Source: a virus. Taken from it: 49,444 bases of DNA. Of this stretch, positions 1 to 49,444 are shown one piece after another (within the stretch, counting starts at the first letter, position 1; each line of letters starts with the position of its first letter). The stretch is taken from IMG/VR virus record IMGVR_UViG_3300046003_003454, positions 1-49,444 of that record; one strand, written 5' to 3'. The notes below the pieces were generated by a model that was not told the DNA's origin, did no database searches, and saw only the letters and a program-made list of their open reading frames with translations. Both the position numbers and the translations under genes were made by a program.

Positions 1-658
1 GAGCATATCCAATTGCTTGCGCCGTCTTACCAAGACCAGGCGCATCGGCGATAAGACATCGACCACCTGCTTTATCAATAAACTTCACCCCAATAGTTTG
101 ATAATTATATAAGGGTAATTTTAGTCCGGGTATTTTAAACTCCGTATCATCTTCTTGTTTTCGTATTTCATCTAAATCGTGACGACGAGTTTTTAACTCC
201 TCCAATTTTTGTAATATATCGGATTTACATTTTGCGTCAGGAAACACCGTGAAAAACTTGGGTAAGTGTACAATTGGAAACTCCCAATGTTTTTCGTCAT
301 TGTTCCATTTTCTACCATCAATTTCATATTTAAATCGTGCCAGTAAAGTTTTGTTATAGGGCATGATAACAGCCGCCGTCTTTTTATCAACTAAAATGAC
401 TTCGACTGTATTAGAATTAGTTTCTGGTAAATTTTTATAGGACAAATTAGGTGCGTTGGTTCGTGGTAAATCTAGGTCACCAATATCCTCACCCAATAGT
501 GTTTTTGCCGCAGCAATTCGCCACACCTCTGGTAGTCCTTCTTGCCCAGACATCCACTCCAGATATGAAGGAACACTCCTTGCCGCATGTGCCAAGGAGT
601 GTCCTTTAAATCGTCCCCAAGTAAAAATTACATTTTCACTCGTCGGATGTAAGTTCAT
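1..658 (-). CDS. SNF2-type helicase, 3' part cut off by window edge
   Basis: Only the first 219 residues are in the window; the frame stays open to base 1. Residues 11-36 (TWGRFKGHSLAHAA, then YLEWM) resemble the small DUF3820/exonuclease-X C-terminal type module. Residues about 104-140 (LLARFKYEIDGRKW, HWEFP) resemble the HARP domain found before the motor of SMARCAL1-type annealing helicases. Residues 184-216 carry the Q-motif-like YNYQTIGVKF and the Walker A motif APGLGKT. Such enzymes use ATP to remodel or anneal DNA. The motor's later motifs (DExx box, helicase C domain) lie outside. The start is the ATG at 658, overlapping the preceding 71-aa gene by 23 bases. The helicase assignment is firm; the subfamily is inference. 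Confidence 0.82.
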   Translation of the reverse strand, partial: MNLHPTSENVIFTWGRFKGHSLAHAARSVPSYLEWMSGQEGLPEVWRIAAAKTLLGEDIGDLDLPRTNAPNLSYKNLPETNSNTVEVILVDKKTAAVIMPYNKTLLARFKYEIDGRKWNNDEKHWEFPIVHLPKFFTVFPDAKCKSDILQKLEELKTRRHDLDEIRKQEDDTEFKIPGLKLPLYNYQTIGVKFIDKAGGRCLIADAPGLGKTAQAIGYA

Positions 659-851
659 CTGGTTTTGTAGTTTGTATACGAACATATCGTAAATTATCCA
701 AATCCAATCTCCATCCATCCGATGGTAACAAATTTAACATTTGCATTAATTCTAAATTTGAATCGGTAATATTTTTTAATGAATGTTCCATTCTTTCTTT
801 ATGCGATTCAATTAATAATTTCACTGCCAATGGTACTGGAATCGTTTCCAT
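636..851 (-). CDS. small hypothetical protein, 71 aa
   Basis: I do not recognise this protein. It has a good ribosome-binding site (AAGGAAGG, 6-9 bases before the ATG), starts one base after the stop of the methyltransferase-fusion gene, and overlaps the helicase start by 23 bases, which suggests translational coupling. The sequence is amphipathic, with a predicted helical N-terminal half (LLIESHKERMEHSLKNI) and an acidic end. It has no Cys clusters or membrane segment. It could be an accessory factor of the helicase, but only the position suggests this. Confidence 0.65.
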   Translation of the reverse strand: METIPVPLAVKLLIESHKERMEHSLKNITDSNLELMQMLNLLPSDGWRLDLDNLRYVRIQTTKPDELTSDE

Positions 852-852
852 G

Positions 853-2325
853 TTATACCTTCCTTTTAAATAATTGTGCTATATCATCGTTGCGATGTAC
901 TACAGTGCCTGCGGGTTCCCATTCTGTATCCAACCCCGTTAAGACCATCATATTATCAATGGTTTTATATTTTACAGTCCAATCACACGTTAGATTAATA
1001 AGTAGTAGATCTGTTTTTTCATATAACTGTTTACGGAACGCATCTGCTTTTTCTTTCGATGTTTCCAACAAACGGCCTGGCATTAATAGTACTACACTAT
1101 AATAATCTTCTTTCCATGTATTCAAATCAAATATATCACCCATTGTGAAATATCCCCAATGTATTATCGTTGCCGCGGACATACATCGTTGACGATCCAT
1201 TTCCACACCATGTGGAATCAACTCCGTTTTATCACCAATCACGCGACCAAGTAACACACCATTACCACATCCCAAATCAAGTACATTTCCCGCAGGGATA
1301 TACTTCATATCACCAATTGCATCGGTAATAACTTCATGGAAATGATCCATTGCTTCCTTAAATCGGAAACCATTTTCTTCCCACACCGACGTATCTTCCA
1401 ATGACTTAAAAAATGATTTGGTCGTAGTAATCGGTTTAATTTTAATTTTCTTATCCGACCAAGGATACATTGTACCCGACATTCCATCTTCTGGATATCC
1501 ATGGCTATGTTTTTGCACCGTGTATTTCCACGGTGTCATATCCGTTCGGGATGAAATTTTATTGATAGGAGTTTTAATTTCCGCAATTCCATGTAATGCT
1601 GACCATTCAACTTGCCATGACAGTAGTTCATAGATCCAATCTACTTGTTCAGTATATCCTAATTGACGACCCAACTCTGCCATTTTCACACCAATATCTT
1701 GTGTGTGAGTACAATTAAACGAACATGGTAAATGTGATACTAATCGTACACCCTGCCATCTCCACAAAATATTACATTCAGGTGGTGTGTCTTCCTTAAT
1801 ATGGATAATTTTATCGTCGTTTGCTAATTGTAATTTATCAGCTGCCATGACCCACGAAGTGTCTACAAATTTCTGATCCACCCAATACTTCGTGTAAAAA
1901 TCTATACAACACGGTGGATACCCTAACAATGCACCAACTCTACGGTTATTCAAAGGAGTGGTATTCCATACATCATACCATTCCTTTGCCAATTCTTCCG
2001 ACTTGGTAAAAACAACACGAAGTCGATAGGGTTTGCCTGGTTGATATGATTGTGATGTAGATGAATATGTAGTTGACATACCTTCCTTTGCCAACGGTAC
2101 AATCATAACACCATATTGTTTATATTCTTCAACCAATGTACTTAGTTCATCCGAATTAATAATGTCTAATGTACTTGGTCGTATATCGTGAACAACAGAC
2201 ATTCGTTCAATATGTTTCCACGCCGAAGATATTGAAGATAATATGGGTTCGTATTTATTTTTATTTTCAATACTGGTCCACTGCACCCGTGTCCAGTCTG
2301 GTAATACTGTATTTAGTCTTTGCAT
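853..2325 (-). CDS. Cys-motif domain fused to SAM-dependent methyltransferase
   Basis: A two-part protein of 490 aa. The C-terminal part (from about residue 335) is a class I methyltransferase: residues 347-357 read NVLDLGCGNGV, the SAM-binding glycine loop, followed by HGVEMD (the acidic residue at the end of strand 2). The N-terminal part has a distinctive LGYPPCC at 134-140, an isolated Cys184 and PCSFNC at 200-205. Five cysteines in such motifs suggest a metal or Fe-S site. YPPCC recalls archaeal DUF483-like proteins, but I am not sure of that. The gene follows the HADHVD protein by 17 bases and sits in the same run as the radical SAM gene, so a shared substrate is possible. The target of methylation cannot be told from the sequence. 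Confidence 0.75.
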   Translation of the reverse strand: MQRLNTVLPDWTRVQWTSIENKNKYEPILSSISSAWKHIERMSVVHDIRPSTLDIINSDELSTLVEEYKQYGVMIVPLAKEGMSTTYSSTSQSYQPGKPYRLRVVFTKSEELAKEWYDVWNTTPLNNRRVGALLGYPPCCIDFYTKYWVDQKFVDTSWVMAADKLQLANDDKIIHIKEDTPPECNILWRWQGVRLVSHLPCSFNCTHTQDIGVKMAELGRQLGYTEQVDWIYELLSWQVEWSALHGIAEIKTPINKISSRTDMTPWKYTVQKHSHGYPEDGMSGTMYPWSDKKIKIKPITTTKSFFKSLEDTSVWEENGFRFKEAMDHFHEVITDAIGDMKYIPAGNVLDLGCGNGVLLGRVIGDKTELIPHGVEMDRQRCMSAATIIHWGYFTMGDIFDLNTWKEDYYSVVLLMPGRLLETSKEKADAFRKQLYEKTDLLLINLTCDWTVKYKTIDNMMVLTGLDTEWEPAGTVVHRNDDIAQLFKRKV

Positions 2326-2342
2326 AGCCTATTTGTTGAATA

Positions 2343-2711
2343 TCAAATGTTGAGTTTACTTTTTTCTTCAGTAATTAGTTGTTGTAAAAATGATTTCCAT
2401 TCTAAATTTGCTGAAGTTTCTGGTACGGTATTATTGTTATCTAGTGAACCAAACTGTGCTTCCCATGCACGACGATATTCTCCAGTTTCATCCACATGAT
2501 CTGCGTGTTGATTACCGTATTCATCGGTAAACTTAAATTTTGGATGCTCCCCGCGTGATGGAATTTCTTGCACTGGTATTTCGTGTGGTGCTCGAAATTC
2601 TTCTGGTAGTTCTAACAACACTCCACTTTCCCACAAATCGTTTATTACTTTAAATCGTTGCGAATAGGCACCACTTGTATCTACGTGGTCGGCATGTAAT
2701 CCAGTTTGCAT
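2343..2711 (-). CDS. small protein with two HADHVD motifs
   Basis: 122 aa, no family recognised. Residues 6-15 (HADHVDTSGA, then Y) and 69-79 (HADHVDETGEY) are two copies of a motif that also ends the radical SAM enzyme encoded just upstream (HADHTDATGKY). Each copy is two His-Xaa-Asp triplets back to back, followed by T/S-G-x-Y and an aromatic/basic helix-like segment. Between the copies lies a Pro/Glu-rich linker. The ribosome-binding site is GAGG, 9 bases before the ATG. It lies 19 bases after the radical SAM gene and 17 before the methyltransferase fusion. It could be a substrate, a carrier or recognition protein for the enzyme, or another virion component with the same fold; sequence alone does not decide. 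Confidence 0.75.
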   Translation of the reverse strand: MQTGLHADHVDTSGAYSQRFKVINDLWESGVLLELPEEFRAPHEIPVQEIPSRGEHPKFKFTDEYGNQHADHVDETGEYRRAWEAQFGSLDNNNTVPETSANLEWKSFLQQLITEEKSKLNI

Positions 2712-2730
2712 ATTATATATCCTCGTGTTG

Positions 2731-4032
2731 TTATAGTTCTAAACCAAATTTTTCAAAAAATTCTTGTCTGTATTTACCAGTTGCATCTGTATGGTCGGCG
2801 TGGGGAACTACATCTCCGAGTTTCATTCTATTTAACTGATTTGTTATGTATCGTTCTATATCAAATTTACCTTCCAAGTGTTTGGTAATTTGCGTGAGTC
2901 GTAATTCGACTCCTTTACTAAATCCATGTAGCATAACTTCTTCATATTTCTTTAAATTTGGATGGAGTGAAAAGGGTTGTTGACCTTTTTTCAACATCAA
3001 TTTTTCATACATGCTAAATAATGTTTTCCAATTTAAACAAGTATCAGTTTTATTTCTCCAATCCATGTCGATTCCAGTACCAGGACAATGCCCCTTACAC
3101 ATAAGGAAAAATCTACAGCCTTGACATCCACCATGTTCTTCTGGCGTGTGGTATAACGCTAATTGTCGTTCGTATCCATCGTATTGTGCTTTGATCCAAT
3201 TAATACCGTCTTTATTACCTCGACCACAATTCGATTGATTCCCTTGCGAATCAATTCCTTGCACGGCATGTGTAGTGTACGGATCACATGGGCGAAATGT
3301 ACATGTTGCGGAATCATCATTAATCTTCATCATACCATCGATGTCACGGAACAAATCAAAAGTAAATCGTCCCTTTAATTCCGTTAATTCAAATTCCCAC
3401 ATGTCCAATAGAAATTCTACATTTTGTTCTGGTGTTAATGCCAGCGTTTCTCCCACTGCATTATGATCAATTTCCAATGGATGTAATCGTGCACCGTCAA
3501 CTCCCCACGACCGTAGTTCGTGAATCCAATTTCTAAATCGTTCACGATATTTTGGTAAACCATTCTTTTTATGAATAGTAATAATCAAACCCATGGAAAT
3601 TTTTTCATCCAATAGACGCTTAATAGCTGTCATGGATTTTTTGGTCAGTTCACGAGTTTTCTCTAATGAACCAGCCCATCTAGTGTCATTCATATCATCA
3701 GGACCATCAACCGATATACCTACATGTACTTTGTAGTTTTTAAACATTTCTATATGACGATCAGTAATTAGAGTTCCATTGGTCTGAATACCATTTGCCC
3801 CGTATTTTTCAAATCCCCATTTAAAAATAGTTTCTAAGTCATCGATATCAGTTAATAATGGTTCACCACCAAATAATATAAACGGTCCGCCTTCCTTTTC
3901 CAATCCGGCTAACATTTTTTCAACTGAATATGTCTTATGTCGAAAGTTTCCAGCATCACGCATGGGATGTTCATAACAATATGGACAACTTAAATTACAT
4001 ACTACTCCTACTGGTTCCAATTCAATTGTCAT
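2731..4032 (-). CDS. radical SAM/SPASM domain protein, putative peptide maturase
   Basis: 433 aa. Residues 12-19 (CNLSCPYC) are the CxxxCxxC site for the SAM-binding [4Fe-4S] cluster, and FGGEPLL near residue 54 is the usual GGEP motif. The C-terminal half carries a SPASM-type Cys array: CTFRPC, NCGRG, GGCQGC, MCKGHCPGTG and a final DTC, expected to hold auxiliary Fe-S clusters. SPASM enzymes typically modify ribosomally made peptides or activate sulfatases. The last ~28 residues add a tail with HADHTD at about 411-416 and TGKY, which is not part of the catalytic core and recurs twice in the next gene. The start has GAGG 9 bases upstream. Immediately upstream lies a gene with a His-Xaa-Asp/Asn repeat tract. 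The family is clear; the substrate and chemistry are inference. Confidence 0.92.
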   Translation of the reverse strand: MTIELEPVGVVCNLSCPYCYEHPMRDAGNFRHKTYSVEKMLAGLEKEGGPFILFGGEPLLTDIDDLETIFKWGFEKYGANGIQTNGTLITDRHIEMFKNYKVHVGISVDGPDDMNDTRWAGSLEKTRELTKKSMTAIKRLLDEKISMGLIITIHKKNGLPKYRERFRNWIHELRSWGVDGARLHPLEIDHNAVGETLALTPEQNVEFLLDMWEFELTELKGRFTFDLFRDIDGMMKINDDSATCTFRPCDPYTTHAVQGIDSQGNQSNCGRGNKDGINWIKAQYDGYERQLALYHTPEEHGGCQGCRFFLMCKGHCPGTGIDMDWRNKTDTCLNWKTLFSMYEKLMLKKGQQPFSLHPNLKKYEEVMLHGFSKGVELRLTQITKHLEGKFDIERYITNQLNRMKLGDVVPHADHTDATGKYRQEFFEKFGLEL

Positions 4033-4090
4033 GTAAATAAAACCTCGTTTAATAAATCAAAATGTAATATACTCATTCAACACTAATTTG

Positions 4091-4666
4091 TCAAGCCCCA
4101 ACTAACACAGGTTGATCACTATGTGGAGTGGTTGCATCACTATGACTTGCGGAGGTGGTACCGTCACTGTGTGGTGTGGTTGCATTGCTGTGACTTGCGG
4201 TGGTAGTTCCGTCACTATGTGGGGTGGTTACATTCGTGTGACTTCCCACGATATCACTATGACTTAGTGGTGTGGTGTCATTCGTGTGCGTTGCAGTTAC
4301 ATTGGAGTGGGTGACCGGCGTGGTCGCATCACCATGGGCTCCAGGGTTAACCGTGTTCGCGTGGCTTGCTGGCACATCAGTGTGAGGAAATGGTGTATTA
4401 CCATGTGGCGTGGTGCCATCACTATGCGTGGGCGTGTCGGTGAAGTCACTATGACTTCCGCCGGCGCTGCTGTCACTGTGAGGTGCATAACTATCAGAAT
4501 GACTTGCCGGTGTGGTGCCATCACTATGTGCAGTGGTTGCATTTGTGTGACTTGAAACGGTATTACCGTGGCTTGCTGCTGTTGTTGCATTCGTGTGACT
4601 TGCCACAATATCAGAATGACTTGCCGGGGTGGTTACATCGGTGTGACTTGATGCCACATCCGTATG
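4091..4666 (-). repeat. DNA repeat tract encoding His-Xaa-Asp/Asn triplets, copy 1
   Basis: Imperfect short repeats built on the plus-strand words ATCACTATG(A/T) and GTGACTTGC(G/C)GG. They are in frame with the 288-aa gene and vary at codon level (CAT/CAC, AGT, GAT/AAT), as expected from repeat expansion and drift of coding sequence. Confidence 0.85.
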
Positions 4667-4957
4667 GCCTCGACGTTTATTTGTCGTGGTGGAAATCCAA
4701 TGCCAAAAGGTACTTTCCGACCACACTGATCCTGGTTTTGCACCACCCACAGCGCCCAAATCTGTACTCGCAATGTATCTGTCCGTTCCCGTAGCGTCAA
4801 TATAATGAAAGTCATTTCCATCAACCCACACAGAACCAAGTTTTGCACCGGCGGGAGTACCTGCCGATGTACCAATATAGTAGTATTCTACATTGGTATT
4901 ATCTATAAAATGAAATTCTGTTCCACTAACCCATATACTACCTGGTGCCTTTGCCAT
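4091..4957 (-). CDS. fibre-like protein with His-Xaa-Asp/Asn repeat tract
   Basis: 288 aa. Residues 5-90 hold three degenerate copies of a ~37-residue unit (PGSIWVSGTEFHFID, LGSVWVDGNDFHYID, PGSVWSESTFWHWI). From residue 98 to near the end runs a low-complexity tract with about 24 H-x-D or H-x-N triplets (HSD, HTN, HSN, HTD, HGN, HAN) spaced mostly 6-9 residues apart by Ser/Thr/Ala/Pro linkers such as ATTP. It has no cysteine. The start has GGAG 6 bases upstream. It lies 58 bases upstream of the radical SAM gene and downstream of the collagen-like genes, so it is probably a virion fibre or spike tip. It may be the substrate of the radical SAM enzyme or a metal-binding needle; both are inferences. 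Confidence 0.85.
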   Translation of the reverse strand: MAKAPGSIWVSGTEFHFIDNTNVEYYYIGTSAGTPAGAKLGSVWVDGNDFHYIDATGTDRYIASTDLGAVGGAKPGSVWSESTFWHWISTTTNKRRGHTDVASSHTDVTTPASHSDIVASHTNATTAASHGNTVSSHTNATTAHSDGTTPASHSDSYAPHSDSSAGGSHSDFTDTPTHSDGTTPHGNTPFPHTDVPASHANTVNPGAHGDATTPVTHSNVTATHTNDTTPLSHSDIVGSHTNVTTPHSDGTTTASHSNATTPHSDGTTSASHSDATTPHSDQPVLVGA

Positions 4958-4995
4958 GTTTTACTCCAATATAATCAATTCACTTGTATACATAT

Positions 4996-5844
4996 TTAGA
5001 TTGTAGGGGGACAGTTAAAAGAACCACCACAACCTGTTGGTAATGTTGCACATACCAACCCGTAGATCGATGTGTTTGTGGGGGTTAAACTGATACAGGT
5101 AACTGTACCTGGTGGGCATCCCGCATCCACCCCACGTAGACCCAGTGAACCAGATGGTCCTTGCACACCACTACTTCCACTCACACCAGCAGATCCAGAT
5201 GCAGGGGAATCTGCCGTTGGCCCCGTTGGTCCTACTGGTCCTGTTGCTCCTTGTGGTCCTGTTGGACCTGTTCCACCTGTGGTTTGTGGTCCAATTAGTC
5301 CTTGTGGTCCCGTTGGTCCTACAACATTCGTTAATCCTGTTGCTCCTGTAGGGCCATCGACACCAGCTACCAATCCCGTTGCTCCTTGTGGACCTGTTGG
5401 ACCTGTTGGCCCCGAAACTCCTTGCACACCAGTACTTCCCGATACCAACGAGGCAATCCCCACCGGTCCAGTAACTCCTGTTAGTCCAATAACTCCTGTT
5501 GCACCAGTTGGTCCCGATGCACCAGTTGGACCTGTAGATCCTGTTGGCCCTGTTATTCCCGTAATACCTGTTATACCGATAATTCCCGTAGGACCAGTTG
5601 AACCTACTCCAGTTGGACCTGTTGCACCAGTTGGTCCTGTGGGTCCTGTAGACCCCGATGTTGCTACACCAAGTATTCCTTGTGGACCTGTTGGTCCAAT
5701 ACTACCAATTGGTCCTGTTGCTCCCGACGCAAATGATGCGGTTAGTACATTAGCATTAATTGCAATACTTGCGGTAAGCGCATACTTTGCGGCACGTGCT
5801 ATACTTGCTGTCGTCGGTGTACCTAACGGAAAATATCGTGGCAT
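4996..5844 (-). CDS. collagen-like protein with Cys-containing C-terminus
   Basis: 282 aa. The N-terminus ([14 protein letters not shown]) matches those of the next two genes upstream and is followed by an Ala/Ser-rich helix. From about residue 41 to 230 it has Gly-Xaa-Yaa repeats, mostly GPT, GAT, GPQ and GIT, with short breaks. Such repeats form trimeric collagen helices and are common in phage fibres and in Bacillus exosporium BclA-type proteins. The last ~45 residues leave the repeat and contain five cysteines (GCPPG, VTC, VCA, GCGG, NCPP), unlike its siblings, suggesting a disulfide-linked or metal-binding tip. The ATG lies two bases after the previous stop, without a clear ribosome-binding site, so translation may be coupled. 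Confidence 0.85.
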
Positions 5845-5846
5845 AG

Positions 5847-7523
5847 TTATGTTGTACTATTAGAGTGTGAAGCTGCTACATCTGTATGTGGTGTTGTGCC
5901 ATCCACGTGAACTGAATATCCATCACTATGCGGGGTCGCATTACTATGACTTGCACCGGTATCACTATGACTTGCTGGTGTGGTCGCATTACTATGACTG
6001 GCGGCTGAATCACTATGACTTGCTGGTGTGGTAGCATTACTATGACTCTCCGCGGCATCACTATGACTTGGTGGTGTACCGCCATCACTATGAGTTGCAC
6101 CGATATCACTATGACTTGCTGGTGTGGTCGCATTACTATGACTCGCCGCGGCATCACTATGACTTAGTGGTGTACTTCCATCACTATGCGCTGTAGTTGC
6201 GTTGTTATGTGTTGCTGCTACATTGGAATGTGTTGAAGTACTATTTGTATGCGGGGTTACACTATCAGCGTGTGAGGGTGATGTATTTGTATGACTTGGC
6301 GCAATTGAATCATAAGTATCGGAATGGTTAGATGTTCCATCTTGATGCGATCCTGGAACATCTCCATGAAATTCATATGCATCACTATGTGATGTGGTCG
6401 CATTACTATGACTGGCGGCTGAATCACTATGACTTGCTGGTGTGGCGCCATCACTATGTGCCGTGGTTGCGTTAGCGTGACTTTCCGGGGTGTTACCATC
6501 ACTATGTGGTGTGACTATATTGGCATGACTTCCGAATGAATATCCATCACTATGTGCTGTGGTTGCGTCGGCGTGACTTGCTGGTGTGGCGACATCACTA
6601 TGTGGTGTGTTTATGTCGGAGTGACTTGCTCCCGATGTGTCATCACTATGCGGTGTGGTTGCGTTGTTATGTGCTATACTGTTTGTATGACCGGCGGCTG
6701 AATCGGAATGGCTTGGACTTATATCCGAATGCGCAGTAGTAGCATTGGTATGTACCGCGGCACAAACACCTGTTACATAATATACCGTTCTACCTTGTGC
6801 ACCTTGTGCACCAATTGGTCCACCACTCCCCGTAACACCAGACGGACCAGTTATTCCAACCGTACCAAATGTATTTGGTCCGGCAGACCCCGATGGCCCA
6901 CTTGCTCCTGTTGGTCCTGTTGATCCTCGTACTCCTGTTGATCCTGTTATTCCGGACGGTCCAATCGGTCCAGTAGATCCTGTCGGTCCCACACCTGTTG
7001 GTCCTATCGCTCCTTGTGGTCCGGTTGGTCCCAAACTTCCACTGGGGCCTGTAATTCCTACGACACCTGTTATACCTTGTATTCCAATTAATCCAATTGG
7101 TCCTGTTGGACCTGTTGCACCAGTTGGACCAGTTGCTCCTTGGGGACCTGTAGATCCTGTAACTCCCGTGATGCCGATCACTCCCGTTGATCCAGAATAC
7201 CCAAGTGGTCCCGTAGGTCCTGTGGACCCAACAGGCCCCGTTGGTCCGGTAACACCAGTTGCGGTACTTCCTAATACACCATCAATACCTTGTATACCCA
7301 CAGACCCCGATATACCTGTTGGTCCTGTTGGTCCCGTTGCACCCGTTGCACCTTGTAATCCTGTAGGTCCAATTGAACCCGATGGACCTCCGAGTGCATA
7401 CGATGCGGTAACAAACGCCGAAGTGTTTGTTATAACGGATGCTGTAACAACAGTTCCCGTACTAAGTTTCTCTGCAAATGAACTTGTAGTTGGCGTACCA
7501 AATGGAAAGAATCCAAAAACCAT
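5847..7523 (-). CDS. collagen-like protein with long His-Xaa-Asp/Asn tail
   Basis: 558 aa in three parts. Residues 1-45 are a head sharing FFPFGTPTT with its neighbours. Residues 46-245 are Gly-Xaa-Yaa collagen-like repeats. From residue 258 to the end there are about 40 His-Xaa-Asp/Asn triplets (SHSD, SHSN, AHSD, PHSD) in a quasi-regular pattern that alternates short (SAA) and longer (ATTPA) spacers. The only cysteine is Cys253 (TGVCAAV) at the junction. The protein ties the collagen family to the repeat family of the 288-aa gene and implies a trimeric stalk ending in a His/Asp-rich shaft. Whether the radical SAM enzyme modifies it is inference. Confidence 0.87.
5850..6752 (-). repeat. DNA repeat tract encoding His-Xaa-Asp/Asn triplets, copy 2
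   Basis: About 900 bases of imperfect tandem repeats with recurring plus-strand words CATCACTATGACTTGCTGG and GTCGCATTACTATGACT. They are in frame with the C-terminal half of the 558-aa gene. Several 30-45 base stretches are nearly identical within the tract (for example around 5975-6030 and 6400-6440), so expansion or recombination looks recent. Confidence 0.85.
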
Positions 7524-7542
7524 ATCTATACCCTAATAAATG

Positions 7543-8268
7543 TTATGCCACACCTGTTGGTCCTGTTGGGCCTGTTGATCCTGAGGGACCAGTTGCACCC
7601 GTTGCACCTGTTGCCCCCGTAGGACCTGTAAACGCTGTACCTTTTATTCCCGATGGTCCTGTTGGTCCTGTGATTCCTATTACTCCCGATATTCCGATTG
7701 GTCCTGACGGACCACTTGGTCCGATTGGTCCAGTTGGACCTGTTGGTCCCGTGACCGAAACACCTGTTGATCCTTGCGGTCCCGTTGCTCCTTGTGGTCC
7801 GGTTGGGCCCACGGATCCTGTTGGTCCTGTTGGTCCCGTTATACCCGTTGCCCCCGTAGGACCAGTTGCACCAGTTGCACCAACAATTCCTGTAGATCCT
7901 GTTATTCCTGTTGGCCCCGTTGGTCCCGTTGGACCTGTTGGGCCTGATAATCCGGTAATTCCAGGACCAGTGGGGCCCGGTACCCCCGTTGGCCCCGTTG
8001 ATCCTATTGGTCCTGTTACACCAAGTATACCCGTTGGTCCTGTTGGTCCCGTTGTTCCTCGTGGACCTGTTGGACCCACTCCTGTTGGGCCTGAAATACC
8101 TGTACTTCCGCTAATAATTCCCGTTGCCCCTGTTAACCCCGATGGTCCCCCACCCGTCAATGTAAATGACGCCGTAGCTCCATAAATCGCATAGGACGCG
8201 GATGGAGCAGCTGACGCTGTTAATGCTAATGATGCGGTTACGGTACGAAATGGAAAATATTTAGCCAT
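7543..8268 (-). CDS. collagen-like protein
   Basis: 241 aa. The head [13 protein letters not shown] is related to the other two collagen-like genes and is followed by an Ala/Ser-rich segment ([15 protein letters not shown]) of the kind seen in the tail-fibre genes to the right. From about residue 42 to the last residue the protein is Gly-Xaa-Yaa repeat, dominated by GPT, GAT and GPI. It ends within the repeat (GPTGPTGVA) with no globular tip, so it is the simplest member of the set. It has no cysteine. Thr is frequent in the Yaa position, which in BclA-like proteins can carry sugars; no glycosyltransferase is visible nearby. Confidence 0.85.
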
Positions 8269-8298
8269 ATGTTATATATATTTCTTTAAATTTTATTT

Positions 8299-8961
8299 TT
8301 ACGATGCCGCTGCCCATTTTCCAATCGGACATGACGCTGATGCCAATTGTGTTTTTGTTTTCATAAAACATCCACATTTTTCACAACGAAACTGTTCGGT
8401 TTTTAAAAATTCACACGATTGACAAATTTTAAATCGGTTAAACGAAGCATCTGCGTCCAACAACACGGGTAATCCTGATGCGGCGTTTTTTCCCGAATGC
8501 CACATTTCTTTTGCAAAATTACGTGCTTGCTGAAACAACGACGGGAAATTTGATGTGTCTTCATTTTTAATCATGTTTTCCGTTGCTTCGTATTGTTGCT
8601 TAACAGATGGGTCATACGCTGCGTCCAAATATTCCTGTCCGTGCGTCATTTTTGTGGCTACTGCAATATCAATTTCTACATTCATTGCACGATTTGCGTG
8701 ACGCCAAAATAACGGTGTGTAATTTTTTGGTGCGAAATAATACACAGCTTGTGTTAGTGGTCGTGGGAACACCATATTATCTTCACTATAACAGATAGTA
8801 TGCACATGTACAGGATTTGCTTGATTTTGAATTTTTTCTTCTAAATCAGTTAAAAACATTCCTTTATACTGTTCGCATCCGTCTGCCAATATAATAGCCA
8901 ATACAGGATCAGTTGCTTCATCAATTGTTTTTTTTAAATCTAAAAATAATTCAGCGCTCAT
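8299..8961 (-). CDS. phage protein with C-terminal zinc ribbon
   Basis: 220 aa. The last ~40 residues contain CQSC, CEKCGC and a final CPIGKW: six Cys arranged as a zinc-ribbon-like module of a type often seen at the C-terminus of phage proteins of unknown role. The N-terminal ~180 residues (starting MSAELFLDLKK) are not recognised; they look globular, with VHVHTICYSED and FPRPLTQAVYYF segments. The ribosome-binding site AGAGG is well placed before the ATG at 8961. It sits between the collagen-like and tail-fibre genes and may be a regulator or assembly factor rather than a fibre. Confidence 0.7.
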   Translation of the reverse strand: MSAELFLDLKKTIDEATDPVLAIILADGCEQYKGMFLTDLEEKIQNQANPVHVHTICYSEDNMVFPRPLTQAVYYFAPKNYTPLFWRHANRAMNVEIDIAVATKMTHGQEYLDAAYDPSVKQQYEATENMIKNEDTSNFPSLFQQARNFAKEMWHSGKNAASGLPVLLDADASFNRFKICQSCEFLKTEQFRCEKCGCFMKTKTQLASASCPIGKWAAAS

Positions 8962-8969
8962 AAAACCTC

Positions 8970-9818
8970 TTAATCTTCCAATGAAAATGTGTACAGTGAT
9001 GCACTAACATCGGATGCTACTGATCCATTCGTTAGTGTATAATAAGTAATTGGTACTGCAGTTGTGTTTCCTAATAAATCATTTGCATTTCTTCCCACAA
9101 TAATAGGGGATAACGATGCAGTAGATGTAACATCCAAATATAAATCTGCGAGTATTCCCGATGATGATGACGGTTCTGTGTCAAATGACCGTGAATATTC
9201 TGTTAGTATATCTCTATAACTTTGACTCGCGTATAAACGCAATCGTATCGGACTTGTATTCGGTGTAACTTGTAATAATAGATATGTTCGTGGTGTAGGA
9301 ATACTTCCAGTTATACTAGATCCACTTGCCAATGATCCTGATATTAAAAATGTTTGTCGTGTTGTAATACCAGGTAAATTTGATATTAATGGATCTTCTA
9401 CAATAAATCTAACAAAATTAATCGAATTTATGCCAGTAAACGGTGTAGCACTCCCTGTGTCAACGGTATAATATATACTAGAACTTACTGGGTTGTCAAG
9501 GTTTGCCCCGAATAATGCTGGATTTAAATGAAATACATTTGTATTGTCCAAAGAAATATCAGATATTAATGCAATATCCTGCCCCATAACACTATATGAT
9601 ACAAATGGTCGTATTAATTCGGTTGGTTCATTTCTACTGTATTGATTTCCATATAATCGAACTCGACACGGTGTTGTTGTTTGTGCTTCTAATAATACAA
9701 ATGTACTTCCCACATCAAACGATCCTGTATATTGTGGTTTACTTCCTGATAAAGTTAGTACTACCGTATCTCGCTTGAGTCCCGTAGAACCCGCGTTTAA
9801 TTGTTCTTTTAATCCCAT
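8970..9818 (-). CDS. virion-associated protein made of two related domains
   Basis: 282 aa, not assigned to a family. It looks like a tandem duplication: residues about 40-70 (TFVLLEAQTTTPCRVRLYG, then a Tyr/Arg/Glu segment) match residues about 175-207 (TYLLLQVTPNTSPIRLRLYA, then SYRDILTEYSRSF). Each copy goes on with a Leu/Ile-rich beta segment and a stretch ending in YYT. The Ser/Thr-rich beta character and its place at the end of the fibre cluster suggest a fibre tip or adaptor. An AGAGG ribosome-binding site precedes the ATG. Confidence 0.65.
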   Translation of the reverse strand: MGLKEQLNAGSTGLKRDTVVLTLSGSKPQYTGSFDVGSTFVLLEAQTTTPCRVRLYGNQYSRNEPTELIRPFVSYSVMGQDIALISDISLDNTNVFHLNPALFGANLDNPVSSSIYYTVDTGSATPFTGINSINFVRFIVEDPLISNLPGITTRQTFLISGSLASGSSITGSIPTPRTYLLLQVTPNTSPIRLRLYASQSYRDILTEYSRSFDTEPSSSSGILADLYLDVTSTASLSPIIVGRNANDLLGNTTAVPITYYTLTNGSVASDVSASLYTFSLED

Positions 9819-9835
9819 GTTAGTATAACCTCTTA

Positions 9836-12394
9836 TTAAGTTGCGTATAAATTGGTTCCTACAGGAACTATCAATCGATATGCTGTTCCACTACCAGAAA
9901 CAATTCCTTGGAAGTTTGAACCCGAAGGAACAATATATTGTCCCGATATTGCCGCTACTGCTTGAGCTGAACTGGATACCGTTTCACCAGGCAAGAATGT
10001 CTTGACTTGGGTAGAACTAGATACAGTGTCCGCTGGTAATGCGTTGACTACACGAAGATTTGTGAAGTAAAGATTCGTTCCTTCGGTTAGATTTGTTGTG
10101 GTTGCTGTACCCAAGAAACTTCCTGAATGTACATTATCTGCGTTTAACTTAGTCTTAACTCGTGCATCGGTATAGTATAAGTTTGTTATACCCTCGGGTA
10201 AACCATCGGTATTTGTTGCCAATGTACCAGATACAACTAGTGCATAACTTGCCGTTAATGCTCGTGATGCAGTACCGAACGCGTTCCCTAAATCTACTTG
10301 ATTTGAACTGGATACTGTTCCTATCGGTAAGAAATTTATTATCTGATTTGAACTCGATACTGTATTTATCGGTAGTGCTGATATTACTCGTGGATTGGTA
10401 AAATATAAATTTGTACCTTCTATTAAATTAGTGGTGGTTGCCGTACCCAACGAACTTCCAGAATGTACTTCTTCTGCACTTAATTTTGTTTTAACTCTTG
10501 CATCAGTGTAATATAAGTTTGTAAATCCTTCCGACAAGTTATTCGTGGTTGCAGTACCCAAGAAACTACCAGAATGAACAGTATTATCTTTTAATATTTG
10601 TTCAACACCACTAGTAAATCCTGTTGTTGATGATGCCGTGACCTGACCAGAACTTGATATGGTTCCTGCTGGTAATTGTGCCGACGATGAAATAATTCCA
10701 GCAGGTAATGCAGTGCTTGAGATATTTGTTAATTGACTACCGTTACCTCTGAATGAACCCGTAAATGCACCGGAGATAGGTGAGCTTACCGCCGGTGAAC
10801 CTGATGGGCTTATCGATAACGCGCCACCAACATCGCTTAATGCCAATGTACCCAGATACAACGTTGACGCGGACAGATATAAACTTCTAAACTTTAATGT
10901 TGGTGAACCAAGATCATAAATATCAGTTATCGCTGGAACAATATGTCCCGATGAGGTCGTTGACCCCGTGATATATAATCCTGCTTCAATGTCTGTTCGT
11001 AATGTAGTAAAATCTACACGAATTGAACTAGAGGGTGTTCTATTATCTAAGTGATCGTCCCCAGTTGCAACAGGAATACGACCTGTTGTTAGTACTGGTT
11101 CGTTGCCGAGTGCTCCTGTATTTTTTGGTCCCGCCAACAATATTGCACTATTATAATCGGAACCACTTAAATTTTCATATATAAATTTGTGATTTAACCC
11201 ATCCCAATAAAGTGATGCAGTCGTCGGTGATATCGAACCAGAATCAATAATTTGTAACCCCGCAAATCGTAATAAATCGGTGGAGTTGACTATTATTTTA
11301 TTATCACCAACAATTAATTCCGATGCGCTAGTATAAACAATAGACGATGAACCTAATATATTTAAATTACCCGTAACGGTAACGGATCCTGACATAATTT
11401 GATTACCAACAAATGTATTGGACCCTGTGGTTGCTATTGTTGTAATACCGATAGTATTACGAACATCAATTTGACTTGATGCGGTGACCCATCCTGGTTG
11501 TTGTGCGGACGAGGACACCGTTCCAATAGGTAACGATTGCACCACTTGTGTTGATGATGATACTGTTCCCGCGGGCACACTGCTTGCCGACAATTGCATA
11601 GAGCTACTTACTGTTCCATCAGGCAAAAATACTTTTACTTGGGTTGACGATGATACCGTATTTGCTGGAAGATTTGCTACAACTTGTGCGGACGATGATA
11701 CGGTTCCCCCAACAGTTTTCAATGTTATTTTTGCATTGGGTGCGTCGGTGGATACGTCAATTCCCGTGGATCCTGTAATGAATATACCGGCGGTAATTGT
11801 AAATGTTTTGTTTCCATCCGTACCGAGTGTATTGACCGAAGGTTGTCCAGTGACCGATTGATAATTAATTTGTCCAGACGAACTCACCACCGCTTCTGCA
11901 CTCAACTTGGCTTTTACACGAGTGTCGGTGTAATATAAATTACCACTTTCAGAAATATCTGCCGTAGTTAGAGTTCTACTAGCACCCAAGGCTACAGAAG
12001 TTCCGTTAATAGTAATAGTGTTATTCGTTAACGCCGCGTTTGGAATACTACTTAATCCTGCACCACTTCCACTAAACGATCCCGATGTAAAAATAGTTGA
12101 TGATGCGGTTACTCCCGCGGGTGTAATAAATGTACCCGATATTGCCGCGGCCACTTGAGCAGAACTAGTTACCAATCCTACTGGTTTATTAAGAATATTT
12201 ACGAAATCTCGTGCATCATTGGTTAATTTTTCTTTTCCAATCGTTCCATCACCGAATGTAACTCCTCCGGGTAAACTACCAATTAATACACTTGCTGAGA
12301 TGGTTCCTGAGGTAATCGTTACAGGATCATTGAATACTAGGGTAGCACTACCAGTAGTAGCGCGGCGAATATCATTAACTTTTAGTATACTCAT
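9836..12394 (-). CDS. tail fibre protein, 852 aa, cassette type
   Basis: A long fibre built from repeats shared with other genes here: VSSS(A/T)Q(V/L), NLYYTDARVKTKL, HSGSFLGTATT and FTGSFRGNGSQL. The N-terminus (MSILKVNDIRRATTG) is its own. A central segment (TVTGNLNILGSSSIVYTSA, IVGDNKIIVN) parallels part of the 359-aa fibre gene at 27.1-28.2 kb. A motif around ITDIYDLGSPTLKFRSLYLS is typical of phage fibres with structured beta shafts. No lectin or enzymatic domain is evident. There is no strong ribosome-binding site, but a promoter-like box lies 31 bases upstream. Confidence 0.8.
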   Translation of the reverse strand: MSILKVNDIRRATTGSATLVFNDPVTITSGTISASVLIGSLPGGVTFGDGTIGKEKLTNDARDFVNILNKPVGLVTSSAQVAAAISGTFITPAGVTASSTIFTSGSFSGSGAGLSSIPNAALTNNTITINGTSVALGASRTLTTADISESGNLYYTDTRVKAKLSAEAVVSSSGQINYQSVTGQPSVNTLGTDGNKTFTITAGIFITGSTGIDVSTDAPNAKITLKTVGGTVSSSAQVVANLPANTVSSSTQVKVFLPDGTVSSSMQLSASSVPAGTVSSSTQVVQSLPIGTVSSSAQQPGWVTASSQIDVRNTIGITTIATTGSNTFVGNQIMSGSVTVTGNLNILGSSSIVYTSASELIVGDNKIIVNSTDLLRFAGLQIIDSGSISPTTASLYWDGLNHKFIYENLSGSDYNSAILLAGPKNTGALGNEPVLTTGRIPVATGDDHLDNRTPSSSIRVDFTTLRTDIEAGLYITGSTTSSGHIVPAITDIYDLGSPTLKFRSLYLSASTLYLGTLALSDVGGALSISPSGSPAVSSPISGAFTGSFRGNGSQLTNISSTALPAGIISSSAQLPAGTISSSGQVTASSTTGFTSGVEQILKDNTVHSGSFLGTATTNNLSEGFTNLYYTDARVKTKLSAEEVHSGSSLGTATTTNLIEGTNLYFTNPRVISALPINTVSSSNQIINFLPIGTVSSSNQVDLGNAFGTASRALTASYALVVSGTLATNTDGLPEGITNLYYTDARVKTKLNADNVHSGSFLGTATTTNLTEGTNLYFTNLRVVNALPADTVSSSTQVKTFLPGETVSSSAQAVAAISGQYIVPSGSNFQGIVSGSGTAYRLIVPVGTNLYAT

Positions 12395-12424
12395 AGTTTA
12401 CTCAAATGAAGTGTAGAATCCCTA

Positions 12425-12432
12425 TATAAATA
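12425..12432 (-). promoter_or_regulatory. late-promoter-like box
   Basis: The coding strand reads TATTTATA, 31 bases before the start of the 852-aa fibre gene and just after a terminator hairpin, the expected place for a new transcript. It is the reverse complement of the T4 late box TATAAATA. Confidence 0.4.
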
Positions 12433-12455
12433 TCAATTTTTATGGGAAGAAACAA

Positions 12456-12484
12456 AAAAGACACCATTAAAACAGGTGTCTTTT
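12456..12484 (-). terminator. hairpin terminator
   Basis: A 10-bp perfect stem (AAAAGACACC / GGTGTCTTTT) with a 9-base loop. On the minus strand it continues into TTTTGTTTC, giving a U-rich tail. It ends the transcript that includes the 1198-aa adhesin gene and the 86-aa gene. The A/T flanks make it usable in both directions. Confidence 0.75.
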
Positions 12485-12510
12485 ATGTATTTTTATTTAC
12501 TATCAGTATT

Positions 12511-12564
12511 TTAATTGATTTGACCAGAACTAGATACTGCATTCGTTAATTTCGTCGTTGCCAT
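12511..12564 (-). pseudogene. 17-codon remnant of a tail-fibre gene
   Basis: An ATG three bases after the stop of the 86-aa gene opens a frame reading MATTKLTNAVSSSGQIN before TAA. The first seven residues match the start of the 168-aa fibre at 17.8-18.3 kb (MATTKLTG), and the end matches the VSSSGQIN cassette found inside several fibres. It therefore looks like the two ends of a fibre gene joined by an internal deletion, right before a terminator. It may also be translated as a tiny peptide. Confidence 0.6.
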
Positions 12565-12567
12565 GTA

Positions 12568-12828
12568 TTATCCTTCTATTGGTGGTTCGGAATTAGTTAT
12601 ATTTCCCGATTCCGTTTCTGTATCTACTATGTTGTCTGTAACCGGTGGTATTTCGGTAGGTGGTGTTGTATTGGCAATCAATGTACTTACTTGTATTTCT
12701 AATTGATCATTTTTTGTTTGTACATCTTGCACCATAACATATAAATCTATTAACGCACCCTCGATGCGAGACAATGTGTTCATAATTTGTTCATTCGGTT
12801 CATTTGAGGGACTTAGATATCGACTCAT
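12568..12828 (-). CDS. small hypothetical protein, 86 aa
   Basis: Not recognised. Residues 10-50 (MNTLSRIEGALIDLYVMV and on) look like a helical, possibly coiled-coil segment. The C-terminal 35 residues are Pro/Thr/Glu-rich and probably disordered. It starts two bases after the stop of the 1198-aa adhesin gene, so it is cotranscribed with it. It might be a small assembly or capping factor for that adhesin; only position supports this. Confidence 0.6.
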   Translation of the reverse strand: MSRYLSPSNEPNEQIMNTLSRIEGALIDLYVMVQDVQTKNDQLEIQVSTLIANTTPPTEIPPVTDNIVDTETESGNITNSEPPIEG

Positions 12829-12830
12829 AA

Positions 12831-15800
12831 TTAATTACTCTTTTCAAATCCAGTGATGTTGATTGATACTGGGGTTGATGCGGAAATTTGTAAACTAATA
12901 CCCGCACCCAAGACTTCACCCTTACGACTTAAAATACTACCACTCGTAGTTAATACCGTTCCAAATTCCAAATATTCACTTTGTGGTGGTCCACTTGATG
13001 CCGTTACTGGGGTGATTGCTCCCGATGGAATAATACGATATACTTTTCCGTTATCGGATGCGATATAGGAGTGGAGTGATGTAACTACAGAACTGCTAAC
13101 AAAATTCACCACATTCCATTTTTCTAAATTACCAAATGCTATACGATTATAATCGGGGAGTACGGTAAAGTTTTGTAAATTTGCCGTATAACTTGCACTC
13201 ATATTTTGATCAAAGAATCTATATGTTAAGTCACTTAATTTAACATAAGTAGAAATTTCTGTTGGGAGTCCTGTGTTTGCAACGGTCCAATTATATCCTG
13301 TATCAGTGGATACGGAGACACGACCCGATCCTGATTCTGCGAAAATAATAACACCCGTGCTACCCGATACTTCATAGAATCCACGAGCAATGCCAAGCAA
13401 TTTGGTATTTCCAACAATATATTCTGCTGATGCGGTTGGAAAATAACTTGTTAAGGCAAGATTCGATGCACTAAAATGTGCTGATCCTGTTCGCGATACT
13501 GCTGGACTGGCGGCGGCCTGTCCTCCAAGACGGGACCAAAAGTTGGTAGTAGATGGTATAACTGCTCCACGAATCCCCAATACATTAGAGGATCCACGAG
13601 AATATAGGAAATTCACAGGATTAGCAGTTCCTCCACTGACAATTAGATTTGCGGTGACATCACTGCCGCTTGCCACTGCTCGCCACGGAGCATCAAAAAA
13701 TTGCACAATAATAGAACTAGTAAATGTTCCATTTACATTCGCCGGATATCCAAAAAAATCACTCAGAGTAGCATAATCTATATCAGGAAAATTATGTTGT
13801 CGTAATAATCTAACTTGTGCAGATCCTGTTAAATTGGTGGATACCAACAATGGCAACAATCCCGACGCGGATTCTGCTGCGTACGCGAGGCCCGCGCCCA
13901 CGAACGGCACACCCAGAGCAAATGGTAGGATATTATATGGTGTGTTTGCCGACGCTGATATTCTACTGATTATATTAAATGTTTGTATTGATGATGCTTG
14001 ATCATCTCGTGCATATGCTCGATTAAGTGTTCGACCCACTACAAAATCATTATTATGTAATGTAACAAATACATCATCCAACGGACGATCACCGTTACCA
14101 CCGATCGACGCGGACCAATATACAGAAAATTTAGCGTTACTACCATCCATCCACGGACTACTAGCGTTAAATGGTAAATAATCAAATATGGTATCTTTTG
14201 GTGCACCACTCGCGGTGGATACAGAATGTAAGAAATATTTTCCACTACTTTGCGACGGGGTTGTTAATAACATGGGGTATGGGTTATGACCGGCGACGAG
14301 CATGCTGCGCGCGGGTATTAGTACACTGGAAGTTACTACCCCCAATCCCCCACTCGTAAATGTGGACAAAAATGCGGACGATGAATAGGTAGCTTTGGGT
14401 ATAACTACCATACTAACATGTCTACTTGCGGATGTTGGATTGGTGTAATTAAAATACGGCATTTGTACATATCGAATAATATGTGTATGCTCGTCGATAC
14501 TTTGTGGTCCACCCATTGTACTCTTTATAAATGGTGTTCGTGCGACCGGTCCGCCGGCGACCACGTTGGTGCCACCGAGTGGACCTTTGTTCATAAAAAA
14601 TAATGCAGATCCTTCTGGATTAATAGCATTCGTATAATTACCATTTGCATATGCAGTAAACGGTGTTACATCCAAATCCCCACTATATGTGGTCGGGGTC
14701 GCGTTACCAGTTCCAATACTGGCGGTCACATATGTATACGGGGTATTACTTAAAATGTCAAACATTTTATTTTGTCTACCGATAGCCACTACCGAACCTG
14801 ACGGATTTACATTACCACCCGGGAATCCATTCACTTTAATTAATCCGTGTATTTTTCTTACTCGTGGCATACTCGTTGCTACAATCATCCCTTCGTGAAT
14901 TACACCTGTAACGTTACCTGGACTAGTTGTTAACGTGGTTGGCGGGGCGGTGCCGGCACTGGAACTATACGCAAACGGTCGTGCAGATATTTTAGCTATG
15001 TTTGAGGTAGTTGCAACAGGTAAAGTAATTTGTGTAGCAAATGGTGGATTCGTTGCGGTAACTAGATTACTTGTGCTAGGGCTACGAATAATAATTGATT
15101 GCGATACCGGTGAACTGGCCGATACAGGAGTTTTTGTTAATGTGATATTTCCAGCATTTGTTTGAATTGCCGGCACCACCGCGATTAATGGTCCCGTAGT
15201 TACTACTTCTGTTGCGAGTGTACTGGGGTTCACGAAATAAATTTGAGAACCTGCTACCAAGGTAAATGTATTATTATATTCGACCGCATCAGTTATTCGT
15301 GCGTTTGCACCACTGGGTTGTACGGTAATCCATTGCGATCCTGTTAAATATGAGAACACATTAGCACTTGCCGTATTTGCGGGCGCGTACAGATTAATAT
15401 CTCGGGTAGGTAGATATGTTAATAAAAAGTTACCATTGGTACTATTAACAATGTTCCCTGCACCTGATATACTTGCAGATCCCCATGTGGTTAAATTAGA
15501 TGACGATAACACACCATGTGTTGATCCAATGTACCAACTGTTTAATACCGGCGGTACCCAATCAATTGTATAAAATACACCTGACGCAGAGGGTTGACTG
15601 AATGCGGGGGTGGTTAATGATGCTGTAGCGTTTGATGACGTAAATACAGTACTTAACGATGCGGATACAGCAACAAATGCATAGATACTGGATGTGGGAT
15701 TATAATCCACATCTAAGAAATCACCACTTGCCAATGTAAACGATTGCCAATCAGAATCACGAACCGCATAACTACCGCTGTTGGTTAAAATAAAATGGAT

Positions 15801-16427
15801 ACCATCAATATATTTAATACGGCGATATGAACCAGAAATATTAGCAGGTAATGGTTGTGATGTAGGTTCTTGGAATTGCCAATACCAATAATCTCGTGCC
15901 AACGATTGACTTAATCGTGGATATACCGTGTTAAATACCATACCACGAACACCGATTGCGACATGTTCTTTTCGAGATGTGGAGATTGGGGCAACGGGCA
16001 TAAATGGAAAAATGGTACCACTTACAGGAACAATAACTTCACGGAAACTACTACTTTCCAGTCGCTCCCCGTGGCTAGTATAATTATAATCATATTGAGC
16101 TAATGTATACGATTGTGTTACTATTGCCAGAGATGACCCAGATAAATTGGTCATTACCATTGTTTCAATATTTGCATTAATATCAAATACTTCTTGTAGT
16201 GTAAATCCAACCGTTGACGAGGTAGTACCACCAATAAGACTACCACTCACGCCTGCATATGATCCTGATGTTGCAATTACACTAATTCGTGCGGTTGATG
16301 GTACCGCGGTAGTGGTGTTAACCACATTAATATTAGCAACCGCAGTTTTCCCCGCAGGAACTGTGTAGATTTGTGTCCATGTGTTGGATGCGGTGACCGC
16401 AACACTAGCTAATCTTCCATCTGGCAT
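12831..16427 (-). CDS. large adhesin or tail-spike protein, 1198 aa
   Basis: The largest gene in the window. The N-terminus (TWTQIYTVPAGKTAVANINV) is a beta domain common at the start of phage virion proteins. The middle is rich in short beta strands with propeller-like phrases (HFILTNSGSYAVRDSDW, WYIGSTHGVLSSSNLTTW). At residues 1040-1047 STDTGYNW is an exact Asp-box (SxDxGxxW), the signature of BNR/sialidase-type propellers. No catalytic arginine triad can be claimed. It probably binds cell-surface glycans. It lacks the VSSSxQ cassettes of its neighbours, so it has a different origin. Upstream bases 16446-16466 resemble the leader of the 852-aa gene. Confidence 0.75.
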   Translation of the reverse strand: MPDGRLASVAVTASNTWTQIYTVPAGKTAVANINVVNTTTAVPSTARISVIATSGSYAGVSGSLIGGTTSSTVGFTLQEVFDINANIETMVMTNLSGSSLAIVTQSYTLAQYDYNYTSHGERLESSSFREVIVPVSGTIFPFMPVAPISTSRKEHVAIGVRGMVFNTVYPRLSQSLARDYWYWQFQEPTSQPLPANISGSYRRIKYIDGIHFILTNSGSYAVRDSDWQSFTLASGDFLDVDYNPTSSIYAFVAVSASLSTVFTSSNATASLTTPAFSQPSASGVFYTIDWVPPVLNSWYIGSTHGVLSSSNLTTWGSASISGAGNIVNSTNGNFLLTYLPTRDINLYAPANTASANVFSYLTGSQWITVQPSGANARITDAVEYNNTFTLVAGSQIYFVNPSTLATEVVTTGPLIAVVPAIQTNAGNITLTKTPVSASSPVSQSIIIRSPSTSNLVTATNPPFATQITLPVATTSNIAKISARPFAYSSSAGTAPPTTLTTSPGNVTGVIHEGMIVATSMPRVRKIHGLIKVNGFPGGNVNPSGSVVAIGRQNKMFDILSNTPYTYVTASIGTGNATPTTYSGDLDVTPFTAYANGNYTNAINPEGSALFFMNKGPLGGTNVVAGGPVARTPFIKSTMGGPQSIDEHTHIIRYVQMPYFNYTNPTSASRHVSMVVIPKATYSSSAFLSTFTSGGLGVVTSSVLIPARSMLVAGHNPYPMLLTTPSQSSGKYFLHSVSTASGAPKDTIFDYLPFNASSPWMDGSNAKFSVYWSASIGGNGDRPLDDVFVTLHNNDFVVGRTLNRAYARDDQASSIQTFNIISRISASANTPYNILPFALGVPFVGAGLAYAAESASGLLPLLVSTNLTGSAQVRLLRQHNFPDIDYATLSDFFGYPANVNGTFTSSIIVQFFDAPWRAVASGSDVTANLIVSGGTANPVNFLYSRGSSNVLGIRGAVIPSTTNFWSRLGGQAAASPAVSRTGSAHFSASNLALTSYFPTASAEYIVGNTKLLGIARGFYEVSGSTGVIIFAESGSGRVSVSTDTGYNWTVANTGLPTEISTYVKLSDLTYRFFDQNMSASYTANLQNFTVLPDYNRIAFGNLEKWNVVNFVSSSVVTSLHSYIASDNGKVYRIIPSGAITPVTASSGPPQSEYLEFGTVLTTSGSILSRKGEVLGAGISLQISASTPVSINITGFEKSN

Positions 16428-16472
16428 AATAATCCTCTAGTAGTTATTTCCTATATACATATCAATATAGAA

Positions 16473-17114
16473 TTATAAATTTCCGTAAAATAGTAATTCT
16501 GCGTTCGTTATGACCCCAGTTCCGGTAAACGACCCTGTAAACGAACCCGTGAATGGATCTGTTAAACTATTAAATTGTGTTGATGACGAAATTGTTCCCG
16601 CTGCTGCTCCTCCGGCAGATGCTACATACGAAGCAGTCAGTGCAAATGATGCCGAGGTACCAGTTAACGCATTAAATTGTGCAGAACTACTAACAACATC
16701 AGATAATTTATTCGTAATAGTATTATAATCAATCTGACTTGATGCGGTTATCCATCCTGGAAATTGTCCAGAACTGGATACCGTGCCCACTGGTAAGAAT
16801 GGTGCAACTTGGGTAGATGATGACACCACACCCGCAAGTTGTCCTTGAATTGTAGAATTAATTGCGTACGAACTCGTTGCTGTATTTAATGCAGTAAGTG
16901 ATACTTGTTGTGTCGCATCTACAGTGGCTAAGGATGAGCTAAATGTTGAATACCCCGTAGTTGCAGTAATATCAACTTGACCAGAACTCGATACCGTACC
17001 CACGGGTAACGAAGTCGCAAGTTGTGCGGACGCAGAAATTACCCCACCACCTAATGCGGTAGCTGGAATACTTCCACTACGAATTAATTGTCCAGGTAAT
17101 CGGGTTTGTGTCAT
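16473..17114 (-). CDS. short tail fibre, SGSIPATALGGG N-terminal type
   Basis: 213 aa. The N-terminal module (MTQTRLPGQLIRSGSIPATA, then LGGGVISAS) is shared with the 168-aa and 510-aa fibres and is presumably the attachment end. The rest is VSSSGQVDITATTGYSTF, the NTITNKLSDVVSSSAQFNAL cassette and FTGSFTGSFTG repeats, ending without a distinct tip (ELLFYGNL). Its leader (GTAACGAGATAAACTG before ATG) is nearly identical to that of the 168-aa fibre gene, indicating a duplication that included the translation start region. Confidence 0.75.
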   Translation of the reverse strand: MTQTRLPGQLIRSGSIPATALGGGVISASAQLATSLPVGTVSSSGQVDITATTGYSTFSSSLATVDATQQVSLTALNTATSSYAINSTIQGQLAGVVSSSTQVAPFLPVGTVSSSGQFPGWITASSQIDYNTITNKLSDVVSSSAQFNALTGTSASFALTASYVASAGGAAAGTISSSTQFNSLTDPFTGSFTGSFTGTGVITNAELLFYGNL

Positions 17115-17188
17115 CAGTTTATCTCGTTACAATTTCTGTAGGTGGTGATATTATACTAAATTCTATTGGCATTATATTATTTATTTAA

Positions 17189-17779
17189 TTAAAATCCGTT
17201 TGTTGTAGGATTGTAAAAAACTAAACCTGTTACATTTGTTGTTTTTGGTATAGTTGGAGTTTGGTAGTTGAAACTAAACACATCACCACCACCTATTTCA
17301 CCAAATTGCATTCTAATTGGATAATAAGTTCCTGCTGTTAATGAAACTGTGGCACTTCGTTCCGTATTACCATGTGCTCCACCATTATTTATATTAGCAT
17401 TAGCAGTAGTAAATCCCGATAATGCATTTGCTCCAATCCATAAATACGAACCATCATCACTTGATATATAAAGTGTATATGTTTCTGTTGTTGTTGGTTT
17501 AAAATATCCTAACCACTGTACACTAAAATTAGAACCATCATCCGAACTTGGTTCACTAATAGTAGTAGTTTGTACAGAAGTTGCCGGATTTGCTCCATAA
17601 GTAGTTGGTGTTGCCGTTGCAAAAAATGATGGGGTTTCATTATGATATCCTGCATAAGTTGTTTTATATAACCCCGCATTATAATTGGTTGGTTGCCATA
17701 CAATATTATTATTCAAATATGCTATTGTTGCAGTATTTCCATTAAATCGTATATTAGTTGCATCTCCAAATACTGGCAT
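17189..17779 (-). CDS. PA14-domain fibre protein
   Basis: 196 aa. Residues about 35-165 form a PA14/GLEYA-like beta-barrel: VQWLGYFKPTTTETYTLYI, then SSDDGSYLWIGANALSG and SLTAGTYYPIRMQFGEIGGG. The SSDDG aspartates match the calcium/sugar-binding pair of the family. PA14 domains bind glycans in adhesins and glycosidases. It starts three bases after the 168-aa fibre stop, so the pair may form one fibre (shaft plus receptor-binding head) from two genes. The N-terminus (MPVFGDATNIRFNGNTATIA) is a short beta segment. Confidence 0.8.
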   Translation of the reverse strand: MPVFGDATNIRFNGNTATIAYLNNNIVWQPTNYNAGLYKTTYAGYHNETPSFFATATPTTYGANPATSVQTTTISEPSSDDGSNFSVQWLGYFKPTTTETYTLYISSDDGSYLWIGANALSGFTTANANINNGGAHGNTERSATVSLTAGTYYPIRMQFGEIGGGDVFSFNYQTPTIPKTTNVTGLVFYNPTTNGF

Positions 17780-17782
17780 AAC

Positions 17783-18289
17783 TTATCCTATTATTATATA
17801 AAGAGTTCCACTCACAGGGGTCAATGCTGCGTATGAAGCTGATGTTATTGTTCGCATTGAGAAAAGGTTTGGTGAAGTTACAATTAAACTACCAACCGAA
17901 TTGGATTGCGATACTACATTTAAGTATGCACCTCTTGCATTTCCACCTTGTTCAAAAATTCGTATTCTATCTTGATACGAGTCAATTGTTATACCACTAC
18001 CTGTAAGTGAGTTGTTTGTTTGTGATTTTGCCAATAAAAGTTCACCACCTTCATCACCACTACCTGTTCCAATTTGTAATGTTCCATTTGACAAACTAAT
18101 AAACCCAAAAGATGTTATTTGTGCGGATGCAGATACCGTACCAGCAGGTAGTTGCGTAGAAGAAGATACCGTACCAGCAGGTAACTGTGCTGTAATCTGT
18201 ACCGATGCGGATACTACCCCACCGCCTAATGCGGTGGTAGGAATACTACCTGTTTTAATTAATACCCCAGTTAATTTCGTCGTTGCCAT
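17783..18289 (-). CDS. short tail fibre, SGSIPTTALGGG N-terminal type
   Basis: 168 aa. MATTKLTGVLIKTGSIPTTA and LGGGVVSAS define the shared N-terminal module. GTVSSSTQLPAGTVSAS repeats follow, then a short unique domain (LLLAKSQTNNSLTGSGITID, RIRIFEQGG) ending in LTPVSGTLYIIIG. The unique part resembles the middle of trimeric fibres and may join to the PA14 protein encoded directly after. The start is the intact relative of the 17-codon remnant at 12.5 kb. Confidence 0.75.
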   Translation of the reverse strand: MATTKLTGVLIKTGSIPTTALGGGVVSASVQITAQLPAGTVSSSTQLPAGTVSASAQITSFGFISLSNGTLQIGTGSGDEGGELLLAKSQTNNSLTGSGITIDSYQDRIRIFEQGGNARGAYLNVVSQSNSVGSLIVTSPNLFSMRTITSASYAALTPVSGTLYIIIG

Positions 18290-18316
18290 CAGTTCATCTC
18301 GTTACAAGGTATATAC

Positions 18317-18324
18317 TATAAATA
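18317..18324 (-). promoter_or_regulatory. late-promoter-like box
   Basis: CTATTTATAG on the coding strand, 28 bases before the 168-aa fibre start, in the gap after the assembly chaperone gene. It shares AACCTATTTATA with the box at 22979. Confidence 0.45.
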
Positions 18325-18331
18325 GGTTATG

Positions 18332-18778
18332 TTATACCTTTTCTGGGAATTGTACTACCCAGATATTCTCAAATGTTTGTGGAATATCTCGTAATGCTTG
18401 ACGATAGGTTGCCCATGCCGTTTTTTCTTCATCAGTTAATGTTGACCACCGGTCAGCCATTGTGATATAATCCGTTTCTTTTAACAGATGATTTCGTTCA
18501 GTACGAAGTGGTTCCCATTCTGCGGTTATCGTTGCATGCATTTCTTCTTCGGTTTTGTCTCGTTTCGTATAAGTTGCCGTGACAACACCCTCACCAATTT
18601 CTAAGATAGGGTCACTTAATACTTCTATGCGTTCCTTGAAGGTGTCAGGCATATTTTGGATTACCGGATACCATCCAATGTTCACCAATTCTTCTGGTGA
18701 TGTTAATTGTAACGGTGCCGGTAATAAGGTTGGACCATCTATGATGGTGTTATCTTGTACAATGTAATATAATGACAT
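18332..18778 (-). CDS. tail-fibre assembly chaperone
   Basis: 148 aa. The C-terminal part (LRTERNHLLKETDYITM, then WATYRQALRDIPQTF) matches the phage tail assembly chaperone family (PF16778-like), whose signature is 'lR..RN.LL..tD...YRqaLRDiP'. These proteins are not in the virion; they help fibres fold or trimerise. The N-terminal part (MSLYYIVQDNTIIDGP) is typical of the family. It follows the RCC1-like adhesin gene by 16 bases, which suggests it serves that protein or the whole fibre set. Confidence 0.85.
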   Translation of the reverse strand: MSLYYIVQDNTIIDGPTLLPAPLQLTSPEELVNIGWYPVIQNMPDTFKERIEVLSDPILEIGEGVVTATYTKRDKTEEEMHATITAEWEPLRTERNHLLKETDYITMADRWSTLTDEEKTAWATYRQALRDIPQTFENIWVVQFPEKV

Positions 18779-18794
18779 ATAATAGTATCCTTTA

Positions 18795-21533
18795 TTAATA
18801 ATAACAACCAGAGAAATCTATGGGAGCGTTGTAAGTACAGCTAACTGAAGTATAAACATCTTGATAGTATGTACCCCCACTAAAACCATAATCCGTACAA
18901 GGACCAGATGTTTGACTATATGTATATTGAAAACTACAACTAGTAAACACATCGACCTGCGTGCCCCCGTTACATGTAGCAGTTCCCACAGTAACCCCAC
19001 ACGAACCATTCGCTGTTATTGGGGTAAATTGTCCATTAAAACACGACCCAGATAGTAGTGCAGTGCTACCAGGACAATAGTTAGCGGTGATTGATGCGGT
19101 CGTTGGTGATCCACCTCCGTTTTTAAAATATCGAAGATCATGTTTGATGTTAATCGAATACGAAGGTGGTGCAATATATGCACGACTTGAACTTGGTCCT
19201 ATATAAGTCACAAATTGACTACCTGTTGCATTCGGATAACTACTGGATACTTGTATTTCCGCGTCACTCAAACTACTACTAAACTCTATATACGCATATC
19301 TAGGTAATTCGTTATTACTAGACCCAGTAAATATTTTAAATGATAAGTTGGTTGGTGCTCCTGACGCAGTAGGGAAACTAGATCCGGATATCTTTTTGCC
19401 CAGTACCAATAATGTAGATTCATTAGTTGAATTTACATTATATACCGTCCCCTTTGCAAAACCTTGAAAATTGTAGTTTGATGCAATACGGAACTTTGAA
19501 CCGCTAACTTTAATATCATTCATACCCCAAGTCATATTATTAACTTCGGACGACACAGATGGTGCAACTAATTGTGCATTTTGTGGAGTAGTAGTTAATC
19601 CTGTAATTGTACTTGCGGTTGGTAATGTTCGTCCGTAATTAGTTTCCGCAGCTGCCGATGACGGATTTCCCCACGCATTCAATGATCCAGTACTATCTAT
19701 TTCATAAATAATTCTCCCAAGCATGTAAATATTTGCACTGGTTGTAATAAATGGATCTAATACCGGTGAAGTTGAAGATGTTTGTAAATTGTTAGATGAT
19801 ACAAAATTTTGTTGTCTAGTATGAATAAAATCTTGTATATACCCGCCCCACCCATAGAACCGTGTACCGGCAACACCATATGTTGCCGCGTATCTGAGCG
19901 ATTGATCAGGTCCAACTTGAAACTCCGCATTACTTAAAAACTCCGAAGAATTCCCCCGTGACGGAATAACCATTACCCAATCTGTTAATCCATTATTTTC
20001 TTGTGATGGTACCGGTGACTGGCGTATCTGGGCGGTTGCATTACCAATCAATCCGTGTGAATAATTATTTCCCCATCCGAACAGTGTTCCATTATTTTTA
20101 ATTGCATGTGATGTTCTGTCCGCTGCTGCAAATATTCGTGGTGACCAATTATCTCCAATTACTTTATTGAAGAAATTTCTATTAGTATCACTACCACTTA
20201 TTCCACTCCCCAATTGACCGTTCGTGTTATTACCAGTAGCCCACAAGGTAGTGTCTAATTTTAATGCTAACGTCATCTCGTTACCACACGAAACAGCTAC
20301 CCAATCCGAATCAATTCCCACTCTGGCAGGAACGCTTGCAGTTGTTATTGTTGGACCCAACCCCAATGCGCCAGATACGCTTGCTCCCCAAGTCCATAAT
20401 GTACCATCATTGCGTATAGCTGCGGCATGTGTACGCCCAATTGAATGTTGAACCCACACCGAACTAGAAAATGATCCTGTGCCTACCCGTGTTGGTGTTC
20501 TAGATCCACCTCCAATTACATTTGTTGATCCTGTTCCAAATAAACTTCCTGTATTACCCCATGCGTATAAAAGTCCATCGAATGTTGTAGCGAGAACATT
20601 TGATCCATTCGTGGATGCTGATTCCCATGTTGTCAAAGTACTAACCAATTGAGGACCACCTGTTCCGTTTAATTGTCTACTGTGTCCATTATATCCTGAT
20701 GAGGTTGGTATTGCAAAGGGTGCATTCGTCGTTGTCGAACCCCCCAATGCATTTAGTGATAATGGATCAACAATTGTAAATGTAATTGGTGTTAATAAAG
20801 TACCATTAATAGACCCCGATACCCTAAATGAACCTGTAACTTTATTTGGTCCTGTTACCGACGCGGTAAATATTCCACTTGCTGAATATACGGTCGATGT
20901 ATATGCACCGTCTGATCCTGTAATGACTATTGTTTGTCCGGTATTTATATTTAATGCTTTGTTAAATCTATCTTTTAATTGCACCAACAATGGGGTCACT
21001 GCACCCGATACTACCTTTAATGCGGATGCGGTGACAAACGAGTAAAATGTATTTCCTGGTGCGACATTCGATCCAGTAGATAAATTTACCCATTCATTGG
21101 CATTTGATGTTCTGTCTGAATTTACAAAAAGTTGACCAGACGAACTATTTAACCACAAACTATTGTTTCGTGTTGGATTCGTTGTTACGGATGGGTCATT
21201 GGATGATGAATATTCAATAGCACTAAATATATTAGTTGCAAATGATGCCGTACCCACCAACAACGGTGCAATAATGTTATCCGTTGTAGTTAATTTACCT
21301 ATAATACTGGCGTCCCCCGCATGTGGAAATCCGCCAATTGTTGAACTGGATACTAAAAAGACCGATTCTGTAACCGTTGCGGAACCTCCATCATAGGTTA
21401 CATCCGTTAAACTTATAGAAGTAATATTTGGTGTAAATGCTTCCCACGCGGTACCATTCCATTGCCAACTATTGGTACCGTCAGAATAAATCTGATACGG
21501 GGTAGGACTTGATGGAAAATTAATTGCGGGCAT
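18795..21533 (-). CDS. tail fibre with RCC1-like propeller and Cys-rich tip
   Basis: 912 aa. The start (MPAINFPSSPTPYQIYSDGT, then NSWQWNGTAWEAF) is a common phage-fibre N-terminal module. Residues roughly 300-600 carry RCC1-type repeats: DGLLYAWGNTGSLFGTG, NDGTLWTWGASVSGALGLG, DTTLWATGNNTNGQLGSG, NNGTLFGWGNNYSHGLIG, each with the W-G-x-N/G...G-x-L-G pattern, so a seven-bladed propeller is likely. After RYFKNGGGSPTTASITANYC the last ~90 residues are Cys-rich (CPGS, SGSCF, GSCGV, ATCNG, TSCSF, GPCTD, VSCTY, GCYY), probably a disulfide-bonded tip. The likely role is receptor binding. Confidence 0.85.
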   Translation of the reverse strand: MPAINFPSSPTPYQIYSDGTNSWQWNGTAWEAFTPNITSISLTDVTYDGGSATVTESVFLVSSSTIGGFPHAGDASIIGKLTTTDNIIAPLLVGTASFATNIFSAIEYSSSNDPSVTTNPTRNNSLWLNSSSGQLFVNSDRTSNANEWVNLSTGSNVAPGNTFYSFVTASALKVVSGAVTPLLVQLKDRFNKALNINTGQTIVITGSDGAYTSTVYSASGIFTASVTGPNKVTGSFRVSGSINGTLLTPITFTIVDPLSLNALGGSTTTNAPFAIPTSSGYNGHSRQLNGTGGPQLVSTLTTWESASTNGSNVLATTFDGLLYAWGNTGSLFGTGSTNVIGGGSRTPTRVGTGSFSSSVWVQHSIGRTHAAAIRNDGTLWTWGASVSGALGLGPTITTASVPARVGIDSDWVAVSCGNEMTLALKLDTTLWATGNNTNGQLGSGISGSDTNRNFFNKVIGDNWSPRIFAAADRTSHAIKNNGTLFGWGNNYSHGLIGNATAQIRQSPVPSQENNGLTDWVMVIPSRGNSSEFLSNAEFQVGPDQSLRYAATYGVAGTRFYGWGGYIQDFIHTRQQNFVSSNNLQTSSTSPVLDPFITTSANIYMLGRIIYEIDSTGSLNAWGNPSSAAAETNYGRTLPTASTITGLTTTPQNAQLVAPSVSSEVNNMTWGMNDIKVSGSKFRIASNYNFQGFAKGTVYNVNSTNESTLLVLGKKISGSSFPTASGAPTNLSFKIFTGSSNNELPRYAYIEFSSSLSDAEIQVSSSYPNATGSQFVTYIGPSSSRAYIAPPSYSINIKHDLRYFKNGGGSPTTASITANYCPGSTALLSGSCFNGQFTPITANGSCGVTVGTATCNGGTQVDVFTSCSFQYTYSQTSGPCTDYGFSGGTYYQDVYTSVSCTYNAPIDFSGCYY

Positions 21534-21538
21534 ATGAC

Positions 21539-22447
21539 TTAATATTCAAAGATAATTACACCAGCCGAACCAGAACCACCGGCTCGTAATGTAGTACCAG
21601 AACCATTGCGTCCACCACTTCCACCTGCACCATATCCAACACCAGTTATTCCATTGGCTCCTGCCGCAGTTGCTGGTGTTTTTCCACCGTGTCCATATCC
21701 TAGTGCGCTATTACCACCTTCACCAATATAATTGGTAGTAGCCGCCATTAGTCCACCCGCAGAGCCAGATGCACCTGGAATATTTAAACTACCACCACCA
21801 GACTGTCCACCTGCTCCACCGAAGATAGATGTACCTGCGGTTGCCACCGAGAATCCACCACTGGCATGATAAGTAATTGCATTATATACTACCGATGAGA
21901 TACCTCCGGCGGTACCTGCCGCTGATGCTGTTGCTGCGGTACCTGCGACACCAACCGTATAAGTTGCGGTTGTTTGTCCTGGAACGAAAGTTAGATACGC
22001 CACTGACAATCCACCACCCCCACCACCGGCACCGACATGTCCAGCAGTTGCGGTTCCTGTACTTCCTCCTCCTCCACCGCCACCAATGATAGTTACTTTG
22101 AACTTAGCATTAGCAACTTGTAACGCAGCAGGTAATGTAAATGTATCCGCTGATCCTGATGTTTTTACATCTATATTTTGAAATCCCGCACCAACCGTAG
22201 ATGTAATAGTAGTAGCATTAACGGTTGTGATATTTCCCGTTGTGATAGATGCCGTTGGAATCGTGGTGACATTCCCCACCGTCTTGGCGTACACAGAATA
22301 TGGTAACGATGTCCATGTAGCAGACCCACTACCAATTTTCACAAATCCCGTATCGGTTTCAAACCCAACTTCACCGGGTGCTAGAGTAGGATTGGTTGAT
22401 GTCCAGTTGGTTGCAGTATCTCTGCGATATTGAATTCTTGTTGCCAT
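21539..22447 (-). CDS. glycine-rich tail fibre with Mtd-like N-terminal domain
   Basis: 302 aa from the ATG at 22447, which overlaps the previous stop as TAATG; a reading frame from 22462 is also open but lies inside the upstream gene. Residues 1-45 (ATRIQYRRDTATNWTSTNP, LAPGEVGFETDTGFVKIG) match the N-terminal beta-prism module of the major tropism determinant of Bordetella phage, common in phage fibres. The C-terminal half is glycine-rich (IIGGGGGGGSTG, GAGGGGGG, GGAGGQSGGG) and ends AGVIIFEY, the usual ending of glycine-rich receptor-binding tips. No reverse transcriptase or variable-repeat pair is visible, so it is not evidently a diversity-generating element. Confidence 0.82.
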   Translation of the reverse strand: MATRIQYRRDTATNWTSTNPTLAPGEVGFETDTGFVKIGSGSATWTSLPYSVYAKTVGNVTTIPTASITTGNITTVNATTITSTVGAGFQNIDVKTSGSADTFTLPAALQVANAKFKVTIIGGGGGGGSTGTATAGHVGAGGGGGGLSVAYLTFVPGQTTATYTVGVAGTAATASAAGTAGGISSVVYNAITYHASGGFSVATAGTSIFGGAGGQSGGGSLNIPGASGSAGGLMAATTNYIGEGGNSALGYGHGGKTPATAAGANGITGVGYGAGGSGGRNGSGTTLRAGGSGSAGVIIFEY

Positions 22448-22953
22448 TATGCTGTTCCACAATTAATTGTTTGTGCCCATGATGTTGTGGATGCTATTCC
22501 ACCATCTAAATCTATATTTGTTCCACTACGAGCAGAAATATCTTCTACCCACTGATCTGTATCACCATCGTTATAATATATAAACATTTTTCCAAGTGTG
22601 GAATTCCACCACATATTTCCTGCACTTGGACCTACAGGAGCAGTATCACTGACCGTTACTGAACTTCCACCACCACCACCAGCAGAAGTTAGTGCAAATG
22701 ATGCGGTAGTTGCAAATGATGCCGAGGTACCCGATAATGCATTAAATTGTGCAGAACTACTAACAACATCACCGAGTTTATTCGTGATGGAGTTATAATC
22801 TACTTGAACAGAAGATGATACGGTTCCTGTGGGAAGTGCAGTTGCTACTTGGGTAGAACTCGATACAATACCCGTGGGTACACTTATTAACGAAGTGTAA
22901 CTTAGTGAACCCGTGAGTGATGATCCTGATATATTGCCAGCAAATATTGCCAT
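22447..22953 (-). CDS. short tail fibre, cassette type
   Basis: 168 aa. It starts MAIFAGNISGSSLTGSLSYT, then carries VSSSTQVATALPTG and the DYNSITNKLGDVVSSSAQ / FNALSGTSASFATTAS cassette, nearly the same as in the 213-, 510- and 483-aa fibres. The C-terminal ~65 residues (APVGPSAGNMWWNSTLGKMF, YYNDGDTDQWVED) are the short 'W-N-S..G..fiYyNdG...W' beta motif frequent in phage tail proteins. It is translationally coupled to the glycine-rich fibre that follows. Confidence 0.78.
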   Translation of the reverse strand: MAIFAGNISGSSLTGSLSYTSLISVPTGIVSSSTQVATALPTGTVSSSVQVDYNSITNKLGDVVSSSAQFNALSGTSASFATTASFALTSAGGGGGSSVTVSDTAPVGPSAGNMWWNSTLGKMFIYYNDGDTDQWVEDISARSGTNIDLDGGIASTTSWAQTINCGTA

Positions 22954-22978
22954 AATAGTTGTGTTACAGTGAAGTTAA

Positions 22979-22986
22979 TATAAATA
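22979..22986 (-). promoter_or_regulatory. late-promoter-like box
   Basis: AACCTATTTATA on the coding strand, 26 bases before the 168-aa fibre start at 22953, inside the 93-base gap after the 96-aa gene. Confidence 0.42.
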
Positions 22987-23046
22987 GGTTATGCTATGCA
23001 GAAATTACCACTGCCGATGTGGGAATACTTTCACGTTGTAATGATA

Positions 23047-23337
23047 TTAATTAAATCGCAACGGAACACCTGGTGTTTGTGTGATCAATGCGGCTAATTG
23101 TTGATCTTGCAAATCAGTTGCCCACCCAATTAATTCTGGGTTCACATTTAATGTCTGAACTACCGCATCAAAGACATCATTTTTTGTCCAATTTTCTGGC
23201 AATCCCGGCTCATCAAGTGTTACCATCTTTGAAATGAACAATATACCAAGATCATTTTGTGCCGGTGATACACACTGTACCTCTATTTTTTTTGTTACGG
23301 CGTTGAATATTACAACCCGAATAAAAATTGTTTTCAT
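23047..23337 (-). CDS. small hypothetical protein, 96 aa
   Basis: No family recognised. It has a beta-strand start (KTIFIRVVIFNAVTKKIEV) followed by a helical C-terminal half with Trp residues (GLPENWTKNDVFDAVVQTL, ELIGWATDL). An AGGAG-like ribosome-binding site is present in the 17-base gap after the fibronectin III gene. Its size and position after an adhesin suggest a dedicated chaperone or cap, without further evidence. Confidence 0.65.
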   Translation of the reverse strand: MKTIFIRVVIFNAVTKKIEVQCVSPAQNDLGILFISKMVTLDEPGLPENWTKNDVFDAVVQTLNVNPELIGWATDLQDQQLAALITQTPGVPLRFN

Positions 23338-23354
23338 AACTACATTCTCCTATA

Positions 23355-24233
23355 TTAAAAATAATATTGTGTTTGTGTTGATATAGTGAAATCTTGGTAG
23401 CCCCTGTAGGCAAAGAAATAATTTGACCCGCCCAAATATATATCAGGCTGGCCGCCGCGGCCCAGTCCTTCAAATCTTCCAGTCATTGTAACCGTGATGA
23501 GGCCCCAGCCGATGTTTGTGTAAGGTCGGACTTGGAGGTTTGCCGTCGTCGTACATCCCGCCGAGTAGTAGAGCTCTTGATAATCATAAGTACCCGCAGA
23601 CCAGAACGTTCCGTCAGAGTGACGATATACCCAGAGCTCGCCGTACATGGCATATCCGGCGCCGGTAGAGCAAAATCCACCATAAACAAATGCTTGATTC
23701 CCGTAGCCGGTTCCCGAGAGCGTGCCTATACTAACAGAACCTAAACTACCAACATCGTAACCTAAGTATGCACAACACTGCGCCGAGTTTGATTCTGTGC
23801 TTTGATATGTTCCACAATTACCGTCGTTACGCGTAACATACGCAGTACAATCACTACAATAATATGATACCTGTGTTCCCGCCGATGGACATGATAGAGT
23901 TGTAATTGATGCGGTATTTGATGCCGATCCTTCTATGGTATTTTTAAAATACCGAACGTTAAAACTATATGATGTTACTTGTGATAATCCTGTATTGGTG
24001 TATGATGTTGATCCTGCCGATAACGTAGTTACTAATGATGCCCCGCGATATACTCTAATTTGTGATATATTATCTGTGTTTGTCCAAGATAGTTGCACAG
24101 ATGTACCAGCAATTGATGGCGCGGAAAGTGATGTTGGTGCACTTGTTGGACCCAGTAAAGCGGTTATTCTTCGGAACGCACGCCCAAATCCTCTGGTCGA
24201 TCCCCCACCCAGTGTTGTTAAAAATGGTGACAT
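23355..24233 (-). CDS. fibronectin type III adhesin with Cys-rich C-terminus
   Basis: 292 aa. Residues about 36-115 are a fibronectin III domain: APTSLSAPSIAGTSVQLSW, ISQIRVYRGASLVTTL, TSYTNTGLSQVTSYSFNVRY. RYFKN...TASIT then joins to a Cys-containing region (LSCPSAG, YYCSDC, GNCGTY, QCCAYLG), like the joint in the 912-aa fibre. The final ~100 residues (SVSIGTLSGTGYGNQAFVYG and on) are a beta domain encoded by DNA that is visibly more GC-rich (about 50-55% in 23461-23720) than its surroundings, suggesting a recently acquired tip. The ATG follows the previous stop by three bases. Confidence 0.8.
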   Translation of the reverse strand: MSPFLTTLGGGSTRGFGRAFRRITALLGPTSAPTSLSAPSIAGTSVQLSWTNTDNISQIRVYRGASLVTTLSAGSTSYTNTGLSQVTSYSFNVRYFKNTIEGSASNTASITTLSCPSAGTQVSYYCSDCTAYVTRNDGNCGTYQSTESNSAQCCAYLGYDVGSLGSVSIGTLSGTGYGNQAFVYGGFCSTGAGYAMYGELWVYRHSDGTFWSAGTYDYQELYYSAGCTTTANLQVRPYTNIGWGLITVTMTGRFEGLGRGGQPDIYLGGSNYFFAYRGYQDFTISTQTQYYF

Positions 24234-24236
24234 AGT

Positions 24237-25769
24237 TTATGCGAACTTCGTTTGTGCTGCAAATATATTAAACGCAGCGTTTGCAGTTTTAATTAGTGTA
24301 TAACTATAAATATCCGTACTCGTTCCACTACCCGAAGGCAATGTACCACCCTGCCAGCGTGGAGTAATTGTTGTGCCATCGATTTGATGTACAGATGCGG
24401 TGTATCCCACCGTTGAGTGATTGACCAACACCGCAAAGGTCATACTTTGTCCAGGATACATCATACTATTTAAGGACGTTGCTGCACTCCCTCGGAAATT
24501 AATTGTCCAGTTATTTGCACTACTAGCACTTAGATAAAATACGGACCCACTAATTGCATTAACATTTAATGTGGTTGGTGGTGCCGATCCTGTGACATTA
24601 ACTCGTTCAATGACCCCTTGTATCATCATGGTACCAGAGACATGAAGTGATGCACTTGGAGTTGCTGTTCCGATGCCGACATTGCCAGCACTTTGATATA
24701 TGTTACTGGAACTTAATAGTGTTTCACTTGCCCACAACGGAATATAATTTGCAGTACCACCTGTTAAGTTACTTGCTGTTGCTGCGTACGATGCCGAAGT
24801 GCCCGATAGTGCGTTAAATTGGGTTGAACTGGATACAACACCTGATAATTTATTGGTAATACTGTTATAATCAACTTGTGTTGATGACGAGAACATCCCC
24901 ACCATAGAACCACTAATTCTACCACCCAACACTAAGATAGACCCTGTAACACTCATTACATCGTCAGTAGTATCACCAAACTTAGTACTTCCGGATTCAA
25001 AAATGACCGATGACGACACATACTCTGTGTTAATTTGTTGTGCGGTTAATGTTCCATCTACTCGTAAATCAAGTGGAAAATAGAATGCGGTATTACTAAA
25101 AGTGGTACCCGATACTGTATTTAATAATACTTGACCAGATGCACTTACGGTTCCACCAGGAAGTAATGGGGCAACTTGAGTAGAAGATGAAACTACACCC
25201 GCAAGTTGTTCTTGAATTGTAGAATTAATTGCGTATGAACTGGTTGCTGCACTTTGATTTGATAAAGTAGATGCAACGGAAGAACTAAATGCAGTTAAAT
25301 TTATACCGTTTACCGTTCCCCCAATAGGCATTACTATTTTAGTTTGAACAAATAAATTTGATGCGGATACTGCAGTTAAAAAATCAGGATTAATATTTCC
25401 GTGACGAATTGTTGCTTTTTGTTCATGTGTTAAACCTGCCGTTTTTAACAATGAAATATCACCACTTCTTGCATCAACTGTAATTCTACCTTGTTCCGTA
25501 CCATCTGGATTATGAAATCTAATAGACCCGGTTGAAATAAACAAATCTCTAAAAGAATTTGTTTCTGATCCCAAATCATATAGAAAATTACCACTTGGAA
25601 TTAAAGAACCTGTTAGATACACGGTACCATTAATATTTTGATTACCTATAAATGAATTTGAACCAGTTGTTGCAAAACTTGTTGAGCTGGATATTACCCC
25701 ACCTCCCAATGCGGTAGCTGGAATACTTCCACTTCGAATAATTCTGCCTGTTAGTACGGTAGTTGCCAT
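24237..25769 (-). CDS. tail fibre, SGSIPATALGGG N-terminal type, 510 aa
   Basis: The start MATTVLTGRIIRSGSIPATA / LGGGVISSS is the shared attachment module. The middle has LTGSLIPSGNFLYDLGSETN, the long cassette NTAFYFPLDLRVDGTLTAQQ to FGDTTDDVMSVTG (nearly repeated in the 483-aa fibre), and the DYNSITNKLSGVVSSS cassette. NVGIGTATPSASLHVSG near residue 370 is the phrase usually found ahead of fibre heads. The last ~130 residues (VIERVNVTGSAPPTTLNVNA to AAQTKFA) are a separate beta head domain. The start overlaps the previous stop as TAATG. Confidence 0.82.
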   Translation of the reverse strand: MATTVLTGRIIRSGSIPATALGGGVISSSTSFATTGSNSFIGNQNINGTVYLTGSLIPSGNFLYDLGSETNSFRDLFISTGSIRFHNPDGTEQGRITVDARSGDISLLKTAGLTHEQKATIRHGNINPDFLTAVSASNLFVQTKIVMPIGGTVNGINLTAFSSSVASTLSNQSAATSSYAINSTIQEQLAGVVSSSTQVAPLLPGGTVSASGQVLLNTVSGTTFSNTAFYFPLDLRVDGTLTAQQINTEYVSSSVIFESGSTKFGDTTDDVMSVTGSILVLGGRISGSMVGMFSSSTQVDYNSITNKLSGVVSSSTQFNALSGTSASYAATASNLTGGTANYIPLWASETLLSSSNIYQSAGNVGIGTATPSASLHVSGTMMIQGVIERVNVTGSAPPTTLNVNAISGSVFYLSASSANNWTINFRGSAATSLNSMMYPGQSMTFAVLVNHSTVGYTASVHQIDGTTITPRWQGGTLPSGSGTSTDIYSYTLIKTANAAFNIFAAQTKFA

Positions 25770-26839
25770 TACTTACTCTCCTCCAACATAAATCGATATT
25801 TTTTACCCGATTTATTGTTTATAATATATAAATATTCTTGCCCTTCTTGAACCGTCCAATTACCAGTAGTTCCATCTACAATATTACCAGATGATCCTTC
25901 GTTAGATAAGTTCAAGTCACCGGTATATATATTTGCCCATCGCTTATCTGGTGCACCCATATTATAACTATTATCTACCGTTGGAGTAATGTGATTTGAA
26001 CTTGAAATTCCCGCGGTGGTCGTAATCCCGTCAACAGTAAATTGTGATGCGTACGATGCGGTTAGTGCGTATGATGCCGATGTTGCGTTAGATACAATAC
26101 CTAAAAATGATCCTGAGAATGATCCTGTGGATTGGTTTGTTGCGTTAACAAATGCACGAACAAGAATGTTTGATTCCGATGGGGGGGCGGTCAAAAATGT
26201 TATTATACCACTGGATACTGTATAATCCAGTGTTTGTGTTTGTGTTAACCCCTCAACCGTAACAATTATAGAATTTCCATAATATGTGTTAACAATATTA
26301 TAAACGGTAGTTGCACCATTTCCAACAAATGTGTAGGTGTCTATCGTAGCATTACTGAAAATATTTGTTAATCTACTACCGTCACCAGCAAATGATCCTG
26401 AGAATGATCCTGTTGCATTTTGTGCAACATTCATTAAAGCTTTTACTGATATGTTTGACGAGGATAGTGGTGGTTCAACAAATACGATGGTTGATCCTGA
26501 AATAGAATAATCATTGGGATTTATGTAAGTTAATCCACCAACGGTTACTGTTACGGAACCATCACTATACGATTTTGATATTTGATAGTTAGTAGTTACA
26601 TTATTTCCTACAAATGTATAACTTTCCACTACTACCGAGGATGATAATGCACTCCCACCACCAGCTGCACTAATTAGTGCATAACTTGCGGTTAATGCAT
26701 ATGAGGCAGAATTAATATTTGTAATCTGGCTACCATCACCAGAAAACGACCCAGTTATACTAGTGCTGAAAACTCTAGTAAACTCTGCATCTGAACCTGA
26801 AACTATTAATTTTTTCCAAGAAGATATCGGTGGTGACAT
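25769..26839 (-). CDS. tail fibre with two copies of a beta domain, 356 aa
   Basis: After a start with SSWKKLIVSGSDAEF (shared with the 359-aa fibre: EWKKIIVSGSDASL) it holds two copies of a ~90-residue unit: YTFVGNNVTTNYQISKSY...VTVGGLTYINPNDYSISG and YTFVGNGATTVYNIVNTY...VTVEGLTQTQTLDYTVSS, each followed by FTGSF/FSGSF repeats. The 336-aa fibre has two more copies. A C-terminal module has ITPTVDNSYNMGAPDKRWAN and IYTGDLNLSNEG, a phrase common near the end of T4-type fibres, and GQEYLYIINNKSGKKYRFML. Confidence 0.8.
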   Translation of the reverse strand: MSPPISSWKKLIVSGSDAEFTRVFSTSITGSFSGDGSQITNINSASYALTASYALISAAGGGSALSSSVVVESYTFVGNNVTTNYQISKSYSDGSVTVTVGGLTYINPNDYSISGSTIVFVEPPLSSSNISVKALMNVAQNATGSFSGSFAGDGSRLTNIFSNATIDTYTFVGNGATTVYNIVNTYYGNSIIVTVEGLTQTQTLDYTVSSGIITFLTAPPSESNILVRAFVNATNQSTGSFSGSFLGIVSNATSASYALTASYASQFTVDGITTTAGISSSNHITPTVDNSYNMGAPDKRWANIYTGDLNLSNEGSSGNIVDGTTGNWTVQEGQEYLYIINNKSGKKYRFMLEESK

Positions 26840-26845
26840 GTCGTA

Positions 26846-27031
26846 TTAATTCCTAGTAGTTTTTAACTCTAAATATTGCTCTTGCAATTTAGCAGTTAAA
26901 TTATATACAAATTCCAAACTTTCACCTTTGAAGGTAGCAGCACGAATTAAACTAAATAAAAATTCGTATTCTTCTACCGTTAATTTACCATATTCGTTTG
27001 TTATATTCGTAACCTTGCTTATTAAAGCCAT
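26846..27031 (-). CDS. small hypothetical protein, 61 aa
   Basis: The frame is open from 27061, but the ATG at 27031 has a clear AGGAG ribosome-binding site at 27039-27043 and is preferred (MALISKVTNI start). The protein is mostly helical (TVEEYEFLFSLIRAATFKG, LEFVYNLTAKLQEQYLELK) and contains no repeat of the fibre type. It is the only non-fibre gene in this part and is placed like small conserved proteins in cyanophage fibre clusters. Function unknown. Confidence 0.7.
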   Translation of the reverse strand: MALISKVTNITNEYGKLTVEEYEFLFSLIRAATFKGESLEFVYNLTAKLQEQYLELKTTRN

Positions 27032-27064
27032 TTTATACTCCTGGTGTATACATGATACCACACC

Positions 27065-27099
27065 AAGTGACAGCAGTTACAATAAAACTGCTGTCACTT
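27065..27099 (-). other. strong intergenic hairpin
   Basis: A perfect 14-bp stem (AAGTGACAGCAGTT / AACTGCTGTCACTT) with a 7-base loop fills the gap between the 359-aa fibre and the 61-aa gene. It has no U-tract on either side, so it is a poor intrinsic terminator. It could be an mRNA processing or stabilising structure. Confidence 0.6.
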
Positions 27100-27112
27100 G
27101 ATGTGTTAATTA

Positions 27113-28192
27113 TTATGCGGAATAGATGAAAATGTCACCATTTGTTTCCACACGAATATTACCGACCTTAGCATAAGTTGCCAATGATGCTGATTGTACT
27201 GCCACATTCATATCTACCACGGCGGCCATATATGCGGTTTGTGTTGCGGATGTTGCGGTATATCCGACATTATCTGCAAGACCCCAACGATTTGTTGTTC
27301 CTGCGGTGGTGTAGAAGAATGCTGACCCTGATGGGTTTACACCACCATCTTGTACCACAAGACCACCTTGTGCATTACCACCCGGAACTGATCCACTATT
27401 AACAAGAATAAAGCGATCTTCAATATTTAAATTAGTTGTATTAACCGTTGTCGTTGTTCCATCAACAAAGAGGTCACCACTAACTGTTAAGTTTGCTGGG
27501 AATGTAAAATTTGACGATGAAAAGGTTGTTCCTGAAATACTATCCAATGATACTTGACCAGAACTACTGACCGTACCTGCGGGCAAGAATGCCTTAACTT
27601 GACTACTACTTGATGCCACTCCAGCAAGTTGTGATTGTAATGCGTACGAGCTTGTGGCTGTATTTAATGCATTAAGTGATACTTGTTGTGTCGCATCTAC
27701 CGTTGCCAAAGACGAACTAAATGTTGAATAATTGCTGGTTGCAGTAATATCAACTTGACCAGAACTTGATACTGTGCCCGCAGGTAAGAATGCTACTACT
27801 TGAGTAGAACTAGATACGGTATCTGCTGGTAAATATGTTTTAACTTGCGCTGAACTTGAAGCAACACCTTGTAATTGTGTTTGTAACGCATACGAACTTG
27901 TTAAACTTGCCAAATTGTCAATACGAATATTTTGTCCTGCATCAACTGTAGCTAATGAAGAACTAAAGGTGGTATAATTTGTAGTTTGCGTTATATCAAT
28001 TTGTGCTGAACTTGATACAGTTCCAGCAGCACTTACGCCAGTTAATCCACTACCATCACCAACAAACGATCCAGTAAACGAACCAGAAATTTTTGTTGTT
28101 GCTGCATCGGTGGTTAATGCTTGTGAACCTACTGTTACGGAATTTAAGGACGCATCAGACCCCGATACTATAATTTTTTTCCATTCTGCCAT
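27113..28192 (-). CDS. tail fibre, cassette type, 359 aa
   Basis: It starts MAEWKKIIVSGSDASLNSVT, then FTGSFVGDGSGLTGV and three rounds of TYSTFSSSLATVDA with VSSSGQVDITAT. The second half, from FSSSNFTFPANLTVSGDLFV, carries TTTVNTTNLNIEDRFILVNS, GGLVVQDGGVNPSGSAFFY and TNRWGLADNVGY. This 'NIEDRFILvN..S' block is widespread in cyanophage-type structural proteins and recurs in diverged form in the 852-aa fibre. It ends with a short beta strand (VGNIRVETNGDIFIYSA). Confidence 0.8.
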   Translation of the reverse strand: MAEWKKIIVSGSDASLNSVTVGSQALTTDAATTKISGSFTGSFVGDGSGLTGVSAAGTVSSSAQIDITQTTNYTTFSSSLATVDAGQNIRIDNLASLTSSYALQTQLQGVASSSAQVKTYLPADTVSSSTQVVAFLPAGTVSSSGQVDITATSNYSTFSSSLATVDATQQVSLNALNTATSSYALQSQLAGVASSSSQVKAFLPAGTVSSSGQVSLDSISGTTFSSSNFTFPANLTVSGDLFVDGTTTTVNTTNLNIEDRFILVNSGSVPGGNAQGGLVVQDGGVNPSGSAFFYTTAGTTNRWGLADNVGYTATSATQTAYMAAVVDMNVAVQSASLATYAKVGNIRVETNGDIFIYSA

Positions 28193-28218
28193 ATCAAGTG
28201 CTCCAAAAAGTTAAATGT

Positions 28219-29229
28219 TTATGTACCGAGATACAATTCACCAGACGAGGAATAAAAAATCGTACCCGCTACTGATGCGCTAGGAGTAGATCTTGGTTTG
28301 AGAACCAACACCCCATCTTCAGTTATGGTTGTTGACCCTGAAATAATAACATCACCATTTTTAAATATAGTGGTTTGCTTATATTGATAATTATTGTATT
28401 TATTGCCAATAAGTAATTGACTATCAGAACTTTGCGAGGTATTTAATGTGGTAAATGTTAATGCCGACCCATCTCCGACAAATGATCCGGTAAACGATCC
28501 CGAAAAATTGGGGCTTAATACAAATAACGCATTCGTGGCATAACTGGCTGATGTGGCAGTACCCAGAAATGACCCACTAAATGACCCTGTAGCATTTTGT
28601 GTTACCGATATCAATACACGAACTAAAATATTAGATTGTGATGGTGGTGTTGTAACGAAGGTTAGTGTCGGACCAGATAAACTGTAATCTACGACATTTG
28701 TTAATGTTAATCCTTCAACAGATACAACGAGTGAATTTACATTATAACTTTGAGATAATACATAATTTACTGTACTACCGTTACCTTGAAATGTATAGGT
28801 ATCTATCGTAATATTAGCTGCAATATTTGTTAATCCACTACCGTCACCCTTGAATGACCCTGTAAATGAACCCGTCATATTTTGGGTTGCGTTCACTAAT
28901 GCACGAACTAATATATTCGATGCGGATGGTGGGGTATCGGCAAAGGTTACTGTTGATGCCGATATATTATAATCAGTATTTTTGGTTTGCGTTAACCCAT
29001 CTACCGATACTATGAGGGAATTAATATCGTAACTTTGGGATAATATATAGTTTGTTGTTGACCCATTACCATCAAAGGTGTATGTATCAATACTGAGTGC
29101 GGTGGGTCCACCCGGTAGATTTATGAGTTGACTACCATCGCCCTTGAAGAACGATGCAGTAACCGAACCAGATACATTAATACTTCCGCTGGATATTAAT
29201 CCTTTGCGGGCAACAAACTCATTCGCCAT
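28219..29229 (-). CDS. tail fibre with two copies of a beta domain, 336 aa
   Basis: It begins MANEFVARKGLISSGSINVS, a start shared with the 483-aa fibre. It then has two copies of the YTFxGNGSTxNYxLSQSY...SVxGLT...DYxxS...PPSxSNILVR unit, the same as in the 356-aa fibre, each ended by TGSFxGSFxGDGSGLTNI. The C-terminal ~60 residues (LLIGNKYNNYQYKQTTIFKN, VIISGSTTITEDGVLVLKP) end in TIFYSSSGELYLGT, a short shaft tip. Confidence 0.8.
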   Translation of the reverse strand: MANEFVARKGLISSGSINVSGSVTASFFKGDGSQLINLPGGPTALSIDTYTFDGNGSTTNYILSQSYDINSLIVSVDGLTQTKNTDYNISASTVTFADTPPSASNILVRALVNATQNMTGSFTGSFKGDGSGLTNIAANITIDTYTFQGNGSTVNYVLSQSYNVNSLVVSVEGLTLTNVVDYSLSGPTLTFVTTPPSQSNILVRVLISVTQNATGSFSGSFLGTATSASYATNALFVLSPNFSGSFTGSFVGDGSALTFTTLNTSQSSDSQLLIGNKYNNYQYKQTTIFKNGDVIISGSTTITEDGVLVLKPRSTPSASVAGTIFYSSSGELYLGT

Positions 29230-29264
29230 ATTATCCCTTTTTCACATTTCCAAAGGTTGGTACA

Positions 29265-29295
29265 ATGGGGCGGGTAGGATTAGTACCCACCCCAT
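29265..29295 (-). other. intergenic hairpin
   Basis: ATGGGGCGGGTA pairs with TACCCACCCCAT (11 of 12 bases) around a 7-base loop, between the 483-aa and 336-aa fibre genes. There is no immediate U-tract on the minus strand, so termination is uncertain; a processing signal is possible. Confidence 0.5.
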
Positions 29296-29315
29296 TTGCT
29301 ACGGTATATATTTTA

Positions 29316-30767
29316 TTATAATGCTCGTATTGCCGTCTTGACCGTCCATGTACCCGAAGTATTTGTAAACTTCAATCGAATTAACGAGGAAAGAATATCT
29401 ACCACAAATATTGCTTGGGCGGTATTACCAATATCATTTGTCGAGGTATCCGTATATTCTACATCAGTACCATTCGATACGACCATTACGGTACCCGTTC
29501 TATAATTCGTGGTGTCGTTGATTGCGTAATCAAAAAATACTGCGGTACCGGTTGCTGTTGGCACCGTGGAAACCACTTGATTAACTACCGGACCAACAAT
29601 GCCAACGACACTACTACCAGAATAAAATCCTGTTGCCGCGGTAACTGCTGCGAATGATGGTTGGCTGGTGGATTGTAATGTGGTGATATTAACATTCACG
29701 CCATTAAGTTTAATCTGGCCTTGTGCATCACCCGATGCGGACGATGAAACTGCACCACTTATCTTATTTTGTATACTATTGTAATCTACTTGTCCTGATG
29801 AGGAAAACATCCCCACCATAGAGCCACTGATTGTTCCTAATACACGAAGAGATCCCGTTACACTCATTACATCATCTGATGTATCACCAAATTTGGTAGA
29901 ACCCGATTCAAAAATAACTGATGAAGAAACAAATTCTGTGTTAATTTGTTGTGCGGTTAACGTGCCTTCTACTCGTACATCTTGTGGAAAATAGAATGCC
30001 GCATTACTAAATGTCGTACCCGTAATCGTATCAAGGTTTACGGTAGATGCAAATGATGCGGTTTGTGGTATAAATGTAATGCTGGTTGCTGCTGACGCGG
30101 TGGTCGCAAACGATGCAGATGTTGCCGTAGTTGCGGTGGTTGCTACTGATGCCGTGGCTGCATATGACGCTGATGTACCTGATAGGGCATTGAACTGTGC
30201 CGATGCTGAAATCGTTCCGCTTAACTTATTGGTAATAGAATTATAATCTATTTGACCAGATGAGGACACTACTCCCGGTAGCGCGGCAATAACTTGCGCA
30301 GATGACGACACGGTTCCTGCTGGAATTGTTGCGTTTGTTGCGAACGATGCTGTAACAGCGAACGATGCCGTTACCGGAGTAAAAGTAATACTCGTTGCGG
30401 CGGATGCCGTTGTTGCGAAGGACGCTGAAGTGGCAGTTATACTTTGTTCAGCAAACCCAGCATATGAAGATGTGGTCGCAAATGATGCAGTTGGTGGAGT
30501 AAAGGTAATCGACGTTGCGGCGGATGCCGTTGTTGCGAACGATGCCGTTAACGGAGTAAAAGTAATACTCGTTGCGGCGGATGCTGTTGTTGCGAAGGAC
30601 GCCGAGATCGCGGTACCAATTGAACCAGAGAACGATCCAGTAAGTGACGATGCAATGATATTATATCCTGTTGCGTCGATTGTACCACTAACCAGTAAGG
30701 ATCCAGTGATTTTTGCCCCACCAGATTGGGCGATAATACCTCGTCGTGCTACAAATTCATTTGCCAT
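29316..30767 (-). CDS. tail fibre with 19-residue tandem repeats, 483 aa
   Basis: MANEFVARRGIIAQSGGAKI start as in the 336-aa fibre. It contains four copies of the unit TASFATTASAATSITFTP, two of them directly tandem (57-bp DNA units), then the DYNSITNKLSGTISAS and NAAFYFPQDVRVEGTLTAQQ cassettes shared with the 510-aa fibre. The C-terminal ~75 residues (NYRTGTVMVVSNGTDVEYTD, TNDIGNTAQAIFVVD, IRLKFTNTSGTWTVKTAIRA) form a head domain that matches the C-terminus of the 582-aa fibre in pattern and is familiar from cyanophage fibres. Confidence 0.82.
   Translation of the reverse strand: MANEFVARRGIIAQSGGAKITGSLLVSGTIDATGYNIIASSLTGSFSGSIGTAISASFATTASAATSITFTPLTASFATTASAATSITFTPPTASFATTSSYAGFAEQSITATSASFATTASAATSITFTPVTASFAVTASFATNATIPAGTVSSSAQVIAALPGVVSSSGQIDYNSITNKLSGTISASAQFNALSGTSASYAATASVATTATTATSASFATTASAATSITFIPQTASFASTVNLDTITGTTFSNAAFYFPQDVRVEGTLTAQQINTEFVSSSVIFESGSTKFGDTSDDVMSVTGSLRVLGTISGSMVGMFSSSGQVDYNSIQNKISGAVSSSASGDAQGQIKLNGVNVNITTLQSTSQPSFAAVTAATGFYSGSSVVGIVGPVVNQVVSTVPTATGTAVFFDYAINDTTNYRTGTVMVVSNGTDVEYTDTSTNDIGNTAQAIFVVDILSSLIRLKFTNTSGTWTVKTAIRAL
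30052..30597 (-). repeat. 57-bp repeat units inside a fibre gene
   Basis: Four copies of a unit whose plus-strand core is GTTGCGGCGGATGCCGTTGT (or close variants). Copies two to four lie at about 30361-30420, 30484-30540 and 30541-30597; the first, more diverged, is near 30052-30110. They encode TASFATTASAATSITFTP in frame. Confidence 0.75.
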
Positions 30768-30801
30768 CGGGTTTCTCCAAAACGATGCGAAATATCTAAT
30801 C

Positions 30802-30809
30802 TATAAATA
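30802..30809 (-). promoter_or_regulatory. late-promoter-like box
   Basis: CTATTTATAG on the coding strand, 35 bases before the 483-aa fibre start, in the 50-base gap after the 582-aa fibre. Confidence 0.45.
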
Positions 30810-30817
30810 GTTAAATA

Positions 30818-32566
30818 TTATGATAAAAAGGGAAATAGTTTAAACAAACTCTGAACTGTCCACGGATATGATCCACTACCTAGACTCTCTACCCGTAGTT
30901 TAATATAACCATCACTTTGGACCAACGAAAACCGTATATCTGAGGTATCTCCAACATCCGTACTGGATATGTCTGTAACTGTCGTATTACTACCACTCCA
31001 TCCTGCCAAAATAACGCCTACACGAAGGCCACCAACACGGGAGGCGACATACTCAACCGTTGCGGCACAGAAGCTGCTAGTGGGGATGAAAGGTAGTACA
31101 TATTCTGTTGCCCCGAAAATACCCGATGTAATTGATCCCGTAAAGATTAAGGATACAGCTCCGGCGATTAACTTATATTCGTTGGATTCTACACGATTGG
31201 GAACGATAGTAGAACCACTAACATATGTTACTACTTGGGTAGAACTACTGACAGTTCCTGCAGGTACACTCGCTGCATTTACCGCATAACTTGCCGTGGT
31301 AGCAAATGAACTGGAAATTGCGTTACTTGCCCAACTGCTTGTACCTATTAATACTCCAGTAAATGAACCCGTAAATGAAGATGTATTTATTTGATTTGTA
31401 TTTTCCCAAAGACCCGATGTGGAGTTGTATGATAATACCTGTCCATTTGTTAAAGAACCAGTATTGATTAATATATCATGTATATCTTCCAAATGCCCAC
31501 CAGATGAAGGTCTTACAAATAATACCCCTACCGATTGGTGTCTTGTTATGATAATAGCAACCGTAATTGCATGTTCGGGTTTTACATTAGTTAATTTACC
31601 GGCAACGGTTGGGTGAACATATAATATATCACCAACTGCCCAAGTTTCATCACCAACCGCAATTGAACTTGCTGTTGTTCCTCTGGTATCTAAACCTCTA
31701 ACATATCCAAAATGAGTTACAAATCCGTTTACTCCATTAGATATATCCTCAGTTGCTATACCTAAAAATCTAACCTCCCTAACACTACCATCTGCGGTAT
31801 AAGGTGATGCTGTAATTCTAGCACTACCGGCAGTTACACCATTTGCATAAACTGCAGTCCCATTTGGTATTTCTATTCCGGTTTCGTTTCTTACCTCATA
31901 AAAGAGTTCTTGTCCGATTTGCTGAACAACATTTCCACCCTTCATTCCCAAATCCAAAGTTCCATCGGAGTTGTTCCAAGCTAATTCACCAACCCCAACG
32001 GATACTCCCGCAGAAGTGTTAAATCTTACTGCATCTGTTAAAACTCTCGATGATGTTACTGAGCCAATTATAGTTTGATTTCCATTAAATTGATTTGAAC
32101 CAGTTGTTGCAAATACGGATGAATCTAATCCATCTAATAAATTTGCATTATTTGCATAACTGCTTGTACCTATTAATACTCCAGTAAATGAACCCGTAAA
32201 TGAACCCGTATTAATTTGTCCAGAACTGGAAACAACTCCTACGGGTAACGTTGTAATTGCATTTAGTGCATATGATGCCGTGGTGGCAAAAGATGCGGAT
32301 ATCGCGTTGTCAATTGAACCACTAACTGCAAGTGCATAACTAGCTGTGTTTGCAAATAACGCAGATACCGCTAGCGACGGCAAAGAACCCGTTCGTTGAA
32401 CTACTAACGAACTGGGTTGTACACTTACCTTATAGTCAGGTGATGTTTCAATATTAACACTAATATTTGGTACATCTACTAAAACTTTATTAGCGTCACT
32501 ATTTTCTCTGACTACAACGGTTATGTCGGGTACACCTAAGTTAATTGGCCGTAATGATCCACTCAT
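30818..32566 (-). CDS. tail fibre, 582 aa, first of the fibre cluster
   Basis: The unique N-terminus (MSGSLRPINLGVPDITVVVR, NISVNIETSPDYKVSVQPS) is followed by ASFATTASYAL and two near-identical FTGSFTGVLIGTSS blocks 275 codons apart. Between them lies a ~170-residue domain: AVRFNTSAGVSVGVGELAWN, GLGEL-like beta turns, YEVRNETGIEIPNGTAVYA and VGDETWAVGDILYVHPTVAG. That domain resembles the capsid-decoration-type beta domains found in many phage fibres. The C-terminus (VGGLRVGVILAGWSGSNTTV, DVGDTSDIRFSLVQSDG, YPWTVQSLFKL) is related to the head of the 483-aa fibre. It follows the 118-codon Ig-like gene by three bases. Confidence 0.8.
   Translation of the reverse strand: MSGSLRPINLGVPDITVVVRENSDANKVLVDVPNISVNIETSPDYKVSVQPSSLVVQRTGSLPSLAVSALFANTASYALAVSGSIDNAISASFATTASYALNAITTLPVGVVSSSGQINTGSFTGSFTGVLIGTSSYANNANLLDGLDSSVFATTGSNQFNGNQTIIGSVTSSRVLTDAVRFNTSAGVSVGVGELAWNNSDGTLDLGMKGGNVVQQIGQELFYEVRNETGIEIPNGTAVYANGVTAGSARITASPYTADGSVREVRFLGIATEDISNGVNGFVTHFGYVRGLDTRGTTASSIAVGDETWAVGDILYVHPTVAGKLTNVKPEHAITVAIIITRHQSVGVLFVRPSSGGHLEDIHDILINTGSLTNGQVLSYNSTSGLWENTNQINTSSFTGSFTGVLIGTSSWASNAISSSFATTASYAVNAASVPAGTVSSSTQVVTYVSGSTIVPNRVESNEYKLIAGAVSLIFTGSITSGIFGATEYVLPFIPTSSFCAATVEYVASRVGGLRVGVILAGWSGSNTTVTDISSTDVGDTSDIRFSLVQSDGYIKLRVESLGSGSYPWTVQSLFKLFPFLS
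31333..31379 (-). repeat. 47-bp direct repeat, copy 1
   Basis: Identical over 47 bases to 32158-32204, 825 bases away and in the same reading frame. It encodes FTGSFTGVLIGTSS. A likely site for deletion or exchange by homologous recombination. Confidence 0.85.
32158..32204 (-). repeat. 47-bp direct repeat, copy 2
   Basis: Partner of 31333-31379, same strand and frame. Recombination between the copies would remove exactly 275 codons without a frameshift. Confidence 0.85.
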
Positions 32567-32569
32567 TAA

Positions 32570-32917
32570 TTATCTCGTAGCTGTGGGGCGTACCGTCAAT
32601 GCTCCTTCTAAAATTCTTCGTTTAATTGGACTAACTGATCCACTAACCATATTCACATCATACACATATTTTCGTTGTGTTAGTGTCAATGTTTGATCAG
32701 GAGTTAACTCTACAATAATTGAACCAGAATTTAATGGGGTAAGCTTTGTAATATTAAATGTAGCGGCAATTTCGTCGGTGGTATAATTTTCTCTAACTTG
32801 ACCACTAAACACATAATCGGTTATATTAAGTGGGATACTTCCACTATCACTGATAATGGTTGCTGCGATACGAAATGTTTCACCCTGACCTACATTGAAT
32901 TCTGTCAGTTCTGCCAT
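32570..32917 (-). CDS. Ig-like/BppU-type baseplate or fibre adaptor protein
   Basis: 115 aa from the ATG at 32917, which has AGGTG six bases upstream; an in-frame GTG at 32926 is less likely. The sequence follows the pattern of small beta domains found at the N-terminus of BppU and in cyanophage structural proteins: GETFRIAATIISDSGSIPLN, ITDYVFSGQVRENY, GSIIVELTPDQTLTL, YVYDVNMVSGSVSPIKRRIL and a final GALTVRP. It is the last short gene before the fibre cluster, so it may connect fibres to the baseplate. Confidence 0.7.
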   Translation of the reverse strand: MAELTEFNVGQGETFRIAATIISDSGSIPLNITDYVFSGQVRENYTTDEIAATFNITKLTPLNSGSIIVELTPDQTLTLTQRKYVYDVNMVSGSVSPIKRRILEGALTVRPTATR

Positions 32918-32953
32918 ATTATACACCTATAAAAAGTATCCACGCTGCCTCTA

Positions 32954-32961
32954 TATAAATA
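32954..32961 (-). promoter_or_regulatory. late-promoter-like box
   Basis: TATTTATATAG on the coding strand, 37 bases before the ATG at 32917 and downstream of the tube-gene terminator; it would start the fibre transcript. Confidence 0.45.
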
Positions 32962-33003
32962 TGGAATTAATGTATTCAACTCACATTTATGATAGAAAAT
33001 ATA

Positions 33004-33039
33004 AAACTCCCCTGTGATATTTCTACCACAGGGGAGTTT
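33004..33039 (-). terminator. terminator after the tail tube gene
   Basis: A 13-bp perfect stem (AAACTCCCCTGTG / CACAGGGGAGTTT) with a 10-base loop; the minus strand continues TTATATTTTC. It is GC-rich at the core and followed by U-rich sequence, 21 bases past the tube gene stop. Confidence 0.85.
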
Positions 33040-33060
33040 ATAACTACAGTTATTCGTATA

Positions 33061-33555
33061 TCAATAATTGAGTACGCAGTAATCTGGTTGGATAGTTAGG
33101 GTAATTTCTGCAACTTCACCCGTATCACTCCATTCTAATCCACCAAAATCTACTTTGGTGATTTGTGCACCCTTTATAATCCATTCTTCAACCTTATCAC
33201 CAACAGGTCCAAGAAGTTGGAGTGTTAAGTCTTTCTTGTAGAATTCAGCGTATCCATCACGACCCGTGACCGATTCGTGGTGAAGACGGACCCATTCCAT
33301 AACTGCCTGTGCACCTGACGGTACAATTGGATCATAGAGCGTCATTTCCATTGTTTGCCATACACTAACACCTTTCACGAAACGAACAGTATTGATATGC
33401 GGTAATTTAATTGCTTCTTGATTCAATACAGGTCGGGCAACTTTCTTTACGAGATACGCGGGAATACCTTCAATCAATAATAAAAATCTATTTTTGACTT
33501 TTGGTTCAAACGCTGTGAAGAAAATTTCGTTTTCGGCTACTATATTGTTTGCCAT
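33061..33555 (-). CDS. gp19: tail tube protein (gp19-like)
   Basis: 164 aa, equal to the T4 gp19 size. FEPKVKNRFLLLIEGIPAYL and VARPVLNQEAIKLPHINTV near the N-terminus, then ETVRFVKG-like strands, WQTMEMTLYDPIVPSGAQAV, WVRLHHESVTGRDGY, KKDLTLQLLGPVGDKVEEW and DFGGLEWSDTGEVAEITLTI, are the family's landmarks. It forms hexameric rings stacked into the inner tail tube through which DNA passes. It follows the sheath gene by 61 bases and has its own promoter-like box and GGAG ribosome-binding site, fitting its need for high expression. Confidence 0.95.
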   Translation of the reverse strand: MANNIVAENEIFFTAFEPKVKNRFLLLIEGIPAYLVKKVARPVLNQEAIKLPHINTVRFVKGVSVWQTMEMTLYDPIVPSGAQAVMEWVRLHHESVTGRDGYAEFYKKDLTLQLLGPVGDKVEEWIIKGAQITKVDFGGLEWSDTGEVAEITLTIQPDYCVLNY

Positions 33556-33578
33556 TTGTATCTCCTAACTGATTTAAC

Positions 33579-33586
33579 TATAAATA
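33579..33586 (-). promoter_or_regulatory. late-promoter-like box
   Basis: ACTATTTATAGT on the coding strand, 24 bases before the tail tube start, in a 61-base gap after the sheath gene. Confidence 0.5.
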
Positions 33587-33616
33587 GTCGATAAAGTAAA
33601 AATATAACTCAATTTA

Positions 33617-35971
33617 TTACGCCCCAGGAAATACTGCACCTGTTGGGAGAATGTTGAATTCAAGTTTAATGAATTCAGCAGTTTTTGTTGGTTGAAGATA
33701 CAGTTGACCAACTAAGATATTACGATCAATCACATCTGGTGTATTATTGGTTTCATCCATAATAACACGGAATGCGTACAGACCTGATCGTTCTTGCACA
33801 TTTGCTAAATACGGATTAGCGATATTCAAGAAACGACGACGAGTTGCTTCAACATTTTGTTCAAATACAAGGAACCGTGCCGAACTTGCGATAAATTTCT
33901 TCACTGCAATTAATAAGCGACGAACATTGATTCGATCAAGTGCCGATGCTCGGCGTTGTAATGTCTTTTGACCCCACACGCAGATACCTTGTCCTGGGAA
34001 CTGTGCAATTGGGTTGACTTTTCCTTCATACAATTGATCTCGTTGTGCTTGTGCCAAACGAGTTCTAACACCGGCTGCTCCTGGAATTCCACCACGATTT
34101 AAACCTGCTGGTGCAAACCATTCTGCTGCTACATTGTCATTGTATGCATATACTTCTGGTAGTGATACCGAAGGTGGTACAAATACTAACTTATTAGTAT
34201 TGTCATCAAGTACTCGAATCCACGGGAAATATCCTGCCGCGTAACTTGTATCAAGTAATGCAGCTTGATTGACCGCCGATGTAATGGTTGAACTTGCTTG
34301 TGCTAAATCCAGAATGTAGAAACAATCACCACGAGATTCACATATACTCAATGCGTAATTTGCAACATACGGATGTAATTCATACACGATACCAGGTAAT
34401 ACTAACAAGTTAATATCATACACATCTGGGTTTGCAATATTATCCAATGCTTTCTTATATGCCTTAGAACCATCACTTACACCAGTTTGACAATTAAATC
34501 CTTGTGTATTTGTGTCAGTAATTGCTTCGTACATGTTAATATAACGAGCCGGATTATCACCATCAAATCCACCTTGGAACGGTACAGTAAATTTCAAATC
34601 TTTGGTTATCGATGAGTAATCTAAGTAGTTTGTTGTTACTGCATTTCCACTATCATCATACAATTCATTTGATGGTAGATTTTCTAAACTAAATGCTGTT
34701 GCTGCTCCCAATGTAGTTGATCCACTTGGAAGTGGTGATAGATACGACATGTTAGTATTTAATGAATCAGAATAGGTAAATCCATAGAATTCAAAACTAT
34801 TACGAATTGCTTGTGTACTATATCCTCGGGTGCTACCAGAAATCCACGATGATGACAAGAATGTCGGAGCAATTACCTTACTAATTTCTGTTCCAATTGG
34901 TGTACTAAGCGGAGCAAATCCAAATGGTACTGCGTCCGTTGGAACATCATTTGCACCAGGTGCCATTTCTACACGAATGTAAATAGAAGTATTTCTAAAT
35001 TCACCTTGGAAATACCGTTCACCCGTAACAGTGTCATCATACGGAGCACTGTTACCAATGCGGCGTGCAATGTAATTTGAACTGTCTGGATCCATTGTTA
35101 AATTATCGTATTGTTCAAGTACGACCGCACGTTGATCGGTGTCGGTAGCATCTCGTACAACCAATGTGAATGTACCCCAATCTCCATCAAATTGTCCTTT
35201 CTTTGGACCAAGGATGGATACTTTGACATCATTATTAGCAGCGTTACCATCGGACAATGTATGAATCTTGAAAAGATTTAACTTTTGTCCACCTAATGTT
35301 TGTGATTGAATATACGGTGTACTTGCATTGGTATATATTCCAAAAATACTACCTGAGAGATTCAATGCTGCTGAGCTAGTTGCGGCAGACATACTGACCG
35401 CGGCACCTGCTGCTGTTATTGCCTCAGGGAAAACTGAATAGATATATCCTCTACTATTTCCATCGGGGCCAAATCCAAGATATTTTCCTACAAATGATGC
35501 TGCGGTTGTTGTGGTACTTAAACCACTTGAACTGACTAATGATGACCCAGAACCCAATTGCAATGAGAAATTTGTTGCAGGTCCTGTTGCGGTTATACTT
35601 GTTAATGTACTACCCGATGTTGTTGGATGAATCACCGCATATACAAACGAACCACTAGATCCGGTTGCGAATAAAATGGCGGATTTATTTACTGCTGAGT
35701 CGTATCCATCTAATCCAAGAACACGCACTACGGTTGCTCGTCCTGATTCACGGAGGTAATTCTTTACCGTAAGACCAAGGAACGATTTGTTATCAGGGGT
35801 ACCAAAAATGTTTTCAAATTGTTGTTGACTTTCAACAATCGTTGGAATGAATGCTGGACCTTTTGGTGTGGGTCCAATAAATGCCCCGCCGATTTCAGAA
35901 ATGCCTTGTTCTAAAAAACTAAGGTCACGTTCTTGCGTGAAAACGCCAGGACTAACAATGCGTTCTGCCAT
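33617..35971 (-). CDS. gp18: contractile tail sheath protein (gp18-like)
   Basis: 784 aa, longer than T4 gp18 (about 660). The N-terminus SPGVFTQERDLSFLEQGISE, then IGGAFIGPTPKGPAFIPTIV and RESGRATVVRVLGLDGYD, is diagnostic. The C-terminal core PGQGICVWGQKTLQRRASAL, RINVRRLLIAVKKFI, VFEQNVEATRRRFLNI and EFIKLEFNILPTGAVFPG is the conserved sheath fold that interlocks with the tube. The extra length is in Ser/Gly-rich inserted domains at residues about 100-230, probably exposed on the tail surface. The sheath contracts to drive the tube through the cell envelope. Confidence 0.96.
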   Translation of the reverse strand: MAERIVSPGVFTQERDLSFLEQGISEIGGAFIGPTPKGPAFIPTIVESQQQFENIFGTPDNKSFLGLTVKNYLRESGRATVVRVLGLDGYDSAVNKSAILFATGSSGSFVYAVIHPTTSGSTLTSITATGPATNFSLQLGSGSSLVSSSGLSTTTTAASFVGKYLGFGPDGNSRGYIYSVFPEAITAAGAAVSMSAATSSAALNLSGSIFGIYTNASTPYIQSQTLGGQKLNLFKIHTLSDGNAANNDVKVSILGPKKGQFDGDWGTFTLVVRDATDTDQRAVVLEQYDNLTMDPDSSNYIARRIGNSAPYDDTVTGERYFQGEFRNTSIYIRVEMAPGANDVPTDAVPFGFAPLSTPIGTEISKVIAPTFLSSSWISGSTRGYSTQAIRNSFEFYGFTYSDSLNTNMSYLSPLPSGSTTLGAATAFSLENLPSNELYDDSGNAVTTNYLDYSSITKDLKFTVPFQGGFDGDNPARYINMYEAITDTNTQGFNCQTGVSDGSKAYKKALDNIANPDVYDINLLVLPGIVYELHPYVANYALSICESRGDCFYILDLAQASSTITSAVNQAALLDTSYAAGYFPWIRVLDDNTNKLVFVPPSVSLPEVYAYNDNVAAEWFAPAGLNRGGIPGAAGVRTRLAQAQRDQLYEGKVNPIAQFPGQGICVWGQKTLQRRASALDRINVRRLLIAVKKFIASSARFLVFEQNVEATRRRFLNIANPYLANVQERSGLYAFRVIMDETNNTPDVIDRNILVGQLYLQPTKTAEFIKLEFNILPTGAVFPGA

Positions 35972-35990
35972 ACGGAATCTCCAATATTAC

Positions 35991-36266
35991 TTATTTCTCA
36001 GGGGTAAATACACCGGTATCGATGTCTAATGAACCTACGCCATACTTTTCCAGTAACCCATTAATTAATGATTTTTCTTTTTCTAACAAACTTTTATATG
36101 TACTAGTTTGTTCAATCAATTTATTTTCTAGTTCTTTCGTTTCTTCTTTTAAAAGATCCATTGTTAGTTTTAATTGACCAACATTAGAAATAACCGTCAC
36201 TACTTGTTCTCGCAATTCTGTAACCGACGAAATTTCTTCTTCGGTTAGTTTGATTGTCTCGTTCAT
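35991..36266 (-). CDS. small coiled-coil protein before the sheath gene
   Basis: 91 aa. Residues about 5-70 form a long heptad-like helix (LTEEEISSVTELREQVVTVI, LKEETKELENKLIEQTSTYK), so a coiled coil is likely. It has AACGAGG as ribosome-binding site and a promoter-like CATAAATA box (plus strand) 40 bases upstream. It lies between the gp15-like gene and the sheath gene. It might be a tail assembly factor, but no family is recognised. Confidence 0.7.
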   Translation of the reverse strand: MNETIKLTEEEISSVTELREQVVTVISNVGQLKLTMDLLKEETKELENKLIEQTSTYKSLLEKEKSLINGLLEKYGVGSLDIDTGVFTPEK

Positions 36267-36305
36267 AAAAAACCTCGTTATTATTGATTATAATATCATC
36301 TATAT

Positions 36306-36313
36306 CATAAATA
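36306..36313 (-). promoter_or_regulatory. late-promoter-like box, one mismatch
   Basis: TATTTATG on the coding strand, 40 bases before the coiled-coil gene; it would drive the coiled-coil and sheath genes. Confidence 0.35.
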
Positions 36314-36339
36314 TAGGTTATTTTCGTCAAACATTGCTT

Positions 36340-37152
36340 TTAACGGGTTTCTGTTTCGGTAAAAGTAACTACTTTTTTAACGGAGAATCTTTCTTGTGTT
36401 GTCTGCATCAATCTACCGTGTTTATCGACCATTCGTTCTGGTAAGAGATATGCCGAAACATTCAATGTAAATGTGGTTTTTACTAAACGGTCTTTTTCCA
36501 CAGGTAAACTATTATCCATTTTATATTCGTCTATTCTGGTACGGAATTTATACCGATTACGATCACCCCAGTATTCATCGTCTTCAAATGACACTTGTTC
36601 TATAAGTTTATTCATTTGTTCCATGTATTCTGTCCAAATCACACATTCGTAAGTAAGATCAAAATAATCGGGGGTGACCGTAGTAATGTATTTTTTTACG
36701 GGTTTAATCCCATTTACCGCAGCAAATCTGTCATACGGATTGTATTTATTCCATCCCGTTTCAAATGTCCGTTCCAAATACTTATTTACCGATGAATTTC
36801 TGTCTGTACTTTTCTTCATACCCGACCGACGAAGCATAATTAACGGTAATTGAATTTTACCTTTATAATCACGAAGTACACCATCTGTTTGAACGCTTTT
36901 CCATCGTTCTGGATTTCCATAAATAATAGGTACTTTAACTTGTCGATTGTCTTGTGTTACCAAAGGACGAATTCGTTGATTTAAATATTGTATAAGTGTT
37001 TCATCAATATTCATTAATGTGATGGTAATAGGAGCTGAATTGTCCCCATCAGATTTGATATCAAGTCCACGATTTTGTTCGGTATCTGGTATATCTACTC
37101 CGGAATTATACTCAGGGAGTTTGTTTGCCGTTTGATTACTGTAATCAGCCAT
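36340..37152 (-). CDS. gp15: tail sheath stabiliser / completion protein (gp15-like)
   Basis: 270 aa from the ATG at 37152, which overlaps the end of the previous gene by 8 bases; T4 gp15 is 272 aa. After a ~45-residue acidic, probably flexible start, the core reads VKVPIIYGNPERWKSVQTDG, LPLIMLRRSGMKK, NKYNPYDRFAAVNG, TVTPDYFDLTYECVIWTEYM and RYKFRTRIDEYKMDN, in the order expected for the family that caps the tail tube and locks the last sheath ring. Order and size support the call more than any single motif. Confidence 0.72.
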   Translation of the reverse strand: MADYSNQTANKLPEYNSGVDIPDTEQNRGLDIKSDGDNSAPITITLMNIDETLIQYLNQRIRPLVTQDNRQVKVPIIYGNPERWKSVQTDGVLRDYKGKIQLPLIMLRRSGMKKSTDRNSSVNKYLERTFETGWNKYNPYDRFAAVNGIKPVKKYITTVTPDYFDLTYECVIWTEYMEQMNKLIEQVSFEDDEYWGDRNRYKFRTRIDEYKMDNSLPVEKDRLVKTTFTLNVSAYLLPERMVDKHGRLMQTTQERFSVKKVVTFTETETR

Positions 37153-37609
37153 TTGCACCTGGTTCCTCAATGTTTAGACCACTGATACGAGTTAAATGTG
37201 CATCACATAAGATAGATAACGAATTGTGCGGTTGTCCGGCAACATATTGTGTATCATTCATGTTATCAATTTCATAATAACTGTCGTCGTACTTAATAAT
37301 ATCACCAATTTCAGGATATACTTGTACTTCTTCTAATAATTTACGAGCAAATCTAAATTCAACAGCTTGCTCAATATCTACACCAAAACCAGATGTAGTA
37401 TCTGCGATATTTTTCTTGTACTTAACCAATGATTTTAATTCAACTCCTGTGTATCGTGCTTTTTCTGTTGCTTCACCATATAAATTTACGGTGGTGGTAT
37501 CCATGGAAATCTTATATAAAATAACATCCACATCCACGATGTTATTCATAATTTCCCGATTAAAATGTTGAAATAAATTAAAATCACGATCTGTTACAAA
37601 GCGTGGCAT
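37145..37609 (-). CDS. gp14: neck protein (gp14-like)
   Basis: 154 aa. The landmarks are a start with RDFNLFQHFNREIMNNIVDV, then VILYKISMDTTTVNLYGEA, a strand-rich middle (AVEFRFARKLLEEVQVYPEI, GDIIKYDDSYYEIDN) and LCDAHLTRISG. The 'NiYGEa' element and the position between the gp13-like and gp15-like genes support a neck/connector role joining head and tail. It is shorter than T4 gp14 (256 aa), apparently lacking an N-terminal extension. Confidence 0.72.
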   Translation of the reverse strand: MPRFVTDRDFNLFQHFNREIMNNIVDVDVILYKISMDTTTVNLYGEATEKARYTGVELKSLVKYKKNIADTTSGFGVDIEQAVEFRFARKLLEEVQVYPEIGDIIKYDDSYYEIDNMNDTQYVAGQPHNSLSILCDAHLTRISGLNIEEPGANG

Positions 37610-37612
37610 ATA

Positions 37613-38779
37613 TTATCCGATATAAATTAAAAATGGTGTTTTTTGATATATTTTTTGCATCATCTCGGCATTTTCTGCTTGTTTTTTCATTTGCGCTTGT
37701 AAACCAGTTTGTTCTAATGTTTCTCGAATTTCTTTTACGAGAATTTCTTTTTCTTCTTTACCTTCACGACGAAGTATATCACCGTCCAATTTAATAATTG
37801 CATCTGGGATTGGAATGTTTTCATATTTACTACGAATATCTCCCAATGTTTCTTTTGCTAATGCCAATGTATATTTGAATATCCATACTCTACCAATAGA
37901 ATTAATAGCAGTATATGGAATGTGACTGTATGGAATATTAGAATAATCCGATACAATGTTACTAGATGGATTGTATGCACTACCCGTCGATTGCTTATCG
38001 TCCACCACCATATAATCAAACCAGACAGTTGCATTTTGTTTGAATATTGGAGAAAACCGTACAACATTATTAGATACTTCAAAATTATATTGACTTTTAC
38101 GAATTACATCATTCACTTCAATTGCTTGGATACGGAGAAGATCTTCGTAAGCTGGCATCATCACGAAGGTGACCGGCGGAGAAAATCCATCAAATCCAAA
38201 TTCACCCATAAGATTAGTTAATCCTAACCCCGTTGTTGCGAATGGATCATAATATCGTGCAACTGCGGATGGCATATAATGGTAAATACGACGAATTTCT
38301 ATTGCCTTTCCATTTTCATATGGGTCTGCCCACAACGATTTTAAATCATATGATTGCGTACCAACTGAAGCAGAAACAAATCCTTTTTTAACTAAGACAT
38401 TTCCACCAGATTGTGCTTCTGTACCATACTGGGCAGATAATTTTATTATTTGTGGTAGTGGAGATCCAATAATATTTTTTTGTGTAATTGAATTTATCGT
38501 AGACATACCTTGTAATGTTAACATATGTTCACGTGCTTGAAACTGATTAACTTGCGAACCATACGTCATTACCGCTTCTTCAAAACAAGTATATAAGATT
38601 TTATCTACTAATTCAACATCAACAACAGGATACCCAAGCCGACGAGACACATATTCTGCTGCGCGTGGAGCATCACTTTGAAACGATGCCTCATCGTCAA
38701 ATATTCCAAAGGCAGTAATTCCACTGGGGTTGCTGGGGCTACCGTCATAAATTACTGGATCATCGCTCAATATGGCCAT
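37613..38779 (-). CDS. gp13: neck protein (gp13-like)
   Basis: 388 aa, longer than T4 gp13 (309). YVSRRLGYPVVDVELVDKIL and CFEEAVMTYGSQVNQFQ near residues 45-85 are the typical helical opening of T4-type gp13, followed by IEIRRIYHYMPSAVARYYD and a beta-rich middle (PVTFVMMPAYEDLLRIQAIE). The region around residues 295-330 (GRVWIFKYTLALAKETLGDI, PIPDAIIKLDGDILRREG) is strongly conserved in this family. It seals the portal after packaging and attaches the neck. It begins a new transcript after the capsid terminator. Confidence 0.78.
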   Translation of the reverse strand: MAILSDDPVIYDGSPSNPSGITAFGIFDDEASFQSDAPRAAEYVSRRLGYPVVDVELVDKILYTCFEEAVMTYGSQVNQFQAREHMLTLQGMSTINSITQKNIIGSPLPQIIKLSAQYGTEAQSGGNVLVKKGFVSASVGTQSYDLKSLWADPYENGKAIEIRRIYHYMPSAVARYYDPFATTGLGLTNLMGEFGFDGFSPPVTFVMMPAYEDLLRIQAIEVNDVIRKSQYNFEVSNNVVRFSPIFKQNATVWFDYMVVDDKQSTGSAYNPSSNIVSDYSNIPYSHIPYTAINSIGRVWIFKYTLALAKETLGDIRSKYENIPIPDAIIKLDGDILRREGKEEKEILVKEIRETLEQTGLQAQMKKQAENAEMMQKIYQKTPFLIYIG

Positions 38780-38809
38780 AGTAATCTCATAAATAAAAGA
38801 ACTCTAAAC

Positions 38810-38817
38810 TATAAATA
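38810..38817 (-). promoter_or_regulatory. late-promoter-like box
   Basis: ACTATTTATAGT on the coding strand, 31 bases before the gp13-like start. A second TATTTATA lies 21 bases further upstream at 38831-38838, overlapping the tail of the capsid terminator. Confidence 0.5.
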
Positions 38818-38844
38818 GTATTAGATAAACTATAAATAATAAAA

Positions 38845-38868
38845 GAGGGTGACTTTTCAGCCACCCTC
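38845..38868 (-). terminator. terminator after the major capsid gene
   Basis: GAGGGTG pairs with CACCCTC (extended by GACT/AGCC partial pairing) and is followed on the minus strand by TTTTATTATTTA. It lies about 50 bases past the capsid gene stop, a usual arrangement for this highly expressed gene. Confidence 0.8.
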
Positions 38869-38916
38869 CGTTATTTTCCTACTTTCCTACAATTTTCCAA
38901 CTATGCCACTGTTCGA

Positions 38917-40488
38917 TTAGACAGTTTGTAATCCATCGATAAAGATTTTTCCGAAGAATTCTGGACGGACAATCTTCTTGGCGTAGCGGGTCATTACACC
39001 TCTACGTGGTGTGAAGTTGTTCGGATCATAGACCAACGGAGTCATGATGAGTGGGATATATGGAGCGTATACTGCACCAGTTTCGAGGAAGTTACTTCCG
39101 CGGAAGCCCATCAACATTATATTTTCTGTCATGTATGGGTTCTTGTAGACTGTATAACGATTTTGGAATGAACCAACCTTAGTTACACCACCTGCAAATT
39201 CCATCTTATCACCATCTGTTGCTGCCGTAAAACCAGGAATGGTTTCAAGAACTGTTGCTACAGTTGGTGAACACACTGCGAAATTAGCACCACCACGCAT
39301 CGTGAGCTGATGAATCTTGTTGCTGACCTTTTGCATCTTCTGACCAAGTGTTTGGAACCAAGTCATACTAGTCCAAGCTTGGCCAGCGAGTGTTGCACTT
39401 GATACGAATGCTGAACCATTCCATACCTTACCAACTTCTGCATTCCAGAATTCACTTGTTGTTGCACTACTGATTAACATATCAAGGATTTCAAGATCAA
39501 TTTCCGTTGAAATGTAATCACTTAACATTGCTGTGAGTTCTGCTTCTGCATCAACTGAATGGTATGCGTTCAAGTCTTGTGCAAGTTCTGGTGACCAGAC
39601 TGCCTTCAACTTACGGGTCTTAGCAACGATTGTTTCTGAACGGAGTTCCAAATCAATCTGTGGAATGTTTAGATTACTTACTGAATCATCACGATCTTCA
39701 AAGTCACCACGAGTGGTTTCTGTTGGTTGCTTACTAAAGTCAACTGCGGTGATTGTTGCGGTCGCGGCTGCTGAACCACTGAAGATGAATATAACACTTG
39801 ATCCATCATACTTAGTAAATTCTGGAAGTTGTGCACCTGTAAGCGCTGATGTTGCACGGAATGAACGCACTGCTGTGAAATCCGCGTTTGAGAAACTTAC
39901 TGCTGGAACAGAGAACTTGAAGAATGATGTAAATGACGATGAGAAATCACTATTGTAATTTACATCACCGTATGAAGTTACGGAGGATGATCCAATTGCC
40001 GGAGCAAGTGTTAATGTATTCTCGTTTACTGAGTATGCATATTCACCAGCACCGTAGAAACCACCACGCGGAAGTGTACCCGAACCGGAGGTAGTGCCAT
40101 AAAGTGAACCACCCGCGGTCTTACCATTTACTGAACTTGCGTACTTGAAATCCATGAAGAATACCAAACCAGCTGGTAAGTTCATTGGTTGTACGGATAC
40201 GAAATTCTTTGATGCAATTGAACCAAAGACCTTACGGACTAAGGGAAGTGCAACACCGGCCCAGTTTTCACCAGCGGTACCTGTACCGCCTGGGTTTGTT
40301 GTTGTTGCTTCCGAAAGAAGTTGTTGTGCTTGATTTTCAAGCATTACTGCCATGCCTTGTTTTTCGTGGCCAGCCAAACCTTCAAGAAGGCCTGACTTGT
40401 CCCACTTACCAGCCAATTGGCGTGTCTTTTCGACTACGACTCTATGCGCTGAACCGGCATCATCTAAAAATTGTTGTACATTTGCCAT
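38917..40488 (-). CDS. gp23: major capsid protein (gp23-like)
   Basis: 523 aa, matching T4 gp23 (521). KTRQLAGKWDKSGLLEGL near the N-terminus and NWAGVALPLVRKVFGSIAS, FVSVQPMNLPAGLVFFMDF are diagnostic. TRKLKAVWSPELAQDLNAYH, MRGGANFAVCSPTVATVLE, YKNPYMTENIMLMGFRG and PLVYDPNNFTPRRGVMTRYA follow in the usual order. LSE at residues 58-60 fits the (L/I)xE site cut by the prohead protease, so the mature chain probably starts at Ala61 (T4: after Glu65). A GGAG ribosome-binding site lies before the ATG. It follows the scaffold gene by 20 bases. Confidence 0.97.
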   Translation of the reverse strand: MANVQQFLDDAGSAHRVVVEKTRQLAGKWDKSGLLEGLAGHEKQGMAVMLENQAQQLLSEATTTNPGGTGTAGENWAGVALPLVRKVFGSIASKNFVSVQPMNLPAGLVFFMDFKYASSVNGKTAGGSLYGTTSGSGTLPRGGFYGAGEYAYSVNENTLTLAPAIGSSSVTSYGDVNYNSDFSSSFTSFFKFSVPAVSFSNADFTAVRSFRATSALTGAQLPEFTKYDGSSVIFIFSGSAAATATITAVDFSKQPTETTRGDFEDRDDSVSNLNIPQIDLELRSETIVAKTRKLKAVWSPELAQDLNAYHSVDAEAELTAMLSDYISTEIDLEILDMLISSATTSEFWNAEVGKVWNGSAFVSSATLAGQAWTSMTWFQTLGQKMQKVSNKIHQLTMRGGANFAVCSPTVATVLETIPGFTAATDGDKMEFAGGVTKVGSFQNRYTVYKNPYMTENIMLMGFRGSNFLETGAVYAPYIPLIMTPLVYDPNNFTPRRGVMTRYAKKIVRPEFFGKIFIDGLQTV

Positions 40489-40508
40489 TGTTGTATTCTC
40501 CTAAAAGA

Positions 40509-41711
40509 TTATAAAATTCCTGCTAATTGTTGTAAACGCTTTGCAACTGAGTTTTCTTCTAAGATTTCTTTCTTAGGAGCCGTACTCTTGGTTGGCTTAC
40601 TTGCCAAACCTTCAGTTACAATTTTTGTTGACTTACGACTAGTCATTGCCTTAGCTGTTGAGTTAAGGGTTTCAACTAATGTCGTATAGACAATCTTAAC
40701 TTCGCGTACTGTAGTTGCACGGTCAAAATTTTCTACAATAGCGATCTTTTGTTCGTTCGTTAAACGATCATTACGGAATAACTTGTTTGTGAACAAAAGT
40801 TTTGCATTAAGAAGGTTTACTTCGTGTAGCTTGCCTCGTAGGAGTTGTACAGCCTTACGATATTCTGCAAGTTCAGTTTGAAGTGCTTCCATCTGAGCCA
40901 TTATTGATGCGTTATCTTGGTGATCTTCTTCACCTTCTTGATTACCATCGGCTTCTAATTCACGGAGAATTGCTTCTAAATCTAATTCTTCTTCTCCACC
41001 TTCTTCTTGTCCCTTCATTTCTGGTACTTGGAATCCATGAGCCTGTTGACCCTTCATAGGATCAACCATTTCGTCTTCTTCTGTACCCATTGGAGCATTT
41101 GCTGAAGCGGTTGGCTTGTCGTCACCCGTTTTCTGCATTGTCATTGTGTGCTTCATTCCTGCTGCTGGCGGGGTTTGTTCCTTTGTAGTTGTATCTACCA
41201 TCGAATCATCATCTTCCGAATCTTCTTCGTCCCCTTCTTCCTCGTCTTCCTTCTTTTCACCGAGGATATCGTCTTCTAATTCCTTGATTATTTCATCTAG
41301 ATCGAAATCCGAAGCTGACCAATCGTCGTACCAATCCTTCGTCGAATCACCATGACCTTCACCCCCTTGGTCGATATCTGAAGAATCAAATGCATCTACC
41401 GATGGTTCCTTATTATCACCAGTTCCAATGACTGATGTATCTACTGGACTCGTACCACCGACTGCTGTTGCGTCCTGGAACGGTTGTTCCTTTGCTGCTT
41501 CTGTTTCCATTGTACCTTCATTTCCCATTGTCTTGCCTTCTTCCTCTTCTTCTTCGTATGCTTCTGCACGAAGACGACGAGCTAGCATCGACTTAATTTG
41601 AGGTGTAAATGTTTCTTCTAAAGCAATTTTTGCATTAGCGATAGCAGTTTGACGAACTGCTTCTGCATCTGCGATTGCATCCTTTAGAAGTTGGTTTGTA
41701 ATTTGTGCCAT
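40509..41711 (-). CDS. gp22: prohead core scaffold protein (gp22-like)
   Basis: 400 aa from the ATG at 41711, which has GGAG upstream; an ATG at 41726 lacks one. It has a helical N-terminus (AQITNQLLKDAIADAEAVRQ), a long acidic, low-complexity middle (runs such as EEEEEEG and DEEDSEDDDS), a coiled-coil stretch near residue 270 (MAQMEALQTELAEYRKAVQL) and a conserved C-terminal end (SVAKRLQQLAGIL). This, with its place between the protease and capsid genes, is the gp22 pattern. The scaffold fills the prohead and is degraded by the protease. It is longer than T4 gp22 (269), mainly in the acidic part. Confidence 0.88.
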   Translation of the reverse strand: MAQITNQLLKDAIADAEAVRQTAIANAKIALEETFTPQIKSMLARRLRAEAYEEEEEEGKTMGNEGTMETEAAKEQPFQDATAVGGTSPVDTSVIGTGDNKEPSVDAFDSSDIDQGGEGHGDSTKDWYDDWSASDFDLDEIIKELEDDILGEKKEDEEEGDEEDSEDDDSMVDTTTKEQTPPAAGMKHTMTMQKTGDDKPTASANAPMGTEEDEMVDPMKGQQAHGFQVPEMKGQEEGGEEELDLEAILRELEADGNQEGEEDHQDNASIMAQMEALQTELAEYRKAVQLLRGKLHEVNLLNAKLLFTNKLFRNDRLTNEQKIAIVENFDRATTVREVKIVYTTLVETLNSTAKAMTSRKSTKIVTEGLASKPTKSTAPKKEILEENSVAKRLQQLAGIL

Positions 41712-41734
41712 ATCAACTTTCTCCATGAAAACAA

Positions 41735-41744
41735 CTATTAATAG
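41735..41744 (-). promoter_or_regulatory. late-promoter-like palindrome
   Basis: CTATTAATAG, a perfect 10-base palindrome and a one-base variant of the CTATTTATAG boxes, 24 bases before the scaffold ATG. It would drive scaffold and capsid genes after the bS21 terminator. Confidence 0.4.
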
Positions 41745-41779
41745 TCATTATTAGGTTATAAACAATCAAATACTACAAA

Positions 41780-41798
41780 ACACCTCAAATAAAGGTGT
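41780..41798 (-). terminator. terminator after the bS21 gene
   Basis: ACACCT pairs with AGGTGT over a 7-base loop, followed by TTTTGTAG on the minus strand. The stem is short (6 bp), so termination may be partial. Confidence 0.6.
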
Positions 41799-41839
41799 AC
41801 TAATAATATATAGTGTTATTAATTCAAAAAATGTTATTT

Positions 41840-42058
41840 TTACCATTCCGAATTATTTTTCTTTTCTATTTTCTTCTGTTCCCTAATTCTACGGCGGAGC
41901 GCTTCTTGTTGTTTTAAAATTTTTTTCTTTGACCGCTTTACATAAAATTCACGGCGTTTGACTTCATTAATAATTTCTGATTTTTTAACTATCTTGGAAA
42001 ATTGGCGTAACGCCTTCTCCAGTTCAACCAATCCTTCCCCTCGTACTTCTACATGCAT
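41840..42058 (-). CDS. rpsU: phage-encoded ribosomal protein bS21
   Basis: 72 aa. VEVRGEGLVELEKALRQFSK, then KSEIINEVKRREFYVKRSKK and a basic helical end (KKILKQQEALRRRIREQKKI), align with the whole length of bS21, including the E-x-K-R-R-x-(F/Y)-Y core. bS21 is a small-subunit protein beside the anti-Shine-Dalgarno region and is needed for efficient initiation. Phage copies are known from aquatic phages and may replace the host protein on ribosomes. GGAGG lies 4 bases before the ATG. It lies just ahead of the scaffold and capsid genes. Confidence 0.92.
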   Translation of the reverse strand: MHVEVRGEGLVELEKALRQFSKIVKKSEIINEVKRREFYVKRSKKKILKQQEALRRRIREQKKIEKKNNSEW

Positions 42059-42068
42059 ACAGCCTCCA

Positions 42069-42758
42069 TTATTTCATATTTTTTTTAATGTATACCATCG
42101 CAGCCTGTTTTGCGGCTGAGTCCTGTGAATATCCAAGTGCAGTTTTTATTAAAATATCATTTCCGGTTTGTGGATTTTTTACTTTGTGTCGTAATAAATC
42201 CTTCAACTGTGATTGTTTTGTCAAAGGTTCACCAGTTTTTTGATTATCTGGTTCTTCAACTTGTCGTATAATAAGTTTTATTTTTGGGTATTTATCTATC
42301 AATGTCTGTACTGCTTTAACATTTTTTGGTGCATCGTCTACAAACGCAACTCGTGTAAATCCATCTTTGATATGTTTTTCTATATATCGTGCCTTGTCCA
42401 TAGGATCACTACTACCCAGTGCGGCAATGGTAACACCGGAAGTAATCCCATTATTTTTAAGAAATTGTGCAATGGGTCTGGTGTGTCCACGAGCGGTCAA
42501 TACTACTACCTTGTCTGCCTTTTTTTCGGCAAGAACTCGTTGTAATAATCCTAAATATTTTTTAATAGGACGAGGATTTTTCAACTGTTCAAATTCGGAA
42601 AAATCAAAAGTATCACCATCTTGTTTTTCATATGCTGCGTATTCGGCGGGTGATATTGTTCGTCGTTTCCCGTCCTTATTAATAACAGTAACCCTAGCGT
42701 CTGTATGCACTAGGGTATCATCAAAATCGGTAGCATATAATGTTTTTTCACGTGCCAT
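42069..42758 (-). CDS. HAD-superfamily phosphatase
   Basis: 229 aa. Motif I ATDFDDTLV (Asp11 nucleophile, Asp13), motif II VVLTARG (Thr88), a lysine near residue 122 (motif III) and motif IV FVDDAPKNV (Asp141, Asp142) are all present, so it should be an active Mg-dependent phosphohydrolase. The substrate is not evident; T4 polynucleotide kinase 3'-phosphatase and 5'-nucleotidases share this fold, but no kinase domain is present. The C-terminal ~60 residues (LRHKVKNPQTGNDILIKTAL) are a helical tail also seen in other T4-like virion-module proteins. It lies 10 bases before bS21. Confidence 0.85.
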   Translation of the reverse strand: MAREKTLYATDFDDTLVHTDARVTVINKDGKRRTISPAEYAAYEKQDGDTFDFSEFEQLKNPRPIKKYLGLLQRVLAEKKADKVVVLTARGHTRPIAQFLKNNGITSGVTIAALGSSDPMDKARYIEKHIKDGFTRVAFVDDAPKNVKAVQTLIDKYPKIKLIIRQVEEPDNQKTGEPLTKQSQLKDLLRHKVKNPQTGNDILIKTALGYSQDSAAKQAAMVYIKKNMK

Positions 42759-42760
42759 AC

Positions 42761-43366
42761 TTATCTCGTTATTAATTTATATGCCGTTGCCACCATTTTT
42801 TCGGTTGGAAGTTCCAACATTTTCTTGCGATTATCCAATGACAATGTACGCAATACTTTGGTTAATAACGCAGCAGTATATACATCTACGGTGACACCAT
42901 CGATGTCAGCGGCTCGTTTATCTTTTACAATAGAGAATATTTTATTTTGCTTTACACTATAATCTTCACTGGTAAAATCTACACGATGCGGATCATTTGA
43001 AATATGTGGTTGAGAAGATGTTGCTGGTGGAAAATCTGGTGTTATACTAGTATCTGTCGTACCAATGGTTTCTTCAACACCGCCACTTGGAATGGTATCA
43101 ATCGATTGCTGACCAAATGGTTGTGCACCTGTGTCCGTGTCATCCCCGTGTTGTGCGCCGGCATTAATATCTTGTTTTAACAATTCCGCGATTTTCTTTG
43201 GAAGATCTTTTATTGGAGTTGTTGCATACTTTTTCACATCACCATGCGACATTGTGTTTGCTAATTTACGAGCAACAGGACTAAACTTTTTGGGATTGGC
43301 CTTACCTTTTTGTATAGCATGTACAATTCCAAACAATTTTTGTTGTGCCTTTGATATTGCTGGCAT
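42761..43366 (-). CDS. DUF3008-like protein
   Basis: 201 aa. The first ~60 residues (AISKAQQKLFGIVHAIQKGK, VARKLANTMSHGDVKKYATT, DLPKKIAELL) match the DUF3008 pattern of small phage and bacterial proteins that start 'MPA.SKAQ..lfG.a.a...G'. The middle (about 70-140) is Thr/Pro/Gly-rich and probably disordered. The C-terminal third (VDVYTAALLTKVLRTLSLDN, MVATAYKLI) is helical. Role unknown; its position suggests a head or packaging accessory. It begins one base after the stop of the metallopeptidase-like gene. Confidence 0.72.
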   Translation of the reverse strand: MPAISKAQQKLFGIVHAIQKGKANPKKFSPVARKLANTMSHGDVKKYATTPIKDLPKKIAELLKQDINAGAQHGDDTDTGAQPFGQQSIDTIPSGGVEETIGTTDTSITPDFPPATSSQPHISNDPHRVDFTSEDYSVKQNKIFSIVKDKRAADIDGVTVDVYTAALLTKVLRTLSLDNRKKMLELPTEKMVATAYKLITR

Positions 43367-43367
43367 T

Positions 43368-43730
43368 TCACTTCTCCAAATAGATTTCTGGGTGTTTGTA
43401 TCGAAACTGCCGCATTAAGCTACCTGCTAGTGCATTGGCTTCATTTTCCATTGATGACCCATCACGACCATCGGCGTTTTTACCTTGTTCTCGTTGTTTA
43501 TGATGTACCAATTCGTGACACAATGTACGGCATACATCAGCAACATGTCGTGATCCACCATAAATATAAATTTCATTTGTTTCGGTATTATATACACCAA
43601 AACTTAAATGTTCCTCAGTAAAACTGACATTGTTAACAATAACAATTTTTCGTGGCAACGATTGCAAATCTAATTGCGTTGCCACGAATTTTACAGTTTC
43701 ATTTAAGAAAAATTTATCTTGCGAATTCAT
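43368..43730 (-). CDS. HExxH metallopeptidase-like protein
   Basis: 120 aa. CHELVHHKQ at residues 71-79 is a HExxH zinc site (His72, Glu73, His76), and MENEANALAG (Glu95 or Glu97) supplies a plausible third ligand, as in small gluzincin-like domains of the SprT/ImmA kind. The N-terminal half is beta-rich (RKIVIVNNVSFTEEHLSFG, EIYIYGG). The short size suggests a minimal protease domain. It could process a head or tail protein alongside gp21, but the target is unknown. Confidence 0.75.
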   Translation of the reverse strand: MNSQDKFFLNETVKFVATQLDLQSLPRKIVIVNNVSFTEEHLSFGVYNTETNEIYIYGGSRHVADVCRTLCHELVHHKQREQGKNADGRDGSSMENEANALAGSLMRQFRYKHPEIYLEK

Positions 43731-43733
43731 GTA

Positions 43734-44027
43734 TTATAAATTTTTCTTTTTACGACCGGCTGTCTTTTTTACTTTTGCTACGGTCTTCTTTGCCTTGATT
43801 TTTGCAGATTCCACAACTTGTTTTGTTTCCGCAACAACTACTTTAGCTTCTGCCGCAACAGTTGTTGCTACTGTCTTAACATCTTCTAAATTTACTTTAC
43901 CATCGTTATTGACATCTACGATATCAGTAATTTTTTTGATCGGACGAGCAAATGTTTCTTTGTTGTTAGTATACACCCAAAAAGCAATTGCACCACCGAT
44001 TCCCAATAAACCTAATGTTATTAACAT
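43734..44027 (-). CDS. small membrane protein with EF-hand-like loop
   Basis: 97 aa from the ATG at 44027, with AAAGGAG upstream. Residues 1-20 (MLITLGLLGIGGAIAFWVYT) form a transmembrane helix or signal anchor. DVNNDGKVNLEDV near residue 40 is a canonical calcium loop (DxNxDGxV..ED) of the EF-hand/dockerin type. The rest is a Lys/Ala/Val-rich helix ending in KKTAGRKKKNL. Possibly a membrane-tethered, calcium-sensing or DNA/RNA-touching protein; function unknown. Holin-like action is a guess only. Confidence 0.72.
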   Translation of the reverse strand: MLITLGLLGIGGAIAFWVYTNNKETFARPIKKITDIVDVNNDGKVNLEDVKTVATTVAAEAKVVVAETKQVVESAKIKAKKTVAKVKKTAGRKKKNL

Positions 44028-44042
44028 AAACACTCCTTTAAA

Positions 44043-44630
44043 TTATTTAAGTTCACCCAAAAAATCATAAATTAAACTATCAATACGAGAATATGGTGTT
44101 ATGATTTGACCACCGGTATTTTCGTTAATAAACGCACCGTGCGTTGATGGGTTACTTACGATATCAAAACAAATTAAATTAAAATCATCTTGTACTTCTA
44201 CTTCATTTTCACCAATTTGTTTTACGGAACCCATACCACGAGAAGAGACACCCAACCGAATATTGTTTTTAATTAGTTCACGAACAATATTTCCAGATGG
44301 AGTAGAAAGAATTTCCATATTTCCTTTTACATCATGTCCTTCAAACCACATCTCTGTGACATTACAACAAACATTCTTTAAATTAACCACAGCACTTTCT
44401 GGATGATCTAATTCACCCAGTGCTCTTCTCTGCGCAACAAAGTTGTTTTTGTAAGCTGCTGCTTCACGGGCCAAAATTTCTTTTGGATAAATTCTTCCAT
44501 TTTGATTTTTAATTTCGGCACGTTGTAATATCACATCTTTTAAAATCAATGGTTTTGTTATATCAGCTGCTTCTGTTAACAGCGACATGTCATACGAGAT
44601 GACATTGTATTCTACAAGTAATGACTGCAT
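44043..44630 (-). CDS. gp21: prohead core protease (gp21-like)
   Basis: 195 aa from the ATG at 44630, placed one base after the previous stop; an ATG at 44651 is also in frame but overlaps. The start MQSLLVEYNVI parallels T4 gp21. NGRIYPKEIL at about 44-53, LGELDHPESA (His76) and LGVSSRGMG (Ser129 or Ser130) are the landmarks of the serine protease family; NLICFDIVSNPSTHGAFI follows. It cleaves scaffold and capsid proteins during head maturation. It is separated from the scaffold gene by five genes rather than adjacent to it as in T4. Confidence 0.93.
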   Translation of the reverse strand: MQSLLVEYNVISYDMSLLTEAADITKPLILKDVILQRAEIKNQNGRIYPKEILAREAAAYKNNFVAQRRALGELDHPESAVVNLKNVCCNVTEMWFEGHDVKGNMEILSTPSGNIVRELIKNNIRLGVSSRGMGSVKQIGENEVEVQDDFNLICFDIVSNPSTHGAFINENTGGQIITPYSRIDSLIYDFLGELK

Positions 44631-44631
44631 A

Positions 44632-45129
44632 TTATTGCCCACGAATTTCACGAATCCGAGTTGCGATATTCAACAATCGTGATTCTAGTTTGATTAGACC
44701 TTGTTGGGTACGCTTCCATAACTGTTCACTTGCAATACCCGATTCATTTTTTAGTCGTGCATTAATTTTCAATGCGCGTTCAACTTCGTATAAACTTTTA
44801 TTTAATTCAGAAATTGCTTTAGCAATTTTTTGATGAGGAGTGGCAGTTGGATCATTCTTATATTTATAATACCTATTTTCTGATAGCTCGTTTTTGACAG
44901 TTTCCATTTTATCTGCTGGACTATTTATTTCTTTTTCTCCACGAGGAGTTAATTTAAATCCCGTTGTATCTGTCGCAATGTGCTTTGCACGTGTAATTTG
45001 TTTTTGTTTATTACCACGAAATGCATATGGGGTTAAATACCCAGCTACGGATCCTGTTGTGGTCGCTTCCTCCAATTCTTGCTTAATAATTTGACGAATA
45101 ACTTCACGAAAGCGTTGTTGTTGTTCCAT
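44632..45129 (-). CDS. hypothetical protein before gp21, 165 aa
   Basis: Not recognised. It is basic and helical: MEQQQRFREVIRQIIKQELE at the N-terminus, a middle part with AFRGNKQKQITRAKHIA and LTPRGEKEINSPADKM, and a C-terminal coiled-coil-like stretch (ISELNKSLYEVERALKINAR, LIKLESRLLNIATRIREIRG). It starts two bases after the stop of the 299-aa gene and is coupled to gp21. Probably a prohead core component, on position only; T4 prohead core proteins gp67 and gp68 occupy a similar place. Confidence 0.7.
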   Translation of the reverse strand: MEQQQRFREVIRQIIKQELEEATTTGSVAGYLTPYAFRGNKQKQITRAKHIATDTTGFKLTPRGEKEINSPADKMETVKNELSENRYYKYKNDPTATPHQKIAKAISELNKSLYEVERALKINARLKNESGIASEQLWKRTQQGLIKLESRLLNIATRIREIRGQ

Positions 45130-45131
45130 AA

Positions 45132-46031
45132 TTAACTCTTTAAAGTGTCTAATGTCTTGGTAATTTCCAAGGCAATTAACAATGAAGTCATGTGATTTTC
45201 TTTGATGATGTTGGCATTGGCGATGCGTTCTAATTGAGTTATAACTTCAGAAAGTTTAATGCGAGTAATCGTGTTATCAACTTTAACAACTTTGGATTTT
45301 AATTCTTTAATAAGAACTTCTGCTTCCTTGGTTGCATATTTTTTAAGTTGTTCAGTATTTGATACATTGTAAATATATTCACGAAGTAGATTCTTTTGTC
45401 TATCGTTTAATTCTGCGTATTTTTCATTAAATTTTTCAATTAAAATACGATATGATAATAAGCGTAAATCTTCTTCTTGTCCTTTAATAGTTTCAAACAA
45501 CTGTACATCATTTTTACTTTCTTTATTAGTAAGATTACCAGTGAGGTGTTCTACCATAGTGAATTTTGCAGACACTAAACTTTCAATTTCTGTATAATCT
45601 GTCAATTCGTTAATCACTCCATCAAATACTTTGTATACCGATGCGTATACTTTATACGACGGAATACGTGCATTGAGGAAATCTTTCAAATCATAATGAT
45701 TTTTAATTTCCTTTATTAAGTTGTATTTTTGAGTGTTTAACAGATGTTCATTTAATTTTTTCCGTTGGTCGGTAATTATACCAATTAAATGAAATGCTTT
45801 TTCTTCACTCATTTGTTGCACATTAAAAACTGCCCGATACAAAAGTAATTCCTTCCCCAATTCTGTCTTGGAATTAAAAAACTCTCGCATGAGTTTAACC
45901 GCTGTATCATTATTGCGGTTTTCTAGTGCGTCGGAGGTAATTTTACGAACCAATAGTTCGAAAAGAATACCTGTATTACGAATTTTGTTGTGCTTGACGT
46001 TTGATTTCATATGTATTCCGTTTTGTGACAT
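45132..46031 (-). CDS. hypothetical protein between portal and protease genes, 299 aa
   Basis: An almost entirely helical, charged protein without a recognised domain. It begins with NGIHMKSNVKHNKIRNTGIL, FELLVRKITSDALEN and continues as long helices (KLMREFFNSKTELGKELLLY, LFETIKGQEEDLRLLSYRIL). An ATG at 46010 (MKSNVKHN) is a possible alternative start. Similar-sized proteins follow the portal gene in other T4-like aquatic phages as far as I recall; a head-assembly role is inferred. Confidence 0.72.
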   Translation of the reverse strand: MSQNGIHMKSNVKHNKIRNTGILFELLVRKITSDALENRNNDTAVKLMREFFNSKTELGKELLLYRAVFNVQQMSEEKAFHLIGIITDQRKKLNEHLLNTQKYNLIKEIKNHYDLKDFLNARIPSYKVYASVYKVFDGVINELTDYTEIESLVSAKFTMVEHLTGNLTNKESKNDVQLFETIKGQEEDLRLLSYRILIEKFNEKYAELNDRQKNLLREYIYNVSNTEQLKKYATKEAEVLIKELKSKVVKVDNTITRIKLSEVITQLERIANANIIKENHMTSLLIALEITKTLDTLKS

Positions 46032-46074
46032 ATTATACCGTCATATATTAAATATAACGAATAGTTATAAGATT

Positions 46075-47952
46075 TTAGTTTTCTAGCCCCAAAATGTTAT
46101 TTTCATCTAAAAAAGAACCTGTTGGCGTTGTATTTTCCAACAAAACCGAATTTTTTGTTTTATTTAACGATCCTTTGTCCAACCACTGTTGCATTTCCAA
46201 TGTCAATGGTGATTTTCGTTTATCGTTTCGTCGTTTACCTACAGTCAACGAATCCATATTTTCTTTATGTCCCAAAGGATCACGCCCCCGTGGATGACTA
46301 TCTTGCCCATAGGACACACCCTTCTTGGGTCTGCCCATGTTAGCCTCCTCCAAATCAACATCTTCCAATTCACTTTCTTCGTCGGATTGGTCTAATGACG
46401 CTAGGATACTGTCTACATCGTCAACTTGTTGCTGTTCTATATCTTCTGGTTCGGGTTGCTCTTCTTCCCCACCGGTAGCCACTTGTTGTGGTTCTTGTGG
46501 TTGTTCCAACTTAGTTAATTCCATAACTCGCTTTACATCCTCTACAACTTTTGATCGTTGCGTACTAACATCATCTTCTGACATTTCAAAAATATGATGA
46601 TATACCCAATCTTGTGAAATTAATTTAGTTCCAATAAGATCATTTGCCACTGCAACCTTTTCTTTCCACAAGTTCAATTTTTCTTGTTCATACACAATGG
46701 ATGGTGAAGTTAAACTTAATTCAAAATCAATCAATTCTTCGTCACGGAATCCTTGAATGTATAAATGAATTATAGCAATCTTTGTTAACTCCGACACCAT
46801 AATACGCTGAATTCGTTCGATGGTACGAGCAAACCGTACATCTTGTGCTGCTAATGTCGCCTTACCACTTATACCCTCTTCGTATCCCATAAACGCCTTC
46901 GGTACTTTAAAGGCAGCCAATAGTTTGTTACGGAGATATTCAATGTCTTCAATCGCATTAAATTGCAACCCAGGAAGATTTTGAATATCGGTACCAGAAT
47001 CTTTCCCTCGAACAGGAAGATAAAAATCTTCCGTAATGTTCATCATATTATATCGAAGATTGTAATCACCGGTCGTTGGATCTACCAATGGAGTTTTTTT
47101 CATACGATCCATGATACGATTCATGAAGGTATCAATTTCTGCCGGCGGGATATTACCGATATCGACCAAAATCTTACGCTTGTCTGGTGCTCGCATGATA
47201 CGATGGATTAACATTGCATCTTCCATGAGTTGCAATTGCTTCCATACACGGCGACCACCTTCGATCATGGCTTTACCATACGGAAGGAAATTCGTGTCCG
47301 CTAATAAACGGAAATGTGCTACTTCAAAACTTTCAAAATCTTTCTTACCTAATAGCAAGAAATCATTTTCAATTTTAAATCGCACACTGAATGGTTGATC
47401 GGGTTGTTCACCCTCAATACGGATGGTTTCGTATACCGATAATGGTACTGCATTAACCACTCCGTATTCTTGATCCAAGTCCAAATATAAAAAGAAATCT
47501 CCGTACTTTGCCATGTTACGAATCCATGGCCAAAGATTAAATTCAATATTTAAAATGTCATAAAATAAATTATGGAGAATATCTTGAACTTGTTGATTTT
47601 TTGATTTAATACTTAGAATTTGTCCAAACTCATCTTTAATAGTACTTTCATCAGCATAAATGTCTAATACCGACGAGATAATAGGATCATTATCCATCAT
47701 ATCATAATCACGGAATAACTGTAATCGTGATCCCTGAAATGCGGCCGCTGCTTCATATCTACCGTGCGAAGAACCATATCCTCCGGTACCCGATGAGTAC
47801 ACGCGATGATATCTATCAACTCCACGCCGATTAACAAAGCTTTGTATGTTGTCAGTATCAGCTATTTTTAATTTTTTTCCTCCAACATTACGAACAATGG
47901 TACTGGTGGAAAAAAGTTTTTTAAGCCTAGTAAATAAAGATGTGTCGGACAT
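46075..47952 (-). CDS. gp20: portal vertex protein (gp20-like)
   Basis: 625 aa. Diagnostic stretches are FRDYDMMDNDPIISSVLDIY, ADESTIKDEFGQILSI, NLWPWIRNMAKYGDFFLYLD, MLIHRIMRAPDKRKILVDIG, DYNLRYNMMNITEDFYLPVR and LAAFKVPKAFMGYEEGISGK in the T4 gp20 order. The C-terminal ~150 residues are longer than in T4 and acidic/Gln-rich (EPEDIEQQQVDDVDSILASL), then basic. It forms the dodecameric ring through which DNA enters and where the neck attaches. The preceding gene ends 10 bases before its start. Confidence 0.96.
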   Translation of the reverse strand: MSDTSLFTRLKKLFSTSTIVRNVGGKKLKIADTDNIQSFVNRRGVDRYHRVYSSGTGGYGSSHGRYEAAAAFQGSRLQLFRDYDMMDNDPIISSVLDIYADESTIKDEFGQILSIKSKNQQVQDILHNLFYDILNIEFNLWPWIRNMAKYGDFFLYLDLDQEYGVVNAVPLSVYETIRIEGEQPDQPFSVRFKIENDFLLLGKKDFESFEVAHFRLLADTNFLPYGKAMIEGGRRVWKQLQLMEDAMLIHRIMRAPDKRKILVDIGNIPPAEIDTFMNRIMDRMKKTPLVDPTTGDYNLRYNMMNITEDFYLPVRGKDSGTDIQNLPGLQFNAIEDIEYLRNKLLAAFKVPKAFMGYEEGISGKATLAAQDVRFARTIERIQRIMVSELTKIAIIHLYIQGFRDEELIDFELSLTSPSIVYEQEKLNLWKEKVAVANDLIGTKLISQDWVYHHIFEMSEDDVSTQRSKVVEDVKRVMELTKLEQPQEPQQVATGGEEEQPEPEDIEQQQVDDVDSILASLDQSDEESELEDVDLEEANMGRPKKGVSYGQDSHPRGRDPLGHKENMDSLTVGKRRNDKRKSPLTLEMQQWLDKGSLNKTKNSVLLENTTPTGSFLDENNILGLEN

Positions 47953-47962
47953 ATTACCTCAA

Positions 47963-48322
47963 TTAATTAAGAAGACACGACTCACCGATAGCGGCAACTG
48001 TCATTTCTGCTAGGTGAGTGTTGGGATTATCCTTGCCCGTTTTAATAATTTCATTTAACTTGGTGATCAATGTTTGTGCAACACTATCAACTTCTTCTTT
48101 AAAGCATGCTTCAAATTGTTCATAGTTGAAAAATCCATATTGCATTTTATTTACTTTGGCAACACCTTCTAACAGTGTTGCATATAATTCAGTAATGGAC
48201 TTCTGTTGTTCCGTCGTCAATGTTGGTATCAACTTTTCCATTAATGTATCGATACGACCTGTGCTGACGCGTCGTTCTGGAAGTTGATAATTTTCCATTA
48301 AAATATTTTTTAACTTAATCAT
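47963..48322 (-). CDS. hypothetical protein before the portal gene, 119 aa
   Basis: Not recognised. It is helical, with LKNILMENYQLPERRVSTGR at the start, a stretch with EKLIPTLTTEQQKSITELYA and FNYEQFEACFKEEVDSVAQT. GGAGAAATAAT before the ATG gives a usable ribosome-binding site. It precedes the portal gene by 10 bases, the place where small head proteins are often found, but no function can be assigned. Confidence 0.65.
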   Translation of the reverse strand: MIKLKNILMENYQLPERRVSTGRIDTLMEKLIPTLTTEQQKSITELYATLLEGVAKVNKMQYGFFNYEQFEACFKEEVDSVAQTLITKLNEIIKTGKDNPNTHLAEMTVAAIGESCLLN

Positions 48323-48368
48323 TTTATTATTTCTCCTTGTTCAATACGGTATGCATTTTCTTGACATA

Positions 48369-48932
48369 TCACCACTTACTGCATGACCAGTATCTTGCAC
48401 TGGTTCTATCCTTTGCCGTAGCACAATTGTGACGAGCACGGAATGCTTTACGACGAGAGGGGATATTTTTCTTAATCTTCATTGTCTTTTCACCACGGCG
48501 TTTTGCCGAAGTACCACCATGACCAAAATTAACTTTTTTAATATTACCACTACTTGGATCACGAACAAACACTTTGAATTTTTTTACATCTCCTCTCATT
48601 GGCTTTCCAAGAGAAACCTTACGACCACGATATTCAGCTTCTCCTAATTGTTCTGGATGTTTACCTTGTAATACTTCAATTAAACACTCGGTACAATAAT
48701 CTTCGGTGTCTAATTCCGTATCAGTATTTTCGGAGCCAAACATTCCTCGTTCACGGTCATGTTCTGTGTCAGGTTTTACATCCATATCGGAAGTTACTTC
48801 TGATTCTGGTCTGGTATATAATTCTTTTACAGGAACACAGTTAGGAACCATTTTACCATTTAATTCCTTCATACCTACTTGCTTATATCCATCCCAACAA
48901 GATTCGTATAGAATATCTGTTAATCTAACCAT
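48369..48932 (-). CDS. conserved phage protein with Arg/Cys-rich C-terminus
   Basis: 187 aa from the ATG at 48932 (MVRLTDILYESCWDGYKQVG); an upstream TTG is less likely. The N-terminal third has WDGYKQVGMKELNGKMVPNC, a short motif found in many T4-like phage proteins. The C-terminal 60 residues (KFKVFVRDPSSGNIKKVNFG, GGTSAKRRGEKTMKIKKNIP, SRRKAFRARHNC, ARYWSCSKW) form a conserved basic module, also familiar from aquatic T4-like phages, likely nucleic-acid or metal binding (CTEC and two late Cys). No function is known to me. Confidence 0.75.
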   Translation of the reverse strand: MVRLTDILYESCWDGYKQVGMKELNGKMVPNCVPVKELYTRPESEVTSDMDVKPDTEHDRERGMFGSENTDTELDTEDYCTECLIEVLQGKHPEQLGEAEYRGRKVSLGKPMRGDVKKFKVFVRDPSSGNIKKVNFGHGGTSAKRRGEKTMKIKKNIPSRRKAFRARHNCATAKDRTSARYWSCSKW

Positions 48933-48955
48933 ACTCGTTCCCAAAGTCAAGAGTT

Positions 48956-49264
48956 TTATTTCTTTTTAAAGGTAGAAACCATCGTTGGTTTTCCACCTGT
49001 ATTTCCTGCTTTTCTTTTTCTCGTAATAGCTGATCGTTTCTCTGACTTTGACATAGCTGCGGCTGATCGTGCAGGACGGCATTTTGGATATTTCGCTGAT
49101 CCGCCCTTCCGTTCTTTTTTACCAGCGGATGCACCGCACGGAGGATGCTTACCAGTTTTCGGGTCGGTACGAGAAATATCTACCCATTTTTGTTTTAACC
49201 ACTTACCGAGGTTACCTTTGGGTATATATTTCTCATCTAAGATAATATCCATTAATAAAATCAT
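48956..49264 (-). CDS. small basic protein, DUF5872-like
   Basis: 102 aa. WLKQKWVDISRTDPKTGKHP, PCGASAGKK, KYPKCRPARSAAAMSKSEKR and SAITRKRKAG resemble the DUF5872 pattern of small basic viral and phage proteins (a W-x-K-x-K-W start, then spaced Cys and an Arg/Lys tail). The ATG at 49264 overlaps the previous stop as ATGA; a second ATG at 49252 is possible. It ends 23 bases before the next gene's start. Function unknown; its charge suggests nucleic-acid binding. Confidence 0.7.
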   Translation of the reverse strand: MILLMDIILDEKYIPKGNLGKWLKQKWVDISRTDPKTGKHPPCGASAGKKERKGGSAKYPKCRPARSAAAMSKSEKRSAITRKRKAGNTGGKPTMVSTFKKK

Positions 49265-49444
49265 TTAAGAAAGCGCAACTTGTAAATGGTGGAATTAACC
49301 AATGCCAAAATTTCGTCTACAATGTTATTCAAATCACTTTCTTGTGGTAATGATTGTCTGTTCATATCAACAAATTTTTGTAATGCCATAAAATATTTTA
49401 ATACTTGATCATCACCTTCCAAAAACTGATTTGTTGGTTGGTAT
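49261..49444 (-). CDS. hypothetical protein, N-terminus outside window
   Basis: An open frame enters from the right edge and ends with TGA at 49263-49261. The visible 60 residues (QFLEGDDQVLKYFMALQKFV, LNNIVDEILALVNSTIYKLR) are helical and end FLK. The ATGA overlap with the following gene and the lack of any other open frame here support it. No family is recognised from this fragment. Confidence 0.6.
   Translation of the reverse strand, partial: YQPTNQFLEGDDQVLKYFMALQKFVDMNRQSLPQESDLNNIVDEILALVNSTIYKLRFLK

Follow-up and report, generated by a model that had tools for sequence, protein, structure and literature searches.

Exchange of tail-fibre C-termini is well known in phages, and in other systems it is established that exchange of the tip sets specificity. 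T4-type phages often shuffle the C-terminal specificity regions of gp37 and gp38, as noted in a passage of PMC3797505 that cites Tetart 1998 and Trojet 2011. The receptor-binding proteins of Klebsiella phages, in the account given in part of PMC8262889, combine an N-terminal anchor on the virion with an exchanged C-terminal module that sets specificity, as chimeras demonstrate. Ig-like domains are found in many phage proteins contacting the environment (a passage of PMC3797505, citing Fraser 2007). We analysed a 49,444-base virus record from a collection of uncultivated viruses (IMG/VR), referred to throughout as the window and probably a fragment, which carries a 292-aa fibre-type gene whose parts and surroundings are collected in Table 1.

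Table 1 Features of the 292-aa fibre-type gene and its surroundings in the window
Feature	Position	Strand	Basis
Preceding fibre-like gene, 510 aa	24237..25769	-	phrog_5906, residues 362-509
Block common to the window and locus L001	23896..24781	-	blastn, 81.4 % DNA identity over 886 bases
292-aa fibre/adhesin-type gene (N-terminal putative adapter peptide, FN3, Cys segment, orphan tip)	23355..24233	-	ORF, Pfam, PHROG
N-terminal peptide, residues 1-27, MSPFLTTLGGGSxRGFGR..RRI	24153..24233	-	85-88 % identical in two L001 genes
Fibronectin type III (FN3) domain, residues 28-110	23904..24152	-	Pfam; 69 % identical in L001
Cys-containing segment, residues 111-155	23769..23903	-	native GC3, 0.267
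C-terminal tip, residues 156-292, foreign codon composition	23358..23768	-	GC3; no homologue found
GC3 island, best estimate, codons 170-282 (start uncertain, codons 144-188)	23388..23726	-	change-point fit, cumulative residual

Proteins of the T4 type are encoded in the window, with phrog_138, 213, 207 and 23 matching the major head, portal, prohead protease and tail sheath proteins, and a tail tube gene lies alongside these structural genes. Judged by its head, portal, protease and sheath proteins the phage is a T4-like, contractile-tailed phage (myovirus). Its closest head proteins, among the best 12 of 2499 matching phage records, are those of Flavobacterium phage immuto (50.8 %) and Microcystis phage Mel-JY01 (50.6 %). 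Several fibre-like genes run at about 18.8-30.8 kb, the 292-aa gene among them; phrog_5906, matched by the preceding gene, is a family of unknown function. The product of the third gene downstream (21539-22462, minus strand) begins with a domain of the Mtd type and ends in one rich in glycine. A fibre protein of 912 aa, with RCC1 repeats and a C-terminus rich in Cys, is encoded at 18795-21533 (minus strand), after which comes a Phage_tail_APC chaperone gene of 148 aa (18332-18778, minus strand). A small protein with a GLEYA/PA14 domain is encoded at 17189-17779 (minus strand), and the G+C content of its third codon positions (GC3) is unusually low (0.122, z -5.0), a deviation opposite to that described below for the fibre tip.

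Pfam identified a single FN3 domain within the 292-aa protein (PF00041, residues 31-108, 28.1 bits against a curated cut-off of 25). The FN3 part accounts for all four PHROG families that match the protein; three are annotated as 'major tail protein' and the fourth is of unknown function, the tail families phrog_1696, 7440 and 4971 matching inside residues 22-135. NCBIfam returned nothing for the whole protein or for the tip. Single-sequence structure predictions reached a pLDDT of 35.5 for the whole protein and 38.9 for the tip, and the all-beta look of the tip model was set aside because predictions made without an alignment were too poor. The locus resembles gp37 and gp38 of T4 in that a C-terminal specificity part appears to have been exchanged, but differs in that its constant part consists of a short peptide and an FN3 domain and its tip is an orphan; the protein has no PHROG match to the gp37 or gp38 family. 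The logic is likewise that of the Klebsiella phage proteins, although no depolymerase or beta-helix family was detected in the 292-aa protein by Pfam, PHROG or NCBIfam. Compared with phage structural proteins carrying Ig-like or FN3 domains, the likeness lies in the FN3 domain inside the fibre and the tail families that match it, whereas here the FN3 domain sits in the constant half, at native composition (GC3 0.193), and would not be the imported part.

The initial annotation had singled out 23461-23580 as GC-rich at 52-55 %, and the measured values bear this out (51.7 % for 23461-23520, 55.0 % for 23521-23580 and 53.5 % for 23440-23740, against 39.6 % for the window). The raw G+C of the stretch is notable but not exceptional: the 300 bases from 23440 stand at 53.3 %, a value equalled or exceeded by 2.3 % of all 300-base windows, and the maximum of 54.7 % around the tip (run 23340-23903) is equalled by a run at 21.5-22.2 kb and exceeded at 4.0-8.3 kb, where runs reach up to 59.3 %. 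Gly-rich repeats encoded in these islands account for a G+C equal to or above that of the tip, the G+C of second codon positions (GC2) being 0.60-0.81 in the five genes concerned. Their GC3 is 0.21-0.26 in four cases and 0.37 in the fifth (4091-4957), so that raw G+C is insufficient as evidence of import, since Gly-rich fibre genes match or exceed the tip and four of the five do so without a rise in GC3. The fifth gene (minus strand) encodes a 288-aa protein ending in short His/Asp/Ser/Thr repeats (SHSDxTTPHSDGTT type), for which a Pfam search returned no match, and holds the second-strongest 137-codon GC3 rise in the window.

Third positions, in contrast to raw G+C, set the tip apart. Codons 1-155 have a GC3 of 0.245 against 0.258 expected from the synonymous usage of the other genes, while codons 156-292 have 0.474 against an amino-acid-corrected expectation of 0.261 (z 6.1), a value reached in none of 20000 draws. 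In sliding windows of 45, 90 and 137 codons the tip has the highest GC3 of all sufficiently long ORFs among the 47 taken as genes, a result independent of block layout and of the border at codon 156. The tip also ranks first or second of 234 non-overlapping blocks of 60 codons, first of 152 blocks of 90 and first of 91 blocks of 137, although the tip is favoured here in two ways, by counting the blocks of this gene from its 3′ end and by setting the border post hoc. The z values of the blocks show overdispersion (sd 1.31-1.57, the latter at 137 codons), so that the formal z corresponds to about 4 empirical standard deviations. The codon-use check proposed in the initial annotation thus gave a significant deviation at third positions, and by this measure the tip has the synonymous composition of laterally acquired DNA. 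Of 17 amino acids in the tip, 13 show a raised GC3, for example Gly (0.52 vs 0.15, n 25), Ala (0.71 vs 0.24, n 7) and Leu (0.78 vs 0.30, n 9); four lie below background, namely Ser, Val, Pro and Asp (by 0.01), and Gln is equal to it, several of these values coming from 1-5 codons each. Third-position A drops from 0.46 to 0.22 and C climbs from 0.10 to 0.31.

A change-point fit places the shift best at codon 170, any start from codon 144 to 188 lying within 2 log-likelihood units of it, and along the 292 codons the cumulative GC3 residual is lowest as early as codon 130 and highest at codon 282. As the downstream gene (23047-23337) is ordinary in GC3 (z 0.8), the shift ends near the 3′ end of the gene. 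The earlier description of a shift inside the gene and away from its ends therefore holds for the start, which is internal, and needs a small correction for the end.

These positions also bear on whether the assembler spliced in part of a fibre gene from another phage. The window, 49 kb long, comes from an uncultivated-virus collection, and repeats common to fibre genes can mislead assemblers; however, the reading frame is open across the inner border, an ordinary gene begins 17 bases after the stop codon and both flanks are at the phage's own composition, which makes an assembly chimaera very unlikely.

The shift could also have arisen in a tip native to the phage, if selection or mutation had pushed up GC3 locally, whether through a codon choice that serves folding or expression, through RNA structure or through an overlapping frame. 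GC3 is also raised in 4091-4957, whose 137-codon block (z 4.2) reads as the His/Asp/Ser repeat and shows a local rise without evident import, which counts against import in the tip as well, and in the portal gene (46075-47952, z 3.0); the major head gene is slightly richer in third-position C (0.20 vs 0.12). The GC3 of the tip nevertheless exceeds that of every other raised stretch and its share of C is well above that of the head gene, and selection for expression would not leave codons 1-155 untouched. RNA structure was rejected as the cause of the island, since folding is ordinary (z -0.31). One antisense frame over the tip is open for 105 codons; synonymous shuffles attain this length in 2.55 % of cases, or in 3.35 % when the longest open stretch of any frame is counted, but with five frames tested this evidence is marginal and an overlapping gene was likewise set aside. 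Six promoter-like sites were found against 5.2 expected, and no terminators against 1.1 expected. On balance we consider a native tip unlikely.

One other IMG/VR record, 2606217193, was found to encode a relative of the 292-aa protein, at a locus we call L001. A scan with the N-terminal peptide gave 78 stretches that fit a pattern, two of which were confirmed, both at this one locus, while a search of phages with the peptide returned no match. The first of the two genes (326 aa, L001 5001-5981) matches the window protein over residues 1-114 at 73 %, beyond which another C-terminus, rich in Cys, follows; the second (467 aa, L001 7282-8685) has only its first 25 residues in common and continues into RCC1 repeats, a second natural exchange behind the same peptide. 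The pattern of a modular fibre, a common N-terminus with differing C-termini behind it, is thus present in two genes of a single other record. The window's own RCC1 protein has another N-terminus than that of L001, and the alignment is largely confined to the repeats (34.5 % over 171 residues), apart from another C-terminal piece at no better than E 0.23. In both records the RCC1 gene is followed by a small gene, that of L001 (149 aa) being 31 % identical to the Phage_tail_APC chaperone.

The block common to both records comprises the end of the preceding gene, the start codon, the N-terminal peptide and the FN3 domain, and homology ends at about codon 112. Over codons 1-112, 52 of 110 aligned codons differ, 24 of them silently. 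The preceding gene is 65 % identical over residues 243-510 to L004, a locus of the same record as L001, and in both the window and L001 its 3′ end adjoins the N-terminal peptide. A 110-base piece around the start codon (86 %) recurs before and in the RCC1 gene (L001 7242-7351) and includes about 40 bases upstream of the start codon, so that the repeat begins in what is, in the other copy, the end of the preceding gene. At L001 about 4118-4997 the preceding fibre gene appears without its 5′ part, homology beginning abruptly at residue 243, after a stop codon. The L001 genes lie near a UvsX-like recombinase and a single-strand-binding protein, a gene neighbourhood other than that of the window, and the L001 fibre block looks as if it had been inserted not far behind the uvsX-like gene. 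Measured against the 10 genes of its locus, the L001 C-terminus is at its own record's GC3 (z -0.8), as is its N-terminal and FN3 part (z 0.1), which makes the tip of the window the odd one out; import into the window's lineage would be the simplest direction on this one comparison.

The Cys segment is less clear in its affinities. It has a weak 21-residue similarity to L001, residues 88-141 are weakly similar to the window's 912-aa RCC1 protein (E 0.12), and searched alone against phages the segment gave a single chance-level match (E 9). The composition break lies about 30-75 codons beyond the homology break, and this difference suggests that the history may have had more than one step: either the Cys segment arrived in an earlier exchange or its shortness masks a composition of its own.

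Searches of the tip alone, as the initial annotation had recommended, recovered no relative with the same tip in the collections searched. Residues 112-292 and 198-277 had no relative in IMG/VR and residues 156-292 none in the GTDB species genomes by pattern scans, which detect close relatives only, and a tblastn search of 50,697 phage records with residues 112-292 likewise came back empty. In the records of 50 relatives (from 80 head-gene loci) nothing matched the whole protein at E 0.01, a weak negative, as many of these records are short and none was a positive control. Against phages the whole protein hit 19 records at E 0.09 to 10, all within residues 41-141; residues 1-110 gave three weak FN3 matches in bacterial MAGs when searched against genomes, and plasmids gave one weak match in the FN3 region. 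The C-terminus of the first L001 gene (residues 115-326) was found nowhere except in its own record. Two candidates were judged chance matches, namely CTP synthase, the best PDB sequence match of the tip (E 0.25), and L103, an unrelated phage-like stretch that the upstream junction pattern matched in addition to the L001 record. The same module in another lineage, which would mark a donor, was found in none of IMG/VR, the phages, the GTDB species genomes and the 50 relatives' records. With neither a donor nor a second copy of the tip found, we infer the transfer from composition and one homologous record.

Variation of the tip by a diversity-generating retroelement was also considered, prompted by the Mtd-type domain in the third gene downstream, whose name comes from the classical target of such an element. 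Mtd_N is an anchor domain, however, and by itself no sign of a retroelement; the window, probably a fragment, holds no near-copy of residues 111-292 that could serve as template, and a PHROG scan that covered 29 of its 47 proteins found no reverse transcriptase family. We regard this explanation as very improbable.

The 292-aa protein is probably a modular adhesin of the short tail-fibre type whose C-terminal module was replaced by intragenic recombination, and this explanation fits the setting, where several fibre genes of a T4-like myovirus are clustered. Residues 1-110, comprising the peptide and the FN3 domain, would be the constant, long-resident part. An exchangeable C-terminal module, starting from about residue 113 and clearly from about 156-170, would have displaced an earlier one through recombination inside the gene, coming from a donor whose third positions were far richer in G+C (0.47-0.58 vs 0.26) and not yet having drifted to the phage's own codon usage. 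Residues 1-27 are a probable adapter that most likely holds the protein on the virion, with the FN3 domain and Cys segment most likely acting as a spacer or hinge and the tip most likely touching the host surface, in which case exchange of the tip would alter the surface gripped. The initial annotation had proposed a recently acquired receptor-binding tip: a foreign-composition C-terminal module is supported by GC3 and, independently, by the L001 homologue, while the direction and recency of the exchange, attachment to the virion and contact with a receptor are what we infer from this arrangement.

More tentatively, the 110-residue adapter part and the adjoining 3′ end of the preceding gene could jointly be a mobile plug that takes quite different tips, with nested exchange points after codons of about 25, 112 and 150, the window tip then being an undescribed receptor-binding domain; this wider scheme is possible, though we hold it at less than even. 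Such a plug would accept an orphan domain, a Cys-rich domain and RCC1 repeats within a group of uncultivated T4-like phages.

The locus would represent a clean replacement of a fibre tip within a gene, caught before codon usage had evened out, in a T4-like phage distant from its nearest cultured relatives among the matches listed (head protein about 51 % identical). Third-position composition, rather than raw G+C, can reveal such tips even where no homologue is available, and the adapter peptide may be used for collecting further exchangeable tips.
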